Shown: positions 1 to 64,000 of the stretch, in pieces
Numbering within the stretch: the stretch's first letter is position 1
How the letters are laid out: each line of letters starts with the position of its first letter
Source: Branchiostoma floridae
Lineage: Eukaryota; Chordata; Leptocardii; Amphioxiformes; Branchiostomatidae
DNA length: 64,000 bases
Assembly (NCBI RefSeq): GCF_000003815.2
Contig: NC_049991.1
Location: 10,685,024-10,749,023 of the forward strand
Direction of reading: 5' to 3'
Translations under genes and position numbers: made by a program
Notes under the pieces: model-generated
Databases searched by the model: none
What the model was told of the DNA's origin: nothing
Seen by the model: the letters and a program-made list of their open reading frames with translations, nothing else

Positions 1-3000
1 CACCTTATCGTTATGAAAATCATACCGGCATACAGCAGAAATCACTTGCCTCGAGGTATACTGCGTGCCGCATTGCCACGTACAGTGATACTAAAAATAA
101 CACAACACAACACATAACTCAACCATCATTCATCTAAATATGGTCCTAATCTAGTTGATATTTTACAAACTACATGGCCGATATGGTATGTTTCATTCTG
201 AGTTTAAGCACCAACGCACTGAGGACGTTTATGAAGATCCTTTTCTCATCACCGTTACGAGTTTTAGTCACAGCATTTCACGGAAGTCATCCACTGTGAA
301 TGAAAAACGTGCAGGTCACGTGAGATAGACCGGGCCATAATTGCTTCGTTTTGATCTGTGTCAAGCATCGATTTGTCTTAATTTGCTCGTTTTGTTTTCC
401 ACGATTGGATTCGATTTTTTAACACTCATTTGGTTCCGTGTAATCCACACAGCTTTGGACGCGGTAAAGTTGTGTTTCTTTCTAATCACACGACTTTGAA
501 AGAAAATGAGACGAATCAGTAGGCTGAACTTGAACGTAATTCGTCCTTGTGTGTTGTTGAGAATATATGTGGCACCAAAACTTTCTCCGTTGCTTGTCTA
601 ATGCCAGGTTTCCGACACTCTGTTTAGGGTAGCCGTAGTTTCAGCACTAAGGACAGGTACACCCTGCACCGGGAGATTTGATTTTATCCCGCTTCTGTCA
701 CTCTTGGAAATCCTACCTCATATTTTTACACCCAGTAAAATACAGAACTGCTCGTATCTAGATCATCCTCACATTTATATATTCTATATTTAAGGGCTGA
801 TCAGGGATTATTATGATGACAATGACGAATCCCGGGACTACATAGGTCGTTGCGTTAGTGAAGTCACCACCGTAAACATTTCGCCCCGAGTTGACACATA
901 AAGAAGTCCATAACAGCTCCAGACATGAGGCTGAACTATTGATATGCAGTCTCGCCATTAAGCGTTCTAATTCCAGTATTGAACCGGGAATCGACCGGTC
1001 ACTTTGAAGTGTGCTCCCCTGAGCTTGAGTGGTTTTATCCTTCTCTCTGGAATTATACCCCCAATCAATGGACAAGTTCGCCATTATGGATAGATAATGA
1101 GGAGTTCATTCATGTTTTAGAGATTTGCTCTTGGAAGTCTGATATTTCCTTGGACGAGGGGATTCCACGAGTTAGAAGGCCCCGTGGTGAATACGGAAGG
1201 AATGTAGTTTTATCGCTTCAAATTGTTTATTGCACAACCAGCTCCCACAATGTTTAAGCAAGAAATAATTTACACCACGTCTTATCCCAAAAGCTTCCCT
1301 TATTTGTCCCTTTGCTTTGCCCATGAATGTATCATCCACGCATGTCTCCTGTATTGTACTTCTCTTCGATTTAAAACTGGGCCTGGGCCTTCTAGATAAA
1401 CCGTTAACTGTCACCATTAGAAATTTCCAATCAAATAGCCGCCATAAGGTGGGACCTGAGAGTTCCATTAAGTGTGTTGATTGTGTGGAATAGATCACTG
1501 GAGTCTCGTCGCATGTCCCGGTTACGTGTCAGGGGAACAGGTTTATACCTTACCGCAAATCCTGTCGAACTACAGCTTAACTGCCGCTGCATCAGATCGT
1601 AAACTTACTTAGGTGGTATATCACTGCGCTTGGGACACCGGTGTGGCAGTACTGGGTTGGAAAAATTACAAATTTGAGGGATAAAGAACGAATTTTCTTA
1701 TGTTTTGTGTATATTGTTGTCTTCTAATTCATACTTGTACGTATTACGCAATATCTAAATTATAAAAAATCGGCGAAAATTACACAACAGTACCGCAGTT
1801 AACGAACCCCGCAGTTCGAACCCCCACCTTTAGGTATAGATCGTGTTACTTTGAAAATCTGCTGAAGTTCACTTTCACAGAGATTGAATGCACTTTGGGT
1901 GTTCACTGCTGGACCCTGCTGGAGTTTTTTTCTCAAAATCACATTTGTGTCATCAGTCCAACACAGTGACGTAGTAACGAACTTAACTTCACCTCAAAAT
2001 GACTGGTTTCCAAACTTACACGATAAGCTCGTGGACTGGTCGAAGCTAAACTTATTTGACCAACCGCCGTTATTTTTCTAACTGTATCTTCTGGCGTTTT
2101 AATCGGGTTTGCCCCAACTCTAGCCATGTTCTCACCGTGTTTTGGTCACTTTCCAAATGGTTTCCTTCCACTGATTATTTCATTGTCATATTATTCCCCA
2201 TACATTTGTTTTATTTGAGGCAACGTGTCCCTTTTCTCCAACATCACATATTGATCAAAAACATTTCTGACAAACTTTTCGACAAACAAAATGCTAAAAA
2301 CTGTAACTGGAAGGTCAATGCCGATAGAAGATTCTTTACATTATACGTATGGAGTAGTATAACAATACCTGACTTTTAAAAATATCTTAACTTAAGATTG
2401 AAGGAGAGAAGAAGAAGAATGTCTCAAATTGGCTGCCCGGTGCAATTATATGATAAATGTATCATACCGGCCTTTTAAGTACTTCTTAATGGTCTCCTAT
2501 CTGCTAATGTCTTATTAACCATTAGCTACGGTTTTACGTCTTAATGGCTTTGGGATCATTCTTAGCATACTAATGCAATGTTCTCCAAGGACCAGCAATA
2601 TTTCTTGACCCACATTACTACAGCTGACAATAAAAGCTTAGGTTTTTATCAAAGATAAACATAGGCTGTAGCCTGAGTGTGATCTTAAGGCTGGTGGAAT
2701 GAACAAGTAAAAAAAAACTTTAAGACTTTAATTATATGGCTATGTTATTGCAATCCACAATGGTCTATAGAAACGTGAAGATTTCAAGGTAGAGCGCATC
2801 TGGCTTCGCTTAGTGAAATTTGGATTCGATTCTGTCTACATACAAACGAGATTGGTTTCGTTTGATTAAGCCGAAGCTCGTGCAAACCAGCCGTTCCTCG
2901 GCATTTCGCCGATGCATTTTTATGATTCTCTAGCTTGTGTACCTTGTGTGTCAGCACTCAAATCGGTTGCGCTTATTTCGGTTTGCACACGACTTGCAAA

Positions 3001-6000
3001 TTGGGGTCGGCTAACATAATACATGTCAGACAAATTATGACCTGATCCCAAAGGCATATCTACCGGGTGTGTATCAGTATTGGTATTTCTACTCTGATTC
3101 GAGCATATTATCTAATCAATGCACGGAAAGCCGCCTACGGAATCTAGTAGGATTACAAAGGGAGTTGGCGGCTTTTATGGCAATGTGACCCTTGAGAAGA
3201 CGGCCTGATTGGGCCACTCATTTGCATAAGTTTCCTTGCAATTGCCAGTAATATGTCTGATTCCGTCAGCCCATTTAGACTGCGGTCATATTTCCAAACC
3301 GGGGCCCGGCCTGGCAGCTTTTTGGGAACGAAAAGTAAGATTGAAAAGACAACAAAAACAGAGAACGTAAAACAATTAGTCGTTAACATAATTCGCACAT
3401 ATTCCTTGACAAACATTTAAATTTTTCGTTTCCGCAAACATCCCGGCCAGGCCCCGGTTTGGCATATGACCACAGCCTAACCCCTGAGAACGCAGAGACG
3501 TTCTTCGGAAAATGGGCTACCATCTCTAGAGTCACGTGACACAGGTTTCTCCTACATCTCTAGCCCAGAAGAAGGTTTAGAATATTGCAAATACGGCCTC
3601 AAGGTAAGGAAGGTCAGTTTATTTTTTGTAGCCTGGTATCCAGCCGAGACTCTGGAGCTGTAATACGGTTGGATACCAGGCTAATGGACTTACGGTTTAT
3701 GATATTGCTGCTGTGTTGTGAAAAGTTTTAATCTATGCCCCTTGTCACGTACTCCCGGAGGGTCATTTATATTACCCTGCAATCGATCTGTAAGGTTCCC
3801 CACAAATCTCTCCGGCCTACCAGCGGATGTTTTCAGAATTGGATGATAGTATCTTCTAGATACCATCAGAAATTAATTTCTGCAACATGACGATAACACC
3901 TGTGTAATCAGTAGGGCAACTATGTGTCAAACATGCAAAAAAAAGTGTGTTCAAACTTGAACATGGCGGTGTTACGGTCAAATAATAGAGGTCACGTGGA
4001 ATGTGACCACACGCCCAGCAGGGTGACTTTGAACCTGAGCTACCGCAGATTCCCATTGACTTTCTATTTCTATCTCTATGACAGACATATCAGGATAGCT
4101 GATGGTGTGATCTTCTATATCTGTCCGACAACACCGCGTCTCTTGTCAGGACCGTGCGGCTAAATGAGTATTCTGTCCGCCCCAGAGCAATTAATAACTT
4201 GTACAGCGCAGTTCAAGTGCAATTTACGTTACGTTATCGCCTTGTCGTGAATCTCCCGCCGACGTTTCTATAGCTGCACGGACATTACCCAGTTTCTAGG
4301 AGATTACGTTGGCAGCGGTGCACATCTTAATGTGGGCAGATAAGATGCCTGTGTACGGTATATCATTTCTTACAGAACTGGACGCAGTTCTGAGAGATGT
4401 TTAAACTGTTTGATTGACAGCTGTGTATGACGATAAGTCTCGTGAAGTGGTAGTGAGACGGGAAGCACCTGTGCATGTGATGCTCCATAAACGCTGCATC
4501 GCTTTCGGCACATTAGGGGGCGAGAGTTCAGAATGGCTCCCCCGCCAGCCAACTGGGTTCGTACTCACATCTTTCTATCAGCAAAATGGCTTGTAAGCAC
4601 CGAGCCTTTCTATCCAGGCCCATACAAAGGGATTTTGCTCCACATGGTCAATTTGCCATCAAAACCTAACGACGCTTTGAAGGAAATATATGAGCAATAC
4701 TTCAAGTAGCCTATAGCATACTGACAACTTTTTGATATTAACTTTTAAGTCCTCCAGACCAAGCTCATAACGGAAAAGTGTGCAATATTTATGGTTATAT
4801 GCAAGGGGCGTTCTTGCTGTTTCGACGTTATTCGATTTTTGTCGCAAAGGATTTTCTTAATGGTTGTACGTTTCTAAGGAAATTTAATTGGATTCTGTAC
4901 AAATTGCAAGGTGGCCATGTTATTTTCCTCAAGTATTGAATCTTAAGTCGATAGCGTCGTTTTCAAGGACATAACTACCCCATTTGATACGAAAGAAAAT
5001 TACATTCCATTATACTGGAAACATTAGAACAAACCAAGACGTCGGTACGTTAATCCTAACGTTGCTCTTATGTCTTAACTGCCTTCAGCATACTCTATGG
5101 TTTATGATATAGCAACTATCAAGTAGACATGCGTATAGACCTCACGTATATGGTTCCAAAACACTGTGGGTTAGAGCAAACTGGCCATACTACCTTTGAT
5201 TCTACAATAGTGCCCCCTGCAGTCCGTACTATAGTGTATTAAAACATTATGAGATGGTGTGGTGATGAAGAGCTTGGAATTTTCAAGGTTTATCAACGTT
5301 TTGTAGCCTCAAGTTTTAGATGCATATAAACCAGCTTTGAGGAATAATTTTGGTGACTGTGTTGTGTGAATTCGATACTGCGGGGTAGTACTCTATGAAT
5401 ACCATTGCTCTGTGTGCATGAGTTGTTTTCAAGGTGACTGTCAAAAGCTTTGACACGTCAGAGGTGCCACGTCGCCACCCTGCCGGTAATTTCGCAATGT
5501 CAGCCAACACGGCACCAGCCTGCTTGGCACGGGCTCAGGGGGCAGGGTATTCACGCAATGTCGAGCAAAGGAGGGGATATGTCACTCTTCAAGTAGACAT
5601 TGGGGGTAATGTTCTTTACCTGCTCTCCATGTTTATATTGGCCGACTTAGAATAATTCAACAGTAGCAAGATAGCTTCCGCCCTATGGCTATTCTACGAA
5701 GACGCTTGCAATTCCTACGTTATTGCCGATGTTGTATTCAGTTATAACGCGTTTGCAAAAGCAGCGAATATAGGTAGACAAGGATTAAAGGTCAAATATC
5801 TTTACTGTATTTTTAGAACGCAATTATAAGATCACGGAGCTCGAGTACTATTCCTGTGCCTTCATAACTGTTGTCAATCCAATAATCTGAGGATGAATGG
5901 TGCACAAAGGAAAGGGCCGATATCGACAGTTTAAAACATTCCACCTCAACATTGATGAATCACCCATCAAAGGTAGCACTTAGAATTCATAAAGTCGTAA

Positions 6001-8530
6001 ATGATTTATGAGCCCTGCTATGTGATTCTTTGTAACCGAACGTTCAGCGCCATATTCTGCACACTCATGTATTTGTGAGGAGCGTGACACCGGCCTGAAA
6101 CCGCTGACCCCGAGGGCTGACCTCTTTTAGTTCAAGCACATTGCCGCACGAGGAAGTAATCGTTCTTGACTGCTTGACTTGTGCCTCGTGAGTGTTCTTC
6201 AAGGCTCTGTCATCAATACCGCCGCCAGGCTTCAAGTATTGCTGGAGATCCTCTATCATCGTTGTGGTTCGTCAGATGCATATTATAGTACAGTTCTCTT
6301 CTATCAGTACATAAAACAGTTCTATGAATTCGCGAATCGTCATGCAACACGGGTCGACTAAAACGTCTCATCAATAAAACAAAGCTTGAGAACGGAACAC
6401 AGTTTTGGGAATCAGCTTTGGGTAGAGTTCAAATTCCCTTCTGATCGATCATAAAGACTTTATTCTGATATGCCACCAAATTATCGATCTACAGATCAGA
6501 GGTGCCCTTTTGAAAGGCTTATCTTGCGTACTTTTTACCAATAGGAGAGTAAGCCTTCTCAAAATGCTTATTTCAATTTTTCAAAGTTGACAAGGTTCAC
6601 AGCGTGTTATCGTTTTGTCAATAGAATGAATGAGTCAATAGACTTTCGCGAAATTGTGTCAAAGGTACCAATATGATTGAATAATGAAATAAAAATGCAA
6701 TACAAGTCCTGTTGTGTTGCATTAGTTTTCTATACAGGGGTCACTTTAAGAATGGCAAGCCTACTGCTCTGTACCAGTCAGGGGATCAATTAGGTATGCG
6801 GTGGTATTCATGATGGATAGCTATTTTAACCGGGTCAAAAGAAAAATACTGAGTCCAACGTTCCCATTTGCCGTGTCTGCACTCCAATACAGGCATTTTG
6901 CCAATGTCTTGCATACTGCCAATTAGATACCATTCAAGAGTGACGCTTTAATGTTATTTTCTGGCTTCAGAAAATGCAGCAATTTGATTTTCTTGGCATT
7001 GGGACGTCGTCCTGACTAGTAGGCTGTGTAGAAGGGCACGTCGTAATTACCTCCATACCAAGAGTTGAGGAATCACCGCTGAGTTGTGTTTGGCGTGGAA
7101 CGTGTCGTACTCTTTGCGGCAATGCGGATTAATTTCTTGGGCGGATATGGCGGTGAATAACAAATGGTCGGTAATTTTTCATTGGGGTTATGCAGACTTC
7201 AGTGAAATAGTGTTGTACCTGCAGGCTACGTAAGCAAGCAGATAGCGATAACAGGTACTCATGCAGCTGCGCTGCCTTATTACCATGCCTTACGGTGCTG
7301 TGATCATGAATAACATCAGATTATTTCCACTGTAAGGAAAGATATCAAATGTACGGACAATAAAACTGTTCAGTACGCATATAATGTATTTTCTTCTTGA
7401 CCTTCAAACCAGCGTTTACTATTGTGAAAATCGTGCTGTCCGTTGCTAAAATTTCAGTTCCAACGAAGCGAATATACATAATTTTGATAAATAGCAGCTC
7501 GTCTTCAATGCCAAATATATCGCGCCGCATAATATGTATATCTAACGATTTCGTGAATTTTTGAAATACCAGCACATCATGACCAGACTCCGTGTACGGA
7601 ATGTAACGGCGTTTCATCCAGATACCATCTCCAGGAATCTAGGTCACCGAGCAGCTTTCCACCATCAAGGCCATAAAATATCCCGTTCTATATTGCATGA
7701 GTACAAAACCCTACAAGTACTACCCAGCCAGTTGCCCCGAATTCCCAACAATAGACCGTTATTGGAGCCGGAACTAGGGAGAAAAGGAAATGATTTCGCT
7801 CTAATTCATTCCATCACATATCCAAAGCCTCCGTCCCTAAGGGAACAGCATAATTGAAACAGCCCGCCATTTTGCCAATGGCGAACGTCTGTCGTCTGCA
7901 ATGTCGGCTACAGGGACAACTGAGGGGAATTTGTCAGGCGTATGCGCGGGACAAAACACAGGAAGCTCGTTTTCTTCTTGTCCTTATAAAAATGTGAAAT
8001 TAGATACTAGTATTACGTTTCATGAATTTCTTTGCTGCTCTTTCAAAATAAACAGAACAGATTGTACTCCCTGATATGTGCGTCCTCCACCTTACCATAA
8101 TTCAGAGTCAACAAAAAAAAACTTCTATTCGACAAAACGAAAGCCCGGAAGATAATAAAAATAATAATTACTCATCTATCTGGTTCATCACCAGCTAATT
8201 TACAATCTCCGTCAAAATTCACCGTAATGGGCTTTAGTTATGAGATATGAGAGCAGTATGGGGCACCCCTGGGAAATCTAGATTATTATCGCCTGGAGGA
8301 TGGGCCGACGTTGTTTTTCTTGTGTGGAAAACAGAATCCTCATTGACAGAAATATGGGCCTGTCCTTGGTGCTGATGAGCCCCTTGTGGTTAACGGTAGG
8401 ATGGCTGTATGTGTGTCTCAGCTAGTTGCGTTTGCCTGCAACCGCAGAAGATAGTGTAAACAGATGTGATGGGTTTTACGGCAATTTATTTGGTATGTTA
8501 TGAAAGCGTGCGGCCGGCATCCGTAATTGT
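1..8530. other. Gene-poor region, no gene recognised
   Basis: All open frames here are short (about 110 codons or fewer), lack recognisable domains and overlap one another on both strands, as expected by chance in sequence of moderate AT content. I see no splice-connected exon series and no ribosomal RNA. The only structured item I could pick out is a small hairpin at 3629-3683. Isolated or lineage-specific exons, or a large intron of a neighbouring gene, cannot be excluded. Confidence 0.5.
3629..3683. repeat. Short inverted repeat (17-bp arms)
   Basis: The 17 bases at 3629-3645 (TAGCCTGGTATCCAGCC) and 3667-3683 are reverse complements with one mismatch, separated by about 21 bases. This makes a 55-bp hairpin. 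It may be a minimal MITE or the end of a repeat family; no target duplication is obvious. Confidence 0.5.
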
Positions 8531-8603
8531 GGCATCGTGTGGCCTAATGGTCAGAGTGTTTAGATGTGAATCAAGGTGTTCCGGTTCAATACCCTGACAT
8601 GCC
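8531..8603 (+). repeat. tRNA-like sequence, probable SINE head or tRNA pseudogene
   Basis: A 73-nt stretch has a box A-like TGGCCTAATGG (8540-8550) and a box B-like GGTTCAATACC (8583-8593) at tRNA spacing, and its ends GGCAT and ATGCC can pair. The D-arm spacing and T-stem pairing are imperfect, so a working tRNA is unlikely. A tRNA-derived SINE promoter or a decayed tRNA copy fits best. Confidence 0.4.
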
Positions 8604-9366
8604 CTGATGTTAACGTTGTGCCGCTGCTTGGGAAAGTCATTTAAAACGAACTTAACTTTTTTAGTCAGGTGCAAAATGAGGAAGCTTCGGTTAGGGGCGT
8701 CCATCGGACAGGATGTTAAATGGATATTTGAAAAGAGCCCACCACACTTTACGGAAAGAGTGGGGACCATTCCTGGTGTGATTTGATCAAACCTTATAGT
8801 CTGTATACCTTATACACTGTAATTTGAACCCTCAGCCTTTTAACTGTTAGTCTAGAACATAATAATGAAGAAAAGAATATGGATAGATAGCTCCGACACA
8901 CAAGCACCAAAAACCAACCCTTCCTCTTCCTGAGTAACGTCACGTTTTACTAGTATAAGTGTACTCAAATTTGTATTCAGTCGTTACAGTGTACCAACTC
9001 TTCATGAATAGACGGTTAAGCTGTCACCCACGACTCAATTCTGCACAAGTGACACGTTTATTGGATCTAGCGCGTGTCAGCGCGTGTTTGTGCCGTGATG
9101 TTTCCCGTGACTCGTGCCAGACAGGTTGGAGCCGTGTGTTACAGGAGAGCGAACAGTGCGTCCGAACCTGCGTCAAGTTCACACTGAGCAGGAGAGATTT
9201 TCCATCCCCTGGTTATATACCAGTGTGCAGGATCGTTCCAGCGAGCTAACCCCGAGAGCACGTCTAGCATTAGAAACGTTATACCTGTCGATAAACTTAT
9301 ACAAGCAAGCCGCACCAGAATAAACATGAAGCCCCAAAATCGTTTTCCTTTTCCCATATTTTCAGT

Positions 9367-9840
9367 GCAATGTTTGCAGCTAGCTCTGAACACCATCACC
9401 GCAATGTCTGCAGCTCCGAACATCATCAGCGCAATGTCTGCAGCTCCGAACATCATCAGCGCAATGTCTGCAGCTCTGAACATCATCAGCGCAATGTCTG
9501 CAGCTCTGAACATCATCAGCGCAATGTCTGCAGCTCCGAACATCATCAGCGCAATGTCTGCAGCTCCGAACATCATCAGTGCAATGTCTGCAGCTCTGAA
9601 CATCATCGGCGCAATGTCTGCAGCTTCAACCATCATCAGTGCAATGTCTGCAGCTCTAAACATCATCAGTGTAATGTCTGCAGCTCTGAACATCATCAGC
9701 GCAATGTCTGCAGCTTTGAACATCATCAGTGCAATGTCTGCAGCTCCAACCATCATCAGCGCAATGTCTGCAGCTCCGAACATCATCAGCGCAATGTCTG
9801 CAGCTCCAACCATCATCAGCGCAATGTCTGCAGCTCCGAA
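9367..9840. repeat. 30-bp minisatellite, about 16 copies
   Basis: A 30-bp unit, roughly CAATGTCTGCAGCT followed by CYGAACATCATCAGYG, repeats head-to-tail about 16 times with a few point differences (C/T in the middle, CCAACC or CTAAAC in place of CYGAAC). The first copy is divergent and carries a 4-base insertion. Each unit carries one CTGCAG (PstI) site. Because 30 is a multiple of three, several reading frames stay open through the array on both strands; one plus frame gives a decapeptide repeat MSAAPNIISA. That openness follows from the period and is not evidence for a protein. Confidence 0.95.
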
Positions 9841-11341
9841 CGCTTTTTTTTACAATATACTGTTGGGTTATTCGAGAGAACCATATAAATATTCCTATTG
9901 AGAAAATATGGAGGATATCGATTATCTCACCCTACATTCTAATAGTGGGTGATTTAAAATTCCAGAAATCAAACGGTCCAAATCGTGACATTGATTCTTA
10001 CATCCCTAGCGACTTTTCTAGCTCCAAAAATAGATGATAGAGAACAGGGGCCAGATTAGCGGATTGGTGTCAGATTACTGAAATCTCCTGCTGGATATGT
10101 TAGTTACTTCTTATGAATAGAAATGATGTCATTATGATGTCATAATAGCTCAGCGTGTCAAAGGGCACGTCCAGGTGTCATCAGGGCCCAGCGGCGCCAG
10201 ATGATACTGTCGTCTGTCTATAGGTAAAAAAACGCCCAGTACAGTCTGTGCCGTAACACACTCTCAGCTGCCACAAGATTCATTATCTGATGAACATCAG
10301 AGCAAAATTAGGCCTTCAGTGCACTCGGAATCCTCTGTGAAACGTTAGTAATCAGAAATAATGCCGGCACAATTGGATAACTCTGCACACAGATGTCGGG
10401 TAGTCTGCCGTGAGTCTCGTGTCTATTACCGAGCTCTACCGCTGAGTCATCACACTGCGATTCGTTACGCCGAGATTCTACCTATCAAACTCAATCAGTC
10501 AGGCTCATGTGGATGACTTCACCCATTCCAAAATAACCTTCCATACAGTAGAAAGTATCCCTGAGAAATGAATATTCTCTAATAAGACCTGTAGGAGATA
10601 TCAGCCGTCATCGCTATGCCTCACCGACGCCTCCTTTCTATCGCATCGTTAGGTGATTCGATTTTATGAAAACATGACTAAGCCGACTCGCTCACATGCC
10701 TGCCCCGTACGGCTGCAGCGATAATGTAGAGGAACGTGTGTATCGCCGATGATTCAAGGGCCTGTAACAATTTATGGCGTCATTAAAGTTTGTGTTTGGA
10801 ACCAGGTCGTGATTTTGCACACCACAAAATAGCCTGACGTTTAGGGGTGTGCACGTAGTTACGGAACAAAACGGCTCTCTCTGCAACTATTGTAGACACC
10901 CTCAGGCAAATAACCAACATTTAATACTCTGCTTTACACCGCTCAGGGCAGCCGAACTTGAGACATCCGGGTTGATCGTTATTGCACCCAACAAAATTGC
11001 CCCGTTGTAATTCTAACCGCCAACAGCGGCGCGGAAACGTTTCGGTAAGCATCCCTGCCCCATCTCCATACCGATGTGCAACCTTCCATACATGCTGCAT
11101 ACAGATATAAGCTTAAGGAGGTACATCCTGCTGCAATTGAACCCATCCGCTTTCCTATGAGGCGGATCGACTGGTTTATTACCATATTCCGTACACATAA
11201 GCAGACTGATGGAGGAACGTAAACAGGACTGAATGCATTATTAATGAACATGGAATGGGTTTGACAATTTTGATTGCCGCGCTTAGAATAAATCACAACA
11301 GGATGAAAAGCATTTCTACTGTCAATACTCCGCACATTTTA
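9841..11341. other. No gene recognised
   Basis: Only short overlapping open frames and no recognised repeat. Downstream exons of the minus-strand gene represented by the ORF at 11342-11716 could lie here, but I could not identify one with confidence. Confidence 0.4.
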
Positions 11342-11716
11342 TCACTCACCCGTACAGTTTTCGTTTCCGTTCAGTCTCCTGCGAAGGATTTTGTTTTTGG
11401 CGGGGAAGTCCTTGCCCTCCCACACTTCAGCGGGCACGTCGTTGAGATGGACCGCCTCTATCCTGACCCGGGGACACTTGCCTTGTCTCTCCAGGTCCAG
11501 GCAGACGTACAGCGCCCTGTTGTCCAGCGCCCACCACTCCCCGTCTTTCCTCACGGCCCGCAGGACAGGCGGGTCGTTGTCCAGTCCTCTTCGGTGTAAC
11601 CTGCTCTTCAGCTGCGCCAAGCTCTCCTCCGCCACTCCGGTCATGTCCCGCCATATGGACTTCGCGTTGTCATTGATGAATTTTACCGTAGAGGGTGGCT
11701 GTAGGGCATCCTCCAT
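11342..11716 (-). CDS. Uncharacterised protein with ParB/sulfiredoxin-like motif, probably a first exon
   Basis: A 124-codon GC-rich frame starting MEDALQPPSTVKFI. It contains a V-R-K-D-G-E-W-W-A-L-D-N-R-A-L-Y-V block (about residues 55-71). This resembles the 'DGxWxxLDNRRLxV' signature of small proteins with a ParB/sulfiredoxin-like fold; I infer that link from memory. The frame ends ...CTGE then TGA, but the bases over the stop read GG|GTGAGT on the minus strand, a strong 5' splice site. The exon may therefore end just before the stop and continue into exons at lower coordinates. GC content is clearly above the flanks, which favours a real exon. A TATATAAA lies directly before the ATG, too close to be its own TATA box. 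Function unknown. Confidence 0.45.
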   Translation of the reverse strand: MEDALQPPSTVKFINDNAKSIWRDMTGVAEESLAQLKSRLHRRGLDNDPPVLRAVRKDGEWWALDNRALYVCLDLERQGKCPRVRIEAVHLNDVPAEVWEGKDFPAKNKILRRRLNGNENCTGE

Positions 11717-14700
11717 GTTTATATACTACTAATATTTTGTCCACACGGAGTATTCAAATATCGCGAAGGCCGAATGCAGGTTCTGAACCGTCCCTCTCCT
11801 TTCTCACTCCTCTCCAACTTGCCCGACCAGTGAGGATGTGTCTAACGTTAGCCGTCCACTCCCATCCGTACGAGCAGCTCGTGCGAGGTGTGTTGTGTGC
11901 TCTGACGTAATTATAGTGGCGGAGACGGGAGGGATAGCCTCCAGCTTGTCGCGAGTGATGAGAACAATTGGCTGGCACGTGAGATGGGTGATTATGCCGG
12001 AACAGTCGCGTTCATATATGTAGGGTTGGGGGGAGGAGTAAACATACCTCACGTGGATAACATGCAGAGCAATGCTCTTCAACCATACATAGTTTATATG
12101 AAAGTAAACCATTGCAAAGCTAAAAGTACGTTAAAAATGGTCTACATATAACGTGTGAATTTTACAATTCTAAAACTTATCGATTAAGTCATTCCGATGC
12201 AAGAACGATCTACATTCAGTACACTATCAGGGTGTATAAACAGGTATCAATATTTATTGACAACTACACACGATGACTTATTTGCCTTTACGATTTCTTT
12301 GTTGTTCCGAGCGGTTGAGCAGCAGAGAAGCTGGTATAGTGACGATGTGGAGTCCAGATTCCCGGAACGTACACACACACATAACAATCGATTCCTGTCA
12401 AGTGAATGGACCAATAGGGGACTATCTCATCCCCTCAGGTGACTACGTACAAACCATCACCAGTGTGCTGACTGATCCCGTGGCTGGCGGTTATTGCACA
12501 TCCGGGTATATACGGACATCAGCGGTGTTCTCAGTGACCAAACTTCAAAGGAACATTCAACGCACGGCATAATGTAGCATGCTTTGAGTGCGAAGTGTTC
12601 CCGTATTACATGATTTTATGTTATATCAGGATGGAAAAAATATCATTTCCATAACCAACCTTACATCATATGCTTATTGATCGTCTGTGCATGAAAATTA
12701 GGCTCTCAATACTGGCCTCTATTCAAGGAGTACTATGAGTATTCAATACTGATCACCGGCTTGAGTTTTACGCGGTGTATACATGATTCCGAGGCTAGAG
12801 TGCATATGCGAAGCAGCGATACCATTTTACTGCTTTCCTTTGATCTATATTCATGGAAGCAGTTGAGCGTTTGAATCGCCGGTTGAGAGCTTTAAATCGT
12901 CTGCTCTTGTTAAAGGCGGCTTCTCCTAACATCATTCATCCCGCCACATGGGTAGGCTGGTATTCTCCAGTCACCGTCCAGCGAGCCCCGAAGTAAAACT
13001 GTCAGTCGGCGCCAATAATCAGTACTTCTTGTATGTCATCACTGATTTTGAAGAACGGGATGCAATTGGTTTGTCTGCCATTGGAGCCAATTACTTAGAT
13101 CGATCTGACGGGAGCGCAAACAAACCATCCTCGGAGATTAGAGATAAGGACCCTGAACTTGGTATTTACGGGAGGACGTGAGAGGAAATGAGATGAAAAA
13201 TCAGATAAACGCGCACGTTTTGTGACCTTTACAGCAGTGTCGGCAACTAAAAGAGTTGGATGACGTGGCTTTGCTTCAATGCAGATTCTCATGCCTTTGA
13301 GACGTGAAGCGTTAAACTTGAAAGACAATGATAGACTGCCTAAGCTTAGCCTCTGAGCCCCACTTTAATTGTTGAAGTTCTTGAGTTGTTTTGTGGAACT
13401 GCAGAAGGCGCTCTGATAAATGTAACGTTACCATGGAGGTTAGTTGGTAAGACGTAGTACCTCTACATATCATCGCGACCAGGACGCCAGGAAGCTCATA
13501 GATTCTTTCCACTAGTACCCTGGCAGTCGTCCAGAGGATGGATCCCATTCATCAGACGTCCCGCTGCTATGAGATGCAGTTTTGCTGCCCTTCCGTTGGC
13601 ATTGGTAATGAGCTTTTATGCTGCATTGGACAATTTCCTCATCCAATCGAATTCAAGTATGCAAACTACCGTAAAATGGCAAATGTTAGCGGGGATTTCG
13701 CGGTAGGTAGGAAGAAAATGGTTCTATGTTCGCCGCTAAAAAAGGGGTAGGAGGACAGAAGACAGAAGAAAGTTTTCGCGGCGTTTGCTCGAACATTTCC
13801 CCCTTTACGGTATTGTATTCGAAAACTTAATCCCACAACATTTTGACTGAAGCTAAGCCATAAAGGAAAATATTGGGTTTCCATATATATGCATACTGTG
13901 GCTCTCATAGTTCAGGAGACTAATAATATAACGTCACAAGAACAGAAAGTTTGTTGTGATAAAGTCTGTCCTGATTATAAGTAGACTTGGCAACAGCACA
14001 GCCTTATATAAATGGCACGAACATCAGGGTCTGACGGTAAAAATCAATGTTTCTGTGACAGCAAAAACAATGTCCTCTCCACAGTAGGACGAACCTTTGC
14101 CAGATGGGCCAAAATCGACACATCGACCTATGAAGATATACATCTCCGGTGTAGAGTCCGCGAGACGTTTCCAATAATGCCGACTAGAACACACCCTAAC
14201 CCTAACCTTGCGTTTAGGGTTGTGGTTACGCCAAGGAAAAATGTTGTGTTTTCTATTTCCCGACCTACCCAAGAAAAACCTGTCTCTTTAATTTAAAGGT
14301 GGGCACTACGCGCAGTTTCCAGTTATTTTTCATTCAGCCCGCTTCCTATTCAAGTAACGTTAAATTAAAAATAGTTGCTTGTCCTTTCTAATGAAGGATG
14401 AATGTATCCACGGATTAAACCATTATGCACATTAAAGTTTGACCAAGGACGTTACTTGGTTTGACATTGAATTGAAAATATAAGTGTCCTCATGTAACGT
14501 TATGTGTCTCTAAAAAAATATACTGAAACAGGAAACGCAACATTTTTCCTGACATCTATGATTCATGCAAAATTCCTTGAAATTTGAAAAAAAATTGATC
14601 ACACTTAAGTTTTTCAATTGGATTGTTTGTGTTTGAACTGGCATTGTTAACCTGGATGTCATTCAAGTTTGTCTCAGGTGACCGTTTAGCTTTTGCAACT

Positions 14701-14880
14701 GGTAACGTAACGTTGTGTAATTTTCCCATTTAAGACAGCTTTACTTATCTTTTTTTTTAAATTTTGCTGAACATATACAGTACATCATGCTATGTGTATT
14801 CCGGACCGGTACAAACACCAATGGATTTGTCGTCTGCTAATCGTTTTGCTGCTGTCATTGTTTGGGGTCACTCGAGGTCA
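11717..14880. other. No gene recognised
   Basis: Short open frames only. Two adjacent telomere-type units (CCCTAACCCTAACC) occur near 14193, too few to be a telomere array. The last part is presumably upstream regulatory DNA of PTCD1. Confidence 0.4.
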
Positions 14881-14888
14881 GAATTTCC

Positions 14889-14900
14889 AAGATGGCGGCC
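14889..14900 (+). promoter_or_regulatory. YY1-like motif at the probable PTCD1 5' exon
   Basis: AAGATGGCGGCC matches the YY1 core (AAnATGGCGGC), common just downstream of the start site of housekeeping and mitochondrial genes. A splice donor GTAAGA follows at 14936, and acceptor-like sequences lie at 15060 and 15180 ahead of the PTCD1 start codon. This suggests a 5' exon spanning the motif. It contains an ATG (14891) that could be an upstream ORF or an alternative start. Confidence 0.5.
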
Positions 14901-15237
14901 ACCATGTGTGTTCCACGGCGTAAAAGTAAGAAATGTCATTTGTGTTTCTCAGTTTGAGCCCAAAGTTACCTGAGATACCATCAGATACCTGAGTAAGTGA
15001 CATCTGTACACGACAGAGTTGATTTTGATGTTTATCTTAGCACGACTAACTTTTTTCCAGCAACAATGTGTTCTGTGGGGAGGGGGGCATCACATGCGTC
15101 CTGTTGTCTCTTTTCATCTAGTGTTTCGTATACGTCAATGTCATATGTTTAACAGCTCTTTTATCATTTACCACATCAGGGTAACAGCCGGAGATATTCG
15201 TAGTTTTCCTATCAGACAGAATAAACGAGCCATCAAG

Positions 15238-18200
15238 ATGTGGAGACTACACGTGACTACACCCATTCTCCGCAGAAGTGCCAGTTTGCTGAACCTGGCC
15301 CTGCAGGCCAACAAACCCGCATATCTACACACCCCTGGCTACTACCAACAGTCTTTGATACTTGGACAGAAATCCAGACAATGTGCAACATTCTTACAGT
15401 CTAAATACCAAGTGACCCAGCACACTACATGTAGAACCTATACTAGTAACACCAGTGGTGGTGATGGCATACACATGAAGGAAAGTCTTCATTCTAAAGA
15501 GCAAGAAGAACTGAAATCCTTTGAAGATGATTTCTTTGGGCCAGAAATAGAAGAGAGTGTACCGGATACAGTCAAACACCCTGAACCACTCTCAGCCATA
15601 TTCAACAGGAAAACCAAGGTCACCTTACAGCAGGATGTGGCACAAGGTATAGAGAGGAAACGTTATGGATACATACAGCACACTGACAGGGTGGAGGAAC
15701 CCAAACAGTGGACCAAGGGAAAGGGAAAAAAGCCAAAGAAATCCTTAGATGCAAGAGGAAACTTTAGAATTGATGAATTTCTGGAGGAATCAAGAACAGA
15801 CAGAAACAGTACTAGTAATAGCCTTCTAGATGGCTCAAGGTCATCTAAAAAGAGGGTGGGGAGGTTCAATCCTCCTCAGCAACTAGAGCGTACTTACAAG
15901 TATGGATACAACTATAGACCTGATGCTGAACGGAACAGACTTTCTGATATGCTGGAAACAAGTACAAACTTCCAACAGGCACCAACGAGACAGGATAGAC
16001 TCAGATCAGCAAGCCCAACTACTGTACCATCACATCTACATCTGTTCCCAGAAGGAAAGGAGAAGGGAAAACATGAGCATTCTCATACTCCTAAAGAAGA
16101 TGCTGGTACAGAAGAAACAAACAGCACTGCTGCACCATATAATGATGAAGATGACTTTGACCCCAAGTTTGCTGAACAGGATGAAGACTTTGGCACAGTG
16201 GCTAGAGACAGGTATAAGAGGAGATGGTACAGGAGGGATGCGGATGTTGAGGAGTACATAGACAGTGATGAGGAGGTTGAGAAGAGACATCAGCGCCCGC
16301 CAGGACAGTCTCGTCACACCTGTCAGTGGTACGGCAACAGGATGAAGGAACTGGCAAAAGCAGGAAAGGTACTGTGATTAAATCATCTCCTCTTTATTAA
16401 AAAAAACATTGATAGGCTATTGCTGTTACATCATTTAAGACATGTATCTGAATCATTTACTGTAAATGCAGAAATATTCGCGGTGGATTAATGTTCGCGG
16501 TTTTCGCGGTGACCACTTCACCGCGAACTTAAAACCACCACGAATATTTTTCTATTGAGGTATTAGACTGCAGTCTATGGTGTTACCGCGAAATTAAATC
16601 CACCGCGAAAAGTCCTTTTTCCCGCTACCGCGAAATTAAATCCCCGCAAACTTAAATGCATTTACAGTACTCATTTCTTTGAACTACTTATTCAAAGATT
16701 GAGTTTTTTGTCGTATATTGAAATCTATTTGTCTTTATCTCTTTCTTCTGTCGAGAACATGTGTAACACCTGCTTTCTAATACAATGTGAAGAATATGGC
16801 AATATGTGTATGTACATTGGTATTTATCTAGCTCCCAGAGGCCATTGACATGCTGGAGACCAGGATGTTGAAGGAGGACAGAGTACAGCCTAATGAATAT
16901 GTGTACAACGTTCTGATTGGTGCATGTGGCAGGACTGGATTCTCACAGAAGGCTTTTGAGCTCTTCTTTAAGGTAATGATAATGTAATAGTAGTACTGCA
17001 AACTGTAGATGTTTTCCTCTATTTTTTTATTTCGTCATCAATACATGAATAAATAGCAAGATGTGTTAAATGAGATCCAAAACGCACAGTATTTAGGCAA
17101 TGTTTACTTGATTATACAGATGGCATCCTCTGAGAACCCCAGAATTGGTGCATGCAAAAAAAAAAGTTGCTACATTATGAGATCTAAGTGGATAGGAAGA
17201 TTGAACTGAACACACAGAGTACGAGTCGACATAACGAATAATAGATTCTGTTCTTTCACATGTTGACCTTGGTATGCTACAACAGTAGCAGCCATTTTCC
17301 ATTATCTTTCTTGCAATCTATGGCATATGTCTTCTCATTTTGCAGCTCATTTTGTACAATCTACAGTGTGGTCAAAAACTTTTTAGAAATTAACAAAAAT
17401 TGATGTGTGCACGAATGTTATCCAAATCAACATGAAATTAATTCTGTTATGTCATGTATGCTAGATGAAGGAGCGGGGCCTTCATCCTGGGATGGTGACC
17501 TTCACGGCCCTGCTGAATGCCTGTGCAGAGTCACCCTTCAACAAGACTAATGAGTTAGGCAACATCATTCGGGTCAGGCAGGAGATGGCCAAGAGGGATA
17601 TCCAACCTAACATGATAACGTACAATGCAATGTTGAAGGTAAGATGACAGTTTACATACTACATGATGATGATGATGGATGTCTCTTTGCTTCCAAAGAT
17701 CAATGAGAAGGTTGTCCTCCTCTGTATCTGTATCTCTATTGATATTGCCAATATAACCACCCTTTGGTTCAACACACCACCTTTGCAGGCTCTCACAGGG
17801 CTCTCCCGTGCCTTTTCTGCCAGCTCACAGAATATAGACATTTCAGTACAAAAGTATGTTCTTGCACAGATACATGTATGTACAATCAGACATGACTGAT
17901 CCAAGATTTGGTTACTTGTGCATTGTGTAGTACTGCCAGCAGTTTTTCATAAAGTGTTCAGTGTGTTAAGCTTCATTTGGAAGCAATGTTTTTTCATAAC
18001 CTGGCCTGTCATGAAAGGCCCACGTGATGACGTGAGCTGGTAATTCACACATGACTGTACTGCCCCCCTCCCCAGGCCTATGCAAAGTGTGCGGACCTGC
18101 CTGCAGCCCTGGAGCTGTTCCAGGAGATCATACAGTCTGGACAGGAAGTCACAGCAAAGACCTTCAGTTTCCTCCTGTTTGCATCCACAGAGGACAGGGA

Positions 18201-21114
18201 AGCTGGCTTCACTCAAACAGTAGAGGTAAGACTTGTTGACTTATACAATGATCATGGTGATTATCATACTAAGAGTGCACCAGACAAAACACAAGCAGTC
18301 AGTTTGTTGTCCCTAAACCTAAACAAGAGGCCTTTGGAAGATTGATAGCCTACCATGGACCCGAAGTGTGGAACAACCTACCGCCAGACACACATTTTAA
18401 TCTGACCTACTTCAGAGACTCTTGAAGTAAAAGAAACGACCAAAATGAACGAGCAAGGACTATGAACCCTGAGCTTTCGCACTATGTTTCTGTACCATGT
18501 GTATGTTGATAGATTTATAAGGACCAAATGTAATCTGTATCTCTGTTATATCTGACCCGTACACCCCGCATGACCTCGATGAAAAGAGGCCTGCAGGCCG
18601 ATTTGAGCTTCTCATGAATAAATAAAGGTACAAATACTACTCATGATACTAGCCTTTTTATGCTATTTAAGATGATTTTGTGTTGCTGTCATAAACTTAT
18701 CCTGTCCCCTTCTCCAGGCTTGGAGGCTGATGAAGAAGAGCCACATCAAACCTGACATCTTTATTTACAACCTGCTGCTGCGTGCTGCAAGGGACTGTGG
18801 GATAGGTCAGCATGAGGTCGCAGAACGGATCCTGCTAGGGGAGTCCGACATGAAGGGGATTCCCACCCCACGTCGGAAGAAAATACATGTAGGACCAAAA
18901 CTGATCAAAGGATCAAAGGGTGCCAAACAGCTTAGTGCAGGTCAAGGGTCGGAGGTCGTCTCCAAGGAGATGTTGACCGTTGAACCTGTAAGAGAAGCTG
19001 ACATGCAGCAGGACAGTCAAGCGGATGAGTTGTGGAAGGAGAGGTCTCCTCATGGCAGAAATACTAAAACACATGGCAGAAGTCCTGAGACTGAAATAAA
19101 AGCAGTAGCACCAACACAGAGTGTCCCCAGCCTGTTGAATCAGCAGACAGGGATGGAGAATGTTGTGTCCCTGGGACGGGTGCAGACCCCTGCTGACAGA
19201 CTCGGCCTGTTGGGAGGGGTGGGGGGTTTCCTCAGCAGTATGGAGGCTGACGGAGTCAAACCAAACATCAAAACTTTCTGTCAAATGCTGGAGATCATCA
19301 GGCCTAACACCAGGTAAGGAAAGAGGTCACTGGATATGTAATACTAAGTATGTTAAATCACAATTTCACATCCAAGTTAGCTTCTAGCTCCTTTAAAAGC
19401 ACTGAGTTTAACACAGTGCCGTTGCCTTCTGTTGCTTAATACAGAAAAAGCTATGTGCCCAGTGGGGGCTTATTGTTTCCGAGGATTGAAATTATTTGAT
19501 ACTGTAGGGAAGAGACCGACCTGATGGTTGCCATGGATGAACATGGTGTGAAACCAGACAGGGACTTCTACAATGCACTCATCAGGAAGAGAGCCATGAG
19601 GAGGGACATGGAGGCAGCTAAGGTATTTGCTTCTGTAATTGTAAGATTTCACATCCAATTGTTCCTTGGTGGTGTCAGGCCATGGATCCAACACTTTTGT
19701 TGAACAATAACCCTGGTGCGTTTTGAGTGCCGGATTCCTGCGTGCCGGATTCCTGTTCGCCAGATTCGTACATTTAACCTATAGTTCCTTTTTATGACCA
19801 ATATTGTTTGCCTCACCAGGCTGTCCTGCCCATGATGAGTGAGAGGAGACATTCCCCAAACCTCAGGACGTATGTGAACATGGCCATGGCATGTACCAAC
19901 AGTCAGGAGGGCTTCAAACTGCTCAGAGAAGTCAAGGTGTGTACACATTATGATATATGTACAGTATAAAGAAGAAATGATCGACATATTGGATGGTACT
20001 TTGAATTTAGTTTGTATTTGCTGTTTTATGATTTACCCTAAGTAATCTGTTGTGTGCCTGTGACCTATGTGAATTTAAAGTGTGCATGAAACCATATTTC
20101 TGTCTTTTATTGAAATTGACGATAATAGCAATCATCGATTGTAGTAATAAATATCCTTCTACAGAACACTTTTCTTTACTTAACAAGGTACTTATTCAGA
20201 AAGTGTTTTTTTTTAAATTATTATTTCCCATTTCCTCTGCAAGCCGAGTTGTAAAATTCAGTTACCACAATAAAAGTTTAAAAGGAAATTAGTTTACTTT
20301 ATGAGCCAAAAGGCAACTTGTGAATCAAGAAAGGTTAGGCTTATAAATCATGAAGTTTAACATAACAACAACTACATGTATCATGTTTGCAGCAAGCGGG
20401 ATTTGCTCCCAATGTGCAGTTGTTCACGGCTCTGATGAAGGCAGCCCTGTCCAGTAAGGACTACATCTATGCCAAGGACCTGATCATGGAGATGGAACGC
20501 CAGAACGTCGCACCAGACCAGTTACTGATCAAGAAGCTAGAGAAGGCTGCTGAGGACTATAAGGGACCTCAGGTACACAGTATTTTCTTAAGGTTAAAAG
20601 TACAAGACTTGGATAAGCAATTATAGATGTAGTGATTATTCAAGTTTTATTGTAATCCTGTTTTTATAAAGTAACATCATGAATGTATTGATAGTTGATA
20701 AGGCGTCAGAAGGATGACGGCTGAGGCACAATATATAGGTTTTGATCTCTTATTCAAGAGTCTTCATCAGAATCAATGCATATATTGATGAGTCTTAATT
20801 TCTATCTGATAAGAGAGAAAACACATGGCTAACAGACCCTTTCAAGTCTTGAAGGTTCCAACTCTAGTTTCTTGTCTATATATACGTTTCTATCAGGCTT
20901 TATTGACTCTTAGACATGGATTAACTCATCTTTAATCTTTTTTTTACAGAAGGGTCCATTCCGCTCCCCCCTGAATATCTACTTGTCCAAAGTCCATGCC
21001 TTCCGCAGTGTGTATAAGCATTGGTTGGAGCGTATGCCTGTAGCACAGGAGGAGCATCCATGGGACAAGTACAGGAAAACACCTAGTCAGGAGGGGGATG
21101 CAGCTGCTAAATAG
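15238..21114 (+). CDS. PTCD1: Pentatricopeptide repeat domain-containing protein 1, mitochondrial
   Basis: Nine exons join in phase: 15238-16368, 16832-16972, 17465-17638, 18076-18225, 18718-19313, 19508-19622, 19820-19936, 20393-20572, 20950-21114 (TAG), giving about 922 residues versus roughly 700 in human. The frame is open upstream to 15019, but I chose the ATG at 15238 because [18 protein letters not shown] starts a basic, acid-free mitochondrial presequence. Residues about 40-377 are a charged, low-complexity region. From residue 378 come PPR helix pairs with typical '[15 protein letters not shown]', '[14 protein letters not shown]', '[13 protein letters not shown]' and '[14 protein letters not shown]' motifs. 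In vertebrates PTCD1 acts in the mitochondrial matrix on leucine tRNAs and 16S rRNA. Extra length is in the N-terminal linker and in the fifth exon between PPR blocks. It is tail-to-tail with CENPM. Confidence 0.88.
16458..16669. mobile_element. CCGCGAA-rich MITE in PTCD1 intron 1 (copy 1)
   Basis: A 212-bp element bounded by TACTGTAAATGCA and its reverse complement TGCATTTACAGTA. The interior is built of sub-repeats such as TTCGCGG, CCGCGAA and AAATTAAATCC. A second copy in the opposite orientation is at 28034-28235. It is non-coding and non-autonomous; the termini suggest a TA-targeting family, but I could not confirm the duplication. Confidence 0.85.
18297..18630 (+). mobile_element. 5'-truncated non-LTR retrotransposon tail (CR1/L2-like)
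   Basis: In PTCD1 intron 4. From about 18297 a plus frame reads [14 protein letters not shown]...[11 protein letters not shown]...YFRDS then TGA at 18424, the usual C-terminus of CR1/L2-clade reverse transcriptases ('...GxxVWNxLP...'). About 200 bp of 3' UTR follow and end in an AATAAATAAAGG-type tail. Only the last ~45 codons survive, so it is a dead-on-arrival insertion in the same orientation as the host gene. Confidence 0.65.
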
Positions 21115-21336
21115 ATACACAACTGTCCTAGGAAGGGCAGTGAAAGAATATGCTTTACCGGTAGTTTTAATGCAATGACACGCAAGCATAACAAAGCTAA
21201 TTACCCTGTATATGTACATGTAGATTCTATGATCTATGAACAGATACAATGAACAAATGTGAACAAATGATGAGAATATTAGAGTTGCAATTGGAATCTC
21301 AGAGAGGTCCTTTAACAGCAGCTGTGTTTGAGTATA

Positions 21337-21342
21337 AATAAA
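21337..21342 (+). terminator. Probable PTCD1 polyadenylation signal
   Basis: AATAAA lies 223 bases after the PTCD1 stop codon and is the first canonical signal downstream. It sits about 250 bp from the stop of the convergent CENPM gene, so the two 3' UTRs are close and might overlap. Confidence 0.5.
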
Positions 21343-21592
21343 CTTATGTTAAAACCTACTTCTTTCACTTATATCTAGTACATTATAAAATACTGATATA
21401 TAATAGTACACACAGGTTTGTCACCCTACCCATTATCAAAGTTCTCTAAGACATGAGATTTTGCAGTGGTATGCCAAGTGTCAATGTGTGCATCTTGTGG
21501 GATCCCTCTACCAACATATGTACCTCTTCAAATACTAGTACAAAAAGCTGACACAACAATATACAATACAAAAACTCCAAATCCAAAGAGGT

Positions 21593-23830
21593 CTAGACAG
21601 TGTAGAACTCAGTCTGCTCCTCTTGGAAGGACAGCTGCCTGCAGGTTAAGTCCACCAGTAGGGGGGAAACATTCTTCCTGCCTGCAGACACCTCCACCAG
21701 CTGCAGCAGCCGATTGGCCAGGGTTGTTCTCTCATCAGGATCACCCTCCTGGACACAGTAAAAATACACATTCCAGCCATGAAGTTGAGACATTGCAGTT
21801 TTATCTAGTAAAATCTTTAGAACACATGAGATACAGAAAAATTACCTCATTTTTAAATTGTGGAAAGAAATAGATAGGTACCTTTATGCCCCCACAGATG
21901 TACATGGTGTTGTACATGTCTGCCAGTCTGGACACTTCCTCCATCTCCACACAATGGTCAGAGGTACCTTTGACTGGAAGAAACATGACATCCTGTTTCT
22001 ATACAAGGTATTGGTAGTTTTGAAGAGTTAAATGGATGTGTAGAAAGTTCAGCCCAACTAAACTGCCTGAAAAAATGCAAACAATATCCCTAGTCTACCT
22101 ACACAAACAGGCAAAGTTGTAGCTCTTTTACATAATACCAACCATTTGTTACCACAAAACAGGCTCTGCCAAGGAAGTACTCAACATCCACACACTGTAC
22201 AGCTGACTGGACTGTTGAGAAACTGAAATTAAAGCAACGCATGAAGTGTGTGAAGAAAACACTTTAGGATTAGAGAATTCGGTACAAAGCATGAAAATCT
22301 CAATATCAGTATCTACACTTTATCTCATGAAGGGGAATTAGGGTCTGAGCATGCAAGCTTAAATCTGTTTGAAAACATAACCTAGTACATTTTGTACTGA
22401 CCACCTGTTTAACAGACAGAAGTACTATTAAAGTAATATCTATAGGATATAAGTTGTGCAGACACCAACAAATAAAATACTCTTAGTTAACTATGTAAGT
22501 ACCTGAGTCTGTTGGTGAGGTCTATGATGAAGGCTATGTAGTCTATCCTGGGTCTGGTGTCTGTGTTCTCCTCAGGTAGCGGCAGGCTAGTGGTGGTACG
22601 ACTGTAGAACAAGGTTTATAAGAGACATCATCTTTGCTGATGACTTCTATTTTTACAACCGAATTCTATAAGCATGTTCACAGATAAAACAGCGAAAGTG
22701 ATCTTGATCCAGTTTATCTCACTCAAGAGCTCAAGAGATGTTCTTCCACCAGCCTTGACAGAGAAGACAGATGCTATGTACAGTACATGTATTTACAATT
22801 TGTACTGGCGATGTTCTCCCAAGCACATTTCGACCATGACTTAACATCCTATGGCTTAGCATTCTCTTCTATGGACTGCGACCCTTTCCAGTACTACTAC
22901 TAGTGTGTATGTTAGGAGCAACAACTACCAGAATTCAAACACATGGCTTCTTGGTCCAGAGGCAGGGCCACTAACCACTGGAACGTGCATGTTACATGCT
23001 GCCTACATTTGTATGCACGGATCCAACTGGGCATACAAAGGTCAAAGTTAAAAGCATCTTTATTGTACATTTTCTTGTCTCAACCAGGTTTTCATATCTA
23101 TCTGGATGCATATGTCCTCCCGGCTGTCAGTTTGCATAACAATGTCCAGTCCTTAGTACAATGCAAAACTTTCTAACAACACGGAAAACCAAGGAGCTTT
23201 TAAAAGCTCCTTGGGATAACGTTACACGGATTGAAAATTTGATCTGTGTAACATTACAATACTTACATACCTTTGTGTTGGAAGAATGTTTAGAACTGCA
23301 GTATGATTACTACCAACATAGATGAGCTTCCATGATGATGTCCACACCTGTTTTGTATAACATGCCTCAGGGCCCTTCACCTCTGACCTGCGCATGTGAA
23401 GCTGGATCTGTGAACATGCTTATTTCAGCAAAACATGCATCTGCCCTCAATCTTGAAACACTCAATATTACTCACACTTGTAGCTTGAGCCCTGTGTCTG
23501 TGCAGACATCCACCATGGACTTGGCTAGCTGCTTTTTCCCCGTGCCGTAGCTGCCAACAAGCTGTATACGTTATAGATATGAAAGAAACAAAATGTTACT
23601 CTGACTAAAAAGTCCAACTTTCTAAGTTTTCAGAAACAACCCAATAGATCATCTAATTCGTAGTTATGTCCACACGACGTTGGAACATTTTAGACCTAAT
23701 ACTGGTAACCATGTTATCATATACTACTTACCAACACAGTGGCAGCGTTTCGAACCGGCATCTTATTGAACGGCTTCAAAATCTCGCGGGGTAAGACTTC
23801 GGACATTTCGCTTTCCTCTTCGGCCGCCAT
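21593..23830 (-). CDS. CENPM: Centromere protein M
   Basis: Six minus-strand exons, in order of transcription: 23732-23830, 23476-23561, 22503-22601, 22143-22222, 21882-21973, 21593-21748. They join in phase to about 203 residues (human about 180). Diagnostic blocks are PRIDYIAFIIDLTNRLS, VDVEYFLGRACFVVTN and TLANRLLQLVEVSAG, matching the CENP-M core. CENP-M is part of the constitutive centromere-associated network (CENP-H/I/K/M) and adopts a small-GTPase fold that in human does not bind nucleotide. Here the exon 1/2 junction gives LLVGSYGTGKKQLAKSM, which looks like a P-loop (GxxxxGK) with Lys in place of the last Ser/Thr. The start MAAEEESEMSEV gives an N-terminus somewhat longer than human. 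It is head-to-head with RRN3. Confidence 0.85.
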
Positions 23831-24061
23831 TTTCAAAATCACCGCCTTTGTCGCATCAAAACGCAACAGGCATTTACTGATGAATAGACAAAGCAAGTTA
23901 TTTTATTCGAAAGATCGGGTTCAATGATAATACATAATGAATTTTATCTCTTGGTAAAATTATTTGATGCCAATTAACGTCATATCTGCGTCATATCATG
24001 CTAGTGTATCTCCGGAATTGTTTTGTTTCTTAATTTGTTCTGTTGCGGTAGCTGTCCCAAA
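23831..24061. promoter_or_regulatory. Probable bidirectional promoter, CENPM / RRN3
   Basis: This short interval lies between the CENPM start codon (minus strand) and a donor-like CCCAAAG|GTAGGTT at 24061/24062 on the plus strand, which would suit the end of a non-coding RRN3 first exon. The first recognised RRN3 coding exon is 2.1 kb further on and begins behind an acceptor (TTTGTACAG), so an upstream exon is needed. No TATA box is obvious. Confidence 0.4.
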
Positions 24062-24697
24062 GGTAGGTTGAACAGTTCATTACAAAATAGGGGTAAAAAT
24101 TGATTATTTTGCACTATTGTATTTGAAAAAGAAAAAGACAAGAGCATAAATCATGTCATGAACAACGAATGATGTAAATTTTGAAAATCAAAATTATTAG
24201 GATATTGTAGTATTGTGTAATATTTGAATAAAAATGATTAAACACTTAACATGACCCCTTATCAATAATGGACTCGACCCGGAAAAAAATCTTGATGCAT
24301 TTCACAACTCGACGTAGGACAATTTCAGCCGGATTTGGACGGATTTCGGCGGTTTGGGCCGGTTTCTAGCACCCGAATGGTAATCTTTTGTAGAATTTGC
24401 TGAACCACTCCCAACAGGATATGTATTTGTCTAGTTGTTGTAGAGAGAAGTATGCTAAAAGGAGAAGTTGCTCTGGTGCACGTGTGGACATGTTGAGATT
24501 GCAATAATTTGGGGAGGGGGGTTTATATCTCTATCCGGCAACTTTAAAACTCCTTGATCCGGCTTGGACCCAGGTTTCCTTTTTTTCCATCGCTTGACAA
24601 GTGTGAAATAACAAGCCATCAATGATTTTAGTGTAACTATGATAAGCTAAACCAAATTGGTCTGGACATTAGAAAACAATGAATTCATCGACGCTGT

Positions 24698-25667
24698 GGC
24701 TATTGACACACTCAGTGTGCCAATAGCCAAACAGGCTATTGACACACCGAGATGCCAGTCAGCCAATCAGAGCTTGTAACGCTCCTTTCCGGCAATATTA
24801 TACACAAGCAATAGTTGATTAGACATTGTTCGGAAGATTAGACATTGAAATCTTTGAATCTTGGAATGAACGGACGTATTCAAGTTATGCCCTACATTTG
24901 GCATCATCGTGTATGTTTGGCGTAGCGTAGTGGATAGGGAGTTGACCCGGGAATCCATGATAACAGCTCCGACCCGGTTCGAGTCCGCGCCGGAATTTTT
25001 AGTTTTTTTTTTTTGCAATTTTTCTTGTACCTTTTTAAACATCCATTTGATATAAGAATATTTTATATATAAAACAACTTTTAAAGTTTCTGTTAACATC
25101 ATAAACAAAAAATAACACTGACCACAAAACGTCATAATTTTCGGCCGTGACGGTGTGGTTCCGGCGCTATCGGCAGCGACTCGGAAGAATATTTCTTTCA
25201 CATTAAAAATAATGGAGGTAAAACAACAACTATAACTTCGCTTCCTTATAAATTTTGAGGCCGCAAATTCTCCAATACGGCAGGAATTCGTCGGTAAACA
25301 GAGCTGAAAACGTGTTCCTAACCGATCCAACATGGCTGCCATGATCACATGCGGTGACAGTAAAACTAGCTCCCTATAATTATATGATAGCAGATTCCGA
25401 TGTTTAAAATTGTGCCGTAAACACGTGAAAAAGATTGTATTTTGGGTTGATTATGGACACAGGATGCCATTTGTATTTTTCAGAGTGTTGATTGTCAAAT
25501 ATAATCGTAAGATTTCCTCATTTTAGTGGTTTCTAGCACTGGGTGTGTCAATAGCCTAAACAGGCTATCGCCACACTGAGTGTGCCAATAGCCTAAACAG
25601 GCTATCGACACACTCAGTGTGTCAATAGCCTGTTTAGGCTATTGACACACTGGGTGTGTCAATAGCC
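24698..25667. mobile_element. Palindrome-bounded element
   Basis: Clusters of a palindromic unit (GGCTATTGACACAC/GTGTGTCAATAGCC) lie at 24698-24755 and 25547-25667. The right cluster holds several head-to-head and tail-to-tail copies, spaced by TAAACA or TGTTTA. Between them are about 790 bp with a tRNA-like sequence (24916-24995) and a minus-strand frame of 193 codons with no recognisable domain. The layout resembles a foldback or non-autonomous DNA element. It lies in the presumed first intron of RRN3. Boundaries are approximate and no target duplication was found. Confidence 0.6.
24916..24995 (+). repeat. tRNA-like sequence with Pol III boxes
   Basis: Box A TAGCGTAGTGG (24923-24933) and a perfect box B GGTTCGAGTCC (24976-24986) at tRNA spacing. 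The T-stem has four of five pairs. The acceptor ends TTGGCG and CGCCGGAA pair partly, and a long T-run follows at about 25006-25016, which could terminate Pol III. It lies inside the palindrome-bounded element, so a SINE insertion or tRNA-derived module is more likely than a cellular tRNA gene. Confidence 0.5.
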
Positions 25668-26221
25668 TCGCTCATTAATCAAAACAAAAGTTTCATGAAC
25701 TAAACTAACGTTATGTTATGTTATCCCCAAAAAGTTAAAGATCAGTGATGAAATTTTTCATTGTGACTGAAGAAGGAAGTTATATTACAAGTAGCTTAAT
25801 ATATGTATAAACCTCCCCCCATTACTTGAAGTAATTTCCAGAGGACCAAGAACCTGGACCTAATCGTCTCAGTGAAAACTTGTGAATTGGCAATACCCGA
25901 AACAATTGTCCATTTTGTTACAAAGGAATCTGTTTGACAGTCTCTGGTGTTTTTACAAGTCTAATGCCTATGTTAACTTTGACCATGTTTAACTGGAGGA
26001 ACTTGGTAAAAATGACTATCAACTCCTCTCTACTTCCTTCTTGTTATATTTGTTCTTGGGTCAGCAAGCCTAAAAACATGTGAACAGAGTCATGGAATGC
26101 GCCAATAACATTGTGTATCAGCTGCATGAACATTATTTTTTCCTCCAGGGAGTATCAATGAGGTTAACCTTGGGATTATTAAATTTTTCTCATGAATCTC
26201 TATTTGTACAGTTTGCAGGAG

Positions 26222-29200
26222 ATGTGTGACATCATGAGGGGGAAGGAAGCCATTGGTGTGAAGTCGGTCAGGTTTGGTGGGGAGATAGTGGAGGTGTTGA
26301 AGAATTTCAAAAGGGTAAGCTTCATATTATATTATTATAAATTTTCTGTTAGTACTGTGTTACCATAGTAATTCTTTTGTTTCTTGAACTTCTGAAGCTT
26401 TGCAGTACTGCTGCATGCTGTAATGTCCGACATACAGAAGTTGGTTACCATGGGCACCATATTTACTGCAGGCTCTGCATATCTCCGTTTACGTACTTTA
26501 GTAAGCTAATGAAAAGGGAGAACTAGCATTTTAAAAATACAGAGGATGGAACAAAGCGTAATCATACTACAAGAAGTTCAAGAAGGGAGAACGAGCCTAT
26601 GGTAGTAGTGGTTTGAAGCATGAGATACAATATACTCTGCCTGACTAGTACTCTCCAAGCAGAGGTTTCAACTGCAACTGTTTTTTTATGTGTCTTAGAT
26701 GTTTTTGTCAGGTTGTCTTTAAATATAATGTCAAGTTTTCTTCTTGTCCACCAGCAAAATTGGAGATATGAAGAAGATGGAAAAAATAGAGTGCCTGACA
26801 AAAACATCTAAAACATGTAAAAAAAACAGCCAGTGGAACTTCTGCTTGGAGAGTACTAGTCAGGCATTCTTGTCAGCGCTAGCTATTAGTAGTATTACAT
26901 TTTTTATCCTAATAGAAGAATACTGTTAAATTTCATTTTTCAGGGTCAGGAAACAGAATATCACCTCCTTGTGCACCAGCTGTCAGACCCAGATATTAAG
27001 GTACTGAGACAACACCGCTGCTATGTTTTGGACTTTTGATTGCTGTTTTAAACTGTTGATACGTATCTTTGCAGTTGCATTGTTTTCTTAATTCCTCTGT
27101 CTCTAATATGGCTGTCTTCCAGTCCCAGACACTGATATGCTGGCTGAAGGAACTGAAAGGCTGTGTCGCCTTCATGACTAAAGAGTTTGAAACTTTGGTG
27201 GGGGTTATACTGGTAAGAACAAGACTCTCTTTATTTTGTTTTATTGTTTTATATACTAGGAGACTTGTTCATCTGCCTTCTCTACTGAAGATGTTTGAAT
27301 ACTTAGTTAATAAGGAAAATCTTTTGTTTGAGAATCATTTTTCTATTTTCTCAGTGCACGGTAGAGTATGCGTTTAACTATTGACACTTATGCTATACCT
27401 GACACAATCAGTTTATTCAAAGCATTTTCTTGATACACAATCCAAATGTTAATCAGACAACTGAATAGCTCTGACACATCTGACAAAAGCTATCTAGTTG
27501 TATACTATAGTTGCTCATTTTATTACCTTGATATCTAGTCATCATTGACATATTTTCATGATTTGTTATGATTTTGCTGCAGAAAATGAGCTGGGCTAAC
27601 AGTGAAGATGAAGTAGTGAAGGAGTACCTGTCCTTCCTGGGGAACCTGGTGTCGGCACAGACCTTCTATCTACGAGCCTGTCTCAAGATGCTGGTCAAGA
27701 CACTCGTACCAAGTCAGTAACTCATCTCTTAGGAGTATTGAAAAAATGAACCACAATATATGATGGTAGGAGTCTAAAATAGAAAGTTGTAGCTTGATTG
27801 CTAGAAGAGAAAAGCAATTATGTAAGCTAAGACCTTGATACCTTTATCCAATTCTATTGCATAACTGTGTCCGGAGGTGAAGATAATCTGACTGTTATAT
27901 TGCTTGTGGTCACAGGAGTGTCAAGCGACATACCACTAGAAGAGGCTAAAATTGAAGGTAAGAAGCATTATAATAGTTATTTTCCCAGTATGTTTTATCT
28001 GTTATTTCCTACAAAACATATATTAGTAATGTATACTGTAAATGCATTTAAGTTCGCGGGGATTTAATTTCACAGTAGTGGAAAAAAGGACTTTTTGCGG
28101 TGGTTTTAATTTGCGGTAGTACGGTAGAGTGCAGTCTAATACCATAATAGAAAAATGTTCTCGGCTGTTTTAAGTTCATGGTGACGTGGTCACCGCGAAC
28201 ATTAATCCACCGCGAACATTTCTGCATTTACAGTAGTACCTAAGTTGATGGCCTACAATAGCAGGTTTATTCTGCTGCATATGTGTTTCTCTTTGCAGAG
28301 TATAACAGAATATTTGAGAATGCACACAGTGCATTGCAGAGAGTCCTACACATAGTTCCCCTGTAAGTATGAAAATATGTACACTTTGTAGAGTAAGTTT
28401 CTTTTAGCTCAACCTGAAGTTGAACTTACTATAAGTACTTATAGTGCTGAAATTTCATCAAGATTGTCTGAACCTTTATCTAGGTTGCCACAATTTTACA
28501 AAAAAATATGGTATTGATTTTTACTTCTGCAGAGCTCCCAAGTTTTTAGCACCAGTCCTGGTCGACTGTTTCCCCTATATGAAGAAAGATGCCTTTGTAC
28601 AGGTAAGGTTTTCCTCTTCTGGACTTGCTCATTTTAATTCTCATTGTTTCACTTAAACCTGACATACAAGTAATATACATTTGAGGATAAAATACCGTAT
28701 ATTCTCGATTTAAGTACGCACTTTTTAATTCAAAATTCAAAAAGTGTCCCAAGTCATTGCCAAAGTCGGGGTGCGTACTTTATTTGAGGTTGGCTTCCGG
28801 ACAAAATGGGAAAAGGAGCTGAAATTCGCGTAACACACAGCACACATGGCCCGTAAAGGCACCATTCTTGCCTGAAAACAACAACTGAAAACAACAGGAA
28901 CAACTGCAGGAACCAGCTCGATTTACAATGCCACATGGCACTGGATCCCTGCCGAAAATGACCATGTCATTTTTAAGCCATGGAGACATCGATTTTGGAT
29001 GATAATAGGCGTATAAAATGGATTGTTTACGTGCGCGCGTGACGCTGGATCTATTCCAAGATGGCGCTGGGGTTATTGGGGTCATTGGGACAGACTACTA
29101 TTGTATGGGTAGAACTTTTCTGAGGGGTGATTATTTCTTCCTTAAACCGTCGAATTTATTTTGTTATTGTCGTTTGAATAAAGGTGATAAACGTTGACAA

Positions 29201-32200
29201 TAAGTTGATTGTACGTTTATCAATTTGAAAACTATAAGGCATTTGTGTTTTTTGTCAACAAACAGCATGGTTACCCATGCTACTAATGGAACATCACATG
29301 CAGCAGTCGACGTCTCCAGAAGCATTTCGGCGGCAATTTCTTCACAAAAGACGGTCCGAAAGCACAAAACATCGTTTTCTTTGAAGTGGATCAAGATCAA
29401 GACCAGTTTCGGGAAAGATGGAAAACTGTTCAGGATGTTTTCATGTTCAAATGAACTGTAAATCAGGTGTTGCAGTGCCAAATTTGAGAACTTTGTTTGA
29501 CATGCCATAGCCGATTTACAAGTTTGCAGAGACGGATTTGCCGGCGGAGAAAACATAGCGTTTTCATAAATTCAGAAGTCCTTGATTTAGGCAAAATTAC
29601 CATCAGAAAAGAGATTAAACACTATTAATTTAGAATTTGTCTGGTGCAAAAGGTGTTCAAGATCGCTGGAGAAGGGGTGCGTACTTTATTCAGGTTTTTC
29701 CATTTTACGTTTCAGTGAGGCAAATTTGTCTGAGACTTGCCCTAAATCGGGGGTGCGTACTTTAATTGGGGTGCGTACTTAAATCGAGAATATACGGTAC
29801 ATCGTATGTGTCTGTGATGGTAATTGACATTCTGACAATTAAGATCATAGATTTTTTTCCTTTACCAACAGGCTTTCAACCAGTACTCTGATCCATCTCA
29901 TGTTGAAATGACCCAGAATTTTATTGTAGGTTTTACGTGAAAAGTACACTGTAATTCATTTTTGATGAGAATACGGCCAACATGAAATATTTCTTGCTCT
30001 TGTGCCCTGACAGGAGTGTTATGTGAGGAACCTGTTACAGATGACATCATACGTGCCCAGCCTCAGACTGCCCATCTTGGAGCTCATCATCGACAGGATG
30101 ATCAGAATAGATGTGAGTGTTCTGCGTATGAATATGTATCACCAAATAAAATGGCTGGAAGGAGGCACCATGCAAAATTAAAATTCATGAAGGAACACAT
30201 TTTTCAAAGGCTATTTCCTCAAAAGGGAGATAGACGGATGCATGTCTGAAACAGAATACACTGATATGTTGTAAAACCTGTCCTTTTGTATGCAGAAATG
30301 CTAAATGTTTCTGTGTGGATAAAAGGTGTGAAGTTATCAGTAGTAATCTAAAGGGTTGATCATGGCAAAAGATGATTTCAAAATTGTGCCCAGTCTTTGT
30401 TACCTTAGTCTGATAAGTAATGAAGGTCAAAGTTACATGTTAAACAAGAATACCACATCTTTCAATGTGGATCACTGGGTAACTTACATATTTATTGCTT
30501 ACCAATCCTAGGACTGCACAATAGGTTCATGAGATCAACACTGTGTAGATGTGCATGTAGAAAAACATGAACACCTCAAAAGTTTTCTTTGCTTTGTGGC
30601 CAGCAGAGAGCATTTCCCATTCCCCTGTAACAAAAGGCTTATAAACAACAGTGATGTTAATCCACCTTGTCCTTCCAGGTCCACGCTCCTAAACATGAAC
30701 TAGAGGAGGATGAAGAAGAGGATGCAGAAGATGAAACAATGGAACACCAGGATGATACCAGTATCCTGTTTGAAATGGTAAGTAATGGCACTCTCATATA
30801 CTACATTTCCCTACTTAAACGATTAGGATGATTATCTTTTTTAGTGAACACTTAAACACCTGCAGAAATGCACTAGAATTGAAAACAAAATGGAACTTAT
30901 TGTCCTTCTCTAAAATGAACCCATAGGATGGCATGGAGTGTAGCAGTGGTAAGACATCGGAACAGGTGAAATCAGCACCCGATCTGGCCGTTACCATGGA
31001 GACTGGGGAGTCCAAACCTATGACACATGAGATGGGAGACAGGCTGGATGTGATGATGACTGTCATGCTGCAGTATATCAAAGACTCATGTCTGAACAAG
31101 GACACAGGTGGGCAGGTCAATGTAGTTACTTGGTGTGTCTGTGGTTATTTGAGTGACAGCTAGTGAGCAGGAATCACAGCAAAAAGTCAGACTTTATGTA
31201 GCTGGACTGGTAGGAAGTACAGGAAGTGCCAGTCAGAAACGGTAGAACTAGTCATTAATCAGCCACAACAGTCTGGGGCATGGAAGAGGGAATTGATTTA
31301 TGGCAATGCGTTGATTTTGCTGTTTGTCCATGTTTTCGCAATAATAATTCTCTCTATATATTTTCCATATGCTGTATGAATATGATAAGCCTAAGTTATT
31401 GCCTTGAGATTGTATGCACTAAGTCATGTTCCCCTATCTTGTTCCAGGTGAACTGCAGACCCAGCCTACCATAGAGATGTTTCGCCACCTGCTGACAGCG
31501 TTTGAGAAGTTGTTACTGCCGACCCACGCCTCCTGTCATGTACAGTTTCTGGTCTTCTACATCACCTCCTTAAGACAGGCAAGTGGTGGAAAACTTCAGT
31601 GGTTTTCTACATACATCTTAGTACATGCAAACACAAGGCATCACATTTTATCAACAAGGAAAATCTTCAAAAGTGTAAAGCACAAAGTGGAACTGTATTT
31701 TGCAACAATGTAGCTATAATTTAGACATACATTTAGTATGAGTATATACTTCTGCAGTGGTTTTATTTTTGCACTTTCTCCACTGTAAATCCGTGACATC
31801 ACTAATATATCTCCCTTGTATGACTTATGTACTACAGAATTGTTTCAACTGCAAACACCTTAAAATCTCCTTCTCCTTCTCAAAATAGAGCCACAGTGAA
31901 AGTAAAGAGATTTACTGTACTCCATCTGTTCCAGGACCTGGCCGATGCGTTCCTGAACTTCTGCTGGCGGAAGGTTCAGAGTCCCAACACACCGGTCATC
32001 CTCCGCCAGGCCGCAGCAGCATACATGGCCAGCTTCCTCGCCAGGGCCAACTTTGTACCTCTCAGGTGACCTGGGCTTTCATGTAGTCACAATTATAATG
32101 TCATGCAAGATGTACATGTAAACCGTACAAAATGTGTATGTTAGCAGTCCTACAGAATTTGGACATGAAAACCCTGTAGTTTTATACACACACCCTTGTG

Positions 32201-34931
32201 ATCATTTATAATTTTGGACCTAGACTTGTAGCCTGCATGTGATCGTGTCTTATTTGGTTCTTGACTGCGCTCCCACAGTCAGAATTATGTGTACGGCACG
32301 GAGACTAAACCAGCCACAAGCTCACGGCAGGTGGAACACACTGTCCACTTGTCAGAGTGGAAGGCTTACACCTTTCCAAGTCGTTAATGTTTGACTTGTG
32401 TCCGCTGTCCAGTGTGGTACATGTACCTATGCCATTTGAGGAGAAGCCAAAGATATCTACATTGTTCCAGGATTTCTATTCTGATGTGATGATGTTTTTT
32501 GTCCTCTCACAGCACAGTGATTGCTTGTCTAGATCTCCTACTGCCATGGATACACAGGTAAGGGAACATGTCATATCATCTGAAAATCAAGTTAAAACTC
32601 CCTAAAATCAGACAAGCACAATCAGTGTTTTCAGTACTTTTAATGAAATATCTTTATGAAAATATTTCATTGCCAGGATTCATCGTGTCTATCCTGTTTT
32701 ATTTGCAGATACATAGATGACCAAGATGGCAGCACGAGGTCTTACCCTGATGTCAATCTACATGGAACCTTCTACTCTGTGTGTCAGGTAAGATTCGCTC
32801 ATGTGCTAAGAGAGTGTCCCTTCCATTTTCTGAATATCATAGGTTCATTCAAAATTGTCTAGTCATTGTGTAATCAATGTTGTATTATTTGCCCACAGGC
32901 TGTGTTCTACATGTTTGTGTTCAGACACAAGCAATTTGTGGAGTCTAAAAAGGGTGAGTCAATTCTTGCCTTTTATAGAAACATAAATAGTTCTTCTTCA
33001 TTGAATAAACTAGGTTTTGCTTAATGTATGGTGACAGGTTGAACAGAGATTAAAGTTAAGCATTGCTGTAACAGAACGTTTTTGTCCATTGTTGTAAAAG
33101 AAATTGTGATGCATGTAGTACAAACATCCATAAAATTTCTGCATTGCTACTGTTTGTCTACTTAGGCTTGAACTACATTCGGGGACTGAACTTTGACCGA
33201 GTGATAAACTGCAGACTGAACCCCCTGAAAGTGTGTTTACCAACGATAGTCAACATGTTTGCCTCCATTACAAGGTAAAGCCAACTTGTTTGATTCAGAA
33301 ATATTGTTACAGCTGCCATGTTTTTACATAGACATAGCCATGTGGAGTTACATGTGTTTAAATCTGATATCAACTCAATGACCCACAGTCCGCTCAGTCC
33401 TGCCTGTTGTTGTTGTTGATGCATGTTGTTGTTGTTGTTACAGGATGTACCAGATAGTCATGTGTTACACCATCATGGAGAGGAACAACCGCTCAGTCCT
33501 GCCTGTTGTTGTTGTTGATGCATGTTGTTGTTATTGTTACAGGATGTACCAGATAGTCATGTGTTACACCATCATGGAGAGGAACAACCGCTCAGTCCTG
33601 CCTGTTGTTGTTGTTGATGCATGTTGTTGTTGTTGTTGTTGTTGTTGTTACAGGATGTACCAGATAGTCATGTGTTACACCATCATGGAGAGGAACAACC
33701 GCTCAGTCCTGCCTGTTGTTGTTGTTGATGTATGTTGTTGTTGTTGTTACAGGATGTACCAGATAGTCATGTGTTACACCATCATGGAGAGGAATAACCG
33801 TTCAGTCCTGCCTGTTGTTGCCAGCAGCCAGGGAGGACCCACTGATGTCACCAACCTCAACCCTCTAGATGCATTCTTCCCCTTTGACCCCTACATGTTG
33901 AGTAGGTAAGTACAGCAGAAACCACCACCACATCCACGTCTTCTGTACTTAAGTTCTGACTGCCTAACTCCACTGTTATACTATCAAGTTTTAGTCAGAA
34001 TTTTGAGAGCTGTATCCTTTGTGTTGCTTTTGGAATTTGTTGGAAGAAAAAACTGCTATATCAGGCTGCAGTTAAATCACATTTGCTTAACTACAGATTG
34101 GAAAAAAAGTATTTGAACAAGTCAAAGTTGTTACTAGTATGATAGATTAGCTAGCCTGTGATCGTGTCTTATTTGGTTCTTGACTGCCCTCCCACAGTCA
34201 GAATTATGTGTACGGCACGGAGACTAAACCAGCCACAAGCTCACAACAGGTGGAACACACTGTCCACTTGTCAGAGTGGAAGGCTTACACCTTTCCAACC
34301 TTCCCCACTGGACAAGCCGTTCCTGTTGAGTTGTGTTCAGTGTCTAATGTCCTGTTGTTGTGTGCAGGTCCAAGAGGTTCATCCAGCCCCTGTACCAGGA
34401 GTGGGAGGGCAGCGACCCTGATCAAGATGAGGCCGCCAATTCTGAGGTGAGACATAACTTCTTGATTTTAAAAGTCCATCAAACAAAGTGTATTTTTGTA
34501 CATCATTATAAATTGGGTGCAGTGAACCTACTTCTTACTCCAAGACCAAAGGGGAGTATTGGAATTTTTCCATTGTTCTGACCAGATAAAGAATGTTTCA
34601 CTACCCCCGCTGTATGACATGTGATGCAGGAAATGTTTTCATGTAATGGCCACAAATTACACAATACAGTAGGAACAACAATTTGTCAGAGAATCTGTAG
34701 ACGTGTCAGTGTGGCTGTGATAGGCACCTGTATAGTCTTAAGGTGATGAGGGGAGAGAATAATGAAATGGAACGTTTGTTGATGTGTTTGTAGGAGGATG
34801 AAGATGACTTCCTCCAGGGTGCCATGTCACCAGGGACCCCCCACATGGGCACCACACCCGGATCTATCCCAGAACTCCCTGGCTTCAGGAAAAGGAGACG
34901 CACAGACAGCAGCTGTCTATCACCACCCTGA
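26222..34931 (+). CDS. RRN3: RNA polymerase I-specific initiation factor RRN3 (TIF-IA)
   Basis: Nineteen exons join in phase to about 614 residues (human about 650): 26222-26314, 26944-27000, 27123-27212, 27583-27712, 27916-27957, 28299-28362, 28533-28602, 30014-30112, 30679-30777, 30927-31107, 31448-31578, 31935-32065, 32513-32557, 32709-32787, 32899-32953, 33166-33274, 33753-33905, 34368-34446, 34794-34931. Family blocks include KSVRFGGEIVEVL, EYLSFLGNLVSAQTF, LLLPTHASCHVQF, TVIACLDLLLPWIHRY and YTIMERNNRSVLPV. RRN3 is a HEAT-repeat factor that links Pol I to the promoter complex on rDNA. The C-terminus has SP/TP sites and a basic RKRRR patch; the human tail is phosphorylated by growth-signalling kinases. 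Oddities are a GC donor at 31579, four tandem in-frame acceptors for exon 17 (33444, 33543, 33654, 33753), and a possible extra 54-bp exon at 29872-29925. The N-terminus may begin in an upstream exon near 24.0 kb. Confidence 0.9.
26638..26866. repeat. Long hairpin element in RRN3 intron 1
   Basis: Arms of about 75 bp (26638-26712 and 26794-26866) are reverse complements at roughly 85-90% identity. They start TGCCTGACTAGTACTCTCCA and end with GATGTTTTTGTCAGG before an ~80-bp loop. A transcript in either direction could fold into a long duplex. It is most simply a foldback MITE. Confidence 0.8.
28034..28235. mobile_element. CCGCGAA-rich MITE in RRN3 intron 5 (copy 2)
   Basis: This has the same termini (TACTGTAAATGCA / TGCATTTACAGTA) and the same internal order as the copy at 16458-16669, but reversed: TTCGCGGGGATTTAATTT comes first and CACCGCGAACATTAATCC last. 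The two copies differ at many positions, so neither insertion is very recent. Confidence 0.85.
28695..29797. mobile_element. 1.1-kb inverted-repeat DNA transposon, TA-flanked
   Basis: Perfect terminal inverted repeats of 27 bases begin CCGTATATTCTCGATT and continue to GTACGCAC. They are flanked by TA on both sides (28693-28694 and 29798-29799), so it is probably a Tc1/mariner/pogo-type element. The sub-terminal GTGCGTACTTTA motif recurs several times near both ends. Interior open frames (79 and 131 codons) show no clear transposase, so I call it non-autonomous or decayed. It fills most of RRN3 intron 7. Confidence 0.8.
32229..32379. repeat. Dispersed duplication in RRN3 intron 12 (copy 1)
   Basis: About 150 bp, from TAGCCTGCATGTGATCGTG to ACACCTTTCCAA, repeated nearly exactly at 34152-34298 with only a few differences. 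Both copies carry a good acceptor (CTCCCACAG) followed by about 34 open codons (SQNYVYGTETKPATS...). It lies between the exon ending at 32065 and the 45-bp exon at 32513. Confidence 0.85.
33391..33823 (+). repeat. Tandem duplication of RRN3 exon 17 5' half with its splice acceptor
   Basis: A unit of about 99 bp holds GTTGTT-rich intron end, TTACAG acceptor and the coding start MYQIVMCYTIMERNNRSVLPV. It is present four times, with acceptors at 33444, 33543, 33654 and 33753; a partial unit precedes them at 33391-33443. Unit lengths are 99, 111 and 99 bases, all multiples of three, and the frame is open from 33445 to 33905. Only the last copy runs on into the conserved rest of the exon. The third unit is longer because its TTG microsatellite has expanded by 12 bases. 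Confidence 0.95.
34152..34298. repeat. Dispersed duplication in RRN3 intron 17 (copy 2)
   Basis: Second copy of the 150-bp segment at 32229-32379, same orientation, 1.9 kb away in another intron of the same gene. It again includes the CCCACAG acceptor and the SQNYVYGTETKP frame, and lies directly upstream of the exon starting at 34368. Confidence 0.85.
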
Positions 34932-36020
34932 ACTCTCACAGGATGACATGGCATATTTTTATGTGTTTGTACATGTACTCACAATACAGCATACATGTAA
35001 CATGGCATTGTACATGTACCATGTTTTTGTATGTTGACTCATATATCATAACATGCCATTGTACCATGAGTTTGTACATGAAGTCACACAGCATAACATG
35101 GGCCTTTGTATCATCCATTTACACAATGACTTATGACTAGTGCTGTCATGTTGCCAGAGATGTACATAGATCCAAGATGACTTTCAGCTACTCAATGTCT
35201 AACATTGATTCTAGGAAAGGAATTTCTTATTCTCTAGAGCGCTGAAACTAGAAGTACTAAGGGTAAAGAATAACTAAATGTATAACCCCTCGCTCACATT
35301 ATTGCTTCACTTGCATATTCATATCCAATACATCAATACATAATAATCACATAAAGATGTGTCTGCAGGTTATTGTGCATGAAGCATGGCTACCAGTTTA
35401 CATCATGTAACAATGTTTGATATTTACATAGACTCAGTAAAATTTATGTTGCTGACTAGAAAATGCATATGAGTACTGCAAACTCTTTGTTACAATGAGA
35501 CTTGGACTGGAGTACAGAAGCATTTGTATGGTTACCTTCATCTCACCAGCTATTGTATATACAAATTTACATGTAATATAAGTTAACATATTTGGTGGGG
35601 CAGAATAAGATGTAACCAGAAGAATGATATATCTAACGCTATATATATGTATTGTATAATAAAACCATCACTGCCACTTTCATTCCAGTGTTTCCAGTTT
35701 ATATGCACATACAGTATTTTCAAGAGTAGAAAACAGTTAATGTTACATGTTACATGCGGGTAGTAGTATGTGGTGCAATATGCAGATGACTTATCTAAGT
35801 TGTAGTTCATTGAAATTGATTAAAAAACAGTCTGTTGTAGCAGTGTTACAATATTTTCCAAAGTTATTCAACAATGACTGTAGGAATTTGTTTCTTTTAT
35901 CTACATTACTTGTACATTTTTAAGAGACTTAACGAGCGGTACCAGTGGGTACAGAGGTGACCTTTCACTATATCATTCCATCCAACCTAAAAATCAATGG
36001 CAAATTCTGCTGATCGGTTA
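34932..36020 (+). other. RRN3 3' UTR and intergenic DNA
   Basis: About 34949-35120 hold three diverged units of roughly 55-60 bp built from ACATGGCATTTTGTACATG-like sequence and TACTCACA(A)TACAGCATA. No coding sequence was recognised. A possible end-processing signal is given separately. Confidence 0.5.
35658..35663 (+). terminator. Candidate RRN3 polyadenylation signal
   Basis: AATAAA, 727 bases after the RRN3 stop. It is the first clear canonical signal I see in the plus orientation, so a long 3' UTR is implied. A variant hexamer nearer the stop is possible. Confidence 0.3.
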
Positions 36021-36659
36021 TCATCGGTCAATCCAGCCATACCGAGAAAAATTCTGGCGCACAGTCTCACAGCGCCACCAATCATCTTTCCCGAGTACTG
36101 CAGGTTCTGAAACGCCATCCACTAATGAGGTGAAATTGACGTTTGGAGCCATCATTCCTTTCTTACCTTCATGCTTAGGAGGATGGTCGCTTGAATGCGC
36201 TATTACTCTTACACACACAGCTCTGTCTTATCTTTCTTTATGAACCAAATAAATATATTGTCTATGATATACGTAATTGCTCAAATTAACAGACTGTAGT
36301 ACCATCATTCGTCACTGGGCGGCGCTCCACTACCGTCAATGTCACCGCATAAATCAGCCGTTGCCTGGGTGACGTACCATGACCCGTCACTCGGTGGCGT
36401 TTTAGTGTGCACACTGCTGTCTCATTGTGTACACTGTTTTATTGATTCATGTAATGCCATACAGGCCTCTACCGACATGAGAGAACTTGGAGAAACACAT
36501 GAGTGGTGAAAGATTGATTTGAATAAAATGCCATCATAATAGATTATTGTTGATAGAAATTTGGTTTATTCCCAGCTCAATGTAATGTTTCCATCTGAAT
36601 TCAAAGTGGCATAGACAATAAGACATAAGCTTTTCCATGATTGCACATGTGAAGATTTG

Positions 36660-37912
36660 TCAAATTTCAGTTATCGTGCCTTCAAGGACAAAATCTGGAC
36701 GATTGACGTCCATGTTGGCATGAGTAAGGATAGTTGCGATCACACCTTTCTCCCAGTCACCCACCCAACTCTCACTGGCTTTACCCCACGTACCGGACAT
36801 CATGGTACCTGTCTGGCTGTTCATCCCAAACACTGCTCTTATCTTCTCTTTAGCATCCTTGTCTTTACATTCTATGCCAATGTCTTTCAATAACTTCAGT
36901 ACCATCTCTTCTTTGTACTTACATAGTTCTTCGTACCTCAAAACGACATCGACAAAACTGGTAGTCTCACTTTGTGTTAAAGTATGGGCGCTTTGCATGC
37001 GCCTCAGCCAGAGGCAGGTCACAATCCAAACCAGACCGTGCGGTACCGGCGCAGTTGCCAGTCTACCGTCCTCTTCTACAACTGACATAACATATCTTGG
37101 AAATATCTTTGTAGGAAGGAACGTATCTAGTCTAAGACCAGTGAGCAACCAGTACTTCCAATAACTTGCTATCATCACTTTAAGTGCAGAGTTTAAAGTT
37201 GCAACAGCGTCCCGGTACGATATGATGACCTTTGCTCCTGGTACCCCCTTCTGCAGCAGCTCAGCAATGTGGATACCCTGTGGGTGACAATACACATGAT
37301 TGTACATGTATATGTAGTGAATGTCTCAGTTCAATCGAAATCCGCAGATCCAAACGAAACAAACATCATGGCGTCATATAAAGCATCATATAACGAAAGA
37401 ATATAACAAAGGATTCTACGCTGGGCGATTGAATACACGATGTGCTCTATGTGTTCCTGTATGCTTGCACCCTGACAACATGTTATACAATTGATAACTG
37501 ACAACTGTAGTTATACACCAGTAGAAGTTGTATTTTGTACCTTGTACAATTGTGTGATAAAATTACTATCTTAAAGTTATACGTATAAAAGGTTATAAAG
37601 CACTATATAATTTCCCCAACCCACTTCTGCTCGTGTTTTGTAGCACACAGCAGTCCTCGTGTGATCTTGTTGGAAGAGGGTGAAGTTGAAGAGAGTGTTG
37701 CTGTATCCAACGATGTCCGTGAGCATGGTCAGATCGTCTTCCTGCAGGTTTGGGTGAGACTGCAGGTACTGCAGGAAGCTGATGTGTATCCCAGGCTCTG
37801 ACACGCCGTGTACCACTCCGCTGGCGTCTAAAGCTTTGGTCAGTAAGGTAGAGCCACAGCGTGCTACGTGTGAAAAGTATTGCACATTGTAACTAGAGTT
37901 CGGGGACCTCAT
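36660..37912 (-). CDS. Sulfotransferase-like P-loop protein
   Basis: Two minus-strand exons, 37625-37912 and 36660-37277, join in phase (AGCAGAA|GTGGGT donor; CACCCACAG acceptor) to about 301 residues. Residues 14-28 read SHVARCGSTLLTKAL, a P-loop of the 'xxRCGSTLL' type that binds the 5'-phosphosulfate end of PAPS in sulfotransferase-fold proteins. GVSEPGIHISFL follows. Residues about 113-119 (VIISYRD) match the strand and Arg-Asp of the 3'-phosphate-binding motif. The C-terminal part (SGTWGKASESWVGDW) is consistent with the fold. Similar 'SRCGSTLL' proteins are common in bacteria, and related ones occur in marine invertebrates; substrate unknown. The start ATG is provisional: an AG lies just inside it (TATGAG|GTCC) but the polypyrimidine tract is poor, so an upstream exon is possible. 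Confidence 0.65.
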
Positions 37913-39780
37913 ACCTCCATGAAATATTTATTGCTTTTTTGTGGATGGTATGTATGTTTATAGTCGGTTGTATTTGAGAGTAATGGTTATATAATATAAA
38001 TGTTATGGTAAAGTAGTGGTGTATTTATTTAATGAGACAGAGGATGTCCATCTGATTAGTAATTATCAAAATGTGACACTTAATTGTGTAATGTGCGTTT
38101 AAGGGGTCGACGGCATATGGTAGCGTGGTGTTCCTTAAGCTTGATGTTTGGCATTCAAAATGTCTAAGGTTGTCAGCATTATTGAGGTTCGACTATGTGC
38201 CTCAGAGCTGTGTGATGGGAGGAAGTTGGGAAACTCAGAAAGAAGAAGGGATGTGGCCAACTTTGGTCAGATGGTGATTTGATTTTCCACCAATATGTCA
38301 TAACATCAGCTGTTCACGCGGTACAAAAACGAGATGCACACTTTCCTCTGACAGCCCTACACTAACTGTAAGATGAATACTTGGCGCCAACCCCGTCTGC
38401 TAGAAAACAAGTACCATTGGCTACGAAAGAGACAACTAACAACTGTCCCTTATCGTATCAAAATCAGAACAGCTGTATTGCCCATAAAACTTCTGACACC
38501 CAACCCAGATGAGAGGACCTAATGACATTTTAATCACCATGTCACTCAAATCAGCAGTACAGTATGTGAGACATCCATACCTGTTAAGCATTATCGTTAA
38601 ATGTGCCTCAACTTCTTACAATTATACTTACGCTTCACATCTCCATGATATCCTAAGCAGACATAAATAAAACTAATTATCATATTTAAAAAAACTCGGG
38701 GTTCCCCAAACAGCTGTCACCTCACCATCTGCTTGGAGCTAAGCCCATTAACAAACACATAAAGCACGATGCCTGTACCAATATATCTCAAATATAGGGG
38801 TGATTTCTGATATTATTACATCGATTATAACGACAGATACGGCTCCCCAAATCTCATCGATTCGAGCTTTCATCACACCCCACCAACACAACAAGTATGA
38901 AACCAATCCATCCAGCCGTTCTTGAGTAATCATCTACACAGACAGAGACACATAACAGAAAATATAACCTCCATTCCATGACATTTCATGGAGGTAATTA
39001 GCCAGTTGAGTATGATACTAAACTTACAATAACGACGCTTTGCACTCTGGACCAAATATTAAAAGAGTAAAAAAATGGACCTTTCTGGACACACGTATGT
39101 GACGTTTATCCTTACTTGTTTCTTCAGGACTGTATTTATCAAAGAAGCTTCTTACTTATCGCAGCATTTCGGAACCTACATTTCAATCCAAATTACTGCC
39201 TCTTAGCGTGCCTTACCGGTATGGTGCAGGAAAACTGTAGTGATGTGGGATACGTCATCGGCAACCTCTGCTGTGACAGCAGCCAAGTTGGCAAAAGGTA
39301 CTACCAGCACTTCCTGGGCATATGTTCGTAAGGCCTGTGGAGGTAACACGGATTGGAACATTTTGTTAGTCACTAGCAAGTTGTAGGACTGGCGTTGTCA
39401 TGAAGTAACGTTAACGTTACATGTATGGCGTTTACATATACTAGTAACATGAAAACTGGACTTGAGATCGGTCTCATTGCCCCACTTGACCCTCGAGTAC
39501 CCAACGTACTGTTCAGCTGTTGTCAATTGTGTTAATATTTAAGCTTTACTAAGGACGTCATGTATATTGTCCTTGGCTGTATGGTCGACCCGCAGGACCG
39601 TTCACACAGAGCATTTATTTAATAAATGCGATAACAGACGTTTACTTGATCGAATGAATGTTGCAAGTAGGTATGTTTTAATACAAAGTAGTTCAAACAA
39701 TATTAAAATCGACTTTTTCAACTATCATATTTGTTTCAAATGCATACTACGAAGGTTTAGATGAAACGCTACACCAATGC
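37913..39780. other. No gene recognised
   Basis: Contains short frames only. A 72-codon plus frame at 39116-39331 with a CSDVGYVIGNLCCDSSQVG stretch follows an acceptor-like TTGTTTCTTCAG and could be an isolated exon, but I cannot place it in a family. TAACGTTA-type motifs occur near 39408-39420. Confidence 0.35.
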
Positions 39781-40317
39781 ATGGGAAATACCCTATATAC
39801 GTTTAAAACTGACAGTGATGGCGAACGCTCGGTGGATATTTCAGAGAATTCAGACACTTACTTGCCAGACGAACGTGACCTCCCTGATCTGAAACCCTTC
39901 CCTCGGTCTCACCAGCACAAGATTTTCCAGATCAAAGTCGGCGCAGTAGACGTAAAAGTCACGCCCATGATCTCGGAAAAATTTGGCCGGGTCCGCTACA
40001 GGTCTTTCCTTGCCCACTGTGTCAAAATCATCGATGCTGTTAGGTCTCAGTTGAGGGGAGCCGTCTTTGTTTCTAATATAGACACTCTTACATTGGACCA
40101 GCTGAACATATGCCATGCCGAAAACATGCAGTCAAGCTTTCACTGGTACGGAAACGAAGCACATGATGCTTACTATTTAAAGGTTCAGAGTCGGGGTGCA
40201 AATCTCACCCCGTCTTGTACTTTGAACCTTGGTCGTGAAGCACGGAATGGTTATCCAATTTGGTTCTGCGTCACAGTCCACGCACGTAACGTTAGAGAAA
40301 GTAGTCAGCTTCTCTAA
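39781..40317 (+). CDS. Hypothetical single-exon protein, 178 residues
   Basis: The longest unexplained frame in the gene-dense half: MGNTLYTFKTD..., with an acidic N-terminal third, a central VGAVDVKVTPMISEKFG block and an AENMQSSFHWYGNEAHDAYYLKV block. No domain recognised. Gly at position 2 would allow N-myristoylation, but residue 6 is Tyr rather than Ser/Thr, so this is weak. No upstream exon or polyadenylation signal was identified. It may be a young gene, an exon of a larger gene, or chance. Confidence 0.35.
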   Translation: MGNTLYTFKTDSDGERSVDISENSDTYLPDERDLPDLKPFPRSHQHKIFQIKVGAVDVKVTPMISEKFGRVRYRSFLAHCVKIIDAVRSQLRGAVFVSNIDTLTLDQLNICHAENMQSSFHWYGNEAHDAYYLKVQSRGANLTPSCTLNLGREARNGYPIWFCVTVHARNVRESSQLL

Positions 40318-40481
40318 CATATAACCTGGGGAAAATCATATTTTTATGCAGCTTCCATCGAAAAAGTGTATTACTACAAATATGTATTCTTATGGTCCAA
40401 AAGTAACAATTCGCTACATATTTACCCTGCCAAAAGAGACAACAGTGGTTCAAGGCCAGGTCAACGCATGGTATATAGTAT

Positions 40482-40706
40482 AGTCTCTACCAGACTCCTA
40501 TAGGTCGCTGGGTAAACCATAGAAATAGAACGTAGGTCGCAAGCTGTTCCCTAGCCGGCTATAGTACTCCTCTGGCCAGCTTACTCCTCCTCTATTTGTT
40601 CTATTTTTTTTTTTAATCATCTTTATTACACACAAGATGAATACATATATGTATATATTACAAGCTAATGGTTTTCCCAGCGCCCTATAGGAGTCTGGTA
40701 GAGACT
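40482..40706. mobile_element. 225-bp MITE with 38-bp terminal inverted repeats
   Basis: The 38 bases from 40482 (AGTCTCTACCAGACTCCTAT...) match the reverse complement of 40669-40706 with two mismatches. The interior is short and AT-rich with a T-run, and encodes nothing. It lies 165 bp beyond the orphan ORF. The target duplication is unclear. Confidence 0.85.
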
Positions 40707-41368
40707 AGGTATCTAGCGCATTGGTTTTCGAGGTTGCAAAGGATCATATCAAGGACACGTGGATTAAACCACTGCGGTGAAAATGTGGGGGTGAAAGTGG
40801 AAATGAGTTTGATTGTCAAAAATCTTTTTAATAGTACCACTTTTTTAAAGTTGTAAACATGACCTTCATTTGCAGTAGATATTGACTGTTTCCTAGTAGT
40901 CTCTGAAGCTTGTTACTTTTAAAAGTGTGGGCTTCTATTTGGTTTATCAGCCACATTCTGTTGTTTATTGTAGGCTTTTTAAAGATTAATAAAATCCTGA
41001 GAGAGAAAATGAAAACAATGTTGGAAATGTTGCCACTTTAATAGCTTTGTGTGTGAACAGCTTCTAGTTCTGTATGTGCAAATTAAGACAACAATCATTC
41101 AGCTAGTATATTGCACATGTACTTTGCCCAATATATAGCCTGTAGTGACCTTAAAAATCAAAGAGAAGTCTTGGCACACTGGTATCAATGCAACATCTCT
41201 CTCACATACAGGCTGTATATATTTTCTACCAAAGAAATGCTATGTTAAGCATCAAAGGTTCTCCACACACCATACAGTTTTAAAATACATTCTTCATAAG
41301 ATACATGTATCCCCAAATGCCAGCATTTTTTATCTCAACAAATATTAAGTTAAAGTACAGATCAGGTT

Positions 41369-44300
41369 TTATGAGTCTTGTGCCAGCTCCCACTGTCCTG
41401 CAGTGTTCCTCCTGTACACCTTGCCCCTCCCCCTGGGGAACACAGTCTCCCCGGGGTGGGGGTGTTCTAACAAGAACTTCAGGGCTGCTCTAGTGTTCTC
41501 CACAAAGTCTGGAGGTTCTACCAGTGGTGATGTGGACAGGTACTGGAGGGAAACAAAAGGAAACAAATTAGACACAACTTGTCAGCAAGTATTCAAAATC
41601 TGATGGCAGACTTAGCAAGATATATCCACATTGTGCATTTGTGAGTACTTGATATACACATTTATTTGAATCAACAAAACATTTGGACTAACTAGTGTAG
41701 GTCTAATGTGAAGAGGCCACTGTTTTTGACCATCATCTATGTAGATCCTGAATGAAACTTTCTGTTTGGATGAACTCACCTTGAGAATGATGCGGTCAGG
41801 CTGCTCCAGCCATCTGTCTGCATCATGGAACCGGTCGTAGTGGAACGGTCCAATGTTCAACTCTCGCTTTGTGGAGTCATAGATGTTCAGCATCTGTAAT
41901 GAGAATGCACTCTAGCACAAATATGGAGAGAATTGTGCCTCTTATGGGGCTATTCACAGTTTGGTGTCCGTCACATCTGATTCTAAAAGTGCGACCTTTG
42001 GTCTACCGCTCCATGTCAAAATCTGGCATATTTTTCATTTTAGTTAAAAGGGACAAACATAAAATACAACCCCCTGTTGTTTTCCTTGAGCAACCTAGAA
42101 CATCACAACATAATGATACCTTTCTGTCAGATGTCTATATGCTTGTGTGGTAAGACTTTGATGACCAAACTTAAGGCAGGCACAGATAAATATTGCACCA
42201 CTCAACAGCCTTCTTAGTATCTGGGCAATTTGCAGAAATAGTGTTCCAACATGTAACGTTACATGTTCTAAAGATTCTGCTTAGACAATGCATGAATGAG
42301 TATGTATGGCCGGTACACCACCTCATGCTTGCCTGTGTAGTTCCTGGCATGTCTCAGAGCCTGGTCTGGTCCTTTGTCTGTGAACTTGGCTGGGAACATC
42401 TCACCACTTCTGACATCCACAGCTGAAAACAAACACATTTTTGGTGTGACAAACAGTATCATCCACTAATGAAAGTGATTGGCCTTATCTGATCTATATA
42501 CAGCAGGCATGAATCCATAGTAATATGTTTCTGTGTATGACCATGATGTAAGGAATACTTGCCAGAGTGGCGTTGTAATCAATGACTGTAGACCAATTTG
42601 ACTTTGTACACATAAGGCACATGGCCCCTGTTTGTACAGTGTATGTTGGATTTCATTGTTAAGTTTGTATTACTGAAGTCATATATTCTATTCAGAGGGT
42701 GTATGTTGGGAACTTACCAACACCATAAATGACTGGCCAGTGGACTTGGTCTTTTACCACATCATTTAGCTCTATATTGAAAAAGAAAGAAATTGCCATC
42801 TGCACATTCATTTTTTGTGATTATGATGTTGACAGTCAATAAATTACTATCAATGGAGAAGCTTTTACCATCATTTCCATATTTGGAATTTTAAGTAAGA
42901 TCAAAAATATACCACTGGAGAAATAGCACATAATTCAAGCACAGGTGATTACACAAAACTGGAACATGTATCACATAACAACTTCAACCACTAGAATGTC
43001 TATATCACTAATACATAACTTTTGTGTGAAATTCAAAACCTACCTGAGACACAGGCTGTCTGGAGGTAAATGTTGTCTTTTACTCTGTTGAACTCCTCTG
43101 TGGATAAGAAGAGGACAAAGACATTACAATTTAACACTGTAAACTGTCCCTTGTACATTGTGCATTGTACAGTTAACAGACTCAAAACAAGTCATGATGG
43201 TAGGATTGCTAGTAGAGCAATCCTATGGAATTTTGCTGAAGGAAGGCAAGGGTCGGCAAGGCTCACCTTTTGCTTACCCACTGTCCTACCCTTGTCACAT
43301 TGAATTTCAAAGAATGTTAAACCGTACTACTACATGTATATGTACATTCACTGCATTGTTTGTTGTAATAGCCAAGATCCTGGTCTTAGATCCTACATTG
43401 TTTGTTGTAATTGGCAAGACCCAGGTCTTAGGCCGTCAATGCCTTTGCACAACCTATAAGCCTCTACTAGCAGGGTAGAATAAAGACATAAAAGTTAATG
43501 AGTGTTTCAGAGCAGGTGATGTAATGACTAAGTTGCACTTACCTATCAGCTCCATTGTAAGCTGTTCTGACATACATCTGTCATCACAGAACCCTCCCAC
43601 CAGATGCAGCTCCAGCCTGAGAGTGGAAAAGGCCATTACAAGATTGCAGGGACTCTACCACAAGTAACAATCATGACACACACATAACCAAGCTGTTAAA
43701 TGCACAAACTGGTGGTGGGAGAGACGGTACCGGAGAGAATGGGTGCCTCATCATGTTTAAATTCTTTTCATCACTGATGACCACTGAAATACACCATATA
43801 CATGTAGATGCACATAGTACAAAGAGAAGCTCTCCCGACTGACTCATAAATATTTCTAACTGCTACACTGTTTCAATACTGTAGTCTGTCCCTCCATTTA
43901 AGACAAATATCACACCCACCTTCCCTCTGTGCAGTTTTGAGTGAGCTGTCCCAGATTTCCCATCATGTCCCTGATCCCCTCTCTGGTGCCAGCTCCATCA
44001 AAGTGTGCCACACATGTCACACCACAACCTGCAGGGTACATACGTCTGATAACATGATCCGTAATTCAGTACAATACGTTATAATGTAAGCCCCATTGCT
44101 ACATGTACATGCACAAAATGTGAGTAATAAACCCTGACGGGTGAATTTTCCAATGAACATATCAAAATGTAAAAGTGCATGTAAGATATCACTGACACTG
44201 TTTTTCAGATAGCTATGATACAATATAGTACTATAAGGACACTAACATATTTTTGACAAGGATTCTGTAAATCAAAGACAAAAAGAAGAAACAAAGGCTT

Positions 44301-45674
44301 TAATAATATAATCTTTCTGAGGCTGTAACATTTACATCTGAATTTATATACAGAGATCTGCTGACCTGTGTGCCTGAGAACAGCTATGTGACAAGTCGTG
44401 GCATCTTCTGAACCTAAGAACTGTACAACATCTGAAATGAGAGGAAGACAATTGACAATAGCTGACAGTCCAACATTCATCTTACACATCTGTATCTCTT
44501 CTTGGAAAATGACAAGAAAATCAAACATCAACATAAGATGAACCTCCTGGAAAAGTTGTCTGTCTTTTTTGACAGCCTGACATTGACCTTGCCCGCCCGA
44601 CATTGACCCTGATAGCCCGACATCAACCTTGCAGGCCCGACATCGACCCTGCATGCTCGAAATCGTCCCTGACCTTCTGACATCGACACTGACTGCCTGA
44701 CATCAACCCTGCAGGCCCAACATTGACCCTGACCGCCCGACATCAACCCTGTATGCCAACATCAATCCCGACCGCCCGACATTGACCCTGCAGGCCCAAC
44801 ATCGACCCTGACCGCCCGACATTGACCCTGACAGCCCGACATTGACCCTGACTGCCCGACATCGACCCTGACCACCCGACATTGCCCGACTTTCCCCCTA
44901 AGTACAGAAGATGAACTGCCTAAAGTGCGCAAATGCTGAAAAATTGGAAAAAGCAGCGAAGGATGAGCATACGTGAAGGAATCAAAGACAGAGGGAAAGC
45001 ACGAGACCAGAAGCCGACAAACTGAAGCAGATTAAGAGACAACAACATTAAAGATGTGTCAGACAATCACACTGCAATATGCAGCTGCAATAAACATTGT
45101 AAAGGTTTTGCTTGGGCAATTTTTGAAGCTAACATTTGTGCAGACACATACCGTCAGATGGCCCTGTAGCTGCATATTCCCTCTGGTTGACATACAGGAC
45201 ACCGTCTGTACCCAGGGTCCTCACCGCCTGGCTGCACAGGTTTGCTGCTGACTCCTGAAACAGTGGGTACCAGCTTCCAGTTTGCATTGAGCCATCAAAG
45301 GGCAGACTGATAATATTGCATGATTTACTTTTTCAACAGACCCAATTATGTCTATTCTACTACATTGGGCCGTATGGTAGATTTTATGGATAAAATCAGC
45401 ACGCTCATGAATTTTTACCTGATTGAATTTTTTTTTTTTTTATAATACAATAGGGCTAGCCTAATGTTATAGTATTGTGTGTGAGTAGCGTTGAGAAATG
45501 GAACAACTCTCAGGATCAGGAAGTGAAACTGGAAGAAACATGATGAACATTCTCTCCAGCTTTGCGCAAGATAAAACAAGACATTTTGCACACCTTGAAG
45601 TGTGGGAACCTGGTCAGCAAGCTTTTCACGCTGTCAACTTGTCCTACAGGAGTGTCATCCACAACAAGCGGCAT
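41369..45674 (-). CDS. NTAN1: Protein N-terminal asparagine amidohydrolase
   Basis: Ten minus-strand exons: 45594-45674, 45152-45254, 44366-44431, 43920-44028, 43543-43616, 43044-43097, 42718-42771, 42322-42422, 41780-41893, 41369-41542. Joined in phase they give 309 residues, essentially the human length (310). NTAN1 deamidates N-terminal Asn (exposed after Met removal) to Asp, feeding the Arg/N-degron pathway in cytosol and nucleus. The start MPLVVDD keeps the family's MPL. The catalytic cysteine follows from SEDATTCHIAVLRHTG (Cys75 here). RLELHLVGGFCDDR, WPVIYGV and LSTSPLVEPPDFVE are further family blocks. One acceptor is the weaker CAATATAG (exon 7). The intron between exons 2 and 3 carries a 20-bp minisatellite. 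The gene is head-to-head with RPSA. Confidence 0.93.
43354..43437. repeat. 42-bp direct duplication in an NTAN1 intron
   Basis: Two adjacent copies of a unit starting CATTGTTTGTTGTAAT and ending in a TGGTCTTAG-like stretch, with about 80% identity. Non-coding. Confidence 0.7.
44574..44890. repeat. 20-bp minisatellite, about 16 copies, in an NTAN1 intron
   Basis: The unit is CATTGACCCTGACCGCCCGA with variants (CATCAACCCTGCAGGCCCGA and others), nearly all exactly 20 bases; one unit is 19. Because 20 is not a multiple of three, the minus frames through it (GQGQCRACKVDVG...) are chance. Confidence 0.95.
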
Positions 45675-45838
45675 TTTCTGAAGATATAACGGAGAAAACA
45701 CCTCAAAAACACATCCAGTCACGACTTTCCTCAGTACTCCGGTCATGTAGGTCAGAGGTGAAAAGTCAACATATGGAAGGTCAGGGATGAAAGGTTAACA
45801 TCCGGGAAAGTTGTGCTTAGAACCACGTGACCCAGGTT
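45675..45838. promoter_or_regulatory. Probable bidirectional promoter, NTAN1 / RPSA
   Basis: Only about 165 bp separate the NTAN1 start codon (minus) from a pyrimidine-rich start-like sequence CTTCCTTTTTCCC (from 45839, plus). Such a tract at the transcription start is typical of TOP mRNAs of ribosomal protein genes. An E-box CACGTG lies at 45824-45829, just upstream of the RPSA side. No TATA box is seen. Confidence 0.5.
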
Positions 45839-45880
45839 CTTCCTTTTTCCCTGGGACAAATCTCCATTGGCGTTGTAGAA
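45839..45880 (+). other. RPSA: Probable non-coding first exon of RPSA
   Basis: It starts at a TOP-like pyrimidine tract and ends at AGAA|GTGAGT (45881), a strong donor. The RPSA coding exon starts behind an acceptor (TTTCTGACAG at 46925), so a 5' exon is required. The resulting ~1-kb intron would carry the hAT MITE and the first snoRNA. Confidence 0.5.
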
Positions 45881-46221
45881 GTGAGTCTCTCTCGAAATTA
45901 CACAAAATTCCGCACATTTTACCCCATGTGTTGGTATTTTTGATACAATGGTCCGTGCATAACATATTGTGGAATACGTAAATGTATTTCTGTGCAGATC
46001 TGAACAGTTTAAGTGTCATAAAGTCGCATAGTTCTACGACCATGTGGTTGGAGCGCTAGCGCGCCATACCATTGGGTAGGGGAGGGGGGCATTTTTCAAC
46101 ACGTGTACCATTATTATTACGTTAGAAACTTGCGTTTCAAACGAAATATAGACGTAATGATAAATCTTTTAATCCATGTTGGTAGAAACTGTGCAACATC
46201 ATCATCTGCATGTGTATCAGA

Positions 46222-46614
46222 TAGGGCTGTGTATTATACCCGTACCTGTACCGTACCTGAAAAATTGTTTAGGTACAGGTCCGGACCTAAACATCTGTGT
46301 ACCTGTACCTGTACCTAAACACACTAAAGCACTTGAGGACACCACTTTTAAAGGCTACAGATACATAAATTCCAAATCAAAGATGACAATTGTGATAATC
46401 TTGCAGTTGAAAATCAATAAAACTTTGTTTTGAGGTTCAAATTTCTAAATCCTCATACAAAGGTGACAATTTTTCTCTAAAAAAGACAGTTGGCTACATT
46501 TATAACTTACAGATAATTGATCAAATTTGTTTAGGTACAGGTAAAGGTCCGGACCTGTACCTAAACCTGTGTACCTGTACCTGTACCTAAAATTTCTTTA
46601 GGTACACAGCCCTA
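46222..46614. mobile_element. hAT-type MITE with perfect 8-bp target duplication
   Basis: A 393-bp element with ends TAGGGCTGTGTA / TACACAGCCCTA, flanked by identical GTATCAGA on both sides (46214-46221 and 46615-46622). Both ends carry inverted clusters of (G)TACCTGTACC/GGTACAGG and GGTCCGGACC. The 8-bp duplication and termini are those of hAT transposons. There is no transposase frame. Confidence 0.93.
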
Positions 46615-46683
46615 GTATCAGACTAAGTCTGAGAAAACAAGTCTGAAGTTAGTCACCAAATAACTAATTTACAAAATACCTGT

Positions 46684-46762
46684 TGGTCAGTGATGAGTTC
46701 CAAGATTAGAGCCAATCCTCATAGAGCAAAGCTCTTGGATGATACTTTATCTGCTGAGACCA
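46684..46762 (+). ncRNA. Box C/D snoRNA, copy 1 (RPSA 5' intron)
   Basis: 79 nt with a perfect 5-bp terminal stem (TGGTC/GACCA), box C GTGATGA (46690-46696), box D CTGA (46754-46757) and a C'-like GGATGAT. The sequence before a degenerate D' carries TTAGAGCCAATCC, complementary to a conserved large-subunit rRNA stretch (GGATTGGCTCTAA, as I recall it in human 28S), suggesting a 2'-O-methylation guide. It is almost identical to the copy at 47154-47232. Position in an intron of a ribosomal protein gene is the usual snoRNA setting. Confidence 0.82.
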
Positions 46763-46931
46763 CTCAAACTTCGTAGACATAATGCAATCATACAGGTGAA
46801 AATTTGGGTTAAACTGTAAATGCTACACCTGTTTGAGAAGAAGAAAAATGAAATAAATTTTTTGCTTATTTTAGATATGAAATTCTTCCTGTCTGTCCAG
46901 GTTGTCAACCCTTGATTTCTGACAGCTCACC

Positions 46932-48863
46932 ATGTCCGGAGGTTTGGACGCTCTCGCTCTGAAAGAGGAGGATGTGACGAAGTTCCTGGCCTGTGCCACC
47001 CACCTGGGGGCCAGCAATGTGGACTTCCAGATGGAGCAGTACGTCTTCAAGCGCAAGGCTGATGGTACAGCTAAACATCTCTTATAAACATTGTGCAAAC
47101 ATCAGTCGGTTTTCTGAGGTAGAAGGTCCCCAGTGTAAGAACGGTGTTGTGTTTGGTCAATGATGAGTTCCAAGATTAGAGCCAATCCTCATAGAGCAAA
47201 GCTCTTGGATGATATTTTATCTGCTGAGACCACTACAACATCAAAATACATACATTTCCTAGGGAAAATGGATATAGTTCAGATTTCACAAGAATGCATT
47301 ATGCAAAAGGTGACATAAATGTGGCTTGTTGCCATCATGGCAAGTTACACAGAAGGATGACACTTTCCTTTCTACATTATACTGTATGGTTAATTTTAAC
47401 CCTCTGTCTCCTAAGGTGTTCACATCATCAACCTGAAGAAGACGTGGGAGAAGCTCCTGCTGGCAGCTCGGGCTGTGGCTGCCATTGAGAACCCCGCAGA
47501 TGTGGCCATCATCTCCTGCAAGCCTTATGGACAGGTGAGGTCCTAGCAGATGTAGATACGAACCCGATCCTTTCCTCAGTACAGCATGCTTCTGTGTTGA
47601 CTGATTGGAATGATGGCACATCTTTGATATCTTGACTGTAAATGAGAGGTGTATTGTATTTATACAGTCTGAACCAAATTTCAACTTAATTCTTCACACT
47701 AGGACATGTTTGTTGTTTCTGATGCATGTAGCAAAACTAGACATGGGTTTTCTATTCTTTTATTCCAGCGAGCCATTCTGAAGTTTGCTGCCCACACCGG
47801 TGCCACACCCATCGCTGGCCGCTTCACCCCTGGTACCTTCACCAATCAGATCCAGGCTGCTTTCCGCGAGCCTCGTCTCCTCATCGTTCTGGACCCTCGT
47901 ATGGACCACCAGCCTGTTACTGAGGCGTCGTACGTCAACATCCCCGTCATTGCCTTCTGTAACACTGACTCTCCCCTCCGCTATGTGGACATCGCGATCC
48001 CTTGCAACAACAAGGTAAGGATGGGCAAGATATGTCTTTTAGTTGTTTCAAAAGTATCTTCTAGAACATTTGCATGTATTGAAAAACTATCAATGAATTA
48101 TGGGCTATTCATTCCATCATGACCCTTATACCTGTGTGTACAGATCAGTAAGAAAAACTATTGAAATCTTAATATTCTTGCTTATGCCTCTGCAGGGTGT
48201 TCACTCAGTGGGCCTGATGGTGTGGATGTTGGCGCGTGAGATCCTGCGTCTGCGCGGCACCATCTCCCGTGAGGTTCCCTGGGAGACCATGGTGGATCTG
48301 TACTTCTACCGTGATCCTGAAGAGCTGGAGAAGGAGGAGCAGGCTGCTGCAGAGAAGGCTGCTGCCGAGGCCCAGGCACCCTACCAGCCTGACTGGACCC
48401 AGCAGAATGACCAGGTCCAGCCGGAAATCACTGACGTGAGTTAGCAACTGTTTGTTCTTTCCTTGTTGCGCACATTAAGCAAAATTTGGCGTTACTTCAA
48501 ATATGAAATAGGCAGGTATTGTACAATGGTCAGATTTTGACAAACACATTTGTAAGAGTTTTAAGGATAGAATGAAGAACACTCTTTGAAAGAATCTTCT
48601 TTTCTCACTCACTCACCCTCAACATGACCCTTCCACTACTAACTAGACTACTTATATTTTTTCCACAGTGGAGTGCAGAGATGGCAGCAGGACCACAGCC
48701 AGGGGCTGCCGTGCCGGCTGGAGACTTCACCATGCCAGCTGCACCTACCGACTGGGCTGCACCTACGGAGGAATGGGGCGCCACACCCGCACCACCCCCA
48801 GCCGCGCCAGCTGCCACACCTGGCGACTGGGGTGGAGCTCCCACCACACAGGACTGGAGCTAG
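46932..48863 (+). CDS. RPSA: 40S ribosomal protein SA (laminin receptor precursor)
   Basis: Five coding exons, 46932-47064, 47416-47534, 47769-48014, 48196-48435 and 48669-48863 (TAG), join in phase to 310 residues (human 295). RPSA (uS2) is a component of the small ribosomal subunit; a fraction is reported at the cell surface as a laminin-binding protein. Recognisable blocks are [33 protein letters not shown] and IPCNNKGVHSVGL (the 'peptide G' laminin-binding segment). The C-terminal tail has the expected acidic-Trp repeats (TDWS, TDWA, EEWGA, GDWGG, QDWS); its Ala/Pro-rich spacers explain the extra length. Coding GC is high, as for a highly expressed gene. Two introns each carry a box C/D snoRNA. 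Confidence 0.97.
47154..47232 (+). ncRNA. Box C/D snoRNA, copy 2 (RPSA intron after first coding exon)
   Basis: 79 nt, same architecture as copy 1: stem TGGTC/GACCA, box C ATGATGA (47160-47166), box D CTGA (47224-47227). The candidate guide before D' is identical in both copies. Differences are confined to the base before box C and one base before box D. The copies stand 470 bp apart, in different introns. Confidence 0.82.
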
Positions 48864-48930
48864 ACCACATCAGACTCGCCCACATTGAGGGCTAAGATGT
48901 ATCATTGCTGCCCAGGCAAAAATACACAGA

Positions 48931-48936
48931 AATAAA
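48931..48936 (+). terminator. RPSA polyadenylation signal
   Basis: AATAAA, 67 bases after the RPSA stop, a short 3' UTR as is usual for ribosomal protein mRNAs. Confidence 0.8.
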
Positions 48937-48963
48937 AGAACCTGTCAAGAAAAATTACTGTCT

Positions 48964-50504
48964 GTGTTGTTTGCTTTCAGAAGTACGAACTGGTGCGTTG
49001 CAACTCCATTGTTACTGAATTCCTGCCCAACCTCTTAGTCTGATATTCCTGCATTTATGGAAGACATAAGAGTCTCTGAATAAGATTGACAAGCTCTGTG
49101 ACTAATGAATGAATGTATAGCACACATGTTGTAGCAATCATGTGTATTGGGCAGTCTTCAAAATTTAGGAACATACCATTCAACATACACAATATTCCCC
49201 TTCTAATAAAATGTAGTCGTAACCGTTAGTAGAATACCAATAACAATGCAATCTTGCGATTCATGATTAGGCTTTTATGCGTTACATTGACAAAGTAACA
49301 GCTGACATGGGCCTTGTCTTGCTGACCTGGGCATCATGCTAGAAGCTAACAACTATTTTGGGGCTTTAGTGAGTACAATTTCATGGCCATTGACCAATAG
49401 AGAAAAATTGTCTTCAACAAAAAAAGCACAATTGCCTAGTTCCTTAATGAAGGCTTGGGTAATGAAAAGGGCTAGAAAATGCAAGGCCTTAATACCTAAG
49501 TCATTACAGTTACATATCTTTCATTTTAACATTCAGTATACGCAAGAAAATTAGGAATGCAAATCTCAGTGTCAACATGTTTTAATGTCATTTAAAGTGA
49601 TGCATCACAAAATGTGAAGCTACTCACTAGTACTGTAGGAAATGAACATATTTTATTCCAAGGATGACTCCTGATTCCGTCAAGTTGCCACTTAGGCAAG
49701 CTGTATGTAAGGAATGATGAAATTTTCAACCACCATCAACTTAACACCAATTCCATTTTGGAATATCTATAATATCTTTTTATCTTAAAATTATCTGCAG
49801 CTACAAAACTGGTTCCTGTCCAGATTTTTTCATTATCTCAACTTCCATCATAAAGGAAGCTTTAGACTAACAAAATTGCTTGTACATTTTACCAACAGTC
49901 ACCAATGACTATAAAACAAGCACAAAAGTGGAACCACAACCAAATCCTTCCAAATGTGTGTAAACAAAACAAAAGAAAAGTCCACACATCGATCACATAC
50001 TATTTGTGACTATAACACCTTTACAAGAAAATGTAACAATATAGAAGTACATTTTTGTACTAACAAAATACTGGACTTTACCAGGCAAAAGAAATGACAA
50101 CCACATATACGGACCATAATTGCTAAACATAACATTTTAGAAGAGCAAAGCAAATTGGCAAGTTCCCTCCGTAGCAGCTAAGCAACAAATAATAAACTTA
50201 AATACTTGTTCAGGCTATGATGCCATGTTTACCTACACCTTTTAGATCAATTATGATGACAAATTAAATATCAGTTACAATAAATATCATAAGTCAGACT
50301 TATCGATACTGATAGCAAGGCAAGCATGCCAAATCTCTTACATGTACAATTCAAATTAACTGCATAAATATACTTATGCATATACATGAATGTAGAATTA
50401 TACTATAATGTCATAATGCATAGAAAATATACAACTTTGCTGTGGTACAACTTGTTCTCTTCCACTGATTCCCTCCTTGTCTTCCTCCATCCTACTGTAA
50501 TCCC
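48964..50504. other. Intergenic DNA and PDXDC1 3' UTR
   Basis: No coding sequence recognised. The part near 50504 must contain the 3' UTR of PDXDC1 (minus strand); a TTTATT (AATAAA on the minus strand) at 49652-49657 is one candidate end signal. Confidence 0.4.
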
Positions 50505-53500
50505 CTAACTATTGCTTTCCTCAGTTTTCACCACATCTCTGACTCCATCTTTGTCTGAAACATGTCCCGGGTCCTGAGTCTCAGCTTCTGTGTTTGAGTC
50601 CTTGTCTTCACTATTTGGCAACACCTCGGGGACGGAGTCACCTTTTTGCATCTCTTCCCCCTCAGTTTGCTGTAAAGAATCTTCTGAGGCACGAGTCTGG
50701 TCATTCCTAGAAGTGTTGAATGCATCTTTTAGAGTTAACCAATACACAACTACCTGAACATGTTGTCTTTACAAGTAAGTAAGGAACAGTGGTATGTATT
50801 CATACTTCCTTCTTTGACTTTCCATATACTCATAGACCAATATTGAACAGCAATTAACTGCTAAATGAAGCTGTCAGACTGACAAATTGTAGTGCTAAAG
50901 AAACTTCAAAAAGCAAGCAAGCTGGTGACAAATTTACGAAAAACCTAAAGCAAGCAGTGTTATTTTTGTGCTCGAAATGTACAAGGAAGCAAAATCTTGC
51001 ATGTAGCTAGTATAAAGGAACATGATAATATATATCATTGAAAGAGAATACATCCATATATTTATAAGTTAGCACAAGTAGTTATGCACACATAATTTCT
51101 ACATATACTTTTTGGTCCATGCAAGCAGTGTGGACAATGGTTACATATTTATGTGCAACTAGTTAAGTGTACATGTGTTTTCTCCCTTCCAGTAGAAAGA
51201 AAAAGCAAGTCATAGATGGTTATATTATTGTAAGCAGCTGCAGTGTTAGCAGGGCAAGGCATCAAGTCACCAAATGCCTGTACCTGAACAAGTGCTCTAC
51301 CAGTCACTAGGATGACCTATTAGAGAGAAGACAATGCCTTTCAATGTTGAGATTTATAGCTTAAGACAAGAACAATCCCTGCACCTGCTCTTACAAATTA
51401 TAACTAAGAAACAAAGAAATCATATCTAAAATAAAATCAGCTTAGATAGGGAATAATGAGATTGAAAAGAGAAAGGGGACATAGAACTTGTACAAATGGG
51501 GAGAAGACAAAGCATACAGTATGTGCCAGAGATGCCCAAGCCCTGCTGTTATCAAACCAGACCTGCAAAAGAACAAGAAGTGTAGAAAAAAAGGACAGCA
51601 AAGAATGCCACAAAGACTGTAGCATAGAGATTAAAATGAAACGAGGGTAAAGAAGATATGTAAGTTTCATCTTTATTTGTGAAACATTAGGAACTATGTA
51701 CATGATTAGCCACACACACAAATGTAGTACATGTATAATTTCCTGTACGTGATTCAGCTTTAGGAATTCCCTACCCATCATCCTCCTGGGCTTCTGTATC
51801 TCCATTTTCTCCTTCCTCCTTGTCATCTCCCTCCTCCTCAATTTCCTCCTCCTCGGTTTCTACCTCTCCCTCCTTGGTCTCCTCCTCCCCATCCTTCTCC
51901 TCAGCAGTCTCCTCTCCCTTCTGATCATCTGTCTTGTCCTCTGGTGACTCCTCATCCTTGGATGGTGAGGGCAGCACCAGTTTCATGGGGGGAGATGTTT
52001 TAGTTGGAGTGGATACCGGGGTGCTCAGGGGACTGGTGCTGGGACTGCCTCCCTGAATCTGCATCTTGTACTTGTAAGTTGTCTCAGTACTTTCCACAGA
52101 ACCTGGACAATTATAAACACTTCTTTTTATCTTAATACAATTCTATCAATCTTATAAATTATCTCTTAATGTTAACTCTTCTCTTTCCATGCAATGACTT
52201 GGACATTGTTCAATGTGACTCAACTAAACTTTAAGGTATTGACAATTCAATGCAAGAAATAGCAAACTCATCATATGCACAATAACAAAATAAAGTGGAG
52301 ACCCTTACATGGAACAAGTAATTGATTCACTAATTCAAACCGTACAAAATCAAAATCGACCCATGACAATGTGTTATAAATTTAGTAGTGAAAATTCTGA
52401 AGTGCTCAGACTTCCAGAGCATCAATACATCAATAGTTGCAACCAAGTTATCCATAGAAGAGTTTTCCTGTTATATACGGACCTGAGGAGAGGTTAAAGG
52501 TGGTGCCCTTGACATTGCCTCCAGGAGTCTTGGCCTGGAGAGGAGACAGCCAGTTCCACATAGACCCCACTATGGGGATCTGTCTGATCACACCCTGGTG
52601 TAGGACAGGGAAGAACAGGCTGTTAGCAAAACCCACAAATTTGGACAAGATTTAGACTCTTAACATTCCTTTATAGCAATCAAGATTACCCCTATGACCA
52701 TCAAAAATTGTAATTGTCAGTCATCATATTCTCAACATAGATTCAAACAAATTTTCATCATGGCATGCAGGTCTGATACTATACCAGAGACCTCATCCTC
52801 ACCATTGTTGACTTCACACACGAAGTGCATGTTATACGTTAGTGTTTGTCATACCTCTTCCATGATCTTCTCCTCATTTGCCTTCTGCAGTTCCTGTTCT
52901 GCCTGCTCGATGCCCTTCCTCACCATGTCTGCCATTCTCTCCAAGAACTACAACACATATAGGGCATACTTATAGGTATACCTGGCATAACTTATAAAAT
53001 CCTATCCTCTTGTATGATAAAATCCTGAGGTATGGCATCTTTCGCATACAATCAAACTGTGGCATATACAGTAAGATACTTGCAGCTATGATGATGAAGT
53101 TTGTGCCAGCTGGAGTTCTTTGCTTTTCACATTCTATCCTTATTCTTATTTAGAGCAAGATACTAGTAATCATTTCAACTCTAACTTTCTAGACAACAAA
53201 ATTTAATACTCCTTTGAACCATATATAACACTACACATGTATCTAGCAGAGTTATTACGGTAAATGTGACTCCAGAATTTACTTTAGAATCTTATTGAAT
53301 CTAATTTTTCAATTGTTCAAAGTAAAAACTTGATTTGGTCTATCTCACCCTGGAGGAGTCCTCTAGTTCCTTTCCTGTGGCATAAATCTCCTGCACTAGT
53401 TCCTCCACACTCACATCATCAGACACCAGTCCTACACACACACACGCCCTCCCGTTAGGGGCAGTGCTCTTCAGGAACCTCATGTCCTCTTTGACTGACA

Positions 53501-56500
53501 GCTTGTTGACTATGTCAGCATTGAGTTTGTCCATTTCAGTTTTGGTTTCCTCTGTCAGGTTCTCCAGTGAGTGATGACCCCAGTACTCAGGAATGTATCT
53601 GTGAAGTAACAAACGCATAACATGCTCTTAAAGTACATAACATAATCTTAATGCTTTTAAAGTAAAACAATTTTTTTCCTAAAAACCTAACACACTTATT
53701 TTTTCATTGTCCAGCTTCCTGGGATAGTTTTGTTACCATATCTGTGACAAGTGTTTAATAGTAATGAATTCTAGGGTTAATATTCATGAGCTAGACACTA
53801 ACACGCATGCGTAGCGTCAGGAGACGGTTAGAGGAACCTGAAGAGAGATACCTCCACAAGGCACAGAAGCTCTTGTGGAAGATTGAATAAACCGTAAGCA
53901 GTACCCCATCGGGCCTGAGTCATCATTCCAGAAGACCACAGCTGAGAGATCTGGATACTGAGATCAGTGACAGAAAGTTACATGGTGTCAGAAGTGGGAT
54001 TCGAACCCACGCCCCCATTCGGGATGCTGAGTGTAGTCTTCGGATTGGAGCGCTTCCATCAGTACACCTATGGGAGAGACGTTCTAGTCCAGACAGACCA
54101 CAAGCCACTCGAGATGATCGTACTGAAGCCACTCCATGCAGCACCAAAAAGGCTGCAACGCCTGATGATGCGGATGCAACAGTACCACGTGAAGATCACG
54201 TATAAACCAGGAAAAGAGATGTACCTAGCTGACACGCTAAGTCGCGCATACCTACCATATGACGGAAGAAGAAGCAAGACCGAGATGGATGCTGAGCAAG
54301 TGAACGCAATCAGTGAGTTCATCTCAACGCCAACGATAGAAGATATTCGCGAGCATACCAGCGGAGATGCAGATATGCAGAAGCTGATGCAGTACATAAG
54401 AGAAGGATTTCCAGAGAAGGGAAGAATCCCGGCAAGATTGATGCCTTACTTTCACATAAGGGATGAGCTAACCCTCCATGACGGGATCGTGCTGAAAGGC
54501 CAACGTGCAGCAGTGCCACTGACGCTGAGAAAGAAGATGTTGCAGAGGATACACGCATCACACATGGGCATTGAAGCATGCCTGAGAAATGCAAGAGAGT
54601 GTGTGTTTTGGCCCGGCATGAACGCCGAAGTGAGAGATTACGTCAGCAAATGTGACGTGTGCCAAACTGTGGGCAGAAAGCAGCAGAAGGAAACACTACA
54701 ACCACACCCGGTGCCGAAGAGACCGTGGGAGCGAGTGGGAGTAGATCTCTTCCAGTTCAAAGACAGAGACTACTTGATCACAGTGGACTATTACTCAAAT
54801 TTCTTTGAGATAGACACATGCGAAAACACACGAGCCACTACAATCATAAAGAAGCTGAAGACGCAGTTCTCCAGACATGGCATACCGGATGTAGTGGTCA
54901 GCGACAATGGCCCACAATTTGCAGCTGCTGAGTTCGAGAAGTTCACCCATGAATGGAACTTTACACATCAGACGTCTTCACCAGGCTATCCACAAAGCAA
55001 TGGGAAAGTGGAGAATTCAGTGAAGACAGCCAAGCAGCTGATGGAGAAAGCCTGGATCGGGAACACAGACCCGTACCTCGCACTGTTGGATTTCAGAAAC
55101 ACACCAACACAAGGAATTGGTAGCAGTCCAGTACAGCGACTGTTTGCCAGAAGAACCAAGACAACAATGCCAATGAACACAGCATTGTTGGAACCAGACG
55201 TGCCCAAGGAAATCCCACAGAAGATCCAGAAAGAGAAAGAAAAACAACGCCGCTACTACAATAGGCAGGCGCGAGATCTGCCAAGGTTGAGCATCGGAGA
55301 CACTGTGCGATGTCAGCCACATGGAACAAACACCAATCGCTGGAAGAAAGGCACGGTGGTAGCAGAAGTAGGGAACCGATCATTTGAAGTAGAAACCGAA
55401 GATGGAGGAGTGTACCGCAGAAACAGACGACATCTGCGGAAGACACCGGAAACCCCACCAGCAACAGTGGGAACTGACGACACTGACCAAGGAGATGCTC
55501 CAGAACCAACGGTCAACGACGAACCAACAACAACGACGACAACACCACCAGCAGAGACAGCAGTGAAAGACGACACAGCTGGACAACAGATGACAACACG
55601 GTCCGGACGAGCAGTTCGACCTCCAGTGCATCTGAAGGACTACGTTCGCGAGTAATGCATGAACAGTAATGCATGAACAATTAACTCAAGAATTGACCAA
55701 CTAACCGACTAACTAACCATGAGAGAGACTCCCGATCAGCAGAACACAAGAACTTTAGATCGTGAAAGATCTGAGAAAGGAACTGAACTATAGACACATT
55801 GATTGTATAAGAACTGAAACCTGAGTGTCAAATATGCGAAAGAGATCTAAAGAAAAGGGGATGTGACAAGTGTTTAATAGTAATGAATTCTAGGGTTAAT
55901 ATTCATGAGCTAGACACTAACACGCATGCGTAGCGTCAGGAGACGGTTAGAGGAACCTGAAGAGAGATACCTCCACAAGGCACAGAAGCTCTTGTGGAAG
56001 ATTGAATAAACCGTAAGCAGTACCCCATCGGGCCTGAGTCATCATTCCAGAAGACCACAGCTGAGAGATCTGGATACTGAGATCAGTGACAGAAAGTTAC
56101 AATATCAATGCAATGTTTCCCCAAATTTTGCCCATATGCCCCCAAACCTTGTCTCCTAGATAGCCTTTTTACTTACTGCAGTACCCCAACTCCTGGCCAG
56201 GTGGCATCATCAATGGACAGAAGGTTGGGATGGCCCTCTACAGCAGCTTGGAATACTTCTCTTTGGTCAACGGTGCAATCCAGAACGGCCTGCAACCACA
56301 AAGAACAACGTTCATGCAGGAGATCATGGCACATAATAAAATCAAAATGCTTTTTCAAAGACAATGCAGGAATTTCAGTTGTTTCAAAACAATTCAATAT
56401 TTACATTAACAAAGGTTAGACATCCAGGTAATAAGATACGCCAAATAACAATTACTCAAGCAACTGGATATGACGGTCAGACATTTCAAATAACATCCAT

Positions 56501-59500
56501 TATCTTTGTCATCGCCATTTGGCATAATGTAATTCTAATCTATATAAAACAAAGCAGTGTTGCCCACAGTGTGCTCGTCCAGACGCTCCACCAGCCTGTC
56601 CACATGTTCCCTCTGTGTTCCCCTGGTGGCAGCTGTGAGTAGAGGGTTAAACCTCAGACACACGCCCTCAGGCTCCACCTCAACTATGTCCAACTGCAGC
56701 TCAGGGACATCCTTAGATAACTGCTCTCCCAGCTGGAGGGATGAAACATTGTATGTACAGTAAGTCAGGAAATATTGCCTTAGAAGGTTCACAAAAAAAT
56801 GAAAGCATTGTTCAAACTTAGAGATAGCATTGACTAGCTTTGTAAACAGCAGATAGCAATCGTCTGTACTTAGGTATGACTCATTCTACCGCAATTCATT
56901 CTTTAGCAATATCAGGCGGCACCTCTGTACATAGCTATACATATTTCTAGATGTTAAAATGCTGTCTTGTACATATTCTATGTTTTTCATGTTTGTTTGT
57001 TTTTCATATGGGCCAGGGAGTGCCTGAAATAAAGAAATAAAGAAATCGTCTTAAGATGCATTTTGTTCTTGGTCTCATTCTGCTTGAGTTGATAACTTAA
57101 ATACTTGTAGTGCAATTTGACGTCTACACAAGTGCTTCCACCTTACCTAAGATTGCCACAAAGCTGATTTTAAGAAGTGAACAGACAATATTCCCACTGA
57201 AAACTCACCCATCTGTTGAGTGTGTTATACAGCAGCCTGTGTTTCTCCTTGTCCAACTCCTTAGAGTCATCATCCAGTTTGGCTGCTGCATATGGTGCCA
57301 CTTCTTCCCCTGGGCAGAGATACATTTCATACTGAATTCTGATTCTGACTAAAATTGAAAACACTGCATGCAATGTCTTCCTTTTGGATAGAATTATCTT
57401 TGTCTACTTTTGACTATAGAAGAGGAAAATGTGCACATGCAACACTTACCTGGTTTGTCTCTACTCTCTGCATATCTGAATATGACTACAGGTGATGGGA
57501 CATCAAACTGGGTCTAAGAAAAAAAAAAGGCTGACTTAAAGAAAAATACATGAGAACATCACATTGACCATAGATTAGAAATGTTCTACTATGGTGTGGA
57601 AAACTGTTGTATGTCAACAAGGTAAGAGGAGACATCTACATAATTTTTATGAGGAAATACAGCCTAACATTCATCTAGGACTGTAGAAGGAGCATCGCAA
57701 AGCGGGAGTAAAAAACATGGGAATACAATGTATGTCTGTGTGAGAAATTGCTAAGAAAACAGAAGGGAATACAGGGTCAGTTGTCTGCCTGTCTATATAG
57801 CTAGTAATAGGTCTGCTAGTCTACACAGGAAAGGAGGTTAGTAAGAAACACACTTTAACTGTTTAGTTTCCTCACTCCACACACTTACAAGGTAAAGTAA
57901 GGTCTTGACTAGAAGTTCCTTCACCGACCCCTTAACCTCAAAAGTATCAGACTGCTGTGTTTTCTTCTTTTCCTATGAGTGGGACACAGTATGGCTCAAG
58001 GGTCAGCCCATGGAGACATGCAGTGGGACTAACCAAAAATTCAAAGGAAAAAAGACAGTTGGCAATTACAAATGCATACGGACACTCACCGATTTCTTCA
58101 GTGTAGCAATTGTATCCAGCTTTTCGGAAAGTTGTAAACTCTAGAGGAAGAGACAATATAAACAGTTTGGGTTTCGATTTACTTTATGATTTGGTGTTAC
58201 ACCATGCTTTACATATCTGGGAGCCAAGTGACAATATATACACAAATATACATATATAAAATCTACCTTAATGGCTAATAGCAATACTTAAAGAAACAGG
58301 CAACAAGAGTTGCTGTAATTACCAAATCTGCAGCATGCTTGATCTTCTTGACAATGCCCTGGTGCCCGACACTCTGCAGACAGAGCCAGAGTGGGAGGGC
58401 ACGTACCCGCTCCAGGGACTGGGAGTTACTCAGGCCTGCTGCTAAAGCCTGGGGGAAGACAAAGGTGTGTTTACTTATTGTTTATTTGCAGATATTAAAG
58501 TATAGAAGGATAGCAAAAAATGATGCAATGGAGGCCAGAAACCTACTAGTATATGGTTTTTCGTGGTCCTCTCTCAAAACTTAAAAGTAAGAATGGTAGT
58601 GTTGTAGTTACATATACAAGGTATACAAGGTATACATATTAAGCAAACAAAATTAACAAATGAAAGAAACAAGTCAAATTTATAGGTAACACCCCAAGAT
58701 CTAAAGAAACCATTTTGGTGGTCGGAAGGATGACATTTAATACCAGACTACTTTTCCCCTGAACCAAATAAAAAGCCTTAAACATTCTCTAAAGCTTATG
58801 GCACTTACCATAGCTGGATCTGCAGTCCTGTACAGTGTCTAGTGGAACCATGTCAAGATACAAACCAATCTGACTTAAAAGCATATTAGAGAATATCATA
58901 TACATGCATTTGTACATCTACAAACATAAGAATGCTCCTGAATGCCGGGCATGGGCAACAAAACAAACTCAAAATTCTGCCTAAAACATTAGAGATCTGT
59001 AAAGTCATAACAAGACTGTTTTTAATACTCATGATACAACAGCAGGTCTATCTGTTTTGCTTGTAGTGTTCACTTGTAAAGGATACCACAGCAGGGGTGC
59101 ACGGCAGGCCTAGCCACACTCCTGGGGTCACTGTCATGCTGTCACATTTAACAGCAGGCTATATGGAAAAATGCAGATATGTCAGACACACATAATGTCA
59201 TGGAATAGACCAAAGATGTATCATCCAACAAGTACAGCAATTGGGATTGCTACCTTGCTTAAGGCAAAGCCAAAAAAATCATGAATGTTTTCACACTGTT
59301 TTGAATATAGGAATGTGTTAATGTTAATGTTTGTAACACGTCAATCAATTTACTGAGAATTGTAATGTCTGAGTAAGGTCTAAGTACAAGACTTATAAAC
59401 TGGGTTTAGACAAAGTACAGCAATGTTTACCATATGTATTGAAAGAGTACAGCTGAACTATACAAAATGAGAGCACTAACCAGCACAGAATCCGGAACAA

Positions 59501-62500
59501 GAGTTAATGACAAGGTGGCCAAGTTTACCCTAGAAACAAAGATAAGAAAAGATAAAGATAACTGTCACTACCCCATTATAGATAAGGTCATCAATGCTCT
59601 ATATAAGGTAGCCCTATTTCCTTGCCAGTACAAAATATTGTTACTTACAGAGGCGGCGGCAGGAAATTTCGTCTGGGGGGGCGAACTTTTACTGACAGAA
59701 TTTTGCGGCACACGCTTATGTAGCGCCGAAGGCGCGACCACCCTAGGGGGGTCCGGGGGCATGCTCCCCCGGGAAAATTTGAAATCTAGACCCTCTAAAA
59801 CGGCATTTCATGCATTTTGACGGGCAAATTTTGCTGCCAGACTAAGCTAAGTTTGATGGCAATTCTGTTAGAAAGACACATGGTTTTAGCAAGGGCGATG
59901 CCCACAAAATATTTTCACGATTTCGAGTGCCGAAGGTGCGAGCTGTTGCAAGGTTGGTCTTTGGAAATTTCGAAATCTGCACCCTCTGAAACGACATTTT
60001 CTGTATTTTGCAAGTTTTGCTTGCAGACTATGCTAAATCTTATGCCATTTTTGTCAAAGAAAAAGATGTTTGAGGGCGATGACCTTAGCTACCACGCACA
60101 AATTTTCACCATGTCGTTCTGAGCGCCGGAGACGTAAGTCATCGCTAGGGAGGTCCAGAGAAAATTTTAAAATTTTGACCGTCTGAAACGTCATTTCCTG
60201 AATTTCAGTGGCACATTCTGCTTGTAAACTAAGCTAAGTACGATAGTACAATTTCTATTGGTTTAAAAGATTTTTCAGAGCAACATATTGTCCTGCGTCG
60301 AAGACGCAGTCCTCACAAGGGAGGTCTGGCGAAATTTTGAAATCGAGACTCTCTGAAACGCCATTTCTTGCATTTTCAGGGGTAAACTATGCTGTTAGAC
60401 TAGCTTGATTTTATGAAATTTCCATCATCAAAAAAATACACAAGGTTTCAGCTTGATTTTTTGGGGGGGCGACGCCCCCCCCAACATATTTTCCGGGGGG
60501 GGGCAGCCGCCCCCCCCCTGCCCCCCGGTGCCGCCGCCACTGACTTAAACCATTGTCTCCATCTATTATCTACAAGACATGATAGAGAATTGTTTTGTTC
60601 TGCATAAATTATTCTGAGATGCATGCATCACATAGACCAGCTCTCAACAATGAAACAGACTTTTTGTTGCATTAACATCAAAACCAAACTTGCACCAAAG
60701 ATCTTTTAAAAGACAAACAAGATAACCTACCCCTCCACGTGTAACCAGATGGAATTGGCTTTGCAGATCTCCAGTAGTCTGGTCAGGTTGTCTGTGTGAC
60801 CAGCTACAGGGGTGCCTGATACACACATACAACATTATGTCAAACTCGCACTACCCAAAAAAACAACAGCTTTCAGTCAACAGAAAGGAACGTATTACTT
60901 CCCAATGATTTAATGGAAAATATGTTTCTCTGTCTTCCCTTGTAAAGAACAACAAACTTCAGAAGACATAACTGAGAGAAGGGAAGGACTTTGGAGCAAA
61001 TTCGATTAGGGTATTACATACAAAAGAAAGCCATGAAGTCCTTGTAATTGTCTATGTTACCAACACAAAGTTCATGTATGTGATCATTCTTAAGGTACCT
61101 GCATTGGCAACAAGTAACACTGGAAGTTTGGAAGAGTTGATGTCATCCTTCACAAGCCTCTCAAAGGATGCCACATCCTGGAATTACAAAGGAGTAAAAC
61201 ATTTTCCTCATTTAAGATTAAAGGAAATGCTCTACAAATCTTCAGAAACTGTAGTCAGGCTGTTGCTAGTGGCATGCCATCATCATCTTTGTAAAAATTA
61301 GAGCAAAATCATTTTTTGGTAAAACATCTACTTGCATCGCATTATTTTATGACACACTGTAACTTATGTACAACTCACCATTGTATGGACAGATCCAAAG
61401 ACAGTATTGCAGGGAACAGTACACAAGCTGGACATGGGCAGGCCAAGCTGGAAACACACAGGGAAAAGTTAGTCTTGTCAATTACATACAATCTATAAAG
61501 AAAATATCTGGTACCTATAGTTTGCCTTCTGGTACATATAGTTTGCTTTACTTATCAAGGTATTAGGACATGAGAAATAATAAAAACAGAACAGTGAGCA
61601 AAAGTGGAACTACAGATCCAATAGTCAAAGTTCTCGTCTTAAACTTTTTTTCTCACGACTACATTTGTACCTCAAATGCCTGTGAACAAGGTATAAACCA
61701 AATATCCGGTACTACAATTTGCCTTTACCTGACTGCAGATGTACTGTCCCAGGCCAGGTCTGGAAGCAGCACTGATGTACACTACAGGTGGTTTGGGGTA
61801 CAGAGCATTGAAGCCTTCCGCTGCAAACTTGGGATACTTGGAATGTAGGACAAGTCGGCACACTTTTATCAACCCTTCTCTGTCATCTTCATTGTAGTAC
61901 GCAGAGCCGTTCTCAAATCTGTGTCAAATAAGGGGAAATAAATATGGGGAGCATGGAATGGGGATACCATAAACTGAAATTAAGACATGCTAGGGATATA
62001 GGAATACAGTAAAAGAAAATATTCTGGACAGATGCAGAAAATCATCTACTCCATTACATCACACATCAACATGCCTCAAGCCTTTTCTTGGGACTCAAAC
62101 ATGCAACAAATTTGTTAGCAAAAACAAGGTTGTGTCATAAAAACATCAAAATCATCGTATAACATTGATGGATTTAAGCAAGGGGCAGAAAAACAGAAAT
62201 GTTCCAACCCGCCAGGATTTCTGCAAAGATAAGATTGATGGAAGGGTCACCAAACAAGACATCAAAAGATCACATTTCTGATTGACTTAAGAGCACAAAG
62301 CTAAGTGATAATGGCATAAATGATAACAAGGATATCTGCAAGACTAAATCTAGTTTCCTATGATAGTGTTAAAGTCTTGACTTCTGTTTCATGTTGAGGA
62401 CAAACTAAAAAAAATGTCTCTCTGTAGATTTCTGGCAGCGTCTTAACTAACATACTTCTGTAGTGTTCTTTTTGGTACATTTTATCTTATACTGAGCCAG

Positions 62501-63936
62501 CCAGTCTGACCTGTTGAGGCTAATCAGCAATTTAGAAAAAATATATATTCTAACATTCCTATGTACTGTGTACTCTACCAGCCTGACTACGCTGGCTATT
62601 ATAGAGAGAATAATTTGCCAGGGGAGTTTTGCTACCAGAGGAGTTGGCTGGCAAAGCAGCCGGAGGGGAAACATTTACCTAAGCGTGGACTGACTCCCCT
62701 GGCCAATTACCTGATTTTGTGCCAAATTCTATGATCCCCTACCCCCATAGGAAAGTCTGGTGGAGGCTATATACTGTGCCTGACCTGAAGAGCCTGGACA
62801 GCCACAGGGTGGTGTCTGAGATGATCCTGGTGGTGAAGCGCCTGAGCCTGGCGGGCGGCAGCAGGGTGGCGTAGGCGGCCAGGCTGTGTCCCAGCAACGC
62901 CAGCTTCGCAGTACTGTCAATACTGGGGGTAAACACTGGGCTGGGGGACAGAATTATAGAGTAATTATCATCAGTGTTAAATGGCAATTAAGAGTTCTAC
63001 TGACCCCCTTAGGGGAAAATTGGACCTTCCCATTTTTTGACAAGTTGCAAAATCCATGTTGGAATTTTGTCTGATTTGAATCATCATAAGAACTGTCCAC
63101 ATGATGAATCAGAAAAAAAGTTTATTTCGTTTGACTAACTGTGTTTGTTCGGCATGTCTTTGAAGGATCTAGAAATGCCAACTGTTTTGACTGTTAACAT
63201 AGAACTTAATGACAACTACACACTACCAGGTATAACTGTTTTTAACAACAAACCAATCCTGCAATAACTTGGCATCGTGAACAGTGTGACCTATGACCTA
63301 CCTCTGCTGAATCTCCTCCTCTGTTCCATGTATAACATCCTGCATGTGTTGCAGAATAACAGACATATCCTGTCCACTGCAAAATGATAACATAGTTGTC
63401 GATAAAGCACATAAAAAAAATAGGGGTTGTTTAAACTCTAGATGATGCTGCAGCTAATAATCTTTTCTCATGGTTGGCATTTGCAAAAAGGTAAGATACA
63501 TAAACACTATTCCTGAAATTCTTTTAAAAATCAATTATGCTGGAGAGAAAGCTAAGATATATGCACCAGGATATAAATGTGTACCTTTGAACTTTGCATG
63601 CTGATTAACTAGAGCAATGATATGTGTCATATATTCCTTACTTTGTAAAGCTAAAATGCTAACTTGGACACAATTTAAGGCCCCAATTCAACTAGATGAA
63701 AAGTGCTGAGCACCCTTAGAGCGACTGAAATTGGATGTGTGTGACCCTTGATTTTATGAATGAAATATGATGACCAATGAAAAAGGATGGTCTAAAGGAC
63801 ATTAAAACATGCGAGATCTTAAAAAAAAGTTCTTTGTCTATAAAATTTGTTGAGCAGATTGTCCTACCTTCCCTGTAGAGGGCCCGGGATGTCTCTCCTG
63901 GTAGCTAGCCGTTCTTCCCTCTCTTTCTTTAATGTA
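50505..63936 (-). CDS. PDXDC1: Pyridoxal-dependent decarboxylase domain-containing protein 1 (5' end missing)
   Basis: Twenty-one minus-strand exons join in phase: 63868-63936, 63302-63376, 62785-62940, 61729-61918, 61379-61447, 61099-61177, 60731-60815, 59481-59529, 59087-59158, 58809-58838 (30 bp), 58323-58448, 58090-58140, 57450-57513, 57209-57309, 56568-56732, 56177-56289, 53349-53598, 52855-52947, 52483-52594, 51775-52102, 50505-50706. They give about 825 residues; the N-terminus lies beyond 64000. Family blocks are RDIPGPLQGSGQDM, ALLGHSLAAY, AASRPGLGQYICSQLGLP, VPCNTVFGS and IRQIPIVGSMWNWLSP. The fold is that of group II PLP decarboxylases, but the lysine motif (NPHK in that family) reads TPGV here and the HVDA aspartate is Glu (HVEG), so activity is doubtful; the human protein seems to share this. 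The tail is very Glu-rich. The last join uses a donor overlapping an in-frame TAG (51771). The intron between exons 16 and 17 holds an LTR element. Confidence 0.93.
53743..53982 (+). repeat. Left LTR (240 bp)
   Basis: TG...CA-bounded repeat. I find no difference from 55862-56101 on reading both copies. An AATAAA occurs inside (within GATTGAATAAACCG) and could be the R-region polyadenylation signal. Confidence 0.95.
53967..55655 (+). CDS. Ty3/Gypsy pol remnant: RNase H end plus integrase
   Basis: Open frame of 562 codons. Residues 1-20 come from the LTR and tRNA-complementary leader, so the first ATG (inside the LTR) is probably not a natural start. Residues about 26-95 match the RNase H C-terminal part (TDHKPLE, KPGKEMYLADTLSR). 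Residues about 190-235 hold the integrase HHCC zinc-binding domain (IHASHMG...CDVCQ). The catalytic core follows with D260 (VGVDLF), D313 (SDNGPQF) and E349 (GKVEN), an intact D-D-35-E triad. The C-terminal part is Pro/Thr-rich. In the complete element this would be the end of a gag-pol polyprotein. Confidence 0.9.
   Translation: MTESYMVSEVGFEPTPPFGMLSVVFGLERFHQYTYGRDVLVQTDHKPLEMIVLKPLHAAPKRLQRLMMRMQQYHVKITYKPGKEMYLADTLSRAYLPYDGRRSKTEMDAEQVNAISEFISTPTIEDIREHTSGDADMQKLMQYIREGFPEKGRIPARLMPYFHIRDELTLHDGIVLKGQRAAVPLTLRKKMLQRIHASHMGIEACLRNARECVFWPGMNAEVRDYVSKCDVCQTVGRKQQKETLQPHPVPKRPWERVGVDLFQFKDRDYLITVDYYSNFFEIDTCENTRATTIIKKLKTQFSRHGIPDVVVSDNGPQFAAAEFEKFTHEWNFTHQTSSPGYPQSNGKVENSVKTAKQLMEKAWIGNTDPYLALLDFRNTPTQGIGSSPVQRLFARRTKTTMPMNTALLEPDVPKEIPQKIQKEKEKQRRYYNRQARDLPRLSIGDTVRCQPHGTNTNRWKKGTVVAEVGNRSFEVETEDGGVYRRNRRHLRKTPETPPATVGTDDTDQGDAPEPTVNDEPTTTTTTPPAETAVKDDTAGQQMTTRSGRAVRPPVHLKDYVRE
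53983..54016 (+). other. Extended primer-binding site, complement of tRNA-Leu
   Basis: Directly after the LTR, TGGTGTCAGAAGTGGGAT begins a 34-base segment. Its reverse complement is the 3' part of a leucine tRNA: variable-arm bases, GTGGGTTCGAATCCCAC T-arm, acceptor strand and CCA. Standard primer-binding sites end after about 18 bases. It matches human tRNA-Leu(CAA) as I remember it. Confidence 0.85.
55862..56101 (+). repeat. Right LTR (240 bp)
   Basis: Appears identical to the left LTR; followed by the target duplication ATATC. Confidence 0.95.
56870..57047 (+). mobile_element. Possible LINE 3' tail
   Basis: About 180 bp of T-rich, non-coding sequence ends GGGCCAGGGAGTGCCTGAAATAAAG AAATAAAGAAA. 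This has the look of a CR1/L2-type 3' UTR with a short repeated tail, like the clearer case at 18297-18630. No coding remnant is visible, so this is tentative. Confidence 0.35.
59648..60542. mobile_element. 895-bp element with four internal repeats and GC-rich ends
   Basis: The ends CAGAGGCGGCGGCA and (reverse complement) CAGTGGCGGCGGCA form imperfect terminal repeats, flanked by ACTTA on both sides (59643-59647 and 60543-60547). The interior holds about four units of roughly 190-220 bp, each with a TTTGAAATC...ACCCTCT.AAACG.CATTT block, a GACTA.GCTAA block and a small hairpin such as GCGCCGAAGGCGC. The right end is a run of G and C tracts. It encodes nothing recognisable and lies in a PDXDC1 intron. 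Confidence 0.75.
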
Positions 63937-64000
63937 CTACATCAATAATAAAAGTTTTTATTGCAAATTCTTGCTCAGGGGCTAATTGCACGTAAAAATG

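Follow-up and report, generated by a model that had tools for sequence, protein, structure and literature searches.

A tandem array over a 3' splice site of Branchiostoma floridae RRN3 is probably a young mirage

The window analyzed here, a stretch of 64,000 nucleotides of Branchiostoma floridae DNA, contains a gene for RRN3, which recruits RNA polymerase I to its promoter. In this gene, the 3' splice site and the first 68 bases of one exon form the repeated piece of a four-copy tandem array. We consider this array to be probably a young amphioxus mirage, expanded by way of its TTG tracts, in which the last acceptor (33753) is mainly used. Mirages are minisatellite-like tandem duplications of intron/exon boundaries, described in B. 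floridae globin genes and earlier reported in Adh3 (PMC3087553); in the accounts drawn on here, many published mirages, not all, have splice signals in their units. The RRN3 instance appears to be undescribed within the literature searched under "Branchiostoma" and "RRN3", where no paper contained both terms, and a search on acceptor duplications found none.

The RRN3 gene lies on the + strand of the window, on contig 13 of a searched genome of 513,431,437 bases. The six matches to Pfam RRN3 (PF05327) listed genome-wide, from a search that scored the best candidates, all fall in this gene, giving a single RRN3 locus among the matches listed for this one assembly. The PF05327 match lies above the curated cut-off, and the closest solved structure is also RRN3: a sequence pieced together by eye out of three exons aligns with the RRN3 chain 7oba_O, which we take to be the human protein, with an E value of 3.8e-25. 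One Pfam match (33177-33308) overruns the end of the exon upstream of the array (33274) and crosses two stops, and another (33757-33906) covers the exon downstream. The features are as follows, in window coordinates:

33166..33274, + strand: RRN3 exon 5' of the array, ending ATT ACA AG, with donor GTAAAG from 33275
33390..33820, + strand: tandem array, 99-base unit × 4.2, covering the 3' splice site and the RRN3 exon start
33390..33488, + strand: unit 1, comprising a fragment of exon tail, a TTG tract, TTGAT whose A is at 33419, a TTACAG that ends at 33443, and an exon head
33489..33587, + strand: unit 2, acceptor ending at 33542; an A at 33533 breaks the TTG tract, and the acceptor score is slightly lower
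33588..33698, + strand: unit 3, 111 bases, TTG longer by 12 bases; acceptor ending at 33653
33699..33820, + strand: unit 4 plus partial copy, acceptor ending at 33752; set off from the other units by three C/T differences; joins the unique exon sequence
33753..33905, + strand: RRN3 exon colinear with the 7oba chain, 153 bases, with donor GTAAGT from 33906

Tandem Repeats Finder reports the array at 33390-33820 with a period of 99, 4.2 copies, 91% matches, 6% indels and a score of 726; it is not due to chance. Each unit runs from an exon tail (CCGCTCAGTCCTGCC) through a TTG tract, TTGAT, a second TTG tract and TTACAG to an exon head (GATGTACC...GAACAA). TTACAG is present in 4/4 copies, so the repeat units carry splice signals, as many mirages do. 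The TTGAT element is a branch-point candidate that fits yUnAy, the branch-point consensus, with its A at -25 from the acceptor (-37 in unit 3). Only the last copy extends into the unique remainder of the exon, and it stands apart from the others at three T-for-C sites: position 33731 in the intron part, and the synonymous exon positions 33795 (AAT for AAC) and 33801 (CGT for CGC). Copies 1-3 do not differ in their exon parts. The inner units thus appear homogenized and the edge unit excluded, a published trait of mirages. The array looks young, since the last unit differs from the rest at three positions over about 120 bases.

The four possible exon starts (33444, 33543, 33654 and 33753) are spaced 99, 111 and 99 bases apart. 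They give introns of 169, 268, 379 and 478 bases (from the coordinates) and exons of 462, 363, 252 and 153 bases, all ending at 33905 before GTAAGT. A frame of 175 amino acids (33382-33909) is open across every copy, and splicing to the four acceptors in order would add 103, 70, 33 or 0 residues. The preliminary description had claimed a four-copy unit of acceptor and exon start, these spacings with a stop-free read-through, and 0, 33, 70 or 103 extra residues in frame; the Tandem Repeats Finder array and its four TTACAG motifs bear out the first, and the coordinates, the arithmetic, the open frame and the exon starts agree with the other two. To compare acceptor strength, we used a matrix built from 14 other RRN3 acceptors picked by eye. 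The four acceptors score, in order, 16.2, 14.4, 16.2 and 16.2; the best of the remaining AGs, among 26 in the comparison, scores 5.0. The 14 matrix sites, each left out in turn, range from -1.7 to 12.0. Local strength gives no reason to prefer acceptor 33753. A further candidate, the CACAG ending at 33388, has a stop in its frame at 33417-33419 and scored -2.0 in a version of the matrix with one site shifted by one base; it is not favored as an acceptor.

The 7oba RRN3 chain aligns over the junction without a gap for 73 residues (FAAITN/KYQLVF against FASITR/MYQIVM), so the usual protein would come from acceptor 33753 only. Two other structures, 5g5l_O (E 0.007) and 3tj1_A (E 0.0077), match downstream of the junction only and are uninformative on this site. 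Under exon definition, placement with respect to the downstream donor could select the last acceptor. Against this reading, splicing to the first acceptor leaves the shortest intron, of 169 bases compared with 478 for the last, and some splicing rules would favor it. Alternatively, at least two of the four acceptors could be used appreciably, yielding RRN3 isoforms longer by 33, 70 or 103 residues that perhaps vary between individuals as copy number varies. Four similar scores and one open frame, such that any acceptor joins the upstream exon without a frameshift, agree with this proposal, but the 7oba chain has no insertion at the site, and we regard functional alternative acceptors as unlikely.

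Published relatives bear on the same choice. Regular splicing of mirages is suggested by Adh3 data and globin RT-PCR in the parts of PMC3087553 drawn on here, whose authors allow for cryptic sites giving alternative transcripts, and Adh and TnC mirages are described in the cited part of PMC3902484 as not generating aberrant mRNAs; such reports of normal splicing count against functional alternative acceptors. On the other side, the introns of amphioxus VCBP3 are described as containing exon copies, whole or partial, that have splice sites, and VCBP haplotypes in human 293T cells gave diverse, partly frameshifted products, according to the relevant passages of PMC2632668. These transcripts indicate that duplicated splice signals are not always silent. 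A stronger form of the proposal, in which four near-equal acceptors give an in-frame ladder of RRN3 isoforms and an unstable minisatellite makes individuals, or even cells, differ in the isoforms possible, is in our estimate quite doubtful. The preliminary description had held that either the last acceptor is strongly chosen or isoform diversity is at work; the first half is the better supported, by 7oba and by the published mirages, and the second is the weaker.

The open frame itself is a poor guide to function. RRN3 units vary in length only by the 12 TTG bases of unit 3; since lengths differ just by TTG triplets, a multiple of three in any one unit implies the same for the rest. The earlier remark that the spacings are "all multiples of three" is therefore true but supplies no independent evidence, a single 1-in-3 event fixing the rest. 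In the 40 bases preceding each acceptor, two of the three frames are stop-free, and among 42-base stretches of RRN3 introns (taken by eye) 2177 of 4461 are open in a given frame. From the 1-in-3 unit length and these figures for intron openness, we infer that the RRN3 open frame is roughly a one-in-five coincidence and no mark of coding function.

We compared the RRN3 array with arrays crossing exon ends elsewhere in the same genome. A Pfam globin search gave nine loci, one of which (L017) has an acceptor array of 158-base units × 4.2 at an exon; like the RRN3 array, it begins inside exon-derived sequence. A glycine decarboxylase gene (GDC-P matches), reached via similarity to the RRN3 TTG tracts, has five arrays at exon ends, with one exon flanked on both sides. 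A CCT chaperonin gene, presumably CCT2, has a further array:

Glycine decarboxylase gene, loci L043-L050, G000:C15 ~21,316,300-21,326,000: three donor-side and two acceptor-side arrays
L046: glycine decarboxylase, donor-side array, 99-117 bases
L043: glycine decarboxylase, acceptor-side array, 53 bases, the unit including only about 12 bases of exon
L043: glycine decarboxylase, donor-side array, 45 bases
L044: glycine decarboxylase, acceptor-side array, 68 bases
L045: glycine decarboxylase, donor-side array, 42 bases
L056:2251-3186: CCT chaperonin gene, 67-base unit × 14 over a 5' splice site, reaching the locus end
L004:1413-1682: 112-base unit × 2.4 with TTACAG and TTG tracts, a possible boundary array, outside the count of eight because no gene was assigned to it

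Judged by inspection, it is the copy closest to the exon body that carries on the conserved protein in all eight exon-end arrays, the outcome expected under exon definition. Translation past the first donor of L046 and L056 runs into a stop immediately or inside 12 codons. Units are multiples of three in 4/8 arrays (one-sided binomial P 0.26 against 1 in 3), in a sample that contains the RRN3 index case, takes five of its eight arrays from one gene found via TTG similarity to RRN3, and assigns each array a single period (several occur in the first glycine decarboxylase array: 99, 102, 111 and 117, and also 152 and 251). Adding three published arrays (60, 108 and 157 bases) gives 6/11 (P 0.12, one-sided binomial). 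We rejected selection for in-frame mirage units, these P values being no evidence for it. The other four of the eight arrays have units of 53, 67, 68 and 158 bases; such arrays thus persist without in-frame escape, and an open frame is not required. Isoform coding is not the reason that arrays of this kind exist, and the idea of RRN3 isoforms is weakened by analogy.

Counting loci with an array (period of at least 20, score of at least 100) within 40 bases of a Pfam match gave 0/30 for TCP1 (loci from 30 of 60 matches), 0/25 for ADH zinc (including L024, at just 943 bases too short for the criterion to be valid), 1/9 for globin, 7/8 for GDC-P (with a single array common to L045 and L048-L050) and 1/6 for RRN3. 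The globin and ADH families were picked for their published mirages, and the sample is no guide to mirage frequency. The L056 CCT array falls outside this count because its exon is no Pfam match, and Pkinase (129 matches) and myosin (142 matches) were left out.

Overall, the published boundary minisatellites resemble the RRN3 array in several respects. As presented in the globin sections of PMC3087553, the BflGb6 unit joins the 3' end of an intron to the 5' part of an exon in 150-160 bases, with six and three units in two haplotypes, homogenized inner units and an excluded end unit. BflGb6, BflGb9 and RRN3 are, on this description, all boundary minisatellites, and BflGb6 shares with RRN3 its polarity, homogenized inner units and excluded end unit; units are 150-160 bases in BflGb6 and 157 in BflGb9, whereas those of RRN3 are 99 and 111 bases with an in-frame read-through. 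The 158-base L017 array resembles the BflGb6 unit as published, a likeness that points to B. floridae as the species. From what is reported of them, the Adh3 and TnC mirages are of the same class as RRN3, with Adh3 units of 10-72 bases compared with 99 and 111. The Adh3 mirage is reported as somatically unstable in the excerpts of PMC3087553 and PMC3902484 used here.

A further relative is B. floridae PGBD5, for which the pertinent section of PMC3902484 describes 60- and 108-base repeats, confirmed by resequencing, with a copy number that varies between assemblies. The repeats are said there to be without transcript coverage, and omitting them leaves a 13-residue deletion that the authors could not explain, a point that counts against our preferred reading. 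As in RRN3, these repeats overlap exon ends, have a unit that is a multiple of three and, in the gene model, add residues to a conserved protein; unlike in RRN3, they are described as imperfect and lie beside 5' splice sites.

PGBD5 also bears on whether the RRN3 copies are real. An assembler could have expanded fewer true copies, given that TTG-rich repeats are difficult to assemble, and the BflGb6 mirage was misassembled in a draft genome according to the part of PMC3087553 cited. However, the RRN3 copies are not identical to each other, similar arrays recur in the same genome, and the PGBD5 repeats were re-confirmed by Sanger and Illumina data in the account of PMC3902484. Assembly error is, in our judgment, highly improbable.

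For a mirage generated from TTG tracts, the layout of the RRN3 exon suggests a route. The exon contains GTTGTTG near base 62, and TTG tracts precede the acceptor. Unequal exchange or replication slippage between these sequences could create and expand the array, and misaligned pairing of the exon GTTGTTG with the TTG tracts would duplicate about the unit observed. Inner units would then be homogenized, with the exon-side end escaping. The exon would be defined from the consensus-like donor at 33906 and the mRNA joined mainly to 33753, with upstream unit copies behaving as plain intron; if an upstream acceptor were used now and then, the protein would gain 33, 70 or 103 residues in frame. Splicing choice and length polymorphism at RRN3 are points that we infer from the published relatives. 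Against this route, the left edge of the array consists of 23 bases of exon tail (33390-33412) abutting unique intron, rather than of intron-derived sequence, which a single simple tandem duplication leaves unexplained; the preliminary description is silent on this edge. The fragment would be accounted for if a longer array had been trimmed on its left side or if a templated insertion had started the array.

Internal tandem duplications have reportedly created introns, in work attributed to Gao and Lynch (2009) and Zhuo (2007). Those duplications, like the RRN3 array, place extra splice signals in a gene, but no new intron is evident in RRN3.

Few mirages have been published, and RRN3 extends their list by a conserved gene. 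Where near-identical acceptors or donors adjoin a single real exon, they act as a natural experiment in which the spliceosome must select one of several equal sites. RRN3 is well suited to measuring acceptor choice because its copies are in frame, so that aberrantly spliced mRNA would escape loss through a frameshift.

The window contains other repeats. Visual inspection shows, at 28690-29800 in an RRN3 intron, an element of about 1.1 kb with inverted ends (ACCGTATATTCTCGATTTAAGTACGCAC) that resembles a non-autonomous DNA transposon, and, in two different RRN3 introns (32220-32380 and 34150-34300), a near-identical repeat of about 150 bases. Farther from the array, a 20-base unit is repeated 15.7 times with 73% matches at 44570-44882, and a 30-base unit is repeated 15.3 times at 9382-9841, with several open frames.
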